Shown here in pieces: positions 1-64,000 of a stretch of DNA of 64,000 nt (position 1 is its first letter; each line of letters opens with the position of its first letter). The stretch spans positions 1-64,000 of the forward strand of contig JAUXZS010000061.1 in assembly GCA_030692515.1 (NCBI GenBank), read 5' to 3'. Origin of the DNA: Bacteroidota bacterium. GTDB taxonomy: Bacteria > Bacteroidota > Bacteroidia > B-17B0 > Aurantibacillaceae. Below the pieces are notes generated by a model that did not search any database, was not told the origin of the DNA, and saw nothing but the letters and a program-made list of their open reading frames with translations. Made by a program: the position numbers and the translations under genes.

Positions 1-929
1 AGCTTGTGTGAGGATGATTTTCGCCTCTCGCGTAGCGCTTAAATCATCAGATTGAAGAATAAAGATTTTTAGCAAAATTTTAAGAAGCCTTGACTTTTAT
101 TCAACTTTTTGTCAAGAAAAAGTTGAGACGAAAAGAAAAAATTAGTCTTTTTAAATTCCTACGCAGAATTACAAATTCTGCGTAGCGATATGTTGTTCTA
201 TCTTCTCCCATTTGGGGAGATAAGAGAGGGGCTTTTAGTAAACGTTTTGTTATAAGCTGTTAGCTCATATAGTTTATCGGCCTTTTAAAATTTTGCGTTA
301 GAAAATCTTTATATTTCAAAAGCGTTGGCTTGTGTGAAGATGATTTGGCTGTTCGCGTAGCGCTTAAATCATCAGCTTGATGGATAAAGATTTTTAGCAA
401 AATTTTAAGAAGCCTTGACTTTTGTTCAACTTTTTGTCAAGAAAAAGTTGAGACGAAAAGAAAAAATTAGTTTTTTTAAATTCCTACGCAGAATTACAAA
501 TTCTGCGCAGCGAATAAAAGAATCTACATTCTCCTCCTCTGCCCTACGGGCACCCCCTCAAAGAGGAGGATAAACTGTGTTTATTTAAATGAAGTAAACC
601 CAGCATAACGGCCTTTTAAAATTTAGCGTTAAAAAATCTTTATGCTTCAAAAGCGTTGGCTAAGTGTCTTTGTTTTAAAGCTGTCATCCCGAGGCACGAG
701 GGATCTAAATACAGATTCCTCCTTTGGTCGGAATGACAATTCGGTAAGCGTTAGTAAACGTTTTGTTATAAGCCGTTAGCACACATTGTGTCTCCCTCTT
801 GAGGGAGTGGCTGAAAGCCGAGGGAGGATTTTCGCTTTAGCAAAATGAAGATTCATGTACTTTTCCTCCTCCGCCCTACGGGCACCTCCTCCAAGAGGAG
901 GATAAGCTTTGTTTGCTTACGCGGAGCAA
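1..929. repeat. Gene-free array of interlocking intergenic repeats
   Basis: I see no credible gene here. A unit of about 185 bp at 2-188 recurs at 328-513 with few differences. Each copy contains three consecutive hairpins: GATGATTT with AAATCATC, TCAACTTTTT with AAAAAGTTGA, and CTACGCAGAATT with AATTCTGCG(T/C)AG (159-185 and 483-509). Other pieces also recur: about 52 bp at 278-330 and 609-661; 28 bp at 237-264 and 753-780; and a CCTCCTC...GAGGAGG hairpin around a ccctacgggcac loop at 531-573 and 863-904. A gtcatcccga-type hairpin lies at 683-737. The region sits downstream of infC, where rpmI and rplT are usually found. Confidence 0.8.
683..737. repeat. gtcatcccga hairpin repeat, copy 1
   Basis: The sequence starts gtcatcccga and ends tcggaatgac, an imperfect inverted repeat around a gagggatct...gattcctcct core. 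The same family occurs at 18622-18670 and 18734-18788, so it is a dispersed intergenic element, about 50 bp long, that can fold in either strand. Confidence 0.75.
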
Positions 930-961
930 AACAAAAAAAGCAAACCTTTCAGTTTGCTTTT
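929..961 (-). terminator. Intrinsic terminator of the thrS-infC operon
   Basis: AAAAGCAAAC at 936-945 pairs with GTTTGCTTTT at 952-961 around a 6-nt loop. On the minus strand the stem is followed by a T-rich run. It lies 22 nt after the infC stop, so transcription appears to end here rather than continue to rpmI-rplT. Confidence 0.8.
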
Positions 962-983
962 CAATTATATAAGTTATTGTTTT

Positions 984-1619
984 TTATTTTTTTCTTGGCC
1001 CAATAAGCATTTGCATTTTTTTACCCTCTAAAACTGGTAATTGCTCTGCCTTACCCCACTCTTCTAATTCATTTGCAAAACGTAATAACAAAATCTCTCC
1101 TTGTACTTTAAATACAATTTCTCTTCCTCTAAAAAAAACATAAGCTTTAACTTTACAACCTTCTTGTAAAAATTTAATCGCATGATTTTTTTTGAAATTA
1201 AAATCGTGATCATCAGTATGCGGACCAAAACGAATATCCTTAATAACAATTTTAGCAGCTTTAGCTTTTATTTCTTTAGCTTTCTTTTTTTGTTCGTAAA
1301 GGAATTTACCGTAATCAACAATTTTACAAACTGGCGGATCAATGTTCGGTGCAATCTCAACTAAATCTAAGCCTTCAGCTTTAGCCATAGCTAACGCTTC
1401 GGCTATAGGGTAAACACCAGCTTCAATGCCATCACCAACCACACGAACCATTTTTGCGTAAATTCTTTCGTTGATTTTGTGTTGCTCCTCTTTTACTCCG
1501 GGTCTTTTAAATCCAGCTTTTAACCCTCTAGGTTGCTTAAATACTGGCTTTGCTGCTCCACTTGCCGGTGTTGATGCCGTTGTTGCAGGTTTTATAAAGT
1601 TTGGTTTTTTGTTATTGAT
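984..1619 (-). CDS. infC: Translation initiation factor IF-3, probable AUC start
   Basis: IF-3 binds the 30S subunit and checks the start codon and initiator tRNA. The C-terminal two-thirds (from VRVVGDG to IGPRKK) is classic IF-3 with the [12 protein letters not shown] linker region. The first ATG in frame (1451) is too late: the conserved segment [15 protein letters not shown] begins 9 codons upstream of it and the frame stays open back to a TAA at 1635-1637. None of these codons is ATG, GTG, TTG or CTG. A strong SD (GGAGG, 1625-1629) sits 5 nt before an ATC codon at 1617-1619, which I take as the start, giving 211 aa with a basic, Ala/Pro-rich N-terminal extension. A rare AUU start is established for E. 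coli infC, where IF-3 represses its own synthesis. The gene follows thrS by 57 nt. The family call is certain; the start is inferred. Confidence 0.92.
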
Positions 1620-1624
1620 AGATT

Positions 1625-1629
1625 CCTCC
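1625..1629 (-). promoter_or_regulatory. Strong Shine-Dalgarno GGAGG of infC
   Basis: GGAGG on the minus strand, 5 nt before the inferred AUC start of infC. SD sequences are rare in Bacteroidota and I saw none at neighbouring thrS, alaS or rpsU, so this site helps decide the infC start. Confidence 0.65.
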
Positions 1630-1676
1630 GCTTTTTATTGTTATTATTTATTGTTACAAATTTAAGAATTTATAAT

Positions 1677-3626
1677 TTAAGAACTCAGTTTTTGATTAAA
1701 ATCATTTTCAATTATCTGATTTACATATTTCACAAAATCATCAACCGAAAATTCGCCAACATCGCCTTTACCGTGCGCTCTCAATGCTACCTTTTGTTCT
1801 GCCTCTTCCTTTTCTCCAACAATCAACATAAAAGGTACTTTTTTAACTTCGTTATCTCTGATTTTTTTTCCAATAGTTTCGTTTCTATCATCTAAAAAGC
1901 CTCTTAAATCCCTTGCTGTTAGGGCATCTAATACTTTTTGAGCGTAAGCATTATACTTTTCGCTTAAAGGTAAAATAGCAAACTGATCGGGCGTTAACCA
2001 AAGTGGGAAATTACCAGCGCAATGCTCAATTAAAACCGCTATAAAGCGTTCTAAACTGCCAAATGGCGCACGATGTATCATTACAGGACGGTGCTTTTGA
2101 TTATCACTTCCTGTATACTCTAATTCAAAACGCTCTGGTAAATTATAATCTACTTGAATTGTGCCTAATTGCCATTTTCTTCCAATTGCATCCTTAACCA
2201 TAAAGTCAAGCTTTGGTCCGTAAAATGCAGCTTCGCCTAATTCAACAACAGTTTTTAATCCTTTTTCTGCAGATGACTCTATAATTGCTTGTTCAGCCAA
2301 TTTCCAGTTTTCATCGCTGCCAATATATTTTGTTTTGTTATCGGGGTCTCTTAAAGAAATTTGTGCCGTGTAATCTTTAAAATCTAAAGCGTTAAACACA
2401 TACAAAACCAAATCAATTACCTTAATAAATTCTTCTTTCACTTGGTCAGGACGAACAAATAAATGCGCATCATCCTGTGTAAATCCACGCACGCGCGTTA
2501 AACCATGCAACTCTCCTTTTTGTTCGTAACGATAAACTGTTCCAAACTCAGCATAACGCACCGGCAAATCTTTATATGATTTTGGCGACGATTTATAAAT
2601 TTCGCAGTGATGCGGACAATTCATTGGTTTTAAGAAAAACTCTTCGCCTTCGTGAGGAGTTTTAATAGGCTGAAAAGAATCTGCTCCATATTTTTCGTAA
2701 TGACCAGAACAAACGTATAAATCTTTTAATGCGATGTGTGGCGTAACAACCGGTAAATAACCGGCTTTAGTTTGTGCTTTTTGCATAAACTGTATTAGAC
2801 GCTCACGCAACATAGCACCTTTAGGCAACCATAATGGTAAACCCATACCTACTTTTTCCGAAAAAGTAAATAATTCTAATTCCTTACCAAGTTTACGGTG
2901 ATCGCGTTTTTTAGCCTCTTCTAATAAAACTAAATATTCTTTTAATTCTTTATCTTTTGGAAAAGCAATACCATAAATGCGGGTAAGCATTTTGTTTTTT
3001 TCGTCACCCTTCCAATAAGCTCCTGCAATATTTAAAACCTTGGCGGCCTTAATAAATCCAGTGCTTGGAATGTGCGGTCCACGACACAAATCAGTAAAAT
3101 TACCCTGAGTGTAAAGAGTAATGTTACCATCTTCTAAACGCTCTAATAAATCTAATTTGTAATTATCATTTTTATCAGTAAAATATTTTATGGCATCTGC
3201 TTTAGATATTTCTTTTCTTACAAAAACATTATTTTGTCTCGCCAACTCTAACATCTTTTGCTCAATTTTTTCAAAATCGGCAGGCGTTAAAACTTGACCA
3301 TCCAAATCAACATCATAATAAAAACCATTTTCTAACGGTGGTCCAACCCAAAATTTTATTCCAGGATAAAGTGCTTCAAGCGCTTCGGCCATAATATGTG
3401 CAGATGAATGCCAAAGAGTTTCTTTTCCTAAATCATCGTTCCAGGTTAAAAGACTTAATGTGGAATCTGAATTAATTGGGCGGGTTGCATCCCAAACCTC
3501 GTTATTAATTTTTGCGGCTAATACGTTTCTGGCTAAGCCTTCGCTAATACTTTTAGCAACGTCCATTGATGTTGTTCCTTTTTCGTATTCACGAACCGAA
3601 CCATCGGGGAGAGTAATTTTTATCAT
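1677..3626 (-). CDS. thrS: Threonyl-tRNA synthetase
   Basis: Charges tRNA-Thr in the cytoplasm and edits mischarged Ser-tRNA. The 649-aa length is normal. Domains in order are TGS (about 1-62), the editing domain with HSSAH (H73, H77) and the later TDLCRGPH box, the class II catalytic core, and a C-terminal anticodon-binding domain (about 545-645). The catalytic core shows [10 protein letters not shown] (zinc Cys), [18 protein letters not shown] (motif 2) and [11 protein letters not shown] (motif 3). It heads the thrS-infC transcript. A promoter-like pair at 3671-3701 and a small leader hairpin precede it. No SD is present. Confidence 0.97.
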
Positions 3627-3637
3627 AATTTTTATTT

Positions 3638-3656
3638 ACCTGCAAACAACGCAGGT
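3638..3656 (-). other. Hairpin in the thrS leader
   Basis: ACCTGC / GCAGGT form a 6-bp stem with a 7-nt loop, ending 12 nt before the thrS ATG. It could affect translation of thrS, but nothing identifies it as a known leader element. Confidence 0.4.
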
Positions 3657-3670
3657 TTATTTTTCGAGAG

Positions 3671-3701
3671 TAAAGATAGCATTTATTATTACTGAAATCA
3701 A
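3671..3701 (-). promoter_or_regulatory. Predicted promoter of thrS-infC
   Basis: On the minus strand TTG (3699-3701), a 20-nt spacer and TATCTTTA (3671-3678) match the Bacteroidota -33 TTG / -7 TAnnTTTG pattern with one mismatch. This gives a leader of about 40 nt. Confidence 0.5.
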
Positions 3702-3750
3702 GCGCTTAAAATAGAAAAATTTCGTGTTCTCATCAAAAATTTATTTATAA

Positions 3751-3957
3751 TTTGGGCGCCTTAACGGGCTGCTACAGGCTCCGCTTCGCTCCGGTTTTTT
3801 GCCTTAACAGGCAAAAGAACTAAACCTTTTGCAGCCCTGGCGCAAACTCTCGAAATTTGTACGCGATTTTGCGTTAGCGATTGCAGTGAAAATCCTTTTT
3901 GGGAGGCACGAACAAAAAGATTGTAACAAAAAGCGCGGGCCGAAGGCAACGCCCAAA
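3751..3957. repeat. GC-rich intergenic element with inverted ends
   Basis: The gene-free gap 3627-4080 contains this 207-bp segment, clearly more GC-rich than its surroundings. It opens with TTTGGGCG and closes with CGCCCAAA. Inside are a ggctccgcttcgctcc self-complementary patch and a TTTGCC...GGCAAA hairpin. From general familiarity, similar TTTGGGCG-bounded elements occur between genes in other Bacteroidota genomes; a search would be needed to prove it. An 83-codon minus-strand frame across it looks non-coding. Confidence 0.65.
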
Positions 3958-4080
3958 TAAAAAAGAAGTTGTTATAGAAAATCGTGAAACGACTAACAAT
4001 TATTAACACCAATAAAATAATATGCTAATAAAACAATCGTCTATTGAATCTATAAATTACTATTTTTACTTTTTACACTT

Positions 4081-5904
4081 ATGGGAAATTATATTTTTTT
4101 ACTTTTAGTTCTAGCCTCATTTTTTGGTCTTAGCAAATTATTTACAAAAGCCGGTTTAGAAAGCTGGAAAGCTTTTGTGCCTATTTACAACTTTTATGTA
4201 TTAGCCAAACTTTTAGGTAAACCTTGGTGGTGGTGTTTAATAATGATTGTGCCGGGTGTAAATATTATTATGTATGGTGTTTTTGGTTTTAATGTTGCAA
4301 GAGCTTTTAATAAACCAAGTAATCAAGATTTGTTATTCGCTTCAATTTTACCTTATATCTTTTTTGTAAAACTTGGCTTTGATGATACTGCTAAGTTTGT
4401 TGGTTTAGACAAATTTAAAATTGAACCAAGTAAAATGATTAAAAATTGGATAGATCCAATTGTATTTGCTGTTATTGCAGCATCTATCATTCGTGGTTAT
4501 TTTATTGAAGCATTTACTATTCCTACTTCATCTTTAGAAAAATCATTGATGGTTGGCGACTTTTTGTTTGTAAACAAATTTGCTTACGGACCAAAAATAC
4601 CACAAACGCCTTTAGCCTTTCCTTTTGCGCATCACACAATGCCTTTATCAGAAACTAAAAAATCATATTTAGAGTGGATTAAATTACCCTATTTTAGATT
4701 GCCGGGTTTTGGTACAGTTAAAAATGAGAATATAGTAGTTTTTAATTATCCTGATGGCGATACTGTATTGGTAAACATGCAAGACATGAGTTACTATGGC
4801 ATCATTCGTTATTTTGCCCAAGGTATGGAGAATGAAGAAATTCGCGCGGGTAGAGCTCCAAAACCAAAAGAGTACTATAAAAGAATGGCTTATGAATTAA
4901 TACAGAATGAAGATGCTATTAATCCATTAAACGGTAAAAAAATGGGTAAAATATATGCCCGCCCGGTTGATAAAAGAGAACATTATGTAAAACGTTGTGT
5001 AGGAATTGCAGGAGATAAATTTGAAGTACGAGATGCAGAAGTTTTTATTAATGAAACAAAACAAGCAACTCCCGAAAAAGCACAACACAATTATTTTGTA
5101 AAATGCAGTAGTCATCTTTTTGGAGAAGAAAAAGAACTGCCAAGTGGTAGAATTACATTATCAAATGAAACTTTATTAGATAAATTAGATATTTACGCTT
5201 CGGAAGTTGGTATAGAAGCTTATTCTAAAGATACTATTGTTTATAATTTAAACATGCCCGCAAGCGTTGCGCAGGAAGTTAAAGAAATGCCGGGGGTTGT
5301 TTCTGTAACTAAAAAAATAATTCCTGCTGGAACTCGTGAGCTTTCTATTTTCCCTCACAACAATGCCTACGCTTGGAACAATGATAATTTTGGTCCACTG
5401 TTAATTCCAAAAAAAGGCTTGACTTTACCTATAGACACTCACAACATTTGTTTATACGAAAAAATATTAAACACTTATGATGATGGTATTCATCAAGTAG
5501 GAATTAGTGGTGCTCAGGTTTTATACGATGGAAAACCAATAACAAATTATACGTTTAAGCAAGACTATTATTTTATGATGGGAGATAACCGACATAATAG
5601 TGCAGATAGTAGAAGTTGGGGAATGGTGCCTTACGACCATGTTGTTGGGTCACCATTTTTTGTTTGGTTTAGCATGAAGTACGCCGATAACAATCCAGTA
5701 AGCGGGAAATCTGTTTTAGGTTCGTTGTTTAAAAATAGTAAAGATGGTAAATTCCGCTGGGAGCGTTTTTTATGTTATGTTGATGATGGAAATTTACATT
5801 CAATTAAAATTCCATTTATTTTAGCTGTTATTCTAATATGGGGTTTTAATAAATGGAACAACCGACGTAAATTAAAACTGCAAAAAAATCAGTCAACTAA
5901 ATAA
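4081..5904 (+). CDS. lepB: Signal peptidase I with N-terminal membrane domain
   Basis: Removes signal peptides from exported proteins at the inner membrane. The 607-aa protein is about twice the usual length. Residues 1-105 form a hydrophobic, DUF5684-like domain with several membrane segments. A further membrane segment (about 124-143) precedes the SPase I core. The catalytic serine is S151 in IPTSSLEKSLMVGD, the general-base lysine K304 in YVKRCVGIAGD, and the C-terminal box is GDNRHNSADSRSWG (from G501). About 150 residues lie between the Ser and Lys boxes, longer than in classic LepB. A C-terminal membrane segment (about 575-592) and a basic tail follow. The next gene is a degenerate paralogue in tandem. 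Confidence 0.93.
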   Translation: MGNYIFLLLVLASFFGLSKLFTKAGLESWKAFVPIYNFYVLAKLLGKPWWWCLIMIVPGVNIIMYGVFGFNVARAFNKPSNQDLLFASILPYIFFVKLGFDDTAKFVGLDKFKIEPSKMIKNWIDPIVFAVIAASIIRGYFIEAFTIPTSSLEKSLMVGDFLFVNKFAYGPKIPQTPLAFPFAHHTMPLSETKKSYLEWIKLPYFRLPGFGTVKNENIVVFNYPDGDTVLVNMQDMSYYGIIRYFAQGMENEEIRAGRAPKPKEYYKRMAYELIQNEDAINPLNGKKMGKIYARPVDKREHYVKRCVGIAGDKFEVRDAEVFINETKQATPEKAQHNYFVKCSSHLFGEEKELPSGRITLSNETLLDKLDIYASEVGIEAYSKDTIVYNLNMPASVAQEVKEMPGVVSVTKKIIPAGTRELSIFPHNNAYAWNNDNFGPLLIPKKGLTLPIDTHNICLYEKILNTYDDGIHQVGISGAQVLYDGKPITNYTFKQDYYFMMGDNRHNSADSRSWGMVPYDHVVGSPFFVWFSMKYADNNPVSGKSVLGSLFKNSKDGKFRWERFLCYVDDGNLHSIKIPFILAVILIWGFNKWNNRRKLKLQKNQSTK

Positions 5905-5905
5905 C

Positions 5906-6778
5906 ATACTTAGTTTCATAAAAAAACAAACTTGGTTTTTTGCTGCAATCATTGCTTTACTCTTATTTATTCTTTTAAGGAAATATGTTTTCGACATTCG
6001 TAAAATAAATAATTATGACATGCAGAAAACTTATAATTACGGAGACGCATTATTAATAAATAAATTAAAGAATACGTTTGTAACAAACGATATTGTTTAC
6101 TTTAAATTTCCTGAAAAAGACACATCAAAATTCACAACCTATCTGTTTCAACGTATTGTTGGCACACCAGGCGATAGTATTGAGGTTATTAATAAGGTTG
6201 TATACCTCAATAATTTTGAAATTAAAGATACAGTTACCATTAAGCACAATTATTTTTTAAAATCTACCGTTAAAATGGATAGTCTTAACCGTTTAAAATA
6301 TAGATTAATGGAAGGCACTGCAATATCTGAAAAAAATGACTATAGCTTTTCTTTAACTAAATTAAAATCGGATAGTTTAAGAAACATGGCGGTAATTGAA
6401 AAGATAGAGTTAGAAATGGAAAAAAAAGATAATTTCGATTTTTCGTGTTTTCCCTACTCTATAAATTATAAATGGAACATGGATAATTACGGCAAACTAT
6501 ATATTCCAAAAAAGAATGATACTTTAGCACTAGATACTATAAATATAGTTTTATACAAAAAAATAATTCAGGAATATGAAAAAAACACTTTAGAAATTAA
6601 GCGTGATAGTATTTTCATAAATAATAAATACACTACAACCTATTGCGTAAAACAAAATTATTATTTTACGCTTGGCGATAATCGTGATAACTCAAACGAT
6701 TCTCGCAAGTGGGGATTTTTACCACAAAATTATATTCTTGGCAAAAGCATTTGGCTTTTAAAAAAGGCAAAAAAATGA
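5906..6778 (+). CDS. Signal peptidase I-like protein lacking catalytic Ser and Lys
   Basis: S26-fold paralogue of the preceding lepB. The motif IN-NYDMQKTYNYGD aligns without gaps to IPTSSLEKSLMVGD of the upstream protein, placing Asp (codon 6017-6019) at the catalytic Ser. LFQRIVGTPGD places Gln (6149-6151) at the catalytic Lys. The GDNRDNSNDSRKWG box is intact, so the fold is probably kept and the activity lost. The first ATG is at 6020, but the open frame upstream encodes a convincing membrane helix (WFFAAIIALLLFILL) and no ATG/GTG/TTG. I therefore extend to an ATA at 5906, 1 nt after the lepB stop; the true start is unproven. It overlaps wbqC by ATGA. A role as partner or regulator of active LepB is only inferred. 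Confidence 0.75.
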   Translation: MLSFIKKQTWFFAAIIALLLFILLRKYVFDIRKINNYDMQKTYNYGDALLINKLKNTFVTNDIVYFKFPEKDTSKFTTYLFQRIVGTPGDSIEVINKVVYLNNFEIKDTVTIKHNYFLKSTVKMDSLNRLKYRLMEGTAISEKNDYSFSLTKLKSDSLRNMAVIEKIELEMEKKDNFDFSCFPYSINYKWNMDNYGKLYIPKKNDTLALDTINIVLYKKIIQEYEKNTLEIKRDSIFINNKYTTTYCVKQNYYFTLGDNRDNSNDSRKWGFLPQNYILGKSIWLLKKAKK

Positions 6779-7425
6779 ATGCATTATTAAGTACTGCTTA
6801 TTGGCCAAACCTTCATTATTTTTATTATCTCTTTAATGCAGATTCTATTACAATCGAAACTTTTGAAAATTATCATAAACAAAGTTATCGTAACAGAACT
6901 CAAATTTTAACCGCTAATGGAAAGTTAGATTTATCTATTCCGATAAAAAAACTAAACACTAAACAACTCATTACAGAAATAGAGATTTCTTATGAAGAAA
7001 ACTGGCAACTTAACCATTGGCGAGCTATTACAAGTGCTTACAAAAATTCACCTTATTTTGAGTTTTTTGAAGAAGAAATAAATTTTTTGTATACCACTCC
7101 ATTTAAATTTTTAATGAACTATAATTTAGAGCAATTAAAACTAATATTTAAAATATTAAAGTTTAAAAAAGAAATTTCTTATACCAACCAATTTGAAAAA
7201 GACCCAACAAATTGCTTAGAACTAAGAAATATAATCCATCCTAAAATTGAATTTACGAAAGATGTCAATGTTACACAGCTTTTAATAAAACCCTATTATC
7301 AAACCTTCGAAAACAAATTTGAATTTCATCCTAACCTTAGTATTCTTGACTTATTATTTAATAAAGGTTTAGATACGCATGAGTATTTAAAAGACGACCC
7401 CAGAGAGAATGGTTTGTGTTTTTAA
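6775..7425 (+). CDS. WbqC-like family protein
   Basis: The 216-aa protein begins MNALLSTAYWPNLHYFYYLF, the usual N-terminal pattern of the WbqC-like family. Members occur in O-antigen clusters and next to lepB in Bacteroidota; the biochemical function is not established. The start at 6775 overlaps the stop of the lepB-like gene (ATGA), indicating translational coupling in a lepB / lepB-like / wbqC operon. No signal peptide is seen, so it is probably cytoplasmic. An earlier in-frame ATG at 6709 lies inside the upstream gene and is rejected. Confidence 0.85.
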   Translation: MNALLSTAYWPNLHYFYYLFNADSITIETFENYHKQSYRNRTQILTANGKLDLSIPIKKLNTKQLITEIEISYEENWQLNHWRAITSAYKNSPYFEFFEEEINFLYTTPFKFLMNYNLEQLKLIFKILKFKKEISYTNQFEKDPTNCLELRNIIHPKIEFTKDVNVTQLLIKPYYQTFENKFEFHPNLSILDLLFNKGLDTHEYLKDDPRENGLCF

Positions 7426-7567
7426 CCACATAGGAGAAACTAGAAAAAGAGTTCAACAAAACGCACAAAGGTTCACATAAATTTTCTTCGCATGCGAAGA
7501 AAACACTATACTTTAAATTAGCTTAAAATCTGTATAACAAATTAATCTAGGATACCTATGTGGTTTT
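7423..7567. repeat. Inverted-repeat intergenic element with palindromic core
   Basis: AACCACATAGG just after the wbqC stop is repeated in inverse orientation as CCTATGTGGTT near 7555-7565. Between them lies a perfect 22-bp palindrome at 7482-7503 centred on CGCATGCG, which could act as a factor-independent stop for the upstream operon. Confidence 0.6.
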
Positions 7568-7599
7568 ATTTTAACATTAAAAAATAATGACGGATAAGA

Positions 7600-7631
7600 T
7601 TTGTACCAAAGCAACAAATTTTGTATATTTA
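7600..7631 (+). promoter_or_regulatory. Predicted promoter of the cyclophilin gene
   Basis: TTTG (7600-7603), a 20-nt spacer and TATATTTA (7624-7631) fit the -33/-7 Bacteroidota pattern, 37 nt before the ATG. Confidence 0.5.
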
Positions 7632-7668
7632 AATATCAAATAAAGTATAAAACATTAAAACAACATTC

Positions 7669-8826
7669 ATGATTAAAAAAATTACTCTTGCCACACTAAT
7701 TTCTTTTTTTACAATTGGAGAAAATTTTTCTCAAACAGCAACTTATACTTACACCGGTAAACCAAGATTTCAAATTTTAACCAAACGTAATAATGCAACA
7801 CTTGGAATTATTAATGTAGAATTATTTCCTAACATAGCGCCAAAACATACGCGTAACTTTGATAGTTTAGTAAGTAAACAGTTTTATGACACAACTGCTT
7901 TTCATCGTGTGATTCCTGGTTTTATGATTCAAGGTGGCGATCCAAACTCAAGACACGGACCTAAACCAACTTGGGGACAAGGTCAGTTTGGGCAGCCAAC
8001 TGTTAATGCCGAATTTACTGCCGCAAAACATGTAAGAGGAATTTTATCTGCTGCAAGAAGTTCAAATATTAATAGTGCAACATCACAATTTTTCATTTGC
8101 CATGCTACAGCGGCAAGTTTAAATGGCCAATACTCAGTTTATGGTAGGGTTACTTCCGGAATAAATTTTGTTGATACTATTGTAAATGCACCAAGAGATG
8201 CTAATAACAATCCGTTAGTGAAAATAGAAATGTTTGTTACTTATATTGGTTCAAATGATACAATACCAAATCCACCTAATTTAACTTCACCAGCAAATAA
8301 TGCTATTAATGTTGATACATTGGCGCAAGTATTATTAAAATGGAACGCAGTTAGTGATGGTATAATTTACCATGTAGATGTTTCAACCGATTCTACATTT
8401 GCTATAATTACCAACTCTGTAAATACAGGTAATTTATTATTTGTGTTTCCTTCAGGTTTACCAAGTAATACAAAATATTTTTGGAGAGTAAAGACTAACA
8501 ATGGCGGTCATTTTAGTACTTTTTCTCCTGTTTGGCGTTTTACCACAATAGACCCTAATTATGGTGTAGGGATCCAAAAAAATACAAGTACAATTAATTA
8601 TCCATTAATTTATCCTAACCCAAGCACCGGTAAATTTACCTTTAGTGATTTGGAAAAAGGAAACATCATTGAAATATTTGACATAACTGGAAAATTAATT
8701 TTGGAAGTTATTGCTAAGGAAAATTTAACTATAATTGATCTTGAAGGAAAAGAAAAAGGTGTTTATACCTATAGAATATCTAACTTAAACAAAGAAGTTA
8801 GACAAGGTAAATTAATTTTAAAATAA
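7669..8826 (+). CDS. Secreted cyclophilin-type peptidyl-prolyl isomerase with T9SS sorting domain
   Basis: Catalyses cis-trans isomerisation of prolyl bonds, probably outside the cell. The 385-aa protein has a signal peptide (about 1-22), a cyclophilin domain (about 32-195) with the active-site segment FHRVIPGFMIQGGDP (R80), a fibronectin III-like domain (about 200-295) and a type A T9SS C-terminal domain from YPNPSTGKF to LILK. The T9SS tail means it is exported across the outer membrane and anchored or released, unlike periplasmic PpiA. Single gene with its own promoter and terminator. Confidence 0.92.
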   Translation: MIKKITLATLISFFTIGENFSQTATYTYTGKPRFQILTKRNNATLGIINVELFPNIAPKHTRNFDSLVSKQFYDTTAFHRVIPGFMIQGGDPNSRHGPKPTWGQGQFGQPTVNAEFTAAKHVRGILSAARSSNINSATSQFFICHATAASLNGQYSVYGRVTSGINFVDTIVNAPRDANNNPLVKIEMFVTYIGSNDTIPNPPNLTSPANNAINVDTLAQVLLKWNAVSDGIIYHVDVSTDSTFAIITNSVNTGNLLFVFPSGLPSNTKYFWRVKTNNGGHFSTFSPVWRFTTIDPNYGVGIQKNTSTINYPLIYPNPSTGKFTFSDLEKGNIIEIFDITGKLILEVIAKENLTIIDLEGKEKGVYTYRISNLNKEVRQGKLILK

Positions 8827-8832
8827 AACTGA

Positions 8833-8880
8833 TTCTTCCAAGCGAACTAATTAATGTTTGCTTGGAAGAATTATTTTGGT
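8833..8880 (+). terminator. Intrinsic terminator after the cyclophilin gene
   Basis: TTCTTCCAAGC and GCTTGGAAGAA form an 11-bp stem (8833-8870), followed by a T-rich run, 6 nt after the stop codon. Confidence 0.75.
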
Positions 8881-9089
8881 TCTAAATATTAGACCGCAAA
8901 AATCAACCTAAATGTGTGAATATTGCAACTTTTAATAGAAGTTGTGTAAACATTTCGCCTAAAAAAACTTCAATTTTGGGCTAAACAAATAGAATTCACT
9001 CATAAGAATGACATTTATCATTATTAATTTGGTTTATTAGGCTTAACTTAGAATATGAGATAATAATATTAACCCAATAACTTCATCCT

Positions 9090-9308
9090 ATGAAAACTGA
9101 AAAAGAACTTAACGAAGCTATCTTACATATTACGATGAAAATAAATGGCGAGTTTCCTGAGTTATCAAAATACTTAAAGGAGATGCCAGTTAAATCAGCA
9201 AATTCTACTGATGGTGCGATAAATATTAAGAATTTAAAGGATTATTATGATTCCTTAAACGATTTATATAAAAAATATTGTGAAGAACATAAAAATACTA
9301 AAAAGTAA
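9090..9308 (+). CDS. Small conserved-looking hypothetical protein
   Basis: 72-aa protein, charged, predicted helical, without signal peptide or membrane segment. Its central part reads SANSTDGAINIKNLKDYYDSL. It lies 4 nt before the next small gene, and both precede an HPF/RaiA-family gene, so the three probably form one transcript. I do not recognise a family; a ribosome- or stress-related role is only suggested by the neighbour. Confidence 0.7.
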   Translation: MKTEKELNEAILHITMKINGEFPELSKYLKEMPVKSANSTDGAINIKNLKDYYDSLNDLYKKYCEEHKNTKK

Positions 9309-9312
9309 AATC

Positions 9313-9627
9313 ATGAAAAAAGATAAAACAAAAAAAGAACTTCCTGGATATCCAATTTATCCATCAACCGAAGATATTTACAATCGGTCGAAAAAAGAAA
9401 TAGATATAAATCCTGCGGATATTACAAAAAAGAAAACGCCAAATGAAAAACCTGGGACTAGGAATGAAAAAGGTTTTTATGAGGATGTTTCCGGCGGTGA
9501 TTTAGATATTCCAGGTTCTGAATTAGATGATCAACAAGAAAAAATTGGTAGCGAAGATGAGGAGAATAATCATTACAGTATTGGAGGAGATAATCACAAC
9601 AATTTGGATGAAAATAAAGGCAAATAA
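9313..9627 (+). CDS. Small acidic hypothetical protein
   Basis: 104-aa protein, very acidic in its C-terminal half (SGGDLDIPGSELDDQQEKIG, then SEDEENNHYSIGGDNHNN), with a basic N-terminus. I recall similar ELPGYPxYPxxEDIYN proteins in other Bacteroidota, where they stay unannotated. It looks largely disordered, with no Cys and no membrane segment. I chose ATG 9313 (MKKDKTKKELPG); an earlier ATG at 9280 overlaps the previous gene. Middle gene of the 9090-9966 cluster. Confidence 0.75.
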   Translation: MKKDKTKKELPGYPIYPSTEDIYNRSKKEIDINPADITKKKTPNEKPGTRNEKGFYEDVSGGDLDIPGSELDDQQEKIGSEDEENNHYSIGGDNHNNLDENKGK

Positions 9628-9651
9628 ATAATTAATTTAAAAAAAACAATT

Positions 9652-9966
9652 ATGATAGTTCAATTTAATACAGACAAAACAATTAATGGCGATGAAAAAA
9701 GTAGCGCTTATTTCACAGGTTTGATAGAAGACGGATTAAAAAGATTCAGTTCTCATATTACAAGAATTGAAGTTCATCTTTCTGATGAGAACGGAAAAAA
9801 AGAAGGTCCTAGAGATATTCGATGTTTGATGGAAGCGAGACTTGAAGGGAGAAAACCAATTGCTATTAGTAGTAATGAAGGCACCGAAGAACAGGCTGTT
9901 TCCGAAGCAATAGAAAGATTAAAAACCTCAATTGAAACAACGCTTGAAAAAGCATCTGATCATTAG
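9652..9966 (+). CDS. HPF/RaiA-family ribosome-associated protein
   Basis: 104-aa single-domain relative of hibernation-promoting factor, in which a beta-alpha-beta fold binds the 30S decoding region under stress or starvation. Visible family features are the ITRIEVHLSDENG strand-turn, the CLMEARLEGRKPIAISS strand and a C-terminal helix with EEQAVSEAIERLKTSIE. It differs clearly from the second short HPF at 55179-55475. It closes the small-protein cluster and ends at a strong terminator. The family is fairly sure; the exact role is not. Confidence 0.8.
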   Translation: MIVQFNTDKTINGDEKSSAYFTGLIEDGLKRFSSHITRIEVHLSDENGKKEGPRDIRCLMEARLEGRKPIAISSNEGTEEQAVSEAIERLKTSIETTLEKASDH

Positions 9967-9991
9967 CCTACCTTTTAAAAATTACCAATAA

Positions 9992-10036
9992 AAAAAGCCA
10001 AATTTTTATTCGCACCGAATAAAAATTTGGCTTTTT
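9992..10036 (+). terminator. Strong bidirectional terminator
   Basis: A perfect 21-bp stem (9992-10012 with 10016-10036) around a 3-nt loop, with A-run and T-run flanks, 25 nt after the HPF-like stop. Confidence 0.85.
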
Positions 10037-10072
10037 AGTTTAAAGGCTTTTTAAATATTTATTGAATATTTG

Positions 10073-10100
10073 TTGCGTTTATAAGAAAAAGGTATCTTCG
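10073..10100 (+). promoter_or_regulatory. Predicted promoter of the methyltransferase gene
   Basis: TTG (10073-10075), a 17-nt spacer and TATCTTCG (10093-10100). The ATG is only 9 nt downstream, so the mRNA would be nearly leaderless. Confidence 0.45.
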
Positions 10101-10108
10101 AAAAGTTT

Positions 10109-10807
10109 ATGAATAACATTTATAACGATAGCACTTATTTAAATAATAACCCGACTTGGCACGAGGAAGATTCAGTCTTTAAGAGCAATAAGATTATTGA
10201 ATTAATAAATCGTAGTCAATTTAAATTCGAAACTGTTTGTGAAATTGGCTGCGGAAGCGGAGAAATACTGGTTCAACTCGCTTCAAAATTTAAAGAAAAT
10301 GTAAATTTAGTTGGATTTGATATATCTAAAGATGCCATTGCAATTGCCAAGAAGAAAGAAACCCACCGCATAAAATTTGAAGAAAAAGATATTTGCGACT
10401 CGAATAATAAAAACTTTTTTGATTTAGTTTTAGTTATTGATGTAATTGAACATATCGAAAATTATTTTCATTTTTTAGATGCTATAAAACCAAAAGGAAA
10501 ATATACAATCTTCCACATACCTCTTGATATGTGCGTTTGGACTTTGTTTAGAGAAAAAATGTTGATTGAATCAAAAGAAAGAGTTGGTCACATTCATAAT
10601 TTTACTGAAGACTTTATATTAAGTATTTTAACAGATAAGGGCTTTAAAATAATTGATAAACTGTATACCGAACCAACTGATGAAGCAAAATCCTTAAAAC
10701 AAAAAATAGTTAATCTTACAAGAAAAATAGTGTTTAAACTTAATAAACGCTTTTGTACAAAAACTATTGGAGGCTACTCTATATTAATTTTAGCAGAAAA
10801 TAAATAA
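10109..10807 (+). CDS. Class I SAM-dependent methyltransferase
   Basis: 232-aa Rossmann-type methyltransferase. The SAM-binding motif I is VCEIGCGSGEILVQLA (about 45-60), followed by GFDISKDAIAIAKK and the LVLVIDVIEHIENYF motif typical of Methyltransf_11/23 members. The substrate cannot be told from sequence; the C-terminal part resembles methyltransferases of small molecules or surface sugars. Monocistronic, between a strong terminator and a convergent thioredoxin-like gene. Confidence 0.85.
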   Translation: MNNIYNDSTYLNNNPTWHEEDSVFKSNKIIELINRSQFKFETVCEIGCGSGEILVQLASKFKENVNLVGFDISKDAIAIAKKKETHRIKFEEKDICDSNNKNFFDLVLVIDVIEHIENYFHFLDAIKPKGKYTIFHIPLDMCVWTLFREKMLIESKERVGHIHNFTEDFILSILTDKGFKIIDKLYTEPTDEAKSLKQKIVNLTRKIVFKLNKRFCTKTIGGYSILILAENK

Positions 10808-10827
10808 TAAATTTGCCAAGGTCAAAA

Positions 10828-11349
10828 TTATTTAGAAACTCCTTTTTTTATAAGTTCGTTAGCGTCTTTTAAAAACTTAACCTCTTCCTTTCCAGCTTCT
10901 GCACCAGGAGGATAGCCTAATGAACCTAAAGCCGCAATATCAAATTTATTTGTCTTCTCATCTTTATTCAAGAAAAACATCCAAATTGTTGGGTAGCCTT
11001 GAATTTGAAAAGTTTGTTGTAACTCGTTATTCTGTTGCACTAATTCAGGACTTAATTGTTTACGTCTCGGAAAATCTAATTCAAGAAGCACAACATTTTT
11101 TTTTGCCCATTCAATAAATTCTTTTTTAGCAAAAACATCTTTTTGCAACTTTATACACCACACACACCAATCGCTACCCGTAAAAAATGCAAATATTGGT
11201 TTTTTAGAAGCGCTAGACAGTTCTTGTGCTTTCATCATGTCTGTATGCCACTCAAGACCATCAGGACTTTTAATAGATTCTTTTTGTGCTAAAAAATCTA
11301 CACTTATTAATAAAGCGAAAAGGCAAAATATAGTTTTTATTTTTTTCAT
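10828..11349 (-). CDS. Exported thioredoxin-family protein
   Basis: 173-aa protein with a signal peptide (about 1-21, ending SVDFLAQ) and a thioredoxin fold. The redox motif is WCVWC in TGSDWCVWCIKLQKDVF, where a first Trp-Cys pair replaces the usual GPC; the cis-proline lies in IQGYPTIWMFF. It probably acts in the periplasm as a thiol reductase or disulfide handler, like the DUF255/thioredoxin-like proteins common in Bacteroidota. Partner unknown. Converges with the methyltransferase gene. Confidence 0.88.
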   Translation of the reverse strand: MKKIKTIFCLFALLISVDFLAQKESIKSPDGLEWHTDMMKAQELSSASKKPIFAFFTGSDWCVWCIKLQKDVFAKKEFIEWAKKNVVLLELDFPRRKQLSPELVQQNNELQQTFQIQGYPTIWMFFLNKDEKTNKFDIAALGSLGYPPGAEAGKEEVKFLKDANELIKKGVSK

Positions 11350-11454
11350 ATGTTTTAGTTTAAGGTTCTATTATTTTAAATAGAAATTATTAATAATATT
11401 ACAAAATAGTTTTCTTAAAGTCAGTTTTAAATTGTTAATATTTTAAAACAAAAA

Positions 11455-12714
11455 TCAATCAAACAGTTTAAACTCCGCCAGGTCTGGCAAAAATGCTTTA
11501 GCTCTACTTTTTTCATAATTATAAACGCTCCAGCTTAAATCTTTTAAAAACGGCAATCCAATTTGGTTATATTCATATTTACCATTGCCAACCACATTTT
11601 TTTCGTTTACATAAATACATGATGTTAATAAATACTCAATGTTATTTTTATAATCGATAATATAGGCGCAATCAATTAAAAAACCATAAGCTCTGCCAAC
11701 AATATTAATCATCCTTATGCTATCTTGCTTCACAGTTGCAACAGTGCCGGCATATAAAAAATATTTTTTGTAAGTATCGTAAAATATTTTTTTATCGTAT
11801 TTTGGAAATACACTTTCTTTTGGATACATGCCTAATTGTTTGAGCATAAACTTCCTGTTATCTGTGCTAATGGGCAATTTTTCATCTTCCTTTAAATAAT
11901 CATTAAACACAATTTTTTTCATTAATTCATGTAAATCAGTTGGGGTTAAATAATTATGCGTAGAAAAATCTTTTGGTCCAGAAATCCTTTTTCCATAAGT
12001 ATTAGTATGCGAACTGCCAACTTTTGAATTAGCAATTGGATGCTTTAAATTTTGTTTAAAAAAAGTAAGTGGCTGTTTTAAAATGGTATCTTTTTTTTCA
12101 CTTAAAAAATAAATGGGCGGCGTTATTTTTGATGTATCTCCAGGACAATGCCCATCGAGCCTATTAAATAAACGAATATCCTTAAATCCCAACTCCTTTA
12201 ATTTATTGTGCGCATAATCAAAGCCAACAAATTCATAAACCCTAGCACAAGAATAATTATCACTCACCAAAAACATTTTTTTAATATAGTTTTCTATTGT
12301 TGGAAAATGACTAGGAGAAGTGGTGTCTGAATTTATTTTGTTCTGACAATAGAAAGCGCTATCAGTAACCATTGTGGCTTCTTTATTTAAACCCGGCTTA
12401 TTAAGCTCTTCCAACTTAATTAACGCTAATAAAGCAATTGGTAATTTTACGGTACTTGCTGGATAAACATAATCATTATTAACGTGAAATTTATAATCAA
12501 TAAACGAGGGTTCGTTTTTTTCGTTGCGATTTATTTGAGAATATATTACCTGTAGTTTATATTTTTTTGGATTATCTATAACCTTCGCAAATTGTGGTAA
12601 AGTAGATTTTAAAAGGCTATCTAAGAATGGAGAAGTTTGAGCATGAGAAAACAAACTGCTTGCTATACAAAAAGCAAAAAGTAATTGTCGTTTAAATATA
12701 TTATGACTCAACAA
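11455..12714 (-). CDS. Exported serine hydrolase of the class A beta-lactamase fold
   Basis: 419-aa protein with a signal peptide (about 1-25, ending SHAQ). It has the SxxK nucleophile motif S87-T-V-K90 in YPASTVKLPIALLAL and an SDN motif at 151-153 in VSDNYSCARVY, as in class A beta-lactamases and DD-peptidase relatives. No clear KTG box is visible; KVGSSHTNTYGK may take its place. It is longer than true lactamases and the C-terminal part is unusual, so resistance should not be inferred. Its start overlaps the stop of the upstream permease by 14 nt, suggesting coupled translation. Confidence 0.82.
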   Translation of the reverse strand: MLSHNIFKRQLLFAFCIASSLFSHAQTSPFLDSLLKSTLPQFAKVIDNPKKYKLQVIYSQINRNEKNEPSFIDYKFHVNNDYVYPASTVKLPIALLALIKLEELNKPGLNKEATMVTDSAFYCQNKINSDTTSPSHFPTIENYIKKMFLVSDNYSCARVYEFVGFDYAHNKLKELGFKDIRLFNRLDGHCPGDTSKITPPIYFLSEKKDTILKQPLTFFKQNLKHPIANSKVGSSHTNTYGKRISGPKDFSTHNYLTPTDLHELMKKIVFNDYLKEDEKLPISTDNRKFMLKQLGMYPKESVFPKYDKKIFYDTYKKYFLYAGTVATVKQDSIRMINIVGRAYGFLIDCAYIIDYKNNIEYLLTSCIYVNEKNVVGNGKYEYNQIGLPFLKDLSWSVYNYEKSRAKAFLPDLAEFKLFD

Positions 12715-14017
12715 TTATTTTAGTTTTATTTTCTTTTTTATTCGTTAAAAAATACACAATTAAACCTAATACTACAGTTCCAAAGCCATAAAGTGATTCG
12801 ACTGGCTTTTCTATCATTATATTAATTAAAATAAAAAGTATTATTGATAAAAATAATAAAGGAGTTACAGGATATAAAAAAGTTTTATAAGAAGTTACAA
12901 TCTGTTTGTGTTTATAGCGTAAAATAAAGATACCCGCCACTGTTAAAAAAGTAAATAAATTTAAAGTAAAGCCAACATAAGTAATTAAAGATTCGAAGGA
13001 GGAAGTTAGTACTAAAACAACTGCAATTACCGATTGAAAAATAATAGCCACATATGGCACTTTATTTTTATTTGAAATAGCAAAAAACTTTAAACCTTTA
13101 ATATCATTACCCATACTTTGCATCACTCTTGGTCCAGCTAAAACCATTGCGCTAATCGTGGATATTAATAATAAAGCAATAATTAAACTCATAAACTGTC
13201 CTACTTGACTACCAAAAATTTTATTGGCGCTTAAATAACCAACCTCTAAAACACCTTTTAATTCTGGAATTGGCACCGAATATAAAAACACGTAATTTAA
13301 AAGTGTATAAATTATCATTACAATTAAAGTTCCAATAAAAAGCGCTTTTGGCAAATTTCGTTTAGGGTTTAACATTTCTCCAGAAATGTATGAAGCAGCA
13401 TTCCAACCACTGTATGCATAGGTAACATAGATTAATGAAACCGCAAAGCCCTTGGAGAAAATATCATTCCATGCAGTTTTATCAGCATCTAAATTTAATG
13501 AATGCTCAGGAACATGAAACAAACCAAAACCTACAAACATTAAAATACAAACCACTTTTACGATTGTAAACACTCGCTGAAATAAACTTCCTGCTTTTAA
13601 ATTAATTGAATGAATTACTGTGATAGATGCAATAACACTTAAAGCTAATAAGATTGGATTAACACCTGGATAAACTTTGTTAACGTAATGTCCGAGTGCA
13701 ACTGCAGCAGCTGCTATTGGGGCGGCAAAACCAACTGTTACACTTACCCACCCGCTTACAAATCCAACAGCTGGGTGATACAGTTTTGATAAATAATTAT
13801 ACTCTCCTCCACTTTGCGGAAAAGCAGCACCAATTTCACCATAGGTTAAAGCGCCACATAATGCTAATATGCCACCAACAACCCATAACATAATTATAGC
13901 AAAACCACTTTCAATTCCTAAAACTTGAAAACCAAGACTAGTAAACACACCAGTACCAATCATGTTTGCAATAACAATTGAAACCGCGGTATTAAATCCG
14001 ATTTTGTGTGCTTGCAT
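12701..14017 (-). CDS. APC-family amino acid permease
   Basis: 438-aa inner-membrane transporter with about 12 hydrophobic helices. The N-terminal substrate-binding motif IGTGVFTSLGF and the GAAFPQSGGEYNYL segment are typical of the amino acid-polyamine-organocation superfamily, nearest in style to LAT-like exchangers. The substrate is not deducible. It is translated just before, and overlapping, the serine hydrolase, and 6 nt after the M23 peptidase. The three genes may form one operon linking peptide or wall-fragment processing with uptake (inference). Confidence 0.9.
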   Translation of the reverse strand: MQAHKIGFNTAVSIVIANMIGTGVFTSLGFQVLGIESGFAIIMLWVVGGILALCGALTYGEIGAAFPQSGGEYNYLSKLYHPAVGFVSGWVSVTVGFAAPIAAAAVALGHYVNKVYPGVNPILLALSVIASITVIHSINLKAGSLFQRVFTIVKVVCILMFVGFGLFHVPEHSLNLDADKTAWNDIFSKGFAVSLIYVTYAYSGWNAASYISGEMLNPKRNLPKALFIGTLIVMIIYTLLNYVFLYSVPIPELKGVLEVGYLSANKIFGSQVGQFMSLIIALLLISTISAMVLAGPRVMQSMGNDIKGLKFFAISNKNKVPYVAIIFQSVIAVVLVLTSSFESLITYVGFTLNLFTFLTVAGIFILRYKHKQIVTSYKTFLYPVTPLLFLSIILFILINIMIEKPVESLYGFGTVVLGLIVYFLTNKKENKTKIIVES

Positions 14018-14023
14018 AAAACG

Positions 14024-14998
14024 TTAGTCGAACGACTGTGAAGATTTTTTTGAAAGCTCAACCATTAGCTGATACTGTTCAGGAGAAAGATCGTTGAAGT
14101 AAAAATTAATTGGATTTACTTTATCATGATTTTTAATAACCTCGTAATGCACATGTGGCGCAGTACTCAAACCAGTACTACCAACGTAACCAATTAATTG
14201 ACCACGGGTTACTTTTTGCCCAACTTTAGCAACAATTTTACTCATATGGCCATACAATGTTTCGTATCCAAAACCGTGGTTAACTATAACATGATTTCCG
14301 TATCCCTGAGCTAAATTATCGGCAGTAGAAATTACACCATCTCCTGTAGCATAAATTGGCGTACCCTGTTGCGCTGCAAAATCCATTCCTGGATGAAACT
14401 CTTGAGTTTTATAAATAGGATGTGTTCTCCATCCAAAACCGCTGGTTACAGCGTGAGCTAACTCTTTTTGATTGATTGGCATTATTGCAGGAATAGAAGC
14501 CATTAATTTTTCTTTACTTTTTGCTAATTGAACCACTTCATCAAATGATTTTGATTGAATATAAAGCTGTTTGGAAATTCTATCAATACGCTCAGTGGTG
14601 TTTTTTAATAAATCAGAATTCTCATAATTATCAAAGGCAGAATATTTATCACTTCCTCCAAACCCAGCATAACGTATACTCTTTGGTAAGGGCTCAGCTT
14701 CAAAAATCGTTCTGTAAATATTATCATCTCTATCCTCTAAATCTTTTAAAACCTGTTCAATTTTAGCCATTTTATTTTCCAATAAATCATATTGGAGTAA
14801 TACAGCTTCTAACTCACGATTTTTCTTTTTCTCAGATGGTGATGGTAATACTTGGCGCGAAACCACAATTGTAATGGTAGCAAATACCAAGCCTGTAGCA
14901 ATGTAAGATAAAAACCTCCAAAACCTTTGTTTAAAAGTAACGCTTACTTTTTCGTAGGTAAGTGATTTGGTGTTAAACTTATATTTTACTTTCGACAT
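14024..14998 (-). CDS. M23-family metalloendopeptidase
   Basis: 324-aa bitopic protein that probably cuts peptidoglycan cross-bridges. It has an N-terminal membrane anchor (about 31-48), a coiled-coil region (about 58-100), and a LytM domain (about 185-310). The zinc ligands are in EFHPGMDFAA (HxxxD) and APHVHYEV (HxH). Divergent from alaS, an arrangement common in Bacteroidota. It heads the minus-strand group with the permease and serine hydrolase. Confidence 0.92.
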   Translation of the reverse strand: MSKVKYKFNTKSLTYEKVSVTFKQRFWRFLSYIATGLVFATITIVVSRQVLPSPSEKKKNRELEAVLLQYDLLENKMAKIEQVLKDLEDRDDNIYRTIFEAEPLPKSIRYAGFGGSDKYSAFDNYENSDLLKNTTERIDRISKQLYIQSKSFDEVVQLAKSKEKLMASIPAIMPINQKELAHAVTSGFGWRTHPIYKTQEFHPGMDFAAQQGTPIYATGDGVISTADNLAQGYGNHVIVNHGFGYETLYGHMSKIVAKVGQKVTRGQLIGYVGSTGLSTAPHVHYEVIKNHDKVNPINFYFNDLSPEQYQLMVELSKKSSQSFD

Positions 14999-15155
14999 TT
15001 TAAGGAAACAATAAATATAAGAATTTAATAAAAAACGAGGCTAATTATTCAACAATAACCCTTGGTTTTTTATCTTAAAAAATGTCAATTAAGTTAAAAT
15101 TAAAACTTTCACAAAGTCTCAATTTTATTATCTTCGCATTTCATTTAAAATACTC

Positions 15156-17822
15156 ATGGATTCTAGTAAAGTAAGGCAAACATTTTTAGATTTTTTTAAA
15201 AGCAAGGGTCACCATATAGTGCCAAGTGCACCAATGGTAGTTAAAGGCGACCCTACTCTCATGTTTAATAACAGTGGGATGGCGCCATTTAAAGAGATTT
15301 TTTTAGGGAATGCCCCAATAAAATATCCCCGCATTGCTGATACTCAAAAATGTTTACGCGTTAGTGGAAAACATAACGATTTAGAAGAAGTTGGCGTAGA
15401 TACGTATCACCACACCATGTTCGAAATGCTAGGTAATTGGAGTTTTGGTGATTATTTTAAAAAAGAAGCCATTAGCTGGGCCTGGGAATTATTAACCGAA
15501 GTTTATAAAATTGAAAAAGACCGTTTATATGTAACTGTATTTGAAGGAAGCAAGGAAGATGGATTAGGATTTGATCAGGAAGCATATGATACTTGGAAAC
15601 AATTTGTAAGTGAAGACAGAATATTAAACGGAAATAAAAAAGATAACTTCTGGGAAATGGGCGATATGGGACCTTGCGGGCCATGCTCAGAAATTCATTA
15701 TGACGGACGAAGTGATGAAGAAAGAAAAAAAATTCCTGGAGCAACACTCGTAAACAATGATGACCCACAAGTAATTGAAATATGGAATAATGTGTTTATG
15801 GAGTTCGAGCGCAAAGCTGATGGCTCATTAGTAAAACTTCCAAAACAACATGTTGATACTGGTATGGGCTTTGAGCGTTTAGTGCGCGTTTTACAAGGCA
15901 AACAAAGTAATTATGATACTGATGTATTTACGCCGTTAATTCATAAAATTGAAGAATTAAGCGGTTTAAAATACAATGTACTTGAAGAAGAAAAACACAA
16001 AAAACAGCAATTAATAAATATTGCAATGCGCGTTATTGCAGACCATATTCGTACAATTTCGTTTAGTATTGCAGATGGACAATTACCCGGTAACACGGGC
16101 GCTGGCTATGTTATTAGAAGAATTTTACGAAGAGCGATTCGCTATGGCTATCAAACTTTAAATTTAAAAGAGCCTTTTATGTTTAGAATTGTGCCAACAT
16201 TAGCACATCAAATGGGAGATGCTTTTCCAGAATTACACACGCAAAAAATATTAATCGAAAAAGTAATTAAAGAAGAAGAACTTTCATTTTATAAAACATT
16301 AGAAATTGGTTTAAAGCGAATTGATCAGGTTTGCATTGACACAAACGCAGCAAACAAAAAAGTAATTGATGGTAAAGTGGTTTTTGAATTATACGATACC
16401 TTTGGTTTTCCTGTAGATTTAACCTCGCTCATAGCAAGAGGTTATGGTCTTTCTATAGATGAAAAGGGATTTGAAGAAAGTCTTCAGGAACAAAAAAATC
16501 GTTCAAGAGCTGCAACAGCAGTAGATACAGAAGATTGGATTTATGTTGAAGAGAATAAAAAACTAATAGAAAATAAAGAAAGAGAAACAGAATTTGTTGG
16601 TTATACTGATTTAGAATCAGATGCTGTTATAGTTAGGTTTAGAAAAGTAAAAGCCAAAAACAAAGAACAATTTCACTTGGTACTTAATAAAACGCCTTTC
16701 TATTCCGAAAGTGGCGGCCAAGTTGGAGACTCTGGTGTTTTACAAAACATAAATGAAACAATTTATATTACAGATACAAAAAAAGAAAACGGTGTAATTA
16801 TTCATTACTGCGATAAATTACCCGAAAAATTAAACGCCACTTTTATCGCTAAAGTAAATAAAGATAAACGTTTATACACAACCAATAATCACTCGGCCAC
16901 TCACCTGCTCCACGCTGCATTACGCTTGGTTTTAGGAACACACGTTGAACAAAAAGGAAGTTTGGTTAACGATGAATATTTACGTTTTGACTTTTCGCAC
17001 TTCGCAAAAATTACTGATGAAGAAATTTATCAAATTGAAAAATTAGTAAATACTAAAATTCGCGAAAACATACTCGCAAAAACTGAATTAATGACTATTG
17101 ATGACGCAAAAAAAACAGGCGCAATGGCATTGTTTGGCGAAAAGTATGGCGATGTTGTTAGAGTGGTTACTTTCGATAAAAATTATTCTATTGAATTATG
17201 TGGAGGTTGTCATGTTCCGTCAACCGGCCAAATTGGTTATTTTAAAATAATTAGCGAAGGCGCTGTCGCTGCAGGTATTAGAAGGATTGAAGCAGTTACA
17301 TCCATAAAAGCTGAAGAGTTTTTTGATAATCAAACACATTTAATAGCCGAAGTAAAAAATTTACTTAAGGGTTCAAAAGATATCGTAAAAGGTGTTTCTA
17401 ATTTAATAGAAGAAAACAACGACTTACAAAAACAATTAAGCGTTTTATTAAAAGAAAAAGTTCAGGTAATTAAAAAAGACTTAATTAAAAACATTGATAA
17501 AAAAGGAGACATAAATTTTATTGCTCAATTAATTCAATTTGATAGTGCCGAAGAAATTAAAAACATGTTGTTTGAATTAAAAAACGAAGTGCCTAATTTA
17601 TTTTGCGTGCTTGCGGCCGAAGTAAATGGAAAACCAAGTATCTCAGTAATTATTAATGACGAATTAGTTAAAACAAAAGATTTAAATGCAGGAAATATTG
17701 TTCGCGAATTAGCAAAAGAAATTAATGGCGGCGGCGGCGGACAACCTTTTTATGCGCAAGCAGGCGGAAGTAAATTAGAAGGCTTGACGAATGCCTTAGA
17801 AAAATCAAAAAACATATTATGA
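15156..17822 (+). CDS. alaS: Alanyl-tRNA synthetase
   Basis: Charges tRNA-Ala. 888 aa, normal length. It has an N-terminal class II core ([27 protein letters not shown]), an editing domain with NHSATHLLH (from about 577) and CGGCH (about 682), and a C-terminal DHHA1 domain with [15 protein letters not shown]. The window carries the complete gene. Its stop overlaps the proC start (ATGA). A TATCTTCG at 15129-15136 may be the -7 element; no SD is seen. Confidence 0.97.
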
Positions 17823-18613
17823 GTTTAAACTCAATTACAATAATTGGTGGTGGTAATTTAGGTAAAGCTATTGCAGAAGGATTAATTGCTTCCAAATATG
17901 TTAAGCCAAATCAAATAACTGTAACAAAAAGAAATACCTCAACCTTAGACTATTTAAAAAAACAAGCGGTAAAAATTTCTTCTGATAATAAAGAAGCTGT
18001 AAAAAATGCTTCTATAATATTGTTGTGTGTTAAACCATTTCAAGCAAAAGAAATTGTAAAGGAAATTTCAAGCAATTTAAACTCAAAACAAATTATTGTT
18101 TCTGTAGTTTCTGGAATTAATATTGATGAGTTAGAAAATGAAATCGGAAAAAAAATAACCATTTTCCGAGCAATGCCAAATACTGCTGTTGCTATTAAAC
18201 AGAGTATGACTTGCATGTGTTATAAAAACGCTAACGCATCTCAAATAAAAATAGTTGAAAATTTATTTAATACTTTAGGTAAAACAATTACCATTGATGA
18301 AAAATTAATGGATGCATCAACTGTTTTGGGTGCATGCGGCACCGCCTTTGCTATGCGATACATTAGAGCAAACATACAAGCAGGTATTGAAATTGGTTTT
18401 GATGCCCGCACAGCAAGTATAATTGCAGCCCAAACAGTAAAAGGCGCGGCTCAATTATTAATTGAAAACAATTCTCATCCTGAAGAAGAAATTGATAAAG
18501 TAACTACTCCAAAAGGAGTTACCATTACTGGTTTAAATCAAATGGAACATAATGGATTAAGTTCTTCTATTATAAAAGGGATAACTGAGGCCTATAAAAA
18601 AATGAATCCTTAA
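17819..18613 (+). CDS. proC: Pyrroline-5-carboxylate reductase
   Basis: 264-aa NAD(P)H-dependent enzyme for the last step of proline synthesis. It shows an N-terminal Rossmann motif [23 protein letters not shown], the [11 protein letters not shown] motif and the C-terminal dimer domain ending in [21 protein letters not shown]. The usual GSGPAY is replaced by GACGTAFAM. Start overlaps the alaS stop by 4 nt, so the two are co-translated. Confidence 0.93.
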
Positions 18614-18621
18614 TTTCCATT

Positions 18622-18670
18622 GTCATCCCGAAGAATGAGGGATCTAGATTCCTCCTTTAGTCGGGAATGA
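18622..18670. repeat. gtcatcccga hairpin repeat, copy 2
   Basis: Starts gtcatcccga and ends tcgggaatga, directly after proC. Related to copies at 683-737 and 18734-18788; slightly shorter in the middle. Confidence 0.75.
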
Positions 18671-18695
18671 TAATACGTTAATAAAAATTTCAAAT

Positions 18696-18730
18696 AAAAA
18701 AGCCCTCAGTTTCCTGAAGGCTTTTTTATT
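18696..18730. terminator. Bidirectional terminator between proC and sodA
   Basis: AAAAAAGCC (18696-18704) pairs with GGCTTTTTT (18719-18727), with extra pairing in the loop. It lies between convergent genes and works in either direction. Confidence 0.8.
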
Positions 18731-18733
18731 TCT

Positions 18734-18788
18734 GTCATCCCGAAGGATGAGGGATCTAGATTCAGATTCCTCCTAACGTCGGAATGAC
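18734..18788. repeat. gtcatcccga hairpin repeat, copy 3
   Basis: Starts gtcatcccga and ends tcggaatgac, just before the sodA stop. It keeps the same gagggatctagattcagattcctcc core as copy 1. Two copies in the same direction flank the terminator. Confidence 0.75.
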
Positions 18789-18797
18789 ATCATTAAA

Positions 18798-19409
18798 TTA
18801 TTTTTTTGCTTTCAAGTAATTCTCGTTGACTTTATTCCAGTTAATTACACTAAAAAAAGCTGTCATGTAATCAGGGCGACGATTTTGATAATTTAAATAG
18901 TAAGCATGCTCCCAAACATCCATTCCTAGAATTGGAGTACCTTTACATTCAGCAATATCCATTAAAGGACTATCTTGGTTTGGAGTACTGCAAACACATA
19001 ATTTACCATCAGTCTTTACACATAACCAAGCCCAACCACTTCCAAAACGAGTTGCGCCAGCGGCAGAAAAATCTGTTTTAAATTTTTCAAACCCGCCCAA
19101 TTCAGCTTCAATAGCTTTTCCAATTTCGTTAGTTGGAACACCACCTGCATTAGGAGCCATAATTTCCCAAAACAATGAGTGGTTGTAATGTCCACCACCA
19201 TTATTTCGTACCGCCATTGGGTATTTAGAAATATTTTTTACTATCTCTTCAATACTTAACTTTTCAGCATCTGTGCCTGCAATTGCAGCGTTTACATTAT
19301 TTACATATGCTTGATGATGTTTACCATGGTGTATTTCCATTGTTTTAGCATCAATATGAGGTTCAAGTGCGTTAAACGCATAATTTAATTTGGGTAATTC
19401 AAAAGCCAT
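18798..19409 (-). CDS. sodA: Superoxide dismutase, Fe/Mn family
   Basis: 203-aa cytoplasmic enzyme converting superoxide to peroxide and oxygen. Metal ligands are H27 (EIHHGKHH), H77 ([11 protein letters not shown]), D164 and H168 ([10 protein letters not shown]). The [10 protein letters not shown] segment, with Gln, favours manganese or cambialistic use, but metal choice cannot be settled from sequence. Own promoter at 19442-19474. Confidence 0.96.
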
Positions 19410-19441
19410 AATTATATATTTTAATTGGTTTGTTTATAATA

Positions 19442-19474
19442 CAAAGCTAACATTTATACATTGCTAAAAACAAA
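19442..19474 (-). promoter_or_regulatory. Predicted promoter of sodA
   Basis: On the minus strand TTTG (19471-19474), a 21-nt spacer and a perfect TAGCTTTG (TAnnTTTG, 19442-19449), 32 nt before the ATG. Confidence 0.6.
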
Positions 19475-19519
19475 AAGCTCACGGAAATTTGGAGGCTTTT
19501 TATTAAATTAACGTTGTAA

Positions 19520-21100
19520 TTATTCTTTTACAATTTTAATAACCTCAACAGAGTTATTAGATTGAATCTTAACATAATAAATACCATTTACTAAAGCATT
19601 AATATTAAAATCAATCTTTTCATTAGAAGAAGTTTTAGTTAAAAGAATTCTTCCAGTTACATCCATTATTTCAATAGTTTTAATAAAATTATTATTTAAA
19701 TCAATAGTAAATAAACCTGTGTTTGGATTTGGGTAAATTAATAAACCATTTATTGTTGATGTCTTAGACATAATTCCCGTACAAGGAGATACCGATTGAG
19801 AAATAGTGAATGTATTTGAACAGCCATTAACATCAGTACCAGTAACAGAATAAGAAGTTGTTACCGACGGAGAAACTGCAATTATGGTATTGTTCGAAGC
19901 TGTATTCCATGTATAAGTGTCAGCACCACTCGCTGTTATACTTGCTGTTTGACCAACACATAATATACTAGTAGATGAAATTGCAGTAACAGTTGGCAAT
20001 GGATTAACAGTAACCGAATGAACTGCCATACCTGACATACAAGTTAATGTATTTGAACCTGTAACCGTATAACTTGTATTTGCTGTTGGAGTTGGAGCTA
20101 TAGATGAAGTTGTAGCACCTGTACTCCAACTATAGGTTGTTGCTCCAGTTGCCGTTAAATTTATTGATGAGCCCGAGCATAATCCCGAGGGGCCAGTTAT
20201 TACTGGCACAGTTACAGAACTTCCATTTAATGTATAAGTCGGGGCTGGTGTTATCATATTTCTATAATAAAATAAAAAATCAGCATAACCATAATGGTAG
20301 TTCGTTAAAACATTTGTAGGAAATGTATTTTGTGTACAACTATTACAATATCTCATATCATAATAAGTTAATCTACTATCAATTTGGCTCGAAGTTCCAA
20401 AATAATACCCATCACTTGATCCTTGATACAATTGAATAATATATTGTGTGTTTTGTGTTAACCAAATTGGGTTAGGTAAGGAAGTATAACTGTATACTCC
20501 TAATGGGCCGCTAACTTGTTGTTGGGTAATTATTGCTTGAGTTGTATTATCAAAAAGAGTTACATACCTAACAGTTCCTGTTGGTTCTCTTTTGCCTAAA
20601 CTTGTCACTAAAATATCCACATTAGGTGAAAATCTAAATCCTCTCTGGCTAAGTGTAGCTCCGCCTGCACCCCCCGTAGACACGCTATCAGTTGATGAAC
20701 CAGCAAAAGGAAACACTAATGGAATTGATGAAGTTGCAATTGCCGTTGGGTTTCCGTGGTACATATAAAATGTTCTGCTTCCACTTGCAGCAATCGTATC
20801 AATCTTAACCCAGATAATTGTAGTTGCAGTGTTAATCCCCGACTCAATCCAGTAATTATATAAGGTAGAACCGTTACATGTTTTACCAAAACGAATATCA
20901 TCGCCTGTAGCTAACATTTGAGTAGCAGAAATTAATGTTTGTGTATTTATTACCAAACGCAATTGATAATCAATAGCCGTAGTTGTTGACGTATTATTTA
21001 CAGTTATTGATTCTACGTTAGAATATCCTGGTAATTGCGCTTTTGCATTAGAGAAGACAAAAGCTAAAGCCATCATTAAAAATGTAATTTTTGATTTCAT
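19520..21100 (-). CDS. T9SS cargo protein with DUF2341-like domain
   Basis: 526-aa secreted protein: signal peptide (1-21, ending AKA), a DUF2341-like beta-sandwich (about 30-130, with DIRFGKTCNGSTLYNYWIES), a jelly-roll-like region (about 130-285), two Ig-like SbsA/PKD-type modules (about 295-445), and a type A T9SS C-terminal domain from YPNPNTGLF to EVIKIVKE. Likely a surface adhesin or matrix protein; no catalytic site seen. First of five tandem paralogues sharing the C-terminal cassette. Confidence 0.85.
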   Translation of the reverse strand: MKSKITFLMMALAFVFSNAKAQLPGYSNVESITVNNTSTTTAIDYQLRLVINTQTLISATQMLATGDDIRFGKTCNGSTLYNYWIESGINTATTIIWVKIDTIAASGSRTFYMYHGNPTAIATSSIPLVFPFAGSSTDSVSTGGAGGATLSQRGFRFSPNVDILVTSLGKREPTGTVRYVTLFDNTTQAIITQQQVSGPLGVYSYTSLPNPIWLTQNTQYIIQLYQGSSDGYYFGTSSQIDSRLTYYDMRYCNSCTQNTFPTNVLTNYHYGYADFLFYYRNMITPAPTYTLNGSSVTVPVITGPSGLCSGSSINLTATGATTYSWSTGATTSSIAPTPTANTSYTVTGSNTLTCMSGMAVHSVTVNPLPTVTAISSTSILCVGQTASITASGADTYTWNTASNNTIIAVSPSVTTSYSVTGTDVNGCSNTFTISQSVSPCTGIMSKTSTINGLLIYPNPNTGLFTIDLNNNFIKTIEIMDVTGRILLTKTSSNEKIDFNINALVNGIYYVKIQSNNSVEVIKIVKE

Positions 21101-21246
21101 GTTTTTTATTTTTTATTAATTTTTATCAGAGATTTTATGACTAAGTATTAAAATTAATCGGAATTTTAATTAATAACCTAGTGAATAAGCTAAGATAAAC
21201 ATTTTTACCTTGCAATTTTAAACAAAAAAAATCAATACTGTCCTAA

Positions 21247-21280
21247 AAAAAGCTTCTTCCTAAAGTAGAAGAAGCTTTTA
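21247..21280 (-). terminator. Terminator of the 21298 T9SS gene
   Basis: AAAAGCTTCTTC (21248-21259) pairs with GAAGAAGCTTTT (21268-21279). On the minus strand it follows the stop by 18 nt and ends in a U-run. Confidence 0.8.
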
Positions 21281-21297
21281 AATAAAATTAAAGAGAT

Positions 21298-22905
21298 TTA
21301 TTGTTTAACAACTTTAACTACCTCAACAGAATTATTTGATTGAATTTTTACATAATAAATACCATTTGATAAAGTATTAATATTAAAATCTATCTTTTCA
21401 TTAGAAGAAGTTTTAGCTAAAACAATTCTTCCAGTTACATCCATTACTTCGATATTTTTAATTGAACCATTATTTAACTCAATTGAAAATAAACCAGAAT
21501 TGGGATTTGGATAAACTAGAACACCTAAAGATGAAGTAACCTTATTATCTATTCCTGTACAAGCTGAAACAGTTTGCGAAATAGTAAATGTATTTGTACA
21601 GCTATTTGCTTCTCCTGTTACTGTATATGTAGTTGTTACAGTTGGAGAAATTGCAATTACAGTATTATTTGAAGTTGTATTCCAAGTATACGTAGTTGCA
21701 CCGCTTGCTGTTAAACTTGCTGTTTGTCCTACACATAAAATACTTGTTGATGAAACAGCTGTAACGGTTGGTGAAGGGTTAACTGTAACCGAACTAACGG
21801 CAGGATTACTACTAACGCATCCGTTGGCATCAGTACCTGTTACACTATATGAACTATTTGCTGTTGGAGTTACAATGGCATTACCGTTTGAAAAAGTATA
21901 GGTGCTTGCTCCGCTCGGATTCATGGTAAAAGAATTACCTGCACAAATTGCTCCACTATTTACTAAAATACTTGGTAATGAGTTAACAGTTACCGAGGTA
22001 ATTGCAGAATTTGTGCAAGTTCCAACACCACCTGTTACAGTATAAGATGTTGTTATTGTAGGTGATACAGCAATTGAAGAATTGGTGGATGCTGTATTCC
22101 ATGTATAAGAGCTTGCTCCCGATGCTGTTAATGTAACTGATTGGTTTAAACAAACAGAATTAGAACCCGAAACTAAAACAGTAGGCGTGGCCGTTGTTTC
22201 GTTGTAAATTGCTAAAACAGCTGTAGATGTTAATGCAGTTGAATAAATCCTATAATCACCCATTAAACCTCCGGCACTTAAACCTGTGCTACTTCCGTAA
22301 CTCAAAATTTTAAAAGGTCCGGTTGAACTAGTAATTGTAGGAACCCCTTGCGCAACAGTAACTGTTGAAACCCCATTAATATACCCAACGATATTCGATA
22401 AAGTTTGATCATACACAAAGGTTACCATGTTTGCTGTTGTTGTCGCTGCGCCAGTCATTAAAACATCCGTAATTCCGGTACCTCTCAATATCCAATTTCC
22501 AGCTCCAGCTACACCATTTGTAAAACAACGAAAGCCACCTGCATTTACATCACCAAAAATATAATATAACGTTGCGCTTGGTTGAATGTTATCGCTCCAA
22601 AAAGAAATAGTCCACCCTGTTGAAGGAAAATTAGTAATCCAGCCAGTATTAAGATAATCAGTAGTACTGCTTGCGCCGGTACCCACCCCAGCTCCAATAC
22701 AACCAATTGTACCGGTTTGTGTTTGAGCTCCCACCAAAGTACCAGTTGCAGTGCCTACCGGAGGCGCGCTTGCATAATTTGTAACTAATGTTCCTGTTCC
22801 ATTAAACTTATAATGTAATAAATCAGGAACCGGAGCTTGTGCTAGCAAAATAAGAGTGCTAACACTAAGTAAAAAAGATAAAATAAATTTGTAATTTTTC
22901 TTCAT
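21298..22905 (-). CDS. T9SS cargo protein with LamG-like domain
   Basis: 535-aa secreted protein: signal peptide (1-22), a LamG/concanavalin-like domain (about 28-235, with GWTISFWSDN and FVYDQTLSNIVGYING), three Ig-like modules (about 240-455), and a type A T9SS tail (YPNPNSGLF to EVVKVVKQ). LamG domains often bind glycans or proteins, so an adhesive role is plausible. Its last 155 or so codons are almost identical at DNA level to those of the next gene (23060). Monocistronic with its own terminator. Confidence 0.85.
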   Translation of the reverse strand: MKKNYKFILSFLLSVSTLILLAQAPVPDLLHYKFNGTGTLVTNYASAPPVGTATGTLVGAQTQTGTIGCIGAGVGTGASSTTDYLNTGWITNFPSTGWTISFWSDNIQPSATLYYIFGDVNAGGFRCFTNGVAGAGNWILRGTGITDVLMTGAATTTANMVTFVYDQTLSNIVGYINGVSTVTVAQGVPTITSSTGPFKILSYGSSTGLSAGGLMGDYRIYSTALTSTAVLAIYNETTATPTVLVSGSNSVCLNQSVTLTASGASSYTWNTASTNSSIAVSPTITTSYTVTGGVGTCTNSAITSVTVNSLPSILVNSGAICAGNSFTMNPSGASTYTFSNGNAIVTPTANSSYSVTGTDANGCVSSNPAVSSVTVNPSPTVTAVSSTSILCVGQTASLTASGATTYTWNTTSNNTVIAISPTVTTTYTVTGEANSCTNTFTISQTVSACTGIDNKVTSSLGVLVYPNPNSGLFSIELNNGSIKNIEVMDVTGRIVLAKTSSNEKIDFNINTLSNGIYYVKIQSNNSVEVVKVVKQ

Positions 22906-22997
22906 AAGATTTTTTTTAAGATTGATTTTTTTAAAGTTAACCTAAAAATAACTTTACAAGGTTGACTTTTGTCAATTTATAAAGTTATAAAAACATT

Positions 22998-23043
22998 AAA
23001 AAAAAGACCTCCTTCTAATTAAGGAAGGAGGTCTTTTTTTTTT
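22998..23043 (-). terminator. Terminator of the 23060 T9SS gene
   Basis: An A-run plus GACCTCCTTC pairs with GAAGGAGGTC plus a T-run around an 8-nt loop; the stem exceeds 15 bp. Confidence 0.85.
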
Positions 23044-23059
23044 AGAAAGTAGAGGTTAT

Positions 23060-24874
23060 TTATTGTTTAACAACTTTAACTATCTCAACAGAATTATTAG
23101 ATTGAATTTTTACATAATAGATACCGTTTGATAAAGTATTAATATTAAAATCAATTTTGTCGTTTGAGGTTGTTTTAGCCAAAACAATTCTTCCAGTTAC
23201 ATCCATTACTTCGATATTTTTAATTGAACCATTATTTAACTCAATTGAAAATAAACCAGAATTGGGATTTGGATAAACTAGAACACCTATAGATGAAGTA
23301 ACCTTATTATCTATTCCTGTACAAGCTGAAACAGTTTGCGAAATTGTAAATGTATTTGTACAGCTATTTGCTTCTCCAGTTACTGTATATGTAGTTGTTA
23401 CAGTTGGAGAAATTGCAATTACAGTATTATTTGAAGTTGTATTCCAAGTATACGTAGTTGCACCGCTTGCTGTTAAACTTGCTGTTTGTCCTACACATAA
23501 AATACTTGTTGATGACACAGCTGTAACTGTAGGTATAGGGCCGGCATTTACAGTTACACTGCTTGTTGCTGCAGATTGAGAATTGCATCCTGCAGAACTA
23601 GTACCAATAACGGTATAGGTAGAACTAATAGTGGGACTAACCACTGCATTACCTCCTTCAATGGTATAAGTACTTGCACCAGAAGGAACCATTGTAAATG
23701 ATTGTCCAACACAAATTGTTCCACTGTTAACGGTAATTGTTGGTATTGGTAAAACTGTAACTGTAACCGCAGTTCGAGACGCTGAAGTACATCCTCCAAC
23801 AGGAATAAGACCATTAATAATTATTTGCCCGTCTCCAGTTTGTACACCTGACGTTGTGCTTCCGCTAATTAAAGCGGCAATATAACTAGAGCCACCGGCC
23901 CCACTTTGGCCAGTAAAGTTTCCAGAATAAGTTCCATTTGAGCCAACTGTGCCACCTCCAACTGCTCCAACTGCACCGGCACCTGATCCTCCTTGATTAG
24001 ATACTAATTCCATTCCTCCATTACCGCCAAAACCAAGCGAACCAGCTGTTCCATTGTTTCCAGGAGCTGCTGTTGCGTATGCTGATGTCCCTCCAGCACC
24101 TCCAGATATTTGATCACCACCAAAGGGTAATACAGTGGAAGTACTTGGCCAAGCAGCGCCGCCGCCGCCGCCATAATAACCAGCGCCGCCGCCACCGCCA
24201 GCACCCCTTCCTAAGCCATTTACACGATTGCCCGCAGCTCCACCGCCACCACCTGCAACAATTTTGCGGTCGGCTAAAGCAATTCCATTTAATCTAACAT
24301 CAGAGGCTCCACCGCCATTTCCAGCACCACAAGTGATACAAGAAGGGTTGCTGGCAGCTCCACCGCCATTATAGCCATTAGTGCCACCAACATAAATATT
24401 TAAAACATCCCCAGGAGTTACAGTTAAAATACCTGTAGCCATACCACCTAAACCACCAACAACACCTAAAGGGTTTGAACCTCCTTGAGCACCGTACGCT
24501 GTAATAGTAATTTGAGTTACACCTGTTGGTATGGTAATACTTTGTGAAGAACCTGTATAATTGTAGGTGTTTGTGCCACTGCCGGCGGCGGCAACGAATG
24601 CTTCGGCATAATAAGTTGTTGTATTTACAGGAGATATAGAAAAATCTGCTCCACTTGCACTTGTTCCGGTTGGCACGCCTGAAGTTGCCACAGTATACCA
24701 GTTAATAGAACTTCCAATAGAAATAGCATTTAATGATGTTGTTGCTCCTGAACATATCACGCTCGGAGTAGCAGTAACAGAGCCAGGTACAGTACATTGT
24801 CCATTAACCTTACCGGCTAATCCAATTACTAATCCAAAGCTCAAAAATTTTAATTTTTGTAAATTTCTTTTCAT
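23060..24874 (-). CDS. T9SS cargo protein with glycine-rich domain
   Basis: 604-aa secreted protein: signal peptide (about 1-25, ending NGQ), an Ig-like module (about 27-95), a Gly-rich domain like Pfam Gly_rich (about 100-355; starts with FTIPTGVTQITITAYGAQGG-type sequence, then many GGGGAG runs), two Ig-like modules (about 370-525) and a type A T9SS tail. The Gly-rich part is locally GC-rich (gccgccgcc tracts near 24160-24210), against the AT-rich background. A structural or adhesive surface role is likely. No enzyme motif seen. Confidence 0.83.
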   Translation of the reverse strand: MKRNLQKLKFLSFGLVIGLAGKVNGQCTVPGSVTATPSVICSGATTSLNAISIGSSINWYTVATSGVPTGTSASGADFSISPVNTTTYYAEAFVAAAGSGTNTYNYTGSSQSITIPTGVTQITITAYGAQGGSNPLGVVGGLGGMATGILTVTPGDVLNIYVGGTNGYNGGGAASNPSCITCGAGNGGGASDVRLNGIALADRKIVAGGGGGAAGNRVNGLGRGAGGGGGAGYYGGGGGAAWPSTSTVLPFGGDQISGGAGGTSAYATAAPGNNGTAGSLGFGGNGGMELVSNQGGSGAGAVGAVGGGTVGSNGTYSGNFTGQSGAGGSSYIAALISGSTTSGVQTGDGQIIINGLIPVGGCTSASRTAVTVTVLPIPTITVNSGTICVGQSFTMVPSGASTYTIEGGNAVVSPTISSTYTVIGTSSAGCNSQSAATSSVTVNAGPIPTVTAVSSTSILCVGQTASLTASGATTYTWNTTSNNTVIAISPTVTTTYTVTGEANSCTNTFTISQTVSACTGIDNKVTSSIGVLVYPNPNSGLFSIELNNGSIKNIEVMDVTGRIVLAKTTSNDKIDFNINTLSNGIYYVKIQSNNSVEIVKVVKQ

Positions 24875-24960
24875 ACTTTTTTTATTAATTGATTATTTGC
24901 ATTAAATGTAATTTAAATTATTTAATCCCAAATTGATATTTATCATTCTTTAATAAAACA

Positions 24961-24996
24961 AAAAAACCCTTCTCATTTCTGAGAAGGGTTTTAAAT
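24961..24996 (-). terminator. Terminator of the 25021 T9SS gene
   Basis: AAAACCCTTCTCA (24963-24975) pairs with TGAGAAGGGTTTT (24980-24992), 13 bp, 4-nt loop. An almost identical hairpin terminates the OM-barrel gene at 32225. Confidence 0.85.
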
Positions 24997-25020
24997 AAAA
25001 GAAAATGTATTGTTCAGTAA

Positions 25021-28000
25021 TTATTGTTTTATGATTTTATAAACCTCAACTGAATTATTTGATTGAATTTTTACATAATAGATTCCATTTGCAAATCTAT
25101 TAATATCAAAATCAACTTTATCACTTGAAGTATTACTGCTAGTTAGAACTCTTCCTGTTAAATCCATAACTTCAATTGTCTTAATCGAAAGATTGTTAGT
25201 CTCAATTGTAAACAAGCCTGTGTTCGGATTTGGATAAATAAATGTAACATTTTCTAATGTTGTATTATTCAATAATCCGGTACAAACTACTACAAAAACT
25301 GTAACATTAGTATTGGTCGTACAACCTAAACTACTAGTTGTGGCCACATTATAAACCGTAGAAATAGCCGGAGTAACTGAAATTGCCGCAGTTGTAAAAT
25401 TTCCAGGAGACCATGTATAATCATTTACACTAGAAGATGCCGTTAAAGTAGTTGAAAAGCCAGGACATAAAGTCAAACCAGGAGAAGACGTTACTGATAT
25501 TGTTGGTGTTGGATCAACAGTAATAGTAACCGTTTGTGTGTCTGAACAACCTGGCGTATTTTCACCGATTACGGTATACGATGTAGTAACAGAAGGTGTA
25601 ACTGAAATTGAATTTGTTGTTGCCGTTGTATTCCATGTATAAGATGTTGCACCAGTTGCAGTTAAATTAACTGAATTACCGCTACAAATAGACGGTTGAG
25701 AAGCCGTCAGTATAACAGTTGGCGTAGTACAACCTGGTACAATATTTATACAATAATCTTCGGTTTCTCCCCAATTATATATTGCACATGGCAGAGTACC
25801 AGTATTACTTTCTTCAGCAATTACTCTCATTCTTGTTGTTCCTAAAGTAGCACTTGCTGGAATTGTAATTACAGTACTAACCAAAGTTCCGGCAACAGCC
25901 CACAATGTACTTGGTGAAACAAAAACCTGCTCACCAGGATCTGCAAAACTTCCATTTTGATTAAAATCCATATAAACAGTAACTCCTCCAGAATAAGCAA
26001 AACCATCACATTGTCCTACGGTAACGTCCAAAGTATAATTTGAACCCGTACTAAGATTCGGAGCAGAAATAATACCCGCGTAATTTGAATATAAACTTAA
26101 AGTAGATGTTGGCCCGCCTGTTTGTGAGCAATTGGATGTATTATTTAAGGTTCCTATCGAAACATTAAATATTTCATCGTCAGCAGCAAAAGAGGCTGCT
26201 GATGCACAATAAGCTGCGCATTGGCAAGAACTACCGCCCACTAAAACTTGAATAGGAGTAGATGTTGTGCTTGCAGGACCATTAGTACATGTAATTACAC
26301 ATTGATACCAAGTTGCTACAGTAATATTGGTAAATGTGTATATACTAGTTGTAGCTCCCGCAACAGCAGAATATGGACCCACAGAGCTTGTAGCTGTACT
26401 CCATTGATAAGTTAATCCTCCAGTTGTATAAGAAGTTGCTAAACTTAAATTTGCTGAGCCATTAGGACAAACATTAGTTGCACTTGTAACTGCTGAATTA
26501 GCAGAAGGTGCGCCAACACAAGCAACTGGCGCAATTATATTAATACAATAATCTTCGGTTTCTCCCCAATTATATATTGCACATGGCAAAGTACCAGTAT
26601 TACTTTCTTCTGCAATTACCCTCATGCGCGTTATACCATTACTTGCAGTTGTAGGAATTGTAATAACAGTGCTCACTTGTGTTCCGGCAACAGCCCATAA
26701 AGTAGAGGCAGAAGCGAAAACCTGCTCACCAGGGTCTGCAAAACTTCCATTATTATTAAAATCCATATAAACAGTAACTCCACCTGAGTATGCAAAACCA
26801 TCACACTGCCCTACCGTTACATCTAACGAGTAATTATTGCCTGCAATCAAATTAGGGGCTGCTACTATACCTGTATAATTAGAATATAAACTTAAGGTAG
26901 AAGTTGGGCCTCCTGTTTGGGCACAACTTGAGGTATTATTTAGAGTTCCTATAGAAACATTAAAAATCTCATCATCTGCTGCAAAAGATCCTGCAGAAGC
27001 ACAATAAGCGGTACACTGACAAGCGTTACCGCCAACTAATACTTGAACAGGTGTTGCAGTAGTACTTGCTGGCCCATTAGTACAAGTTATTACACATTGA
27101 TACCAAGTTGCAACTGTAATATTTGTAGGTGAATAAGTACTTAGAGTTGCACTAGAAACTGGTGAATATGGTCCTACAGAACTTGTAGCCGCACTCCACT
27201 GATAAGTTAAAGCTATTTCAGTATAAGTATTTGCTAAACTTAAATTAGCGGACCCATTAAGACAAACAACAGTTGCATTTGTTACAACAGAGTTTGAAGC
27301 CGGAGCTCCAGAACAAAACGTTGAAGTTGTTGCCCATGCAAAATATTGGTCGCCATTATTAATCGGCCCAGGTGTTAGTGATGTTGTAACTCTTGTTCCA
27401 GGAGTGTTTTGTTGAATTAAGCCTGTTCCTGTACTTAATGACCTTTCTGTCCAAGGACCGGTAAGAGCAGCAGCTTGAGCGATTCTTAGATCTTGATTAA
27501 AACCAATAAGATTATCTGTTGGACCATATGTTGTATTATCATAGGTTAATAAAACGGTATTATTTAAACCTAATCCTGGTCCACCGTTTGTATTTAATCG
27601 ATATGCTCTAGAACCCATAACCGTAGTTAAAGTTGGGTTTGGCGTTCCGCTTGGCGCATTTTCTATAGTAGCTGTAATTGTTTGGCTTCCCCAAGCTAAT
27701 CCACCAGCACCTAAAGTAATATATCTTCTTAAGTTAGAGGAAGGTGAATTATTATGAAAGGCAGTTCCTACTCCTAAAGGAAAATTACGATTTACCGTTC
27801 CAGTTGCAGGAAAAAAAGTTCTAATAGGGCCAGAAACAAATGAACCATGATTTCCGGCAGTTGTTCCTGTAGTTATAACTGTAGAAGGTAAAGTACCAAC
27901 AACTCCAGCTACAAAAGTATTTAGAGTTAATAAATTTAACGTTGAAGTAATAATTATACCCCTTGTTAAAGTTAACCCACCCGTTGTTGTAGTGCCAACT

Positions 28001-29448
28001 AATATTGGATAATTTAATTGAAGATTATTGTAAGTATTCATCCCTAACGTTCCTGTAACATTTCTAATTCCAGAAACTAATTGAATTTCCTCACCGGGAA
28101 TAATATTTTGTGGTGCGTCAACATAATAAACATTGTTAGTTGCATATGCCGTTACATAATTTAAATTTCTAGCTGTAATATTTGTATTGTTAAAAGTTGG
28201 TGGTCCCGAAAAAATTCCAAAAGCTCTGTTAGTCGTAAAAGTAGTACTCAACCCAGGATTACCGAGAGTTAAATTTGTAACGTTAACTGTACCTAAAATT
28301 AAATCTATTCCATTTGAAACCGTTACTGGGTTTAAATACTGAACGCCACCCGCACAAATATGTGACACAATTGGAATTCTACCACTTGTTAAAGTTCCAG
28401 CACCGGAGTAAGAACCGGTATAACCTGTCCAAAACAATGCTCCGGTTGCACTTGTACCGTTGGCAAAATTCGCAATTCCTGCATTAACAAAATTTGCTCC
28501 AACATAAGTTCTCTTTCCTAAAGTTCCTGTTCCAGAAGTATAAGAACCAGTTGAAGTGATTGAAAAATTATTTAATACTTGTAATACATGAGCTGCTGTA
28601 GTAGTAGAATAATTTAATCCACCAGAAAGAGTTAAATCTTGAACTCTTTCTACATTCATATTCATAATTACTGTATGTGTAGGGGCAATTATAACATTAT
28701 TATCTGCGTTTGGAACAATCCCTCCAACCCATGTAGCTGGCAAAGACCACGCACCAGATGCCGCAGAAGTAATTGTAGTTGGTGTAAATTCTTCAACTGA
28801 AAAATCATCAATAAAAAGTAAACTATTAAAACCGTTTGATGGGGTAAATTCTAAGGCAAATTTTGCATTTGCAACTTTGTAAATTGCTGGAATTTTAACG
28901 TTAACAGGCTCCCAGGGCGTTGCGCTAGTCATTACACCAACAACTCCTGCATTAGGGTAAACCGACATAATTGGTGCCCAAGTTGTACCTCCATCATTAG
29001 AAGCCATAACCCTAAATTGAAGATTATTAGTTGTTGCCGAAAAAAACATTTTAAATCTAACATATGGATTGGTGGAAGCTGCAAGGTTAACAACTGGTGA
29101 TTTCATTGTCCTGTTGCCTAAGCCATTAAACCCAAAATTTGCATCATTCATAAATAACGCTGCTGAACCAGTTGCCGCTGCATTTGGATATACACCACTT
29201 GTTGCAGTAGTAGACCATGTTGCTGGCCCAATGTTAATGTTTTGTTCCCAATCTTTTTCTCCGGTAGTAGTTGAAGCTTCGGGAATACCATCGCCAATTA
29301 AAACTAGCTGAGTTTGAGTCCAACCAGTTGGTGCGGCTGGTGTCCCTGTAAAAGGATTTTCAAAGCCCTCAGTTAAATATATCTGAGCTTTTGTTGACGT
29401 GTATGTGAAGGTTGTTAGCGCTAAAATTGCTAGTAAAATTTTTCTCAT
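25021..29448 (-). CDS. Giant T9SS cargo protein with adhesin and duplicated GEVED modules
   Basis: 1475-aa secreted protein, the largest gene of the window. Signal peptide (1-21); a choice-of-anchor J / MAM-like adhesin domain (about 25-215, GWTQTQ... to LLFIDDFSVEEF); a long beta-helix-like region (about 220-700); two tandem copies of an approximately 260-residue module. Each module has an Ig-like part plus a GEVED domain: VTVYMDFNNNGSFADPGEQVF and VYMDFNQNGSFADPGEQVF, both ending ESNTGTLPCAIYNWGETEDYC. Two Ig-like modules and a type A T9SS tail follow. Cys-rich CQCTAYC / CQCAAYC segments open each GEVED domain. A surface adhesion role is inferred. Confidence 0.83.
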   Translation of the reverse strand: MRKILLAILALTTFTYTSTKAQIYLTEGFENPFTGTPAAPTGWTQTQLVLIGDGIPEASTTTGEKDWEQNINIGPATWSTTATSGVYPNAAATGSAALFMNDANFGFNGLGNRTMKSPVVNLAASTNPYVRFKMFFSATTNNLQFRVMASNDGGTTWAPIMSVYPNAGVVGVMTSATPWEPVNVKIPAIYKVANAKFALEFTPSNGFNSLLFIDDFSVEEFTPTTITSAASGAWSLPATWVGGIVPNADNNVIIAPTHTVIMNMNVERVQDLTLSGGLNYSTTTAAHVLQVLNNFSITSTGSYTSGTGTLGKRTYVGANFVNAGIANFANGTSATGALFWTGYTGSYSGAGTLTSGRIPIVSHICAGGVQYLNPVTVSNGIDLILGTVNVTNLTLGNPGLSTTFTTNRAFGIFSGPPTFNNTNITARNLNYVTAYATNNVYYVDAPQNIIPGEEIQLVSGIRNVTGTLGMNTYNNLQLNYPILVGTTTTGGLTLTRGIIITSTLNLLTLNTFVAGVVGTLPSTVITTGTTAGNHGSFVSGPIRTFFPATGTVNRNFPLGVGTAFHNNSPSSNLRRYITLGAGGLAWGSQTITATIENAPSGTPNPTLTTVMGSRAYRLNTNGGPGLGLNNTVLLTYDNTTYGPTDNLIGFNQDLRIAQAAALTGPWTERSLSTGTGLIQQNTPGTRVTTSLTPGPINNGDQYFAWATTSTFCSGAPASNSVVTNATVVCLNGSANLSLANTYTEIALTYQWSAATSSVGPYSPVSSATLSTYSPTNITVATWYQCVITCTNGPASTTATPVQVLVGGNACQCTAYCASAGSFAADDEIFNVSIGTLNNTSSCAQTGGPTSTLSLYSNYTGIVAAPNLIAGNNYSLDVTVGQCDGFAYSGGVTVYMDFNNNGSFADPGEQVFASASTLWAVAGTQVSTVITIPTTASNGITRMRVIAEESNTGTLPCAIYNWGETEDYCINIIAPVACVGAPSANSAVTSATNVCPNGSANLSLATSYTTGGLTYQWSTATSSVGPYSAVAGATTSIYTFTNITVATWYQCVITCTNGPASTTSTPIQVLVGGSSCQCAAYCASAASFAADDEIFNVSIGTLNNTSNCSQTGGPTSTLSLYSNYAGIISAPNLSTGSNYTLDVTVGQCDGFAYSGGVTVYMDFNQNGSFADPGEQVFVSPSTLWAVAGTLVSTVITIPASATLGTTRMRVIAEESNTGTLPCAIYNWGETEDYCINIVPGCTTPTVILTASQPSICSGNSVNLTATGATSYTWNTTATTNSISVTPSVTTSYTVIGENTPGCSDTQTVTITVDPTPTISVTSSPGLTLCPGFSTTLTASSSVNDYTWSPGNFTTAAISVTPAISTVYNVATTSSLGCTTNTNVTVFVVVCTGLLNNTTLENVTFIYPNPNTGLFTIETNNLSIKTIEVMDLTGRVLTSSNTSSDKVDFDINRFANGIYYVKIQSNNSVEVYKIIKQ

Positions 29449-29551
29449 TTATGTCTATTTTTGTTTATTCTCAAATTTAACTAGTAATACACTGTACTTT
29501 ATTAACATTCAACTAACAATTTTGTTAATTTTTTTTCAATTTCATTAAACA

Positions 29552-29587
29552 AAAAACCCCCTTCTTAATTAAAAGAAGGGGGTTTTT
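29552..29587 (-). terminator. Terminator of the 29606 T9SS gene
   Basis: AAAAACCCCCTTCTT (29552-29566) pairs with AAGAAGGGGGTTTTT (29573-29587), a 15-bp stem, 18 nt after the stop. Confidence 0.87.
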
Positions 29588-29605
29588 AATAAAAATTACT
29601 AGAAT

Positions 29606-32017
29606 TTATTGTTTTACAATTTTAACAACTTCAACAGAGTTATTTGATTGAATTTTTACATAGTAAACACCATTAGCTAAAGTATTGATATTAAAATCAA
29701 TTTTATCGTTTGATGTTGCATTAGATAAAACAATTCTTCCTGTCACATCCATAATTTCAATAGTTTTTAATGCACCATTATTTAATTCAATTGTAAACTG
29801 ACCAAAGTTTGGATTTGGATAAACCGATAAACCATTTAAGTTTGATGATTTAGCAGTTATTCCAGTACAAGGAGTTACAGCTTGAGAAATAGTAAATGTA
29901 TTAGTACAACCATTTGCATCTGAACCATCAACAGTATAAGTAGTTGTAACGGTAGGAGAAATTGCAATTACAGCTGTATTAGCAGAAGTATTCCAAGTAT
30001 ATGTAGTAGCTCCACTTGCAGTTAAACTTGCAGTTTGACCAACACATAAAATACTAGTAGAAGAAACAGCTGTTACCGAAGGAAGAGCATTAACAGTTAC
30101 CGATGCCACAGCATCTGCAGAACAACCAGAAGTTGTACCTGTTACTGTATAAGATGTGTTAGCTGTTGGTGTTACAATAGGACCACTTGAATAAGTATAG
30201 CTAGTTGCTCCAGATGGATTTAATGTAAATGAAGAACCATTACAAATTGCACCACTGTTTACTACTACTGTAGGAATGGCGTTTACAGTAACAGTTGCCA
30301 CTGCATTTGCCGAACAACCAGAAGTTGTACCTGTTACAGTATAAGATGTATTAGCTGTTGGTGATACTACTGGACCACTTGAATAAGTATAGCTTGTAGC
30401 ACCAGATGGACTTAATGTAAATGAAGAACCAGTACAAATTGCACCACTATTTACTACTACTGTTGGTGTTGTATTAACTACAACTGAACTAACAGCTGTA
30501 TTACTGCTTACACAACCTTGGGCACTAGTTCCTGTAACACTATATGATGTATTGGTAACTGGCGATACTATAGCGGAACCACTAGAAAAAGTATATGTAC
30601 TTGCACCACTTGGCACCATTGTAAAAGAATTTCCTGAACAAATTGAGCCACTATTTACGGCAATTGAAGGAACTAGATTAACAGTGAGTATACTATTGGC
30701 AGATGAAGGACAGCCCGTTGTAGCTTCTATTCCTGTTACTGTATATGCTGTAGTTGAAGCAGGTGTAAATACTTGTACAGAACCAGTCAATGCACCAGGA
30801 TTCCATGTATATGTTGATAAACCAGAAGCAGTAAATGTTGAAGAACTTCCTGCACAAACTGAATTTGTAGAAGTTGTAATTGAAGGCACAGGAACAACTG
30901 TTTGTGTAGTGTTTAATGTAAAAGCACTTGCGCTGCTAAAGCCAGCAACTAGAATACGATATTGCACACCTACTTGAGAACACCATGTCGCAGAAGCTGC
31001 GGCAGAACTAGGGCAAATTGGTCCGCTATCATCATTACCCGTTACACAAGTAAATGCGCCACAAGCTCCTGTAAACACCCAAACTTTTGAATCCCATGCA
31101 CTTGCGCAAGTCAAATCAACACCTAATTTATTTCCATTACCTGTTAAAGTATACCAAACACCAGGTTGACTTGGTGCAGAAGTAATACAAGCTGGAACTG
31201 CAGGAGTTTCTAATGTTGCATTAATTGTAGTTCCAGTAAAAGAACCTGATGTAGTAATTGAAGTAGCATTCGCACAAAGGTCATTAGCAGGCGCTGCTGG
31301 TGGTGCAACTCCATTAACAACAAGAGTGTGACATGATGCATCTGTTCCGCAAGCTGAACTAGTTGATATGTGCATGCGATATACAGCCGTAGAAGGAATA
31401 GTAACAGATAAAGGTGATAAACCTGAAACTAATACAACATTTAAACTGTTTGTGATAGTAATATAGTTTCCACTACCACCTGTACTAGTTGCTGTATAAT
31501 TACCGGTTGCTGTAAACGTTACGTTTGCATACTCTCCACCAAATATACAAGTTGTTACAGTAACTGAACTTGTGCTACTTGCTGTTGCAGAACCAAATTG
31601 AGTTGCAAATGTACATGGGGGTGGAGCTAAACATCCAATAATTGCAGTTCTGCAAGTACTATTTGAACCACAACCTGTAGTATTAACGTGTGCAAAGTGT
31701 GCTCCTGCTGTTGTTGCAGTCCATGTTAATGGTGTTGTACCAAAGGCAACAACAGGCCCATTAGAAGTACCTGAACGAATAGTGATGATGTCACCAGCTA
31801 TACTTGATGTACTAGAATAGGTATTACCAGAAACTACTGAGTTAATTGTTGAGTATTCTCCTGCAAATATACAAGTAGTAATTGTCACACTATTCCCTTG
31901 TGCAGGAGCTGTAGCAGTTCCAAATTGAGCCGTATTTGTACATTGTGCGCCAATTTTACCTGCAACCAGGATCATTAGCACAACCATTGTTTTAATAATT
32001 GAGTAGTTTTTTTTCAT
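29606..32017 (-). CDS. T9SS cargo protein with repeated Ig-like modules
   Basis: 803-aa secreted protein: signal peptide (about 1-24, ending GAQ), two related Cys-containing beta modules (about 25-135 and 136-238; TTCIFAGEYSTIN and TTCIFGGEYANVT), a pre-peptidase-like domain (about 245-375, DLCANATSI to FTLNTTQ), six Ig-like modules (about 380-720) and a type A T9SS tail. Two adjacent Ig modules (VVVNSGAICTGSSFTLSPSG and VVVNSGAICNGSSFTLNPSG) are nearly identical, marking a recent internal duplication near 30080-30480. Likely adhesive; no catalytic motif. Confidence 0.83.
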   Translation of the reverse strand: MKKNYSIIKTMVVLMILVAGKIGAQCTNTAQFGTATAPAQGNSVTITTCIFAGEYSTINSVVSGNTYSSTSSIAGDIITIRSGTSNGPVVAFGTTPLTWTATTAGAHFAHVNTTGCGSNSTCRTAIIGCLAPPPCTFATQFGSATASSTSSVTVTTCIFGGEYANVTFTATGNYTATSTGGSGNYITITNSLNVVLVSGLSPLSVTIPSTAVYRMHISTSSACGTDASCHTLVVNGVAPPAAPANDLCANATSITTSGSFTGTTINATLETPAVPACITSAPSQPGVWYTLTGNGNKLGVDLTCASAWDSKVWVFTGACGAFTCVTGNDDSGPICPSSAAASATWCSQVGVQYRILVAGFSSASAFTLNTTQTVVPVPSITTSTNSVCAGSSSTFTASGLSTYTWNPGALTGSVQVFTPASTTAYTVTGIEATTGCPSSANSILTVNLVPSIAVNSGSICSGNSFTMVPSGASTYTFSSGSAIVSPVTNTSYSVTGTSAQGCVSSNTAVSSVVVNTTPTVVVNSGAICTGSSFTLSPSGATSYTYSSGPVVSPTANTSYTVTGTTSGCSANAVATVTVNAIPTVVVNSGAICNGSSFTLNPSGATSYTYSSGPIVTPTANTSYTVTGTTSGCSADAVASVTVNALPSVTAVSSTSILCVGQTASLTASGATTYTWNTSANTAVIAISPTVTTTYTVDGSDANGCTNTFTISQAVTPCTGITAKSSNLNGLSVYPNPNFGQFTIELNNGALKTIEIMDVTGRIVLSNATSNDKIDFNINTLANGVYYVKIQSNNSVEVVKIVKQ

Positions 32018-32171
32018 GTTTTTTTGTTTTTTTTAATTTTTTAATTTTTAAGACTGCGAATTTAGTTCAAAAAAACTCTACAATAAATAACAATTATCAA
32101 CAATACTGTTAATTAACATATATTTTAGAGATTATAATCTCACTCTAATTTCTAAAACCATTTACAAAACA

Positions 32172-32203
32172 AAAAACCCCTCTCATTTCTGAGAAGGGTT
32201 TTA
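32172..32203 (-). terminator. Terminator of the 32225 OM-barrel gene
   Basis: AAAACCCCTCTCA and TGAGAAGGGTTTT form a hairpin with one mismatch; nearly the same sequence as the terminator at 24961-24996. Confidence 0.8.
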
Positions 32204-32224
32204 AATAAAAAGAAAATTTATTTT

Positions 32225-33178
32225 TTAGAAATATAAATTTAAACGTAAAGTACCAGTTGGTCCCCAAACTGAATTTTTACCATCAGTATCTAAAGACAAA
32301 CCATTTTGTTTAGACCCAATAATTTCCGTCGTGCCTAAAGAGTTAGAAGTGTTAGCAGGGTTACCATTGTTACCAACAGATTCCCAAGTTGTTTTAGATT
32401 TTCCAGTAGATGTCATACCTAAACCCCAACCAAATTCTCCACCAACACTTATTTTAGGTAAAATAAAATATTCTGCTCCAACAAAACCACGTAAACCAAA
32501 TGAGAATACAGTTCCGTTTTTAATTTCTGTTGCACGAGCCGAACCAATTAAACCATTAATCCCAGGAGTTCCAATATTACCAGAACCACCAAAATTATCA
32601 TCTACAGCATCTACACTAACGTTTAAAGAAGCTGTTGAAGTTGCAGCTAACGCGTTACCATATTCAAATTTTGATTTGCTCATGTTTACATAAACACCAA
32701 CTTCTCCACCATAATAACCTTGTAAACGAGTTTTACCTTTACGCATTTCAATACCAGCAGCTAAACCAACAGTGCTACTTGAACTCTTCCAGGTATTTTC
32801 TTTTTGAGCAGTTTGAGCAGGATAACCATTTGCTGTTGGAGAAAGAGCAGCAGCAGCTAATCTATCATCCACCATGTTACGTTGTTTATTACTATTCATT
32901 CCAATTCTTAAAGAGCCACGGTAAACTGTTTTCTCATCTTTAAAATATCTTCCTGTAATAGTTTGTGCAGTTGTAAGAAAATTCCACGTTGGTGCAACGT
33001 TGTTAGCGGTTTTACCAAACATGTTACCTGCATAATTTAAAAATGGAGTAGCATCTATAGCAATACCCCAGTCACCAGCCTCAGGCAAAAAAGGTTCGCC
33101 TTTTTTTGAGGTTAAATCTTGTGCAAATGCATTTGTAACTCCAAATGCTAATGCAACTAGTGCAATTGATTTTTTCAT
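32225..33178 (-). CDS. Predicted outer-membrane beta-barrel protein
   Basis: 317-aa protein with a clean signal peptide (1-19, ending NAFA/Q), alternating amphipathic strands and a C-terminal strand ending in Phe (TGTLRLNLYF), the usual OM-barrel signature. The mature N-terminus has KKGEPFLPEAGDWGIAIDATPFL. No specific family or substrate is recognised. Monocistronic with its own terminator; it follows the T9SS island in the same direction but is probably transcribed separately. Confidence 0.75.
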   Translation of the reverse strand: MKKSIALVALAFGVTNAFAQDLTSKKGEPFLPEAGDWGIAIDATPFLNYAGNMFGKTANNVAPTWNFLTTAQTITGRYFKDEKTVYRGSLRIGMNSNKQRNMVDDRLAAAALSPTANGYPAQTAQKENTWKSSSSTVGLAAGIEMRKGKTRLQGYYGGEVGVYVNMSKSKFEYGNALAATSTASLNVSVDAVDDNFGGSGNIGTPGINGLIGSARATEIKNGTVFSFGLRGFVGAEYFILPKISVGGEFGWGLGMTSTGKSKTTWESVGNNGNPANTSNSLGTTEIIGSKQNGLSLDTDGKNSVWGPTGTLRLNLYF

Positions 33179-33279
33179 AGTTGTTTTTTTAAGTTTATTG
33201 TTAAAATAAATCTAACACAAAGATAAGCCATTCAATAGGCTAATAAATATACTGCAAAGTGATTTTCAACAGCTTAATG

Positions 33280-34008
33280 TTAATTACCTGATTTGTTTTG
33301 TAATAGGGGTACAAACTTAAAGTTACCCATTATTTTTTTATCGAAGTTACTTTCGCTTAATTTTTTTAACCAAATCATTTCTTGAGTTTCACCTTCACCT
33401 AATGGAATTAACATAATTCCGCCAATTTTTAATTGCACTAAAAGGTCGTTAGGTATATATGGGGCTCCGGCTGTAACAATTATTTTATCAAAAGGCGCAA
33501 ATTGTGGTAAACCTTTATAGCCATCGCCGTAAATTAATTTTGCTCCCGAATAACCAACATAAGGTAAAAACAGTTTAGTTTTATCAAAAAGTGTTTTTTG
33601 TCGCTCAACACTGTATACTTTTGCACCCATTTCAATAAGTACGGCTGTTTGATAGCCACAACCAGTTCCAATTTCAAGTACTTTTTCTCCAACTTTTATT
33701 TCTAATTGTTCTGTTTGAAAAGCAACAGTGTATGGGTGTGAAATGGTTTGCCCCGCTCCTATTTGCAAAGCTTTATCGCTATATGCATGATCTAATAGCG
33801 CCGGACGCCCTGTTGTTGGATCAAAAAATAAATGCCGCGGTATTTTTTCTATAGCCGATAAAACCTTTTCGCTTTTTATTCCTTTTAAACGTAACTGCTC
33901 TACTAGCCTTTTTCGCTTTCCCTTAAATAAATACTCATCCTCTTTAGATACGTTATAAAACACGGTAAAATAGTTAGAATGTAAAGCTATCCAGTAATAA
34001 ACATACAA
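33280..34008 (-). CDS. pcm: Protein-L-isoaspartate O-methyltransferase-like protein
   Basis: 242-aa SAM-dependent methyltransferase that would repair isoaspartyl residues in damaged proteins. Family features are IPRHLFFDPTT, DHAYSDKALQIGAGQTISHPYTVA and motif I VLEIGTGCGYQTAVLIEMG. The N-terminal 25 or so residues before YLFKGKRKRLVEQL are unusual and may be non-coding; no later ATG offers a better start. It stands alone, divergent from the oxidoreductase gene. Confidence 0.9.
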   Translation of the reverse strand: MYVYYWIALHSNYFTVFYNVSKEDEYLFKGKRKRLVEQLRLKGIKSEKVLSAIEKIPRHLFFDPTTGRPALLDHAYSDKALQIGAGQTISHPYTVAFQTEQLEIKVGEKVLEIGTGCGYQTAVLIEMGAKVYSVERQKTLFDKTKLFLPYVGYSGAKLIYGDGYKGLPQFAPFDKIIVTAGAPYIPNDLLVQLKIGGIMLIPLGEGETQEMIWLKKLSESNFDKKIMGNFKFVPLLQNKSGN

Positions 34009-34070
34009 TGTTGATATTTTAAATAAATTACTAACATATCACTTTTTAAAACCCTTAGTTTTGAAAATCT

Positions 34071-35036
34071 ATGATAAATAAAATTGCACTGGTTGGTTTA
34101 GGGGTTATTGGTAAAATTCACTTAAAGCTATTAATTGAAAATCCAAATTGGGATTTGGTTGGAATTTATGATATTGATAAAGTCCTTTGCAAAGATATTG
34201 CCACACAATATAATCTTAAGGCTTTTGAATCTCTTGAAGAAGCCATAGAACACGCTGAGGTATTAGATATTGTTACAACAACCAACTCCCATTTTGAAAT
34301 TGCTAAACAAGCTATCATAAACGGTAAACATGTTTTTATTAAGAAACCTGTTAGCGAAAATATTAAAGAGGCAAAAACGCTTCAAAATTATATTACAGAA
34401 GCCGGTATTTGTTTTCAAGTTGGTCATTCAGATAGATATAATCCAGCATTTATTGCCGCAAAGCCTTATTTAAATGAGCCAAAATATATTGAGGTTGAAC
34501 GATTAGCCCAATATAACCAAAAAGGCAGCGAGGTATCGGTTGTTTTGGATTTAATGATGAATGAACTCGATTTGATTTTGAGCATCGTAAAATCGAATAT
34601 TAAAAAAATTCATGTTTCTGGATGCAATTTAGTTGGCAAAACAGCAGATATCATTAATGCTCGCATTGAATTTGAAAATGGCTGTGTGGCAAATATTACC
34701 ACCAATAGAATGGCGTTTAGAAATACCCGGAAATTTGCAGTTTATACAGATGAGCATTTTGTAAACATTAATCTTTTAGATAAAATTACAGAAGTTGTAA
34801 AAGTTAAAAATGCCGAGCAAAACTCAAAAAATTTAACTGTTGATCCTGGAAAAGGATTTGCAAAAAAAGAAATTAATTTCGAGCACCCAATTATTTTACC
34901 AACAAATGCAATAAACCAAGAGTTAAATGCGTTTCATGATAGTATAAATTCAAATAAGAAACCGGTTTTTGGAATTGATGAAGCTATAATACTATTAGAT
35001 TTAGCAATAGAAATTGAAGAAAACTTAATATTGTAA
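34071..35036 (+). CDS. Gfo/Idh/MocA-family oxidoreductase
   Basis: 321-aa NAD(P)-dependent oxidoreductase, usually acting on sugars or inositols. N-terminal Rossmann motif GLGVIGKIHLKLL; the EKP motif appears as FIKKPVSENIKEA, keeping the catalytic Lys but replacing Glu by Lys; HSDRYNPAF lies in the active-site region. With the sugar-phosphate transferase 0.9 kb downstream it may make or modify a nucleotide sugar for a surface polymer (inference). Substrate unknown. Confidence 0.88.
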   Translation: MINKIALVGLGVIGKIHLKLLIENPNWDLVGIYDIDKVLCKDIATQYNLKAFESLEEAIEHAEVLDIVTTTNSHFEIAKQAIINGKHVFIKKPVSENIKEAKTLQNYITEAGICFQVGHSDRYNPAFIAAKPYLNEPKYIEVERLAQYNQKGSEVSVVLDLMMNELDLILSIVKSNIKKIHVSGCNLVGKTADIINARIEFENGCVANITTNRMAFRNTRKFAVYTDEHFVNINLLDKITEVVKVKNAEQNSKNLTVDPGKGFAKKEINFEHPIILPTNAINQELNAFHDSINSNKKPVFGIDEAIILLDLAIEIEENLIL

Positions 35037-35103
35037 TTTTGTTTCTTTTTGAAAGCTTTTATTTCATATTTTTGGTTAATAACTCAGAAGGACTAAGACA
35101 GGC

Positions 35104-35949
35104 ATGAGATTTCTTTTTTTATTGGTATTAATAATAAATCTTTTTTTACTTAACTCTTGTAAAAAATATGTTCCTGCCGAAGCTGCATTTTTCATAAAAC
35201 CAAGTCTAGTTTCGGTTACTACAAATACTACCCAAGGCTCGGGCAGTCATAAAATAACAGATTTATGGTTATACGTTGACGGTAAGTTTCAGGGCGCCTA
35301 CCCTACCGGAAATTTATTGCCCATTATTACAAAAAACGAAAAAGTTAAAATCAGTATTCTTGCAGGTATAAAAAACAACGGAATAAGCGGTACTAGATTA
35401 AGTTGGGTATTTTATGACATCTTTAAACTTGATACGCTTGTTGAAAATGGAAAAACAATAGAAATACCAATAAAATATAAATACAATTCGTTTACAACTT
35501 TTGCATGGCTTGAAAATTTTGACGGAACAGGCTTTTCATTAATAAAATCAACAGTTAATAATTCTGATACCACGTGGAAATTTGCTTCTCCAGCGGATAG
35601 TTTTGAAGGGAAATCTGCCGAGGTTGGCTTAACCGGTAATGCCTTAATAGCGCAAGTTGAATCTGCAATTACTTATACTTTACCACAAGCATCCAGCAAT
35701 GTGTATTTAGAAATAAATTATAAATCAAACCAGAAATTTGAAGTTGGCGTTTTAGCAGGCAACGAAACCAAAGGGGCTCTTATTATAAATCCAACAGATA
35801 CATGGAATAAAATTTACATTCAATTAGCAAATGCTGTTAATATGGCCCCTACAGCAAGTGCGCACAAAATTTATTTTAGAATGTATAAAACAAGCGATAA
35901 TGCAAACCCAAAAATGTTTTTGGATAATATTAAATTGGTTTATTTATAA
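35104..35949 (+). CDS. Predicted lipoprotein
   Basis: 281-aa protein with a type II signal peptide and lipobox LLNSC (Cys19), so it is probably anchored in the outer membrane. The mature part looks all-beta: an N-terminal Ig-like stretch (about 25-130) and a jelly-roll-like C-terminal half (about 140-281, ending FLDNIKLVYL). No family function recognised. Its stop abuts the start of the sugar transferase with no spacer, which suggests co-translation and a link to surface polysaccharide. Confidence 0.78.
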   Translation: MRFLFLLVLIINLFLLNSCKKYVPAEAAFFIKPSLVSVTTNTTQGSGSHKITDLWLYVDGKFQGAYPTGNLLPIITKNEKVKISILAGIKNNGISGTRLSWVFYDIFKLDTLVENGKTIEIPIKYKYNSFTTFAWLENFDGTGFSLIKSTVNNSDTTWKFASPADSFEGKSAEVGLTGNALIAQVESAITYTLPQASSNVYLEINYKSNQKFEVGVLAGNETKGALIINPTDTWNKIYIQLANAVNMAPTASAHKIYFRMYKTSDNANPKMFLDNIKLVYL

Positions 35950-37371
35950 ATGAGTTTAAGACTGCGCACATTCTATTATATTATTTTCGATTTTTTATCG
36001 GCAGCTTTGGCTTGGACTATATTTAATTTATATAGGAAAACTCAAATAGATCCTCTTAAAACTGGAAACTCTTCTGCCGAAATATTCGATCATCAGTTTT
36101 TTATTAGCGTAATTATTTTACCCCTAATTTGGGTTTTAGTTTATTATTTATACGGCTCTTACAACAACGTTCTCAGAAAATCAAGAATTAATGAGTTTGT
36201 TCAAATTCTTACCACCTCTATTGTTGGAGTTACCGTATTGTTTTTTGTTATTTTATTAGATGATTATGTAGCGTCGTATAAACTTTATTACAAATTATAT
36301 TTTGTGCTTTTTGCCGCGCATTTTGGGCTAACGGCTTTTAGCCGTTTCTTTTTATCTTCTTATACCAATAAAAAAATTCACCAAAAACAATTTGGTTTTA
36401 AAACTTTAATTATTGGTAGTAATGAGCGCGCACTTAAAATGTTTAAGGAAATAAACGCTTTAAAGTATGGTATTGGTAACGAATTTGTTGGTTTTGTTCA
36501 TATTGAGGGAAAGAACGGTTACTCCGATATTTTAAAAGCAGAATTGCCGCATTTAGGAGAATATGAAGACATTAAAAAAATTATAGAGGAATTTGATGTT
36601 GAGGAAGTAATTATTGCACTAGAAACATGGGAGCACGAATACATTAAAAACATTGTAAATAATTTAGGAGATATGGGAATTATCATAAAAATTATTCCCG
36701 ACATCTACGATATTTTAAGTGGCCATGTAAAAATGAACACCATCTTAGGAACTCCTTTAATTGAAATTAAAAATCAAATAATACCTGAGTGGCAAATTTC
36801 GGTAAAACGTTTTATTGATGTAATTATTTCTGTTTTTGTATTAATATTATTTAGCTGGTTGTATTTAATTATAGGCATTTTGGTTAAACTTGGCTCAAAA
36901 GGTCCCATGTTTTTTAGACAAGAACGTGTTGGAATACATGGCAAGCCTTTTAACATTATCAAATTCAGAACCATGTATCAAGATGCTGAAAAAATGGGGC
37001 CTGCCCTATCAAGTTCTGATGACCCAAGGGTAACAAAAATTGGAAGGTTTTTAAGAAAGGTTCGTTTAGATGAAATCCCTCAATTTTTAAATGTTTTGGT
37101 TGGTGATATGAGCATTGTTGGTCCACGCCCCGAAAGACAATATTACATAGATAAAATTGTTGAAAAAGCTCCTCATTATAAACACTTACAAAAAATTCGT
37201 CCTGGCATTACAAGTTGGGGACAGGTTAAATTTGGTTATGCCGAAAATGTTGAGCAAATGATTGACCGCTTAAAATTTGATATTTTGTACGTGGAAAATA
37301 TGAGCTTATTATTAGACTTTAAAATACTTGTGCATACAGTTTTAATTGTATTGCAAGGCAGAGGAAAATAA
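35950..37371 (+). CDS. Polyprenyl sugar-phosphate transferase
   Basis: 473-aa membrane enzyme of the WcaJ/WbaP class, which starts exopolysaccharide or O-unit synthesis by moving a sugar-1-phosphate onto undecaprenyl phosphate. Four N-terminal membrane helices (about 7-140), a CoA-binding-like central domain (about 145-260), a further helix (about 280-305), and the C-terminal catalytic domain with GPMFFRQERVG, FNIIKFRTMY, KVRLDEIPQFLNVLVGDMS and VGPRPER. No other polysaccharide genes follow, so this looks like a stand-alone initiating transferase. Confidence 0.92.
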   Translation: MSLRLRTFYYIIFDFLSAALAWTIFNLYRKTQIDPLKTGNSSAEIFDHQFFISVIILPLIWVLVYYLYGSYNNVLRKSRINEFVQILTTSIVGVTVLFFVILLDDYVASYKLYYKLYFVLFAAHFGLTAFSRFFLSSYTNKKIHQKQFGFKTLIIGSNERALKMFKEINALKYGIGNEFVGFVHIEGKNGYSDILKAELPHLGEYEDIKKIIEEFDVEEVIIALETWEHEYIKNIVNNLGDMGIIIKIIPDIYDILSGHVKMNTILGTPLIEIKNQIIPEWQISVKRFIDVIISVFVLILFSWLYLIIGILVKLGSKGPMFFRQERVGIHGKPFNIIKFRTMYQDAEKMGPALSSSDDPRVTKIGRFLRKVRLDEIPQFLNVLVGDMSIVGPRPERQYYIDKIVEKAPHYKHLQKIRPGITSWGQVKFGYAENVEQMIDRLKFDILYVENMSLLLDFKILVHTVLIVLQGRGK

Positions 37372-37395
37372 TCGCAACTTAAGCTGATTTTTAAA

Positions 37396-38265
37396 ATGCT
37401 CTCATCTATAAAAACATATTTTTCTTTAATAAAATTTAGTCACACTATTTTTGCTTTACCCTTTGCAATAATTGGATTTAGTTTAGCTATAAGTAATCAA
37501 AATTACAGTTTCAATTTGCAAAAATTTCTATTGGTAATAGCATGTATGGTATTTGCTAGAAGCGCTGCCATGGCTTTTAATCGTTACATTGATAGAAAAT
37601 TTGATGGCCAAAATCCACGAACAATTGTTCGCGAAATTCCTTCCGGCAAAATTTCACCAACAGCAGCATTACTTTTTGTAATTATTTGTTGTTTTGGTTT
37701 TGTTGCATCTGCCTTTTTAATAAATAAATTATGTTTTTATTTATCACCAATAGCTTTAATTGTAGTATTGGGTTATAGTTTCACAAAACGGTTTACACCA
37801 TTATGTCATTTAATTTTAGGATTGGGACTGGCACTTGCTCCTATTGGTGCGTATTTAGCCTTAACCGAAAGGTTTGATGTTTTACCTCTACTTTTTAGTG
37901 CGATTGTATTTTTTTGGGTAAGTGGTTTTGATATTATTTATGCTTTACAAGATGATGAATTTGATAAGAGTCAAAATTTAAAATCTATTCCGGTTTATTT
38001 AGGGAGAAAAAATGCTCTTGTGCTTTCAAGAATTTTTCATTTTACAACCTTTCTTTTAGTTGTAACAGCCTTTTTTTATGGTAATTTTTATTGGCCATTT
38101 ATAGTTGGTGCATTAGCATTTAGCAGCTTATTATTTTACCAGCACACATTAGTAAAGCCAAATGATTTAAGTAAAGTTACTTTAGCTTTTGGTACAACCA
38201 ACGGCATTGCCAGCGTTGTGTTTTGTGTATTTGTTTGTTCAGATATTTTTTTAAGAATAACATAA
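37396..38265 (+). CDS. UbiA-family prenyltransferase, MqnP-like
   Basis: 289-aa inner-membrane enzyme with eight or nine helices. Aspartate motifs are N62RYID66RKFD70 and the second DDEFDKSQN. ARSAAMAFNRYIDRKFDGQN is characteristic of the UbiA-like group linked to the futalosine menaquinone pathway (MqnP) rather than of heme O synthase. Prenylation of a menaquinone precursor is likely; other mqn genes are not in the window. Its stop overlaps the next start by 1 nt (TAATG). Confidence 0.85.
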   Translation: MLSSIKTYFSLIKFSHTIFALPFAIIGFSLAISNQNYSFNLQKFLLVIACMVFARSAAMAFNRYIDRKFDGQNPRTIVREIPSGKISPTAALLFVIICCFGFVASAFLINKLCFYLSPIALIVVLGYSFTKRFTPLCHLILGLGLALAPIGAYLALTERFDVLPLLFSAIVFFWVSGFDIIYALQDDEFDKSQNLKSIPVYLGRKNALVLSRIFHFTTFLLVVTAFFYGNFYWPFIVGALAFSSLLFYQHTLVKPNDLSKVTLAFGTTNGIASVVFCVFVCSDIFLRIT

Positions 38266-38912
38266 TGATTTATATTTTAAAAAAAATATTAAAACTCTTA
38301 ATTTACTCCTCTTTATCGATTCTACTAATTGTAACTATCTGCAATATGGTAGTTTTTAATTCAACAAAAAATCAATTGTATAATGATGTAAAAAGCATTC
38401 CAAAAACAAAAGTAGGAATTGTGTTAGGCACCTCTCGTTTATTACGAAACGGCACCAAAAATTTATATTTTTCTTACAGAATAAATGCTGCTAAACTATT
38501 ATTTGAATCTAAAAAAGTTAGTTATTTAATCTTAAGCGGTGATAATAGAGTGGACGAATATAACGAACCTAAAGATATGCACGATGCATTGATAGCATTG
38601 GGTGTTCCAGATTCTTGTTTAATTTTAGACTATGCCGGTTTAAGAACTTTTGATAGCATGGTAAGAAGTAAAGAAGTATTTGGCCAAGATAGTATAATAG
38701 TAATTTCACAAGAATTCCATAATGCCAGAGCTGTTTATATTAGTAATAAAATTGGCTTAACTGCTTTTGGGTTCAATGCTCAAAAAGTAACTACACAACA
38801 AGCGGTAAAAATTAAATTCAGAGAGTATTTTTCAAGAACTAAATGCATTTTGGACTTATATATTTTAAACACAAAACCTAAACACTTAGGAAAAAAAATT
38901 AAAATCGGTTAA
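38265..38912 (+). CDS. SanA/YdcF-like DUF218 protein
   Basis: 215-aa protein with one N-terminal membrane helix (about 12-32) and a DUF218 domain. Key segments are GIVLGTSRLLRNG, YLILSGDNR, YAGLRTFDSMVRSKEVFG and ISQEFHNARAVYIS. SanA of E. coli affects envelope permeability to vancomycin; the mechanism is not established. I chose ATG 38265, overlapping the ubiA stop, over an ATG at 38223 inside ubiA. Confidence 0.88.
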   Translation: MIYILKKILKLLIYSSLSILLIVTICNMVVFNSTKNQLYNDVKSIPKTKVGIVLGTSRLLRNGTKNLYFSYRINAAKLLFESKKVSYLILSGDNRVDEYNEPKDMHDALIALGVPDSCLILDYAGLRTFDSMVRSKEVFGQDSIIVISQEFHNARAVYISNKIGLTAFGFNAQKVTTQQAVKIKFREYFSRTKCILDLYILNTKPKHLGKKIKIG

Positions 38913-38981
38913 AACCATTATTTGTGAAAAACTTTTTTTATTTGTTTAAATATATTTTTCATACCTTGTTATTGCCTTTAT

Positions 38982-39072
38982 GTTGGAGTTCATAGCAATC
39001 CAATTTGGAAATTTTAAATTTCAAATTCACAGCTAACTGACATAGAAATTTTAAAATGCTATGAACTCTAAC
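38982..39072. repeat. 91-bp intergenic inverted-repeat element
   Basis: GTTGGAGTTCATAGCA (38982-38997) and TGCTATGAACTCTAAC (39057-39072) are inverted copies with one mismatch, 59 bp apart. It is a MITE-like or structured intergenic element without a gene. Confidence 0.65.
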
Positions 39073-39116
39073 TAAGGACAACTGTTTAAATTTATATTAA
39101 TATAAGAATACATAAA

Positions 39117-39500
39117 ATGGAAAAGTACTCAATTGAAGGAACCGTAAAAACACCAACAATTAATTTTGACCTTATTAAAGGAGAATTAGAAATTCATGGG
39201 AATTCAATTCCAGAGAATTCTGTAGATTTTTACAAGCCATTAATTGAAGCCTTGGATAGATATGCAGAATCTGCAAAGCCAACTACTACTGTTACTTTTA
39301 ACATGAGATATTTTAACACTAGCTCCTCAAAAAGAATTTTAGATGTTTTTAAAAAATTAGAAAATTTAAATAGAGCCGGAAATAGCGCTGTAACTGTAAA
39401 TTGGGTGTATGAGGACGATGACGATGATATGTTAGAGGCAGGAGAAGATTATGAATCTGTAGTTGACCTAACCTTTAAAATGGTTCCTGTAAAAGTATAA
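39117..39500 (+). CDS. SiaC-family regulatory phosphoprotein
   Basis: 127-aa DUF1987 protein. The family hallmark MRYFNTSSSKRILDVF is present and its Thr is residue 68, matching the phospho-Thr position reported for Pseudomonas SiaC. In that system a SiaB kinase and the SiaA SpoIIE/PP2C phosphatase switch SiaC, which controls a diguanylate cyclase and aggregation. No kinase lies next to it here; a membrane SpoIIE phosphatase lies 20 kb away at 60074. Cytoplasmic, no signal peptide; a short acidic loop EDDDDDMLEAGED is notable. Confidence 0.88.
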   Translation: MEKYSIEGTVKTPTINFDLIKGELEIHGNSIPENSVDFYKPLIEALDRYAESAKPTTTVTFNMRYFNTSSSKRILDVFKKLENLNRAGNSAVTVNWVYEDDDDDMLEAGEDYESVVDLTFKMVPVKV

Positions 39501-39509
39501 AAAAGCTAA

Positions 39510-40337
39510 TTACTTTTTAAAATCAAATCTTAAACCAGCTGTTAGTGTTAATTGTCCTGTAAAAAATTTATGGCTGGCATTTCCGTTACCTGAACCTAAA
39601 ACAAGGCTTTTTCTGTAGTTGGCATAGGAACCTTTACCCACGATTTCAAAAAAACCATTTCTTAAAAATTCCATTCTAAGTCCACTCTCTACACCAACAA
39701 TCCAACCAGCAATGTGCCAGTCGTTATTTAAATTTTCGCCAAACAAAGTAACATCCGTGCGTGGACGTACTACTCCGGCTCCTGGCTTTAAAACATAAGA
39801 AAGCGCGAAATGCTTTGAAGGTTTATAAAATTCCCACGTTCTTACAGCATTTAACATCCAAAAATTAGCCCCATCAGTATGTTCAAAATGGACAAATGTT
39901 TGAGGATTTAAAACAGAATCGCCATCAACCGCATAACCATTAATCTGCCCTTTAACTCTTGCAGTTTGAAAATCATTAACAACATATTTTGTATGATCAA
40001 AATTTAATTCAATTCCCCATTTTGAGTTAAATGAATAGCCAATCCTGAAAACAAATTGTGGCACTGTTATGTTAACTACATCTTTTAATTTATCAAAATC
40101 AGGTTTATCAGAAGCTGTAACGTCGTAAATTGTAAAGTCGTAATTTTTAATTGGACCATCTGTTACATAGGGTTCGCCAGAAGAATTGGTAAAATGGATT
40201 GAGCTTTTACTATAAGCTGCTTTAGTATAACCCCAGCTAAAATACAATTGAGACGTTTTCTTTTTTAAAGAATCGCTTTGAGAAAAAGAACTAAGAACTA
40301 AACAAGAAATAAAAACAAAAAAAAGTGTGTTACGCAT
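39510..40337 (-). CDS. Outer-membrane beta-barrel protein in the porX-tsaE operon
   Basis: 275-aa protein with a signal peptide (1-19, ending SFS/Q) and strand-rich sequence ending GLRFDFKK. The segment YSFNSKWGIELNFDHTKYVV suggests an eight-stranded OmpW/OmpX-like or acyloxyacyl-hydrolase-like barrel; no catalytic residues recognised. It begins only 3 nt after tsaE, so it appears to be co-transcribed with porX and tsaE. Confidence 0.75.
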   Translation of the reverse strand: MRNTLFFVFISCLVLSSFSQSDSLKKKTSQLYFSWGYTKAAYSKSSIHFTNSSGEPYVTDGPIKNYDFTIYDVTASDKPDFDKLKDVVNITVPQFVFRIGYSFNSKWGIELNFDHTKYVVNDFQTARVKGQINGYAVDGDSVLNPQTFVHFEHTDGANFWMLNAVRTWEFYKPSKHFALSYVLKPGAGVVRPRTDVTLFGENLNNDWHIAGWIVGVESGLRMEFLRNGFFEIVGKGSYANYRKSLVLGSGNGNASHKFFTGQLTLTAGLRFDFKK

Positions 40338-40340
40338 TAA

Positions 40341-40766
40341 TTATTTTTTGATGACGCGAATGTAACGAATATTTTCTACGACTTCAATTTCAATTCTTTT
40401 ATAATTGCCTTTTATCATATTTTCAATCAACTCGGGCCATTCAAAAAAACAATAATTATAAGAATCTAAATATTCTTCAATCCCTAAATCAAGGAGTTCT
40501 TCAACATTCTTTAATCTGTATAAATCAAAATGAAAAATTTTGCCCTCGGGGTAATGGTATTCGTTTATGATAGAATATGTAGGGCTACTAAAACTATCAG
40601 TACTTCCTAATGCAAGGCAAATCTCTTTTATTAATGTTGTTTTACCGGCACCCATTGGGGCATCAAACAAAATAACTTTTTGATTGCCGAACAAATCTAA
40701 AATAGGTTTAGCAAGGTATTTTAGTTCTTTTTCTTCCTTTACTGTTATTTCTAAAACCGAGCTCAT
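40341..40766 (-). CDS. tsaE: tRNA threonylcarbamoyladenosine synthesis ATPase TsaE
   Basis: 141-aa ATPase of the TsaBDE complex that makes t6A37 in ANN-decoding tRNAs. Walker A is GAGKTTLIKEI; FSSPTYSIINEY and HFDLYRLKNVEELLDLG are family motifs. It lies 17 nt after porX. The tsaE-porX neighbourhood is a familiar arrangement in Bacteroidota. Confidence 0.95.
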   Translation of the reverse strand: MSSVLEITVKEEKELKYLAKPILDLFGNQKVILFDAPMGAGKTTLIKEICLALGSTDSFSSPTYSIINEYHYPEGKIFHFDLYRLKNVEELLDLGIEEYLDSYNYCFFEWPELIENMIKGNYKRIEIEVVENIRYIRVIKK

Positions 40767-40783
40767 AAAAATTCTAGAACAAA

Positions 40784-42340
40784 TTATTTTGCTGTTAAAA
40801 CAATGTAGGGAATAATAACCTCCTCTAAACTTACACCGCCGTGTTGAAAAGTGTTTTTATAATAATTTACATAATGATTAAAATTGTTTGGATAAGCAAA
40901 AAACCTGTCCTCCCTAGCAAACACAAAACGCGAACTTGGATGCTGTATTGGCAAATAGGCATCAGCCGGGTTCTTAATCTCAAAAACTTCTTTATAATTA
41001 TATTCTAACGCTTTACCTTGTTTATATCGTAAATTAGAATTCACATTTTTATCGCCTAAAATTTTGGTTGGTTCTTTTACATGCACTGTTCCATGATCGG
41101 TAGTAATAACAACTTTAATTTTTTTATCGGCTAATTGCTTTATAATATCAAACAAAGGCGAATGCTCGAACCAGCTTTTAGTAATGCTTCTGTAAGAAGT
41201 TTCGTTTTCTGCTAATTCACGAATTACTTCCATCTCGGTGCGGGCATGACTAAGCATATCTACAAAATTATAAACAATCACATTTAATTTATTTTGAAGT
41301 AAATTACTTAAGTTATCCGATAATTTTTTACCAGCATTAAAATTGGTTATTTTGTTATAACTCATTTTAATATCCTTACCCAAACGTTTAAGTTGCGCTT
41401 GCAAAAATGCCTCCTCATGCATGTTCTTGCCTCCTTCTTCTTCATCATTTAACCAAAAATTAGGAAACATTTTTTCCATTTCACTTGGCATTAATCCACT
41501 AAAAATAGCGTTACGAGAATATTGAGTTGCCGTTGGTAAAATGCTATAATAAGCCTCTTCGGTTTCTACCTGATAATAATCTTGAATAATTGGTTGAATA
41601 ACTTTCCATTGATCTAAACGTAAATTATCAATTAAAAGCAAAAAAACTGGTTCGTCTTTAACCAACTCTTTCAAAAATTTATTTTTAAAAAGAGTATGAC
41701 TCATAACCGGTGGGTTGGCATTTTTTCCATTCACCCAATTAATATAATTTTTCTCTACAAATTTAAAAAACTGGGTATTTGCGTCAGACTTCTGCATTTT
41801 TAAAACATCCAACATGCTTTTGTCTTGAAGCTTATCCATTTCCAACTCCCAATAAATAATCTTTTTGTAAACTTCAATCCATTCTTGCCAAGATAAATTA
41901 TCGTTAATAGTCATCCCTATTTGACCAAATTCTTTACGATAATCTGTATTTGTTTTTTCGCTCACTAAACGCTTGTTATCTAGCGCTTTTTTAAGCGATA
42001 ATAAAATTTGATTAGGATTTACAGGCTTAATAAGATAATCTGCTATTTTCCCACCAATAGCTTCATTCATAATATGTTCTTCCTCACTTTTAGTGATCAT
42101 TATTACCGGCAAATCATTATTTACCTGTTTTATTTTTAAAAGGGTATCCAATCCTGATAGACCGGGCATATTTTCATCAAGCAGTACCGCATTAAGCGCT
42201 TTATTTTCTTTTACTATATCCAAAGCTTCATCACCACTCATGGCTGTAATAACCTCATACCCTTTGTCGTTCAGAAATAATATATGTGGTTTTAAGAGAG
42301 TTATCTCATCATCAGCCCAAAGAATTTTAATTTTATCCAT
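40784..42340 (-). CDS. porX: PorX-like response regulator with PglZ phosphatase domain
   Basis: 518-aa cytoplasmic protein. Receiver domain at 1-120 with ADDE (9-12), phospho-acceptor D55 (VLLDENMPG) and K105; a middle helical linker; and a PglZ/alkaline phosphatase-like domain (about 200-518) with LLIDNLRLDQW, TATQYSRNAIFSG and a metal-binding TTDHGT. PorX is the T9SS two-component regulator in Porphyromonas, paired with PorY and linked to sigma P. The several T9SS substrates in this window fit that role. First gene of a porX-tsaE-OM barrel operon. Confidence 0.92.
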   Translation of the reverse strand: MDKIKILWADDEITLLKPHILFLNDKGYEVITAMSGDEALDIVKENKALNAVLLDENMPGLSGLDTLLKIKQVNNDLPVIMITKSEEEHIMNEAIGGKIADYLIKPVNPNQILLSLKKALDNKRLVSEKTNTDYRKEFGQIGMTINDNLSWQEWIEVYKKIIYWELEMDKLQDKSMLDVLKMQKSDANTQFFKFVEKNYINWVNGKNANPPVMSHTLFKNKFLKELVKDEPVFLLLIDNLRLDQWKVIQPIIQDYYQVETEEAYYSILPTATQYSRNAIFSGLMPSEMEKMFPNFWLNDEEEGGKNMHEEAFLQAQLKRLGKDIKMSYNKITNFNAGKKLSDNLSNLLQNKLNVIVYNFVDMLSHARTEMEVIRELAENETSYRSITKSWFEHSPLFDIIKQLADKKIKVVITTDHGTVHVKEPTKILGDKNVNSNLRYKQGKALEYNYKEVFEIKNPADAYLPIQHPSSRFVFAREDRFFAYPNNFNHYVNYYKNTFQHGGVSLEEVIIPYIVLTAK

Positions 42341-42424
42341 TAATAGTGGTTTTATTACAAATAACGTATTAAATTTAGCTCTATTATATAATTTAACGAA
42401 TTTTAATTATAAGTTTTACAGCTA

Positions 42425-43660
42425 ATGCCAATAAACAAACGTAAAATAATTAACGATCCCATTTATGGATTTGTTACTATACCAAACGAATTAATTTACG
42501 ATCTTTTAAATCATCCCTATTTTCAGCGTTTGCGAAGAATAAAGCAATTAGGTTTAACTAATTTAGTTTATCCGGGAGCGTTACATACTCGCTTTCATCA
42601 TGCTATTGGCGCCATGCATTTAATGCAAGAAGCAGTATTTACCTTAAGACAAAAAGATATTGCAATTTCAGAAGAAGAAGAACAAGCTGTATTAGTTGCA
42701 ATTTTATTACATGATATTGGACATGGTCCATTTTCGCATGCTTTAGAGCATAGTATTGTTAAAGGTATTAATCACGAAACATTGAGTAGCTTATTTATGG
42801 ATAAGCTAAATAAAGAATTTAAAGGCAAATTAAGTTTAGCCATAAAAATTTTTAACGATAAATACAAAAAACAATTTTTGCATCAATTGGTAAGTTCGCA
42901 ATTAGATATGGATAGATTAGACTATTTAAAGCGAGATAGTTTTTTTACAGGAGTTAGCGAGGGTGTAATTAGCAGCGATAGAATAATTAAAATGCTTAAT
43001 GTTGTTAGAAATGAATTAGTAGTTGAAAATAAAGCTATTTATAGTATTGAAAAGTTTTTAATTGCGCGTAGATTAATGTATTGGCAAGTATATTTGCATA
43101 AAACAGTTTTAAGTGCCGAAACTTTACTCGTAAATATTTTAAAGCGAGCAAAAGAATTATCTGCCCAAGGCAAAGAGTTATTTGGAACCCCTACTCTACT
43201 TTTATTCTTAAAAAATAATTTTACTGAGGCTGATTTTGAAAAAGATGTTCTTTTATTAGACAAGTTTTCGAAGCTGGATGATAATGATATTATAACCTCT
43301 ATAAAAGTTTGGGTTGAAAATGAAGATAAAATTTTAAGTAAATTATGTTCTAATTTATTAGATAGAAAATTATATAAAATTGAAATTCAAAACAAAGCCA
43401 TTGCAACCTCTTATAAAAACAATATAATTGAAAAAGTTTGTGAACAATATAAAATTAGTCGTAAAGAAGCCAGTTATTTTGTTTTTACAGATACGGTAAA
43501 CAATAGTGCTTATAATGCCACCAACTTTAAAATTAACATCTTAATGAGCAATGGTGAACTTATAGATGTTGCCGATGCTAGCGATCAATTAAATCTTCAA
43601 AGCTTAAGTACTACAGTAACAAAACATTTTATTTGTTACCCAAAAGATCTAAAAATTTAA
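42425..43660 (+). CDS. HD-domain phosphohydrolase
   Basis: 411-aa metal-dependent phosphohydrolase related to dGTPases/SAMHD1. The HD motifs are HTRFHHAIG (first His), LLHDIGHGPFSH (HD) and DMDRLDYLKRD (last Asp). The N-terminal KIINDPIYGFVTIPNELIYDLLNHPYFQRLRRI is typical. Substrate is uncertain; a nucleotide triphosphate is likely from the family. Divergent from porX with an 84-bp shared upstream region. Confidence 0.9.
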   Translation: MPINKRKIINDPIYGFVTIPNELIYDLLNHPYFQRLRRIKQLGLTNLVYPGALHTRFHHAIGAMHLMQEAVFTLRQKDIAISEEEEQAVLVAILLHDIGHGPFSHALEHSIVKGINHETLSSLFMDKLNKEFKGKLSLAIKIFNDKYKKQFLHQLVSSQLDMDRLDYLKRDSFFTGVSEGVISSDRIIKMLNVVRNELVVENKAIYSIEKFLIARRLMYWQVYLHKTVLSAETLLVNILKRAKELSAQGKELFGTPTLLLFLKNNFTEADFEKDVLLLDKFSKLDDNDIITSIKVWVENEDKILSKLCSNLLDRKLYKIEIQNKAIATSYKNNIIEKVCEQYKISRKEASYFVFTDTVNNSAYNATNFKINILMSNGELIDVADASDQLNLQSLSTTVTKHFICYPKDLKI

Positions 43661-43697
43661 TTTCTACCTCTCAAAAAAATAATTTTATGATGTTTTT

Positions 43698-43729
43698 TTT
43701 GCAAAAAATATAAATAAAATGTATTCTTA
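43698..43729 (+). promoter_or_regulatory. Predicted promoter of the M49-like gene
   Basis: TTTG (43698-43701), a 20-nt spacer and TATTCTTA (43722-43729), 18 nt before the ATG; the -7 element deviates at two positions. Confidence 0.4.
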
Positions 43730-43747
43730 CAATCTATTTCAAAAATT

Positions 43748-45835
43748 ATGAATAATTATTTTAAAATTGCAGCATTTACAATTGTATTAAGTTCTTGTCA
43801 TTCATCAGATAATGAATTATCAAATTTACAGGCTAAGCCAAAAAAAGATACACTCCAAGAAGTTATCCAACAAGAAAAATTCGAATATGTTGCCGAACAA
43901 TTTTCAGACCTTCGTGTTTTACGATATCATGTAAAAGATTTCGATAAAATTCCCCTACAAACAAAAACACTATTATATTATTTATACGAAGCGGCCCTTA
44001 GCGGCAGAGATATTATTTATGACCAAAATTATAAATACAATTTAGCTATTCGTAAAACATTAGAAGCTATAGTTTCTAACTATAATGGCAATGCAGAGGA
44101 TGAGCAATATCAAAAGCTATTGGTTTACGCAAAAAGAGTTTGGTTTAGTAATGGAATTCATCACCATTATAACATGGATAAAATATTACCAGAGTGCTCT
44201 AAAGATTTTTTCTTAGAAGTTGCGAATGATTTAGAACCTACTGAACTTCCTTTATCTGTAGGCGAAACAAAAACTCAATTTTTAAATTTTATTGCTAATC
44301 AAATTTTCGATCCAAAAATTGCTTCTAAAAAAGTGAGTTTAGATTCTAAAACAGACCTTGTAAAATCTTCGGCTGTAAATTTTTACGAAGGTGTAACACA
44401 AAAAGAAGCCTCTGATTTTTATACTGCACAAGTAAATAAAAGTAGTAACCAAAACCCAATGTATGGCTTAAATAGTAAGTTAGTTAAGGAAAACGGGAAA
44501 TTGGTTGAGAAAATATGGAAAGTTGGAGGAATGTATTCTGCTTCTATTGAAAAAATTGTTTATTGGTTAGAACAAGCAGCAACAGTTGCAGAAAATGAAG
44601 CTCAAAAAACTGCTTTAGAAAAATTAGTTAAATTTTATAAGAGTGGCGACCTAAATGATTTTGATGATTATAACATTGCTTGGGTTAATGATACTGCAAG
44701 TTCTGTAGATGTTGTAAATGGCTTTATAGAAGTTTACCAAGACCCATTAGGAAAAAAAGGTTCTTTCGAATCTGTAGTATCTGTAAAAGATTTTGAGGCT
44801 AGTAAAAGAATTGCAACTATTGGCAAAAACGCACAATGGTTTGAAGATAATTCTCCTCTTTTACCACAACATAAAAAGAAAAATGTAAAAGGGATATCTG
44901 CTAAAGTAATTAATGCCGTTGTTGAAAGTGGCGATTCATCACCAAGCACGCCAATTGGGATAAATTTACCAAACAACGAATGGATTAGAGAAGAAAAAGG
45001 AAGCAAATCTGTTAATCTTGGAAATATTGTTGAGGCTTATGAAGAAGCGGCAGGTGCAAATGTTACTGATGAATTTTATTATAATGATGAAATTAAAGGG
45101 CGTATTAAAACCTATGCTTCTTTAGCAGATAAATTGCATACTGATATGCATGAAGTAATTGGTCATGCAAGTGGAGTTATTGAACCAGGAATTGGTCAAC
45201 CTCAAGAAACACTTAAAAACTATTCAAGTGCTTTAGAAGAAGGCCGTGCTGATTTAGTTGCTTTGTATTACTTACTAGACCCAAAATTAGTTGAACTAGG
45301 AGTTATGCCAAATCTAGAGTGCGGTAAAGCGGCTTATGACGAATATATTACAAAAGGTTTAATTGTTCAATTATCTAGAATTAAATTAGGTAAAGAAATT
45401 GAAGAAGCTCACATGCGTAATCGTAAAATGGTTGCTGCATGGGCATTTGAAAAAGGGGCTAAAGAAAATGTAATCGAGAAAAAAGTTGAGAATGGAAAAA
45501 CGTATTTTGTTGTAAATGATTATAACAAGTTAAGAGTATTATTTGGTGAATTATTAAGAGAAATACAACGCGTAAAATCACAAGGAGACTATAAAGCCGG
45601 ACAAGCTTTGATTGAGAATTACGGCGTAAAAATTGATCAGGATTTACACAAAGAGATTTTGGAACGCTATTCACATCTTAAGATTGCACCATACGCGGGT
45701 TTTATTCAACCAAAACTTATTCCTATTATTGAGGGTGGAAAAATTATAGATGTAAAAATCGAATATCCAAAAGATTTTACCACTCAAATGCTTGAGTTAG
45801 GTAAAAAATATGGCTTTTTACCTGTTTTAAATTAA
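43748..45835 (+). CDS. Dipeptidyl-peptidase III-like lipoprotein (M49)
   Basis: 695-aa zinc peptidase. The motif HEVIGH (H468, H473) is the HExxGH zinc site of family M49, and EEGRAD (from about E497) supplies the third ligand. A short lipoprotein signal with LSSC (Cys17) directs it to the periplasmic or outer-membrane side, unlike most cytosolic DPP III. It probably releases dipeptides from peptide N-termini. Such proteins are sometimes mislabelled as dihydrofolate reductase; nothing here supports that. Confidence 0.9.
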   Translation: MNNYFKIAAFTIVLSSCHSSDNELSNLQAKPKKDTLQEVIQQEKFEYVAEQFSDLRVLRYHVKDFDKIPLQTKTLLYYLYEAALSGRDIIYDQNYKYNLAIRKTLEAIVSNYNGNAEDEQYQKLLVYAKRVWFSNGIHHHYNMDKILPECSKDFFLEVANDLEPTELPLSVGETKTQFLNFIANQIFDPKIASKKVSLDSKTDLVKSSAVNFYEGVTQKEASDFYTAQVNKSSNQNPMYGLNSKLVKENGKLVEKIWKVGGMYSASIEKIVYWLEQAATVAENEAQKTALEKLVKFYKSGDLNDFDDYNIAWVNDTASSVDVVNGFIEVYQDPLGKKGSFESVVSVKDFEASKRIATIGKNAQWFEDNSPLLPQHKKKNVKGISAKVINAVVESGDSSPSTPIGINLPNNEWIREEKGSKSVNLGNIVEAYEEAAGANVTDEFYYNDEIKGRIKTYASLADKLHTDMHEVIGHASGVIEPGIGQPQETLKNYSSALEEGRADLVALYYLLDPKLVELGVMPNLECGKAAYDEYITKGLIVQLSRIKLGKEIEEAHMRNRKMVAAWAFEKGAKENVIEKKVENGKTYFVVNDYNKLRVLFGELLREIQRVKSQGDYKAGQALIENYGVKIDQDLHKEILERYSHLKIAPYAGFIQPKLIPIIEGGKIIDVKIEYPKDFTTQMLELGKKYGFLPVLN

Positions 45836-45922
45836 ACAGAAAGACTATTGATAGTTAATATTTATAAAAAAGATTTTATAAGATTATAATTTTAGCTAAC
45901 TTACCTTAGTTAAAACTTATAA

Positions 45923-47944
45923 TTGCAAATAAATAAAAAAATATTTCTATTATTATTCGTCTTATTTATTAATTCGTTGGTTGCTCAAGTAAATTCAATC
46001 GTCTTTGAAAATGCTAAAACCGGTTTAAATGCAAGCGAGGTAATTGTTCTTAAAAGAGCTCAAACTAAATTTGAACAGAAACAATTTTTAGAAGCGCTCC
46101 CTATTTTTGATTCGCTTTTAATTCGCAACCCACAACAACCTTATTTAAATTATTTATTAGGTATTTGTTATAGTTATGATGCTGACAATAGTTTAAAAGC
46201 TATTACATCAATTCAAATGTTGAAAAAAGAAGCTAAAACAATTGAAGGATACAACTACAATTTAGCATATGCTTTTGAAAAAAACGATAGCATTGATGGA
46301 GCACTAGAGAATTATAAAATCGCTTTAAGTATAGAAGAAGAAAAAAAAATAAAGGAGCAAAAATTGTTACGCGATATTAATTTTAAAATTAAGCGTCTCG
46401 AGAAAATAAAAGAAACTAAAACAAAAAATAATTTTGTCTCGGTTAAGAATTTAGGTAAACCTATTAATTCCAGTGCTGATGAGTATGGTCCAATAATTCC
46501 CTCCGATGAATCGTTTATGATATTCACCTATCGCGGACCTCTCTCAAAAGGGGGGAAACAAGTGGTAAAAGGTAGCACAATTGCAAATACAGATGATGTA
46601 AACCTTTTTTACGAGGACATATTTATTTCAAAAAAGATAAACGATACATTATGGTCTGAACCGACGTCGATTGAAAATCTAAACACAAATCTTCATGATG
46701 CAGCTGTTAATATTAACCAAGAGGGCACTCAGCTATTTATATATAAAAATACGGGTGGCGGAAATGGTGATTTATATTTAAGTAGATTAGTAGGCGATAA
46801 GTGGTCTAACCCCATATATCAAGTTGGTATAAACACAAATGCATGGGAGGGAAGTGCTTGTTTTATTCCAAACCAAAATAAAATAATTTTCGCGAGTGAA
46901 CGTAAAGATGGTTTTGGTAAAAGAGATTTATTTGAGGCCGAAAAATTAAAAGATAATAATTGGGGAAACATTAAAAATTTAGGTCCACTCATAAACACTA
47001 AATATGATGAAGATGCCCCCTTTGTTACAGCGGATGGAAAAACACTTTTCTTTTCTTCTAATAACTCGAATAGTATTGGTGGCTATGATATTTTCAGAAG
47101 TGATTTAAAAAATGGCAAATGGCAAAAACCCTACAACTTAGGTAAACCCATTAATACTAACAATGAAGATAAGTTTTATACAGTTACTGGTGATGGTAAA
47201 AAAGCCTATTATTCTTCATTCAAAAAAGGTGGCTCTGGTCAACAAGATATTTATGTTGTAGAACCGGGCATGCCTGGAAAACCAATATCATTGTTGCAAG
47301 TAGATGGATTGGTAATGATAGATGGTAAGCCTACTCATGCAGAAATTGAAATTAGGTCTATTTTAAAGAACAGAAAATTTAAAACTACTATCAATTCAAA
47401 CAATTTAAACGGAAATTTTTTAGCAAACTTACCTGTTGATGATGAATACGAAATTGTAGTTAAAGTAAATCAATTTCCGCAACAGATTATCGAATTAAAT
47501 ACCGTAGGAATTGATTCATTTATGGTGATAAATATTTACGCTGATTTTACTTCGCCAGAATTCGATAAAAAAATAAGTGAATTAAGTTTATCAATTGACG
47601 AAAATAATAAACAGCTGTTTGATAAATTTGATAAGAACACTTTCGCTGCAAAACATGGAACAGAGCATGTTGAAGGACTTTATTATAAAGTACAAATAGC
47701 GGCTTACAAATTATTTGAAAATTTTAATTACAACAGTGTAATAGGAATGCCGAAAATTATAAGGCAAACCGACGATGATTACATTACTCGTTTTAGTATG
47801 GGTAACTTTGAAACTTTTAACGAAGCGCAAGTATTATTAGAAAAAGTACAACAAAATAATTTAAAAGACGCCTTTATTTACACCATTTATAATGGTCAAA
47901 AAAAATTCTTACACCAACTTTTAGAAGAAAAAATAATAAAATAA
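45923..47944 (+). CDS. PD40 beta-propeller protein with SPOR-like tail
   Basis: 673-aa exported protein. Signal peptide KKIFLLLFVLFINSLVAQ, a TPR-like helical part (about 30-160), a WD40-like/PD40 propeller (about 165-450) with repeated motifs such as DAAVNINQEG, DAPFVTADGKTLFFSS and GGYDIFRSDL, a small beta domain (about 455-540), and a C-terminal SPOR-like domain (GLYYKVQIAAYKLF to EKVQQNNLKDAF). It resembles OmpA-associated PD40 proteins such as PorE, but without an OmpA domain. TTG is used as start; no ATG is available before the signal peptide. Confidence 0.82.
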   Translation: MQINKKIFLLLFVLFINSLVAQVNSIVFENAKTGLNASEVIVLKRAQTKFEQKQFLEALPIFDSLLIRNPQQPYLNYLLGICYSYDADNSLKAITSIQMLKKEAKTIEGYNYNLAYAFEKNDSIDGALENYKIALSIEEEKKIKEQKLLRDINFKIKRLEKIKETKTKNNFVSVKNLGKPINSSADEYGPIIPSDESFMIFTYRGPLSKGGKQVVKGSTIANTDDVNLFYEDIFISKKINDTLWSEPTSIENLNTNLHDAAVNINQEGTQLFIYKNTGGGNGDLYLSRLVGDKWSNPIYQVGINTNAWEGSACFIPNQNKIIFASERKDGFGKRDLFEAEKLKDNNWGNIKNLGPLINTKYDEDAPFVTADGKTLFFSSNNSNSIGGYDIFRSDLKNGKWQKPYNLGKPINTNNEDKFYTVTGDGKKAYYSSFKKGGSGQQDIYVVEPGMPGKPISLLQVDGLVMIDGKPTHAEIEIRSILKNRKFKTTINSNNLNGNFLANLPVDDEYEIVVKVNQFPQQIIELNTVGIDSFMVINIYADFTSPEFDKKISELSLSIDENNKQLFDKFDKNTFAAKHGTEHVEGLYYKVQIAAYKLFENFNYNSVIGMPKIIRQTDDDYITRFSMGNFETFNEAQVLLEKVQQNNLKDAFIYTIYNGQKKFLHQLLEEKIIK

Positions 47945-48319
47945 TTGTTTAAAATAACTCCAAAATATAAAGTAAGTGTTTCAGAAAACAGCTACTATTT
48001 TATAGAGCTTGAGGATGATGTTGAATTTGAAGTGAAAGATTTAAAACAATTAGTTGAATTAGAAAAAGAACTTTCTGGAAAAATTCTGCCCGTGTTGGTT
48101 GTTTGCCCTCCAAATGCAACCACAAATAATGAACTCCTTGATTATATTTCCAAAAACAAAAACAATCCTTTCAGTAAAGCTGATGCTTTTGTTATTTTTT
48201 CTTTAGCTCAAAAAATATTAGCCAACGTTTACATAAAACTTAAAAATTCTGAAAGACCAGTTAAATTCTTTACTAAAAAAGAAGATGCTTTAAAATGGTT
48301 AACTCAATTTATAGATTAA
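47945..48319 (+). CDS. STAS-like small protein (DUF7793 type)
   Basis: 124-aa cytoplasmic protein with alternating strands and helices: YYFIELEDDVEF, ILPVLVVCPPNATTNN, ADAFVIFSLAQKILANVYIKL, and a C-terminal EDALKWL typical of SpoIIAA/STAS-like folds that report partner or signal binding. No conserved Ser phosphorylation site is evident. It starts with TTG directly after the PD40 stop, so it is probably coupled to it. Function unknown. Confidence 0.75.
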   Translation: MFKITPKYKVSVSENSYYFIELEDDVEFEVKDLKQLVELEKELSGKILPVLVVCPPNATTNNELLDYISKNKNNPFSKADAFVIFSLAQKILANVYIKLKNSERPVKFFTKKEDALKWLTQFID

Positions 48320-48373
48320 TTTGAAATTCATGATTATTTTGAGTTGAAGAGAAAGTGCTAAATGCAATAATTA

Positions 48374-48799
48374 TTAATACCCCTTGCCTTTATTATCACA
48401 GTTTTTACAATTCGGAAACCAGGTATCAATTACATCGGGCAATTTTGTCAGATGTTCATCATCATCTTTTACTTGTATTTCTGTAAAAAATATTTTAGCG
48501 GCTTTTTTTAATTTATTTAATTCCTTAATCATTTCTGGACTTAAATTATTATTAAAACCTTGATACATTTTAACATCGCCCTTCCCTTTAATCCATAATT
48601 TGTAAGAAGCAATTTGATTATCCCGAGGATTCCCAAATCTATCAACAGCCATTAATTTTAAATCTACATTATCAAAAACAGCTTTAACTAAACTGGATTC
48701 CTTTTTAACCTTAATAACACCTGGTTCTTGCGCGTTATATGAACTATAAGCAAGTAAAAAATAAAAAACAACTAAGAGTTTGACAAAAACCGATTTCAT
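48374..48799 (-). CDS. Exported small protein, possibly GldM C-terminal-like
   Basis: 141-aa protein with a signal peptide (about 1-23, ending YNAQ). The mature part, with VDRFGNPRDNQIASYKLWIKG and LSPEMIKELNKLKKAAKIFFTEIQVKDDD, recalls the C-terminal domain of the gliding/T9SS protein GldM by pattern only. The C-terminus has CKNCDNKGKGY. Adjacent upstream in the same direction is an OM barrel, and the two may work together. Function unproven. Confidence 0.7.
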   Translation of the reverse strand: MKSVFVKLLVVFYFLLAYSSYNAQEPGVIKVKKESSLVKAVFDNVDLKLMAVDRFGNPRDNQIASYKLWIKGKGDVKMYQGFNNNLSPEMIKELNKLKKAAKIFFTEIQVKDDDEHLTKLPDVIDTWFPNCKNCDNKGKGY

Positions 48800-48860
48800 C
48801 TCTTAAAGGTAAAATAAATGTAGATGAAAAGCAATTCCCTTTCTAATTATTAAGCAATTA

Positions 48861-49832
48861 TTACTGCGTTAACAATGGCGGTGTTTCTGAGGTATTTGTT
48901 TTTTTCGATAAAAAATTATAATACACCCTTAAGCCAATTGCGTTTTGAAGTTTAAGTTTTGGACCTGTACCTATATTTACTTTTTCAAAAGAGGGAGAGT
49001 ATAATAATTGCAATGTAAATTTAGGATTGATATTTACATTTGCTCCTAATCCTGCAAAAGCCCCTACTCCAAAACCAACTGGTCTTCGTGTTGGTCCGGG
49101 CGCTGCAAAAGTAGTTTGATTAAGATAATAGGTTAAATCAATTTGTAGTCTATTAATGTAAATAGTGTTCTTGTCAAATTTCGTAAGAGTCCCAACCAAT
49201 CCAACTTCTCCAAAAAAATTAAGTTTCTCATCTTCACCAAATTGTTTTTGAAATCCCATTTGAAATAACAAGCGTTGTTCAACTCCTCTTATTCCGAAAT
49301 TTTGAATATTGTTGTTGTTGGCTGGATTTGAAAGTGGAGGCTTACGTGTTGTAATTGTAAAATTGCCATCAATATTTAATTTAGAGCCATTTAAATTAAA
49401 AATAAAGGCACTTGTTTCATCAACAGGCACCTTAATATTAAAACCAACCATTATAGCAGGAACATAATGCATATTAACAGGCATATCACTTTCTGTAAAA
49501 TCCCACTGCCCTTGATCTACACCTAATTCATCAGCAATATAATCATATTGTCCCCTGCCATACCCATATTCATTTACGATTTTTTGATACATTAAACTAT
49601 TAAAAAACGAGTTACGGGTTCCTTCAACATCAAAACCATAGCCGTTATAAGTGCTTGCAGAATATTTATTTGCAAAATATGAGCCAATGTAAAAACCAGT
49701 TTGAAACTTACTTTTTCTAATTGGCAAGTCCTCGTCTAAATCTGAATTATTATTGTTCTGAGAAAAACTAATAGAACTGCAAAAAAGCAATATGAAAAAT
49801 AAATTGATTTGTTTTCTTTCGAAGTGTTTCAT
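48861..49832 (-). CDS. Predicted outer-membrane beta-barrel protein
   Basis: 323-aa protein with a signal peptide (about 1-24, ending SFSQ) and strand-rich sequence with long loops. The barrel strands end at GLRVYYNFL, followed by a 15-residue Ser/Thr tail. The N-terminal loop region is Tyr/Asn/Asp-rich. No family recognised. It precedes the small exported 48374 gene in the same direction, 61 bp apart. Confidence 0.72.
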   Translation of the reverse strand: MKHFERKQINLFFILLFCSSISFSQNNNNSDLDEDLPIRKSKFQTGFYIGSYFANKYSASTYNGYGFDVEGTRNSFFNSLMYQKIVNEYGYGRGQYDYIADELGVDQGQWDFTESDMPVNMHYVPAIMVGFNIKVPVDETSAFIFNLNGSKLNIDGNFTITTRKPPLSNPANNNNIQNFGIRGVEQRLLFQMGFQKQFGEDEKLNFFGEVGLVGTLTKFDKNTIYINRLQIDLTYYLNQTTFAAPGPTRRPVGFGVGAFAGLGANVNINPKFTLQLLYSPSFEKVNIGTGPKLKLQNAIGLRVYYNFLSKKTNTSETPPLLTQ

Positions 49833-49866
49833 TTAAACGATTAAATTAATAAATCTTTTCGAGAAA

Positions 49867-51072
49867 CTATTCGTCTTTAAAAAAACTTAACTTATGCAAG
49901 TCTATTAATTGAATGTTTTTATAATAAAAATTTAAAATCTGAATATAGTTGTAACCAGATTTACTCATGCGCATAGCTCCTTCCTGACACATTCCTAAGC
50001 CATGACCATAACCTCTACCCTTAAACAATACACTATCCTTATTAATTTCCGAAATACTAAAAAAAGTAGATTTTAATTGTAAATCAGAACGTATGTTTTT
50101 TAAAGGAACTCTAGAGTTGTTACATTCTAAAAATATTTTACGTTGATCTTGTTTAAAATTTAAAGCCTCTGATTTTGCACCTGCAAGCTCCGTTGGAACA
50201 TTATGTTTTAATTTCAAATAGGTTAACCAATCATCGGTTAACATTCTACGTTCCCATTTTGCATTTGGCATTTTTATGCTAAAACTATCCGAAACGCTTC
50301 TTAAATAGCTTGTGCGCGAACCCCAAACGTCTTCGCTATTTGCAGTTTGTCCACCGCTATTACTGTGAAATGCAGCAACAATTAAATTTAAATTCTCATC
50401 AACAACAACTTTGCCTTTGGTTTCTTCTATCGCTTTAAAAATAGTTAGATCTTTTGGCTTACCATAATAAGCTTGGCAATGTACCTGATCGCACAAGCTA
50501 AAACCTTCTGCAACATGTTTATTTATGTGTGTTAAAGCAAATGTACGAGCTAAAATGGCTTGTACTTTATAAAACTCCAAATTAGAACGTGAACCAGCTT
50601 CAGCTTCAGTTACACCTCCAATATAGTTATCCAAAACAACATCATTTATTATTCTAATATATTCTTCACTAACGCTAAAGCTTAAATTGTTTTCATAAAT
50701 TCTTGCTTTTCTATCCGGGTTAATTAACTTAACCTTAATTTCTTCATTACCATTTCCAACAAATTTAATGTAAATAAAGTTTCCCAATAGTTTATCATCT
50801 TGGCTTAATTGAATACTATCTCCTTTTAATGTTAATTTAAAAACAGATTCTAAAGCATTTTGTCCAACAGAGTTTCCGTCTGCCAAAACCATGTATTTTC
50901 CCGAAACCGTATTTAATTGTAAAGAGGAAACTTTTAAATGGGCAAATAAACGAATCTGTAAATTTTCTGCCGGTACATAAAAAGAGGTTAGAGAAGTAAA
51001 TAATCCAACGCTAATTAATATGCTTATTATTATTTTTAATTTATTGTTCACTTTAGTTTTTTGTTTGTGCAT
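49867..51072 (-). CDS. SpoIID/LytB-domain protein
   Basis: 401-aa exported protein with an N-terminal signal or anchor (about 12-30). The SpoIID domain (about 115-390) shows the catalytic region GGVTEAEAGSRSNLEFYKVQAILARTFAL and HSNSGGQTANSEDVWG, and ends GRGYGHGLGMCQEGAMRMS. In Bacillus SpoIID is a lytic transglycosylase acting on denuded glycan strands; in non-sporing Bacteroidota the domain probably trims peptidoglycan. Start overlaps the lpxB stop by 20 nt, so the two are coupled. Confidence 0.92.
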   Translation of the reverse strand: MHKQKTKVNNKLKIIISILISVGLFTSLTSFYVPAENLQIRLFAHLKVSSLQLNTVSGKYMVLADGNSVGQNALESVFKLTLKGDSIQLSQDDKLLGNFIYIKFVGNGNEEIKVKLINPDRKARIYENNLSFSVSEEYIRIINDVVLDNYIGGVTEAEAGSRSNLEFYKVQAILARTFALTHINKHVAEGFSLCDQVHCQAYYGKPKDLTIFKAIEETKGKVVVDENLNLIVAAFHSNSGGQTANSEDVWGSRTSYLRSVSDSFSIKMPNAKWERRMLTDDWLTYLKLKHNVPTELAGAKSEALNFKQDQRKIFLECNNSRVPLKNIRSDLQLKSTFFSISEINKDSVLFKGRGYGHGLGMCQEGAMRMSKSGYNYIQILNFYYKNIQLIDLHKLSFFKDE

Positions 51073-52180
51073 CTTTAACTAATTCAATTGCTAATCTTTT
51101 TGAAGCGCCAACCCCACCTAATTGAGTAATTAACTCAGTATAATCAGAAATTATTCTATCTCTATATGGTTTATCGTTTAATAATTTAGTTAATTCATCA
51201 GAAATATTTTTAACACTAAAATCATTTTGAATTAATTCTTTTACAACAGGCTTGTCCATTATTAAATTTGGTAGGCCTATATATTTTACATCCACCAATA
51301 ATTTCGCAATTTTAATAGAAAGGGCGCCGCTTTTGTAACATACCACTTGAGGTAATTTAAATAAGGCGCTTTCTAAAGTAGAAGTTCCCGATTTTATTAT
51401 GCCAGCTTCGGCATAACTCATTAGCTCATAGGTTTGATTAAAAACTACTTTGATATTATATTTTTTTAATGATTCATAAAAACTATTTGGCAAATTGGTT
51501 GAGCCACCAACAACGAATTGATAATTTTTAAAATTCTTAGTTACTTCCATCATTATACCAAGCATATACTCTATTTCCTGAGTTCTGCTTCCGGGAAGAA
51601 CTGCTATAATGGGTTTTTCATTTAATTGATTTTCTTTTATAAAATCAGATTTAGATTTCAGTAAAGGTTTTTTTTGTTCAATGGCATCAATTAAAGGGTG
51701 ACCAACAAAATAAACTTTGTGATTGTGTGTTTTATAAAATGCTTCTTCAAATGGGAGTATAACAAATAATTTATTAGTATACTTTTTTATTATTTCTACT
51801 CTACCTTCTTTCCAAGCCCAAACAGTTGGCGAAATATAAAAATCTACTTTAATTCCTTTTTCGTGTGCCCACTTAGCCATTCGTAAATTAAATCCTGGAT
51901 AATCTACCAATACAAGTAAATCTGGCTTGTAACTTAAAATATCTTGTTTAACAATTTTAAAATTTTTTTTGATGGTTAAAATGTTTTGCAAGACTCTAAT
52001 AAATCCCATAAAAGCCATTTGTTTTATATGAATGGCTGCTTTTTTTCCAGTAAGTTCCTCCATTAAATCTCCACCGGTAAAAGCAAAATCTGCTTTATCA
52101 TCTAACTTCATAATCTCTTTCATACAATTACTTGCATGAAGATCTCCACTAGGCTCACCGGTTAAAAAATAATACTTCAT
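51053..52180 (-). CDS. lpxB: Lipid-A-disaccharide synthase
   Basis: 375-aa GT19 glycosyltransferase that joins UDP-2,3-diacylglucosamine and lipid X in lipid A synthesis at the inner face of the inner membrane. Family motifs are GEPSGDLHASN, DYPGFNLRMAKWAHEKG, YISPTVWAWKEGR and AVLPGSRTQEIEYML. Third in the surE-hypothetical-lpxB-spoIID operon. Confidence 0.96.
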   Translation of the reverse strand: MKYYFLTGEPSGDLHASNCMKEIMKLDDKADFAFTGGDLMEELTGKKAAIHIKQMAFMGFIRVLQNILTIKKNFKIVKQDILSYKPDLLVLVDYPGFNLRMAKWAHEKGIKVDFYISPTVWAWKEGRVEIIKKYTNKLFVILPFEEAFYKTHNHKVYFVGHPLIDAIEQKKPLLKSKSDFIKENQLNEKPIIAVLPGSRTQEIEYMLGIMMEVTKNFKNYQFVVGGSTNLPNSFYESLKKYNIKVVFNQTYELMSYAEAGIIKSGTSTLESALFKLPQVVCYKSGALSIKIAKLLVDVKYIGLPNLIMDKPVVKELIQNDFSVKNISDELTKLLNDKPYRDRIISDYTELITQLGGVGASKRLAIELVKDAQTKN

Positions 52181-52188
52181 TTCAAAAA

Positions 52189-52503
52189 CTAATTTGCAGG
52201 TTCCATGTAATAAGTTACATAAGCAACAAGCGCTACATAAAACAAAAGACTAACAATAATACCTTTACTAAACTTGTCTATTTTTTTATTTAAGCCAAAA
52301 TAGAAAAGTAATATATTCCCCATCCCACAAATTTTTATAACACTACTTAATAATTGTCCTCCTATTAAATATCTATAAAATCCTCTTGGAAAACTTAAAT
52401 AGCTATGAAAAAAAAGCCAGTATAAAAAAAATATTAAAATCGGAAATGTCATCCCAATTAATAAACCCTTCCAAAAATTATCTAAACGTTCTATCCAATT
52501 CAT
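52189..52503 (-). CDS. Small membrane protein between surE and lpxB
   Basis: 104-aa protein with three predicted membrane helices (about 12-32, 48-72, 81-98). Spacers are only 4 nt to surE and 8 nt to lpxB, so it belongs to this operon. No family or function recognised; the context suggests envelope lipid or LPS handling. Confidence 0.75.
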   Translation of the reverse strand: MNWIERLDNFWKGLLIGMTFPILIFFLYWLFFHSYLSFPRGFYRYLIGGQLLSSVIKICGMGNILLFYFGLNKKIDKFSKGIIVSLLFYVALVAYVTYYMEPAN

Positions 52504-52507
52504 AACA

Positions 52508-53272
52508 CTAAGTAAAATTAATTTCTTTTAAAACGGAGTGAGCTGTTAAATCTGCTTGTGTTGGTACTACCGAGATATAACCATTACTTAAAGCCCATTC
52601 ATCTGTATCTAAAGATTCTGGTTCAAAATTTACGAACTCACCAGTTAACCAATAGTATTCTCTGCCATATGGGTCTTTGCGTTCATCAAAACGCTCTACC
52701 CAATTTGCTTTTGCTTGTCGAACAACTTTAATACCCTTAATATAATCTTTGCCTAGCTTCGGAATATTTACATTTAAACAAACACCTTTAGGCATTTTAT
52801 TTTTTAAACTTTCTGAAATTATTTTTTCGATAAATTTTTCGGCTTGCGTAAAATCTGCCTCTATAGAATAATCACACAAACTAAAACCTATACTTGGAGT
52901 TCCTTCTAAAGCACCTTCAATAGCCGCACTCATGGTGCCACTATAAATTACATTAATCGAACTATTACTGCCATGGTTAATTCCGCTGATTACCAAATCT
53001 GGTCGTTTTTTTAAAATATGATTAACCGCCATCTTAACGCAATCAACAGGTGTGCCACTACATGAATATTCTATACTAGCATTATGGTGATGCGTTTTTT
53101 GTATTCGTATTGTAGAGTTAATAGTTATCGCGTGCCCCATTCCACTTTGTGGTTTATCTGGAGCAACTACAATAATATCACCAAATTTTGAAGCAATTTT
53201 TGCTAAGGCTGTAATTCCCGGCGCAAATATCCCGTCATCGTTTGTTACTAGTATTAAAGGTTTGTTGGACAT
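52508..53272 (-). CDS. surE: 5'/3'-nucleotidase SurE
   Basis: 254-aa metal-dependent nucleotidase with the acidic N-terminal site TNDDGIFAPGI (D12, D13), SGMGHAITIN, SGINHGSNSSINVIYSGTMSAA and the C-terminal dimerisation part. It removes phosphate from nucleoside monophosphates and is linked to stationary-phase survival. First gene of the surE-lpxB-spoIID operon. Confidence 0.96.
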   Translation of the reverse strand: MSNKPLILVTNDDGIFAPGITALAKIASKFGDIIVVAPDKPQSGMGHAITINSTIRIQKTHHHNASIEYSCSGTPVDCVKMAVNHILKKRPDLVISGINHGSNSSINVIYSGTMSAAIEGALEGTPSIGFSLCDYSIEADFTQAEKFIEKIISESLKNKMPKGVCLNVNIPKLGKDYIKGIKVVRQAKANWVERFDERKDPYGREYYWLTGEFVNFEPESLDTDEWALSNGYISVVPTQADLTAHSVLKEINFT

Positions 53273-53458
53273 AGGTAATTTTTATAAAACTAGTTTAAAG
53301 TTTTAGAGACTAAGGCCAAATAAAATTAAACTTACTAAAGTTGCTTTGTTAATTTAGCAAATCCGCCATTATTTCTATGTTTACAGCTTAGTAATGTTAT
53401 TTTGGCATGAAAACAATAATGGCATTTAGTTTGTATTTTAGGTATAAACAAATAAATT

Positions 53459-54160
53459 ATGTACGATATAGGATTATTAATAATTGCGGTAATATTTATG
53501 TTAATTGGGCTTTTGGTGAGCTCTGTCTTAAAAAGCAAATTTGCAAAATATTCAAAAGAGCCCCTTTCATCGGGTTTAAGCGGGAAGGATATTGCTGAAA
53601 AAATGCTAAAGGATAATGGCATTTATGACGTAAAGGTACTAAGTGTTGAAGGAAGATTAACTGATCACTATAATCCGACAGATAAAACAGTTAATTTGAG
53701 TACCGATGTTTATAACGGAAGGCATATTGCAGCAGCAGCCGTAGCAGCCCATGAATGTGGACACGCTGTGCAACATGCCACAGCTTACCAGTGGTTAAAA
53801 ATGAGAAGTGCAATTGTACCGGTAGTGCAATTAGCAAGTAATTTAATGAGTTTTTTAACTTTTGGTTTAGCTTTTGTGGCCTATAGTATGCCAAACATGC
53901 TGAACTCTATGCTTTTGATATTCATTATTTTACAAGGCGCAATTACATTGTTTAGTTTAATAACCTTACCTGTTGAAGTTGATGCAAGTAAAAGAGCTTT
54001 GGCTTGGTTAGATAGCACTAGGCTTACAAGAGATTACGAACATGCTGAGGCAAAAGATGCGTTGACCTGGGCTGCTTATACCTATTTTGTTGCAGCCTTA
54101 GGCTCGATTGCCACTTTAGTTTATTATATCTGGAGGTTCACGTCAAATAATAGAGATTAA
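53459..54160 (+). CDS. Membrane zinc metallopeptidase (YugP type)
   Basis: 233-aa inner-membrane protein with an N-terminal helix, a zinc motif H98ECGH102 in AAHECGHAVQHATAYQW, and two or three C-terminal helices (about 120-165, 200-222). This is the YugP/neutral zinc metallopeptidase family; physiological substrates are unknown. The nearby PVEVDASKRALAWL segment is family-typical. Monocistronic, followed by the SRP RNA. Confidence 0.9.
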   Translation: MYDIGLLIIAVIFMLIGLLVSSVLKSKFAKYSKEPLSSGLSGKDIAEKMLKDNGIYDVKVLSVEGRLTDHYNPTDKTVNLSTDVYNGRHIAAAAVAAHECGHAVQHATAYQWLKMRSAIVPVVQLASNLMSFLTFGLAFVAYSMPNMLNSMLLIFIILQGAITLFSLITLPVEVDASKRALAWLDSTRLTRDYEHAEAKDALTWAAYTYFVAALGSIATLVYYIWRFTSNNRD

Positions 54161-54210
54161 AAAATATTAAAATTAGTAGCAATCCTTAAAATAATTACTA
54201 ATTTTACAGC

Positions 54211-54305
54211 GGGTAAGTCTTCCACGACCAGCTCCTACAGAATCCCCCAGGTTGGGAACAAAGCAAGGGTATGCGGTTGAGCGGTGCGATGGAAGTAGCT
54301 TACCC
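54211..54305 (+). ncRNA. ffs: 4.5S (small bacterial) signal recognition particle RNA
   Basis: About 95 nt. The closing stem GGGTAAG(tcTTCC) pairs with (GGAAg)tagCTTACCC. The apical domain IV reads CCCCCAGGTTGGGAACAAAG followed by CAAGGGTA, with the GGAA-type tetraloop and the CAGG / AAGCA symmetric-loop bases needed for Ffh binding. A T-run (54306-54312) directly follows and serves as terminator. The RNA works with Ffh and FtsY in co-translational membrane targeting. Confidence 0.93.
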
Positions 54306-54341
54306 TTTTTTTATTTGCTTTTTTTAATTCCTAAAGCATTA

Positions 54342-54430
54342 TTTCACTCAATAAAAACATAGTTTCACTCAAAATAGTTAGTTTTTTAACATTTCTATTT
54401 TAGTGAGTAATAAAATTAAACTATATTTGC
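54342..54430 (+). promoter_or_regulatory. Promoter region of the ECF sigma gene with direct repeats
   Basis: A perfect -7 box TATATTTG lies at 54422-54429. Upstream, TTTCACTCAA occurs at 54342-54351 and 54363-54372, exactly 21 bp apart, and TTTAGTGAGT, carrying a related inverted core, occurs at 54398-54407. This looks like an operator or activator site. The rest of the gap 54161-54505 is the SRP RNA. Confidence 0.45.
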
Positions 54431-54505
54431 TCATAATCATTTAAAACCAAAGCCATAGAATAGACATTTACTCGCATTTTTAAATTAACCTAAGCAGTAA
54501 AAAAT

Positions 54506-55105
54506 ATGTCTATTCAATTATTAAATGATAATGAGTTAGTGCAACTCTATATTGGCGGAAACGAAGAATCCTTATCAGTTTTATTAACACGTCATAAAAG
54601 AAAAATATTTTCTTCTATAATGGTTGTTGTAAAAAACAAAGCCCTAGCTGAAGATATCTTTCAGGATACCTTTTTTAAAGTTATTCAAACCCTTAAACGC
54701 GGGCAGTACAGCGAAGAAGGTAAATTTTTACCTTGGGTTATTAGAATAGCCCGTAATTTAATTATTGACCATTTTAGAAGAATTAAAAAAATGCCTCCAG
54801 TGCCCGTTTATATTAATGACGAAGGCGAGGAAGTAAGTGTTTTTAGTAAGCTTTCTAGTGAAGAGGAAAATGTTAATACTGAAGAAACACTGAAATTCAA
54901 AAAAAATATCCGTTCTATCATTAACGAATTACCAAAAGATCAAAGAGAAGTGGTTATTATGAGAACTTATTACGACATGAGTTTTAAAGAAATTGCCGAT
55001 TTTACTAACGTTTCAATTAACACAGCTTTAGGAAGAATGCGCTATGGCTTATTAAATCTTAAAAAAATGATTGAAGAAAAAAACCTGGAAGTTTCTTTAG
55101 GTTAA
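54506..55105 (+). CDS. RNA polymerase sigma factor, ECF (sigma-70 family)
   Basis: 199-aa sigma factor. Region 2 (about 20-95) with LAEDIFQDTFFKVIQTL and LPWVIRIARNLIIDHFRR; region 4 (about 130-190) with LPKDQREVVIMRTYYDMSFKEIADFTNVSINTALGRMRYGLLNLK. A Glu-rich linker separates them. No anti-sigma gene is next to it, which is unusual for ECF sigmas. A terminator follows. Confidence 0.93.
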   Translation: MSIQLLNDNELVQLYIGGNEESLSVLLTRHKRKIFSSIMVVVKNKALAEDIFQDTFFKVIQTLKRGQYSEEGKFLPWVIRIARNLIIDHFRRIKKMPPVPVYINDEGEEVSVFSKLSSEEENVNTEETLKFKKNIRSIINELPKDQREVVIMRTYYDMSFKEIADFTNVSINTALGRMRYGLLNLKKMIEEKNLEVSLG

Positions 55106-55125
55106 GACATAATGTTTAAATTCAT

Positions 55126-55158
55126 AAAAAAAACCGCTCGAAATTGGGCGGTTTTTTT
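55126..55158. terminator. Bidirectional terminator between the ECF sigma and hpf genes
   Basis: An A8 run plus CCGC (55126-55137) pairs with GCGG plus T7 (55148-55158) around a short loop, between convergent genes. Confidence 0.82.
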
Positions 55159-55178
55159 ATTTTAGTTATTCAAAAAAA

Positions 55179-55475
55179 TTATCCTTTAATTTTTTCTTTG
55201 TATTTGAGAATTTGACTTCTCAGTGCTTCACAGGTTTGGTCAGTAGCCTCTTCAAAACTAGCACACTGTTTCTTCGCAAAAAACTCATGCCCCGCACTAA
55301 CCATTCTTATTTCTGCAACTTTGTTTTCGCTGTTGTCGTTCTTATCTAACTTAAGAGTTACTTCGCTATTAATAATTCCATCATAATACTTATTTAATTT
55401 TTCTACTTTTTCATTTACAAAGTCAAGTAATTTTCTGTCTGCATCAAAGTGCACTGATTGGATGTTGATTGTCAT
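55179..55475 (-). CDS. hpf: Short ribosome hibernation-promoting factor
   Basis: 98-aa single-domain HPF/RaiA. It shows the N-terminal strand MTINIQSVHFDADRKLLDFV, the helix EKVEKLNKYYDGI and the basic KKQCASFEEATDQTCEALRSQILKYK. It binds 30S in the channel for mRNA and tRNA and stops idle ribosomes. It lacks the long C-terminal dimerisation domain. A strong SD (AGGAGG) precedes the start by 9 nt, rare in this genome. Last gene of rpsU-xerC-hpf. Confidence 0.93.
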   Translation of the reverse strand: MTINIQSVHFDADRKLLDFVNEKVEKLNKYYDGIINSEVTLKLDKNDNSENKVAEIRMVSAGHEFFAKKQCASFEEATDQTCEALRSQILKYKEKIKG

Positions 55476-55483
55476 AGCTTGGT

Positions 55484-55490
55484 TCCTCCT
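55484..55490 (-). promoter_or_regulatory. Strong Shine-Dalgarno of hpf
   Basis: AGGAGGA on the minus strand. Nine nt lie between AGGAGG and the hpf ATG. It is the strongest SD I saw in the window besides that of infC. Confidence 0.7.
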
Positions 55491-55505
55491 ATTTTTTTTT
55501 TGTTT

Positions 55506-56399
55506 TTAATTACCCGAATGCGGGTGTGCTTGATTATATGATTTTTTTAATTTTTCGATTGTGTTGTGCGTGTATATTTGTGTTGCCGATAAGCTGGCAT
55601 GACCTAACAATTCCTTTACGGCATTAATATCTGCCCCATTATTTAATAAATGAGTTGCAAAAGTGTGTCGTAAAACGTGCGGACTTTTTTTGGAATTTGT
55701 TGTAATCGAACTTAAAACCTCATTTACAATTTTGGTTACTTTTTGTGCGGTAATTGGAGTATTTTTTAAAGTAACCAACAATAAAGGATTTAAGAGATTT
55801 TGTTCTTTTTTTACGTCTAAATAAGCTTCAAGGTTGCGTTTTAAATCTAGCCCGAAAGGAATAATTCTTTCTTTATTTCGTTTTCCCAAAACCTTTAGTT
55901 GTCCATTATAAAAATCAATATCTGCTTCTTTTAATCCAATTAGCTCTGCTCTTCTTAAACCAGTTTGATAAAAAATATCAATAATTAACTTATCTCTTGT
56001 TCCTTCAAAATCATTATTAAATGCATAACTATTAAACAGTTTTTCAATTTGTTTTTCATCAATAAACACTGGTAATTTTTTGGCAATTTTTGGTCCCTGC
56101 ACTTTTTGCATAGGATTAATTGCTAATGAATGATTTCTGACCAAGAATTTAAAAAAAGATTTTAAAGTACTTAACTTCCGGTTAACAGTTTTAGCAGATT
56201 GCTTATTATCCATTAAATGAGCCATAAAAGCTCTTGCATGTTGATGTGAAATCTCTTCGAGTTTAAAAGAAGAAAATTCTTCTTTTAAAAAATTAAAGAA
56301 TTGATTAAGGTCTGATTCGTAATTTTTTGTTGTTAAAGGGCTAGCCCGCTTTTGCAGGTTCAAATATGAAATAAAATCTTTAATCGCCACTTCCACCAT
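55506..56399 (-). CDS. xerC: Tyrosine recombinase XerC/XerD
   Basis: 297-aa site-specific recombinase, probably for chromosome-dimer resolution at dif. N-terminal SAM-like domain (about 1-90) and a catalytic domain with all six active residues: R149 (TGLRRAEL), K173 (GKRNKER), H241 and R244 (HVLRH), H267 (LLGHAS) and Y276 (IYTH). It sits between rpsU and hpf in the conserved Bacteroidota operon, so it is a housekeeping enzyme, not a phage integrase. C-terminal tail HPHSGN is short. Confidence 0.94.
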   Translation of the reverse strand: MVEVAIKDFISYLNLQKRASPLTTKNYESDLNQFFNFLKEEFSSFKLEEISHQHARAFMAHLMDNKQSAKTVNRKLSTLKSFFKFLVRNHSLAINPMQKVQGPKIAKKLPVFIDEKQIEKLFNSYAFNNDFEGTRDKLIIDIFYQTGLRRAELIGLKEADIDFYNGQLKVLGKRNKERIIPFGLDLKRNLEAYLDVKKEQNLLNPLLLVTLKNTPITAQKVTKIVNEVLSSITTNSKKSPHVLRHTFATHLLNNGADINAVKELLGHASLSATQIYTHNTIEKLKKSYNQAHPHSGN

Positions 56400-56468
56400 A
56401 AAAAAATCCTAAACGAATTTATACAATTCAATTTAGGATTCCAATAAAAAATGTAAATCTTATAAAAA

Positions 56469-56666
56469 TTACTTTACGATAGCGCCTATCTGTAATTTTT
56501 GTTTGTAAGCTGCTTTGATAATCTCTTCGCGACGACGAACTGATGGTTTTGTAAATTTACTACGCTCGCGCAATTGTTTAACAACACCAGTTTTTTCGAA
56601 TTTCTTCTTATACTTTTTTAAGGCTTTTTCAATGTTATCGCCTTCTTTAATTTGAACTATTAGCAT
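56469..56666 (-). CDS. rpsU: 30S ribosomal protein S21
   Basis: 65-aa basic protein of the 30S subunit, near the 3' end of 16S rRNA. MLIVQIKEGDNIEKALKKYKKKF is typical. In Bacteroidota S21 takes part in hiding the anti-SD, and its mRNA often has an SD in some orders; here the leader before the ATG lacks one. First gene of rpsU-xerC-hpf with a consensus promoter. Confidence 0.95.
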   Translation of the reverse strand: MLIVQIKEGDNIEKALKKYKKKFEKTGVVKQLRERSKFTKPSVRRREEIIKAAYKQKLQIGAIVK

Positions 56667-56696
56667 CTTATAATCTGTTTTTTAATTTAAGAGCCG

Positions 56697-56728
56697 CAAA
56701 TATAGGGAACATTTTAGATATTCTCAAA
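56697..56728 (-). promoter_or_regulatory. Consensus promoter of rpsU-xerC-hpf
   Basis: On the minus strand TTTG (56725-56728), a 20-nt spacer and a perfect TATATTTG (56697-56704); this is the best promoter match in the window. The ATG is 30 nt downstream. Confidence 0.7.
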
Positions 56729-56783
56729 CTTTTTTTCGCATTTAAAGTTCTAAAATCTCTAAATTTACTGTTTTCCCTATTTT

Positions 56784-57782
56784 ATGCAAAAATACAGCTA
56801 TACAAAATTCAAAACAGTTCTCAAAAAGACTAATAATATTATAATCACAACTCACTGGAGTCCTGATGGTGATGCTATGGGAAGCAGTCTTGCCTTATAT
56901 AATTACCTTATAAAGCTTGGTAAAAATGTAAAAGTGGTGGTTCCAAATGCTTATCCTGAGTTTTTAGATTGGCTGCCTGGCAACAAACAAGTAATTATTC
57001 ATCAAAAAAACGAAACAAAGGTTGAAAAGTTGGTGAAAGCAGCAGACCTAATTTTTACTTTAGATTTTAATTCTTTTAAGCGTATTGAAAAGCTTGGCGA
57101 GTTAATAGAAAAGGCCAATAAACCAATAGTAATGGTAGACCATCATCAAATGCCAGATGATTATGCAAGCTATTATTTTCATGATGTTAAAGCCTGTAGC
57201 ACTTGCGAATTAATTTTTGACTTAATTGTTGGTTTAGGTGGAAAAAAATTGATTGATAAAAAAATTGCAGCCTGCCTTTATACTGGCATAATGACGGATA
57301 CAGGCTCTTTCAGATATCCAAGCGTTACCGCGAAAACACATTTAGTTATTTCTGAATTATTGAAAACAGGAATGATACCCGCCGATATTCACAGTGCTAT
57401 TTATGACACCTATAGTTTTGAAAGAATAAAATTACTGGGCTATTTATTGAGCGAAAAAATGGCTTTGGTAGATGATTTACCTGTAGCCTATTTTGGAATA
57501 ACTGAGGCTGAACTTAAAAAATTCAACTATCAAAAAGGAGATACTGAAGGAATTGTAAATTATCCTTTCTCCATTAAAGGAATAAAAGTGTGTGCTCTTT
57601 TTATGGAGTCTGAAGGCTATATAAAAATTTCGTTTAGAAGTAAAGGAAAAATTGATGTCAATAAATTTGCGAGAGAGCATTTTAATGGCGGCGGGCATAT
57701 AAACGCGGCGGGTGGCAAAAGCGATTTATCTCTTGATGCAACCGTAAATAAATTTATTACACTTGCAAAAACATTATTTTAA
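56784..57782 (+). CDS. nrnA: DHH/DHHA1 phosphoesterase, NrnA-like
   Basis: 332-aa cytoplasmic phosphoesterase. The DHH domain has THWSPDGDAMGSSLAL, DLIFTLDFNS and VDHHQMPDDY; the DHHA1 domain ends FNGGGHINAAGGKSD. Family members degrade nanoRNA, pAp or c-di-AMP products; the exact substrate here is not determined. Followed after 4 nt by the DUF6913 gene. Confidence 0.92.
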   Translation: MQKYSYTKFKTVLKKTNNIIITTHWSPDGDAMGSSLALYNYLIKLGKNVKVVVPNAYPEFLDWLPGNKQVIIHQKNETKVEKLVKAADLIFTLDFNSFKRIEKLGELIEKANKPIVMVDHHQMPDDYASYYFHDVKACSTCELIFDLIVGLGGKKLIDKKIAACLYTGIMTDTGSFRYPSVTAKTHLVISELLKTGMIPADIHSAIYDTYSFERIKLLGYLLSEKMALVDDLPVAYFGITEAELKKFNYQKGDTEGIVNYPFSIKGIKVCALFMESEGYIKISFRSKGKIDVNKFAREHFNGGGHINAAGGKSDLSLDATVNKFITLAKTLF

Positions 57783-57786
57783 CTTT

Positions 57787-58296
57787 ATGCTAAATAAAAT
57801 AGCCGAAATAAATTTAAAATCTCTGATTACAAAAAATAATCTTAACTCAAAAAAACAGTTTTTACCTTGGGATAACGTTCAAAAAATTGCCTTAGTTATA
57901 AGCAATGATAATTCAATAAACAAAAGCGCCATAGATAAATTTATTTTTGATTCTCAAAAATACGTCGAAGTTTTTTTCATTGAATTAAACTCAAAAACGC
58001 CAAGTTATGGCGATTGGAAATGCTTTACTAAAAAGGAAAAGTCACTTTCAAATCTTCCAAAAAAAGCTGTGATAGATGATTTAAACACAAAAAAATTCGA
58101 GTTGGTTATAAATGCTTCTGTCAATTTTAATTTATTTGCAGCAGTGGTAACCGCTTGCCTAAAAGCTCCATTAAAATGTGGGCAAACAAATAAATATAAT
58201 GAGGTTGAATTAATCATTCAAAAAACAGAGCCGTTTAACTTGACTAATTATTTAAATGATGTAGTCAAATATTTAAAAATGATAAAAACAAATTAG
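57787..58296 (+). CDS. DUF6913-type hypothetical protein
   Basis: 169-aa cytoplasmic protein with no membrane segment. Segments such as KIALVISNDNSINKSAIDKF, FELVINASVNFNLFAAVVTACLKAPLKCGQ and the C-terminal LNDVVKYLKMI match my memory of DUF6913, a Bacteroidota family without known function, often next to DHH phosphoesterase and dapA-region genes. ATG 57787 is chosen; an earlier ATG at 57763 lies inside nrnA. Confidence 0.8.
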   Translation: MLNKIAEINLKSLITKNNLNSKKQFLPWDNVQKIALVISNDNSINKSAIDKFIFDSQKYVEVFFIELNSKTPSYGDWKCFTKKEKSLSNLPKKAVIDDLNTKKFELVINASVNFNLFAAVVTACLKAPLKCGQTNKYNEVELIIQKTEPFNLTNYLNDVVKYLKMIKTN

Positions 58297-58385
58297 CGAG
58301 AAATTATAAATTTTAAATTATGAATTTTAAATTGACTCAGAATTATTATATAAATTTAGACTTTATCTAAAACAACTACAAAACT

Positions 58386-60026
58386 ATGGACTTAGAATTT
58401 AATAAAAACGACGATATAATGCGCTTGTTAATTAGTCAAATGGAACAACGTTTACAAAAAGTTTATTTAGGAGGTGGTAAATCACGTATCGATAAATTGC
58501 ATGAGCAAGGCAAAATGACGGCACGCGAACGAATTGATTTTTTGTTAGATAAAAATACCGACCGTGTTGAAGTTTCTGCTTTTGCAGGATACGAAATGTA
58601 TGCTGAACATGGTGGTTGTCCGGGTGGTGGCGTAGTTATTGTTATTGGTTACGTTAGTGGTAAACAATGTATTGTTGTTGCAAACGATGCAACGGTAAAG
58701 GCTGGCGCATGGTTTCCAATTACAGGAAAAAAGAATTTACGTGCTCAGGAAATTGCAATGGAAAATCGTTTGCCAATTATTTATTTGGTCGATAGTGCGG
58801 GTGTTTATTTACCCTTGCAAGACGAAATTTTTCCTGACAAAGAACATTTTGGTCGCATTTTTAGAAACAATGCTGTAATGAGTAGCATGGGAATATTACA
58901 AATTGCTGCTGTTATGGGAAGCTGTGTTGCAGGTGGAGCTTATCTTCCAATAATGAGCGACGAAGCGATGATAGTTGACAAAACAGGTTCTATATTTTTA
59001 GCAGGTAGTTATTTAGTTAAAGCAGCTGTTGGCGAAAGTATTGATAACGAAACATTAGGGGGTGCAACTACACATTGCGAAATTAGCGGTGTTACCGATT
59101 ATAAATGTAAAGATGATGCAGATTGCCTAACACGCATTCGCAATATTATGGGTAAAGTTGGCGATTATGATAAAGCAGGTTTTAACCGTATTGAAACTGC
59201 TAAACCTAAAAAAGATGAAAAAGAAATTTACGGTATCTTCCCCGATACTCGTGATAAACAATACGATATGTATGAAATTATTGAGCGCTTAGTTGATAAT
59301 AGTGAACATGATGAATACAAAGCAAAATACGGGCAAAGCATTATAACAACCTATGCACGCATTGATGGATGGGCAGTTGGTATAGTAGCTAACCAACGTA
59401 AAGTGGTGAAGGCAAAAAAACCGGGAGGAAGTGTTGAAATGCAATTTGGCGGTGTTATTTATAGTGATAGCGCAGATAAAGCAGCTCGTTTTATTATGAA
59501 TTGTAATCAAAAGAAAATACCCTTAGTGTTTTTACAAGATGCTACCGGCTTTATGGTAGGCTCTCGTAGCGAGCAAGGCGGCATTATTAAGGATGGAGCT
59601 AAGTTAGTTAATGCTATGGCAAATAGTGTTGTACCAAAGTTTACTATCATTTTAGGTAACAGTTACGGCGCTGCAAATTACGCTATGTGCGGTAAAGCTT
59701 ACGACCCGCGTTTAATTGTTGGTTGGCCTACAGCGCAAGTGGCTGTAATGGGTGGCGCACAGGCGGCAAAAGTGTTAGTGCAAATTGAAGTAGCAAGTTT
59801 AAAGGCAAAGGGAGAAGAAATTACTCCTGAAAAAGAAGCGGAGTTATATAACAAAACTAAAGACCGTTATGATGCGCAAACAACACCTTATTATGCTGCT
59901 GCAAGAATTTGGTTAGATGCCATTATAGACCCGCTAGAAACACGAAAAGTAGTAAGTATGGGAATAGAAATGGCAAACCACTCACCTATTACCAAAGCTT
60001 ATAATGTTGGAACTATTCAAACCTAA
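58386..60026 (+). CDS. Acyl-CoA carboxylase carboxyltransferase (beta) subunit
   Basis: 546-aa carboxyltransferase. N-terminal GKMTARERIDFLLD, oxyanion-hole segments MGSCVAGGAYLPIMSDEAMI and MCGKAYDPRLIVGWPTAQVAVMGG. VDSAGVYLPLQDEIFPDKEHFG resembles 3-methylcrotonyl-CoA carboxylase beta more than propionyl-CoA types, so leucine breakdown is the likeliest role; substrate not proven. No biotin-carboxylase partner is adjacent. Cytoplasmic. Confidence 0.9.
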   Translation: MDLEFNKNDDIMRLLISQMEQRLQKVYLGGGKSRIDKLHEQGKMTARERIDFLLDKNTDRVEVSAFAGYEMYAEHGGCPGGGVVIVIGYVSGKQCIVVANDATVKAGAWFPITGKKNLRAQEIAMENRLPIIYLVDSAGVYLPLQDEIFPDKEHFGRIFRNNAVMSSMGILQIAAVMGSCVAGGAYLPIMSDEAMIVDKTGSIFLAGSYLVKAAVGESIDNETLGGATTHCEISGVTDYKCKDDADCLTRIRNIMGKVGDYDKAGFNRIETAKPKKDEKEIYGIFPDTRDKQYDMYEIIERLVDNSEHDEYKAKYGQSIITTYARIDGWAVGIVANQRKVVKAKKPGGSVEMQFGGVIYSDSADKAARFIMNCNQKKIPLVFLQDATGFMVGSRSEQGGIIKDGAKLVNAMANSVVPKFTIILGNSYGAANYAMCGKAYDPRLIVGWPTAQVAVMGGAQAAKVLVQIEVASLKAKGEEITPEKEAELYNKTKDRYDAQTTPYYAAARIWLDAIIDPLETRKVVSMGIEMANHSPITKAYNVGTIQT

Positions 60027-60073
60027 AAATTATTAAGATTTTTGTATTACTTTCTTTTGTAAATTAGAGCTTC

Positions 60074-61468
60074 ATGGAAGAAACAGCAATACCAGAAAAT
60101 ATTGTAAAAAAAGAATTTTACAAGTCCACCGAAAAATTTCATGTAATCACATGCTTTGTTGGCATTGCACTAAACCTAGTTTGGTTTGTGAGCGATATTT
60201 TTGTTCTTCCAGAATATTGGCTTCCGTTTTTTATTTTTAGGGCTTCAGTTTCAATTATTAGTTTAATAGCACTACTTACTAGAAAAATTACTGGTATAAC
60301 AATTTACTCTTGTATGTTTATTTTGGTGCTTGGTATTGTTATTCAAAACGCTTACATGTGGAGTGTGATGGACATTGAACATTTTCAGCAACATGCTTTT
60401 GCTTATATGGTTTTATTTATTGGTGTTGGCATGCTGGTGCTTTGGGAAGTAATCTATTCTGTAATAATATTAACCGCTACAATAATTAGTAATGTTATTT
60501 TTTATCTTGCTAATAGTAATTTAACTGTTCAAGAATTTGTTATAAATGGAGGCTTGCTAATTTTAACAGTTGCAATATTTTGTGTGTTTTTAATTCGTAC
60601 ACGATACAACTTAACCTATAGCGAAATTCGCAGTCGTTTAGAGTTAGCAAAATCAAAAGAAATTATTGAGCAAAAACACGAAGAAGTTGTTCATCAGAAA
60701 AAAGAAATTACCGATAGTATAAATTATGCTAGAAGCATTCAGGAGTCTTTAATTCCAATTGAGAGTCATTTTAACAGCCATTTTAAAGATAGTTTTGTAT
60801 TGTTTAAACCAAAAGATATTGTAAGTGGCGACTTTTATTGGATTTACGAAAAAAACAATGAAGTTTTTTATGCCACAGGCGATTGCACAGGACATGGTGT
60901 ACCTGGCGGTTTTATGACAATGTTAGGATTATCTTTTTTAGATGAAATAGTTGAAGTAAAAGAAATTAAAACGCCCTCTGAGATTTTAAATTTAATGCGC
61001 GATAAAATTATTAGTACACTCAAACAACATGGTAATTTTGGAGAAAGTAAAGATGGAATGGATATTACTATTTGTTGTTTAGATAAAAATAAAATGGAAT
61101 TGCATTATGCATCGGCAAATAATTCGCTTTACATCATAAAAAATGTGGGCATGCCAAATGCCGAATTAATAGTTTATAAAGCAGATAAGCAGCCTTGTGG
61201 CTTTTATCATGAGAAAAAACCATTTACCAATAACACCGTTAAGTTAGATGAAGGAGATTGCATATACACTTTCTCTGATGGATATCCTGACCAATTTGGA
61301 GGAGAAAATGGAAAAAAATACATGCATAAGCGATTTAAAGAAGTGTTAATGCAAAATGCAAGTCTAGCGTTTATCGATCAAAAAAATGTTTTAAATACTT
61401 CTTTTGAAACCTGGCGCGGTAAACAAGAACAGGTGGATGATGTTTTGGTTATTGGAGTTAAAATCTAA
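60074..61468 (+). CDS. Membrane SpoIIE/PP2C-type protein phosphatase
   Basis: 464-aa protein: five or six N-terminal membrane helices (about 22-180), a coiled-coil linker (about 190-222, QKHEEVVHQKKEITDSINYARSIQESL), and a PP2C/SpoIIE domain (about 230-464). Metal-binding Asp residues occur in VSGDFYWIY, ATGDCTGHGVPGGFM, KDGMDITICC, FSDGYPDQFGG and QVDDVLVIGVKI. Such phosphatases dephosphorylate anti-sigma antagonists or SiaC-like proteins; a SiaC is encoded at 39117. The link is inferred. Confidence 0.9.
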   Translation: MEETAIPENIVKKEFYKSTEKFHVITCFVGIALNLVWFVSDIFVLPEYWLPFFIFRASVSIISLIALLTRKITGITIYSCMFILVLGIVIQNAYMWSVMDIEHFQQHAFAYMVLFIGVGMLVLWEVIYSVIILTATIISNVIFYLANSNLTVQEFVINGGLLILTVAIFCVFLIRTRYNLTYSEIRSRLELAKSKEIIEQKHEEVVHQKKEITDSINYARSIQESLIPIESHFNSHFKDSFVLFKPKDIVSGDFYWIYEKNNEVFYATGDCTGHGVPGGFMTMLGLSFLDEIVEVKEIKTPSEILNLMRDKIISTLKQHGNFGESKDGMDITICCLDKNKMELHYASANNSLYIIKNVGMPNAELIVYKADKQPCGFYHEKKPFTNNTVKLDEGDCIYTFSDGYPDQFGGENGKKYMHKRFKEVLMQNASLAFIDQKNVLNTSFETWRGKQEQVDDVLVIGVKI

Positions 61469-61636
61469 AAAAATTAGAGATTAAAGATTTTACAACTGTT
61501 TTTATTTCAGAAGGGTCATAGACTAATAAGCTCTTGTCATATGAATATAAAAAACTGTCGCTTTGAATTTTCATATCGAGACGCATTCCCACTTAGCATA
61601 CATTTCTATCCCTACCCGTTTAAAAAAATATTTTAG

Positions 61637-61669
61637 CAAAAAAAGAGAGCCATACAGCTCTCTTTTTAA
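61637..61669 (-). terminator. Terminator of the T9SS adhesin gene
   Basis: AAAAAGAGAGC (61640-61650) pairs with GCTCTCTTTTT (61657-61667), 6-nt loop, 20 nt after the stop on the minus strand. The gap 61469-61688 contains nothing else I can name. Confidence 0.82.
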
Positions 61670-61688
61670 GTATTATTAATTTTAAATC

Positions 61689-64000
61689 TTATCTATTTAA
61701 TGTAACATGTCCTGTATACTCTTTTACTTTTCCCTGTGGGAAGGTTGCAGTTATTTTCCATACATACACATCTTCTTTACATTCTATGCCCTTAAAAGCG
61801 CCATCCCATCCTGCTGAAAAATCAGAAGTTTCATAAACTTTCTCTCCCCAACGATCAAACACCAATAAGTTATATTTTACAAGGCCTTTTCCTTTTGGTA
61901 AAAAAATATCGTTTATGCCATCACCATTAGGTGTAAATGCATTTGGTACATATAAGGTTTGCTCTTCTGCAATTGTAATCGTTTTTACAATGGTATCAAT
62001 ACAACCCCATTTATTTTGTACAATCATTGCAACGGGATAACTTCCTGCTTCTTGGAACATATAATTAGTGTTTTGCGATGTACTGGTATAACCATTGTTA
62101 TTTACAAAATACCAATTCCAACTTATATTATTTAGTCCTGTAGAGGTATTTGTGAACTCAACATTATCAATATTCTCAACAGGTTTTAATGGCGAGAACT
62201 CAAAATCCGCACGTGGAGCTGCATAAGCATTGATGGCAAAAGTTGCTGAACTTGAACAACCATTATTATCCGTAAAACTTGCATTTACTGGATAACTACC
62301 AGCGTTTATAAAACAATAATTAATGGATGAACCAACTAGGGTTTGATTGTTTAGCTGCCAGCTCGTAAGTGCTATTGGAGAACTACCAACGCCTGCGGTA
62401 ACCGAAAAATTAGCGCAAAATGGCACACAACTATTTTTTCCATCACTAACTAAAGTTCCTACCGGCAATGGATCAATTACAACTAGCGTACTTGTTGAGC
62501 CTGTACAACCATTATTATCTGTTACACTATAAACATATAAACCATTTTGACTCATGCTCGTAGCAGTAAAGCCGGTATTTGGATTTGGTGAAATAAAATT
62601 ATTGGGCCCTGTCCATTGATACATTAAAAAGCCTGTGCTACCTTGTAAATTAACAGGTGTGTTTAAACAGGTTTTTGCTGTAGAAGTAATTGTTGGAACC
62701 GGTAAAGGATTACTTGAAACATTAACCGCTGTAACACTTGTACATGTGTTTACTCCTGTTACTGTAACAGTATAGTTTCCGGTATTGCTGCTATTTACAG
62801 AAGGGATTACAGGATTAGCGATATTAGAGGTAAATCCATTTGGACCAATCCAAGAATAACTTGCTCCTCCCGAAGCATTTAAATTTGCTGGTTGACCAAA
62901 ACAAACAGTTGCTCCATTCGCTAATGCTGAAGGATTAGCAAGAATAGTTACCGCTGTTGTTGCGGAAGCCTGACAGCCGTTAGCATCTGTAACTGTTAAA
63001 ATATAATTTCCTGAATGTGTATTTAATGCATTTGTGATGGTTGGATTTTGGACAGCACTTGTAAATCCTAAAGGACCCATCCATGAGTAATTTCCACCTC
63101 CATTACCTGTAAGCACTAAATTATTTGTCTCACAAATTGGTGCATTGTTTGCTGCGGCAGGAATTGGTAAAGAGTTTATTGTTATGGCTTGAACTACACT
63201 GGCAGAACAAGTTCCCACTGTTGCAACAAGTGTATAATTTCCATTTGCTGGTAGTGTAACATTTGTAATACTTGGATTTTGTGTAGCACTATTAAATCCA
63301 TTTGGTCCACTCCATGAATAAACAGAACCACCACTTCCATTTAAATTTAATGTTGTTCCTACACATGGGGTATTACTAACAATTGCTGGTGTTGGTAAAG
63401 GTAAAACGGTAACCGTTGAGACTGCTGTATTTGTGCAGCCTAAAGCACTTGTAACAGTTACTGTATAAACACCCGACATTAATGACGTTGCATTTGTAAT
63501 ACTTGGATTTTGAACCAATGAATTAAAACCTAAAGGTCCGCTCCATGCATATCCTACTCCACCATTTGCCGCTAAATTAATTGTTGTATTTAAACACACT
63601 GTTGGATTTGAAAGAGGCGCAATAGTTGGTAAAGAATTTACAACAACATTAGTTGTGATTGTATTTGTACAACTATTTACATCAGTAACACCCAAAGTAT
63701 AAGTTCCTGCATTGGTTAATGCTGCACTTGCTATTGTAGGGTTCTGAGCGTTTGACGTATATGCTCCCGGACCCGTCCAAGTATAAGTCGTTCCTCCACT
63801 TCCTGTAAAATTAATGGGTTGGTTTAAACAAACCGGACTATTACTATTTGCAATTGGAACAGGTAATGGATTTATTACAACCGCACTTGTTGTTGATGCA
63901 GTACAAGTACCAGCTGCTACAATTAAAGTATAATTACCACCGGCTAAGGCACTAACATTGGTTATTGTTGGATTTGTTGCAGAACTTGCAAAACCATTTG
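61689..64000 (-). CDS. Large T9SS adhesin with PKD/Ig-like repeats, 5' end outside window
   Basis: At least 770 residues are in the window. Reading from the right edge, the frame has no stop, and the 63695 TTG (in LGVTDVNSC) is an internal Leu codon rather than a start. The visible part has eight or so tandem modules of about 80 residues sharing WxGPxGFxSxxQNPxI, then a PKD-like domain (PRADFEFSPLKPVENIDN...) and a type B T9SS/gliding-associated C-terminal domain (VPNAFTPNGDGINDIFLPKG to TGHVTLNR). Such giant proteins act as surface adhesins in gliding bacteria. Partial because of the window limit, not because of a mutation. Confidence 0.88.
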   Translation of the reverse strand, partial: NGFASSATNPTITNVSALAGGNYTLIVAAGTCTASTTSAVVINPLPVPIANSNSPVCLNQPINFTGSGGTTYTWTGPGAYTSNAQNPTIASAALTNAGTYTLGVTDVNSCTNTITTNVVVNSLPTIAPLSNPTVCLNTTINLAANGGVGYAWSGPLGFNSLVQNPSITNATSLMSGVYTVTVTSALGCTNTAVSTVTVLPLPTPAIVSNTPCVGTTLNLNGSGGSVYSWSGPNGFNSATQNPSITNVTLPANGNYTLVATVGTCSASVVQAITINSLPIPAAANNAPICETNNLVLTGNGGGNYSWMGPLGFTSAVQNPTITNALNTHSGNYILTVTDANGCQASATTAVTILANPSALANGATVCFGQPANLNASGGASYSWIGPNGFTSNIANPVIPSVNSSNTGNYTVTVTGVNTCTSVTAVNVSSNPLPVPTITSTAKTCLNTPVNLQGSTGFLMYQWTGPNNFISPNPNTGFTATSMSQNGLYVYSVTDNNGCTGSTSTLVVIDPLPVGTLVSDGKNSCVPFCANFSVTAGVGSSPIALTSWQLNNQTLVGSSINYCFINAGSYPVNASFTDNNGCSSSATFAINAYAAPRADFEFSPLKPVENIDNVEFTNTSTGLNNISWNWYFVNNNGYTSTSQNTNYMFQEAGSYPVAMIVQNKWGCIDTIVKTITIAEEQTLYVPNAFTPNGDGINDIFLPKGKGLVKYNLLVFDRWGEKVYETSDFSAGWDGAFKGIECKEDVYVWKITATFPQGKVKEYTGHVTLNR

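What the first reader, a model, noticed from the sequence alone, without database searches (positions are those of the whole stretch)
984..1640. infC appears to start at AUC behind a strong SD
The conserved IF-3 segment [15 protein letters not shown] extends upstream of the only ATG (1451). The frame is open to a TAA at 1635-1637 with no ATG, GTG, TTG or CTG, and GGAGG (1625-1629) sits 5 nt before ATC at 1617-1619. In E. coli IF-3 autoregulates through an AUU start; this looks like the same logic in a phylum that rarely uses SDs.
Basis: partly seen in the sequence, partly recalled or inferred. Interest (0 to 1): 0.62.

Follow-up and report, generated by a model that had tools for sequence, protein, structure and literature searches.

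The report
IF3 gene starting at AUC
The gene for a protein that polices start codons itself appears to begin at a non-standard start codon (AUC) placed by a ribosome-binding sequence that this bacterium otherwise hardly uses; relatives show that the arrangement is conserved, and it probably lets the protein limit its own production.

Summary
The infC frame (minus strand) is open from the TAA at 1637-1635 with no ATG, GTG, TTG or CTG before ATG 1451, and GGAGG (1629-1625) stands 5 nt before ATC (1619-1617). It is not chance: all 35 complete congener infC genes keep GGAGG 4-5 nt before ATC (25) or ATT (10), while the spacer above varies. The Met at 1451 occurs in 1 of 35. Of 188 distinct Bacteroidia/named infC loci read, 103 have a strong SD and all 103 have AUC, AUU or AUA (AUH) behind it; none pairs that SD with ATG, GTG or TTG. 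Elsewhere in this genome SDs are near background (7 of 926 ORFs sampled); rpsU and rpsR, often SD-bearing in Bacteroidia, lack one in this genus. Best reading: IF3 is made from AUC and limits its own synthesis as in E. coli; the SD is what lets a weak codon work. Anatomy and conservation are shown; feedback and SD pairing are inferred. AUH starts of infC are a known kind; the tie to an SD in a clade whose ribosomes hide the anti-SD looks new.

The parts
984..1619 (-). infC coding sequence read from the AUC start (211 codons; IF-3)
   Evidence: TIGR00168 and Pfam IF3_N/IF3_C; only IF3_N match in the genome
1617..1619 (-). ATC, proposed initiation codon
   Evidence: ATC in 25 and ATT in 10 of 35 congeners, never ATG
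1625..1629 (-). GGAGG, proposed Shine-Dalgarno sequence, 5 nt before ATC
   Evidence: kept in 35 of 35 congeners with gap 5 (32) or 4 (3); three congener genomes have 16S tail ...CACCTCCTTTCT
1630..1635 (-). conserved A-rich stretch and C just above the SD (AAAAGC); the C at -11 does not extend pairing with the 16S tail; role unknown
   Evidence: A at -15 to -13 in 35 of 35, C at -11 in 32 of 35
1635..1637 (-). in-frame TAA that bounds the open frame above the start
1449..1451 (-). first in-frame ATG; judged an internal Met codon
   Evidence: Met at this column in 1 of 35 congeners; lies 8 residues inside the IF3_N match
1657..1664 (-). TAAATTTG, a possible Bacteroidetes -7 promoter element (consensus TAnnTTTG recalled) above infC
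   Evidence: TAnnTTTG at -75 to -20 in 14 of 35 congeners against 0.61 expected from shuffles
1677..3626 (-). thrS, upstream neighbour (57 nt gap to ATC)
   Evidence: TIGR00418, 706.9 bits; thrS upstream in 35 of 35 congeners
935..962 (-). terminator-like hairpin after infC
   Evidence: 1 found, 0.5 expected

Best explanation
IF3 is translated from AUC at 1619-1617. The GGAGG 5 nt upstream pairs with the 16S tail and places the AUC in the P site, making up for the poor codon. Shown here: the frame, the codon, the SD, their conservation, the lack of another usable start, and the association of SD with AUH starts. Inferred: that the SD pairs in vivo, that AUC is decoded by initiator tRNA, and that IF3 closes the loop (by analogy with E. 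coli and Streptomyces).
For: 35 of 35 complete congener genes keep GGAGG and AUC/AUU. The rival ATG is a Met in 1 of 35. Codons just above it differ mainly at third positions (2460, 1897 and 7674 differences at positions 1, 2, 3, summed over all pairs). TTG, ATA and ATC stand in front of the same peptide in L132, L160 and L135, which fits an initiator and not an Ile codon. Of 188 distinct Bacteroidia/named loci, 103 have an SD and 103 of those have AUH; NTG with SD 0. E. coli infC has the same layout. Leader unstructured. PMC5472188 (passages) states IF3 feedback through ATT in E. coli and names ATC for Streptomyces; PMC13009471 (passages) reports initiation at an AUA of infC with an extended SD in Staphylococcus aureus.
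Against: No expression, proteomic or profiling data. SD pairing energy alone is not outstanding in this genome (11 of 923 ORFs and 9 of 923 mock windows reach it). PMC9976891 reports that Bacteroidia ribosomes hide the anti-SD; infC's SD (-9.5 kcal/mol here, ViennaRNA) is well below the -14 to -21 given there for rpsU by another program. Twelve of 188 loci have neither SD nor NTG, so an AUH start can persist without an SD. The phylogeny-aware test is modest (median p 0.0625). Several C-domain residues of E. coli IF3 recalled as important differ (R99 G, R112 N, R116 K, R129 F, R168 K).
Confidence: 0.8

Rival explanations
1. Translation begins at ATG 1451 and gives a 155-residue IF3; the upstream frame is untranslated.
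For: It is the first ATG in the frame, and a mechanical ORF caller starts there.
Against: Met at this column in 1 of 35 congeners; the start would cut the IF3_N match; the codons above it are conserved as coding sequence.
Confidence: 0.03
2. Two inputs: AUC reports IF3, and the SD reports 30S subunits whose anti-SD is free (bS21 missing or displaced), so infC is made when subunits are immature or damaged.
For: bS21 of this genome keeps Tyr54, which PMC9976891 links to holding the 16S tail, and that paper shows bS21-poor ribosomes favour strong SDs; hpf also keeps an SD in this genus (20 of 21).
Against: No data on bS21-poor ribosomes here; rpsU itself has no SD in 24 of 24 congener loci; the infC SD is weaker than the extended SDs said to be needed for that effect (PMC9976891, section 34 part 1).
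Confidence: 0.2
3. infC is translated by reinitiation of ribosomes that finish thrS, and the SD only helps them restart.
For: thrS lies directly upstream in 35 of 35 congeners, 57 nt away in the window.
Against: The spacer differs in sequence among congeners and holds a possible promoter element in 14 of 35, so infC may have its own transcript.
Confidence: 0.06
4. The conserved AAARCGGAGG box is mainly a binding site for a regulator and not an SD.
For: Conservation goes beyond the SD core: A at -15 to -13 in 35 of 35 and C at -11 in 32 of 35, and that C breaks longer pairing with the 16S tail.
Against: In other families the same place has plain SDs (AGGAGG, AAGGAGG, AAAGGAGG) without that C, at gaps 4-9; no Rfam family there; no stable fold.
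Confidence: 0.05

Closest known systems
Escherichia coli infC (AUU start with IF3 feedback)
   Same: IF3 gene after thrS, GGAGG upstream, non-NUG AUH codon
   Different: AUU and 8-nt gap there, AUC and 5-nt gap here; E. coli ribosomes use SDs widely; E. coli has rpmI-rplT after infC, this genus does not (0 of 31)
Streptomyces infC (ATC start) and Staphylococcus aureus infC (AUA start, extended SD)
   Same: AUH start of infC, as stated in PMC5472188 and PMC13009471, passages seen
   Different: those phyla use SDs; here SDs are near background
rpsU with extended SD in Flavobacteriales (bS21 autoregulation)
   Same: a strong SD on a translation gene in a class that otherwise avoids SDs (PMC9976891: passages, section 32, part 1 of section 34)
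   Different: rpsU there has 9-13 bp of pairing (PMC9976891) and ATG; infC here has a GGAGG core and AUC; rpsU in this genus has no SD core in 24 of 24

Membership tests
IF3-autoregulated infC with an AUH start | gene encodes IF3 | tested here: met
   TIGR00168 above cut-off, IF3_N and IF3_C
IF3-autoregulated infC with an AUH start | initiation codon AUU, AUC or AUA, with no NTG that could serve | tested here: met
   sequence and 35 of 35 congeners; by comparison, not by protein data
IF3-autoregulated infC with an AUH start | SD at a usable distance | tested here: met
   GGAGG, 5 nt; E. coli GGAGG, 8 nt
IF3-autoregulated infC with an AUH start | expression falls when IF3 rises, and AUG abolishes this | not testable with these tools
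   needs reporter fusions
IF3-autoregulated infC with an AUH start | IF3 residues that discriminate start codons are present | tested here: inconclusive
   aligned with E. coli: Y70, Y75, K110, R131, R133, R147 kept; R99, R112, R116, R129, R168 differ; the roles of these residues are recalled
bS21-type SD autoregulation (rpsU) | SD on rpsU itself | tested here: not met
   no GGAG or GAGG 3-14 nt before the rpsU ATG in 24 of 24 congener loci; L253 has AGGA only
bS21-type SD autoregulation (rpsU) | translation rises on ribosomes without bS21 | not testable with these tools
   needs bS21 depletion

The most novel reading that the evidence does not exclude
In this clade infC is a two-input sensor: AUC reports free IF3 and the SD reports 30S subunits whose anti-SD is exposed. 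With hpf, the hibernation-factor gene, which also keeps a strong SD in this genus (20 of 21 loci) although SDs are otherwise near background, it would form a small SD regulon through which these Bacteroidia balance initiating, free and hibernating ribosomes. The exclusive SD-AUH tie (103 of 103) would then be the signature of one conserved circuit.
Probability: 0.2. Interest if true: 0.8.

Novelty: new member of a known kind. Interest (0 to 1): 0.55.

Why it matters
PMC9976891 (section 32) concludes that SD control in Flavobacteriales is limited to rpsU, and in the sections I read it names only ribosomal protein genes for other Bacteroidia; infC occurs 0 times in its main text. Here a strong SD on infC recurs in 20 of 48 sampled Bacteroidia families outside the window's own, each time before a non-NTG codon, where a scan that starts from annotated NTG codons would miss it. 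If it works as proposed, infC is a natural probe of whether ribosomes that hide their anti-SD can still read an SD, and one reason why the anti-SD is kept.

Tried and rejected
Start at ATG 1451: rejected. Sequencing error in one genome: rejected by the congeners. Leader hairpin: z-scores -0.14, 0.93 and 0.53. Known RNA element: the only Rfam match in 800-4000 is Flavo-1 at 3866-3944, outside infC. E. coli-type sigma-70 promoter: none found. Ranking the SD by pairing energy inside one genome: not decisive. My first start-calling rule let AAGGA count as an SD and miscalled L031 and L129 (which gave 105 of 105); one search uses a stricter rule (GGAG or GAGG needed) and gives the counts reported. 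That rule counts L160 as NTG because of a GTG further inside, so AUH starts without SD may be undercounted. Sampling bias: the 80 named loci were the best matches to the query; families of the class were fetched only where one search listed a match row, and that listing was cut; 48 of the 67 other family codes were sampled. The hpf survey of the class is rough: of 30 loci 9 were not located, and of 21 located (one, L374, clearly misframed) 10 have an SD.

Literature: ten searches listed no paper that I could recognise from title and start of abstract as treating AUH starts of infC in Bacteroidota. Most subscription papers are not held. An arXiv paper on genes preferring non-AUG starts in bacteria (2008.10758), seen only as a title in the references of PMC9845219, may include infC. 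Jha et al. 2021 (doi 10.1093/nar/gkaa1195) was not held and is used only as described in PMC9976891 and PMC8710568.

Full report
WHAT IS THERE. On the minus strand the infC frame runs from a TAA at 1637-1635 to a stop codon ending at 984. GGAGG at 1629-1625 is followed after 5 nt by ATC at 1619-1617; no ATG, GTG, TTG or CTG occurs in frame before ATG 1451-1449. The product read from ATC is IF-3 (TIGR00168; IF3_N from residue 49, and IF3_C) and is the only IF3_N match in the genome. thrS ends 57 nt upstream; a terminator-like hairpin follows at 962-935.

IS IT CHANCE. One search found 37 IF3_N matches in 36 of 40 genomes of the genus. I dropped one cut by its contig (L030) and one divergent second copy with an ATG start in G027 (L017; the other copy of G027, L202, has the usual form). 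All 35 others have GGAGG 5 nt (32) or 4 nt (3) before ATC (25) or ATT (10). In the start-anchored alignment the GGAGG columns hold 1.58-2.0 bits, the first two start-codon columns 2.0, and the columns from -60 to -17 hold 0.92 or less. The Met at 1451 is found in 1 of 35; the others have Q 15, T 8, K 5, R 3, S 2, N 1. The 25 codons above it differ mainly at third positions (2460, 1897 and 7674 differences at positions 1, 2 and 3, summed over all pairs, which are not independent). The first 20 columns after the start are a looser linker (2070, 1662, 2892).

BACKGROUND IN THIS GENOME. In 1.196 Mb (81 stretches, about 28%; and the window), GGAGG stands 4-12 nt before the first ATG in 7 of 926 ORFs, against 1-4 in four mock windows, and infC is the only one of 973 ORFs with GGAGG + AUH and no nearby NTG. 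Gene starts were taken mechanically. Mean pairing energy before first ATGs (-0.96) is weaker than in mock windows (-1.94), so SDs look avoided; but 11 of 923 ORFs, and 9 of 923 mock windows, pair at least as well as infC, so energy alone would not single it out. rpsU has no GGAG or GAGG core 3-14 nt before its ATG in 24 of 24 congener loci (one, L253, has AGGA) and rpsR none in 22 of 22, although these often carry SDs in other Bacteroidia (PMC9976891). The 16S tail of three congeners is GGAACACCTCCTTTCT; no 16S was found in the window's own assembly. bS21 of this genome has Tyr54, the residue that PMC9976891 describes as redirecting the 16S tail.

ACROSS THE PHYLUM. I classified 233 infC loci, 215 distinct after dropping L017, L030 and duplicates. 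Of 188 in Bacteroidia or named records, 103 have an SD (at least 5 contiguous matches including GGAG or GAGG, gap 4-9) and all 103 have AUH behind it (ATA 37, ATC 36, ATT 30); 73 have NTG and no SD; 12 have neither; NTG with SD 0. By family outside the window's own: 48 sampled, 20 with AUH+SD, 0 with NTG+SD, 21 with only NTG and no SD, 6 with neither, 1 mixed without SD. The gap is 5 in 61, 8 in 25, and 4, 7 or 9 in 17. On a ThrRS+IF3 tree of 162 rows the SD changes 17 times and AUH 18 times; of 9 independent pairs on supported branches, on average 4.8 go the same way, 0 the other way and 4.2 do not differ (median p 0.0625): consistent in direction, modest in strength. Of 27 distinct loci from other classes, 15 are AUH+SD, 5 have neither and 7 have NTG without SD. 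TTG-GCA-ATA-AGA-AGA (L132), ATA-GCA-ATA-AGA-AGA (L160) and ATC-GCT-ATA-AGA-AGA (L135) at the same place are best explained if the first codon is an initiator.

HOW IT PROBABLY WORKS. In E. coli the same layout (GGAGG, 8 nt, ATT) lets IF3 repress its own synthesis by rejecting the non-NUG codon; PMC5472188 (passages) states this and gives ATC for Streptomyces. The simplest reading is the same loop here. The leader folds no better than shuffles, so the SD is not masked by RNA structure. Of the upstream A determinants reported for F. johnsoniae (-3, -6, -12, -13; PMC9976891 passage), this gene has T at -3 and G at -6; in the genus A is at -3 in 22 of 35 and at -6 in 0 of 35, the latter because the SD ends there. 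So the SD, not the usual context, is the conserved guide. How a GGAGG works when the anti-SD is held by bS21, bS18 and bS6 is open: either it pairs well enough on normal subunits, or infC favours subunits whose tail is free. The second would link IF3 supply to the state of the 30S subunit and, with the SD of hpf (20 of 21 loci of the genus), make a small SD regulon. That is the novel case, at 0.2.

WHAT IS KNOWN. AUH starts of infC are known in E. coli, Yersinia (PMC3091656, passages), Streptomyces and Staphylococcus aureus (PMC13009471, passages). SD use in Bacteroidia is described for rpsU, rpsR and some other ribosomal protein genes (PMC9976891, section 32). I saw no report that joins the two (ten searches, listed under Tried and rejected; main texts of PMC9976891, PMC8710568 and PMC6847099 have 0 occurrences of infC).

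VERDICT. A new member of a known kind, of moderate to good interest because of the setting.

Noticed in passing
window 55179-55475, minus strand: hpf/raiA-like gene (98 aa; PF02482 match) with a strong SD (AGGAGG before ATG). 20 of 21 loci of the genus in which it was found (of 24 searched) keep AGGAGG or GGAGG there; L245 is the exception. In a rough class survey 10 of 21 located genes have one.
   Followed up: partly
window about 56690-56704, minus strand (rpsU leader): rpsU has no SD, but just after a TATATTTG -7-like element its leader has a conserved C-rich CUC element: CCTC or CTCC in 18 of 24 congener leaders, against 29 of 1961 TAnnTTTG sites in the genome sample. It resembles the anti-SD; a stable-RNA type discriminator is the plainer reading, since similar sites stand before a tRNA-like stretch and near a contig end.
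   Followed up: partly
downstream of infC, window 1-984; L366 3742-4376: rpmI-rplT, which follow infC in E. coli and in many sampled families, are absent after infC in 31 of 31 congener loci with at least 600 nt read; in this genome they lie elsewhere (L366, contig C20).
   Followed up: partly
L017 (genome G027, contig C87): A second, divergent IF3 gene with an ATG start beside the usual one (L202); possibly contamination of that assembly.
   Followed up: no
window 1630-1635, minus strand: Conserved AAA and C directly above the GGAGG in the genus; the C prevents longer pairing with the 16S tail and has no explanation yet.
   Followed up: no
window 3866-3944, plus strand: Flavo-1 RNA, 47.9 bits (gathering 42), between thrS and the signal peptidase-like gene.
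   Followed up: no
window from 5876, plus strand: Signal peptidase-like open frame of 300 codons whose first ATG/GTG/TTG is at codon 48, with a hydrophobic segment above it; its start is unclear.
   Followed up: no
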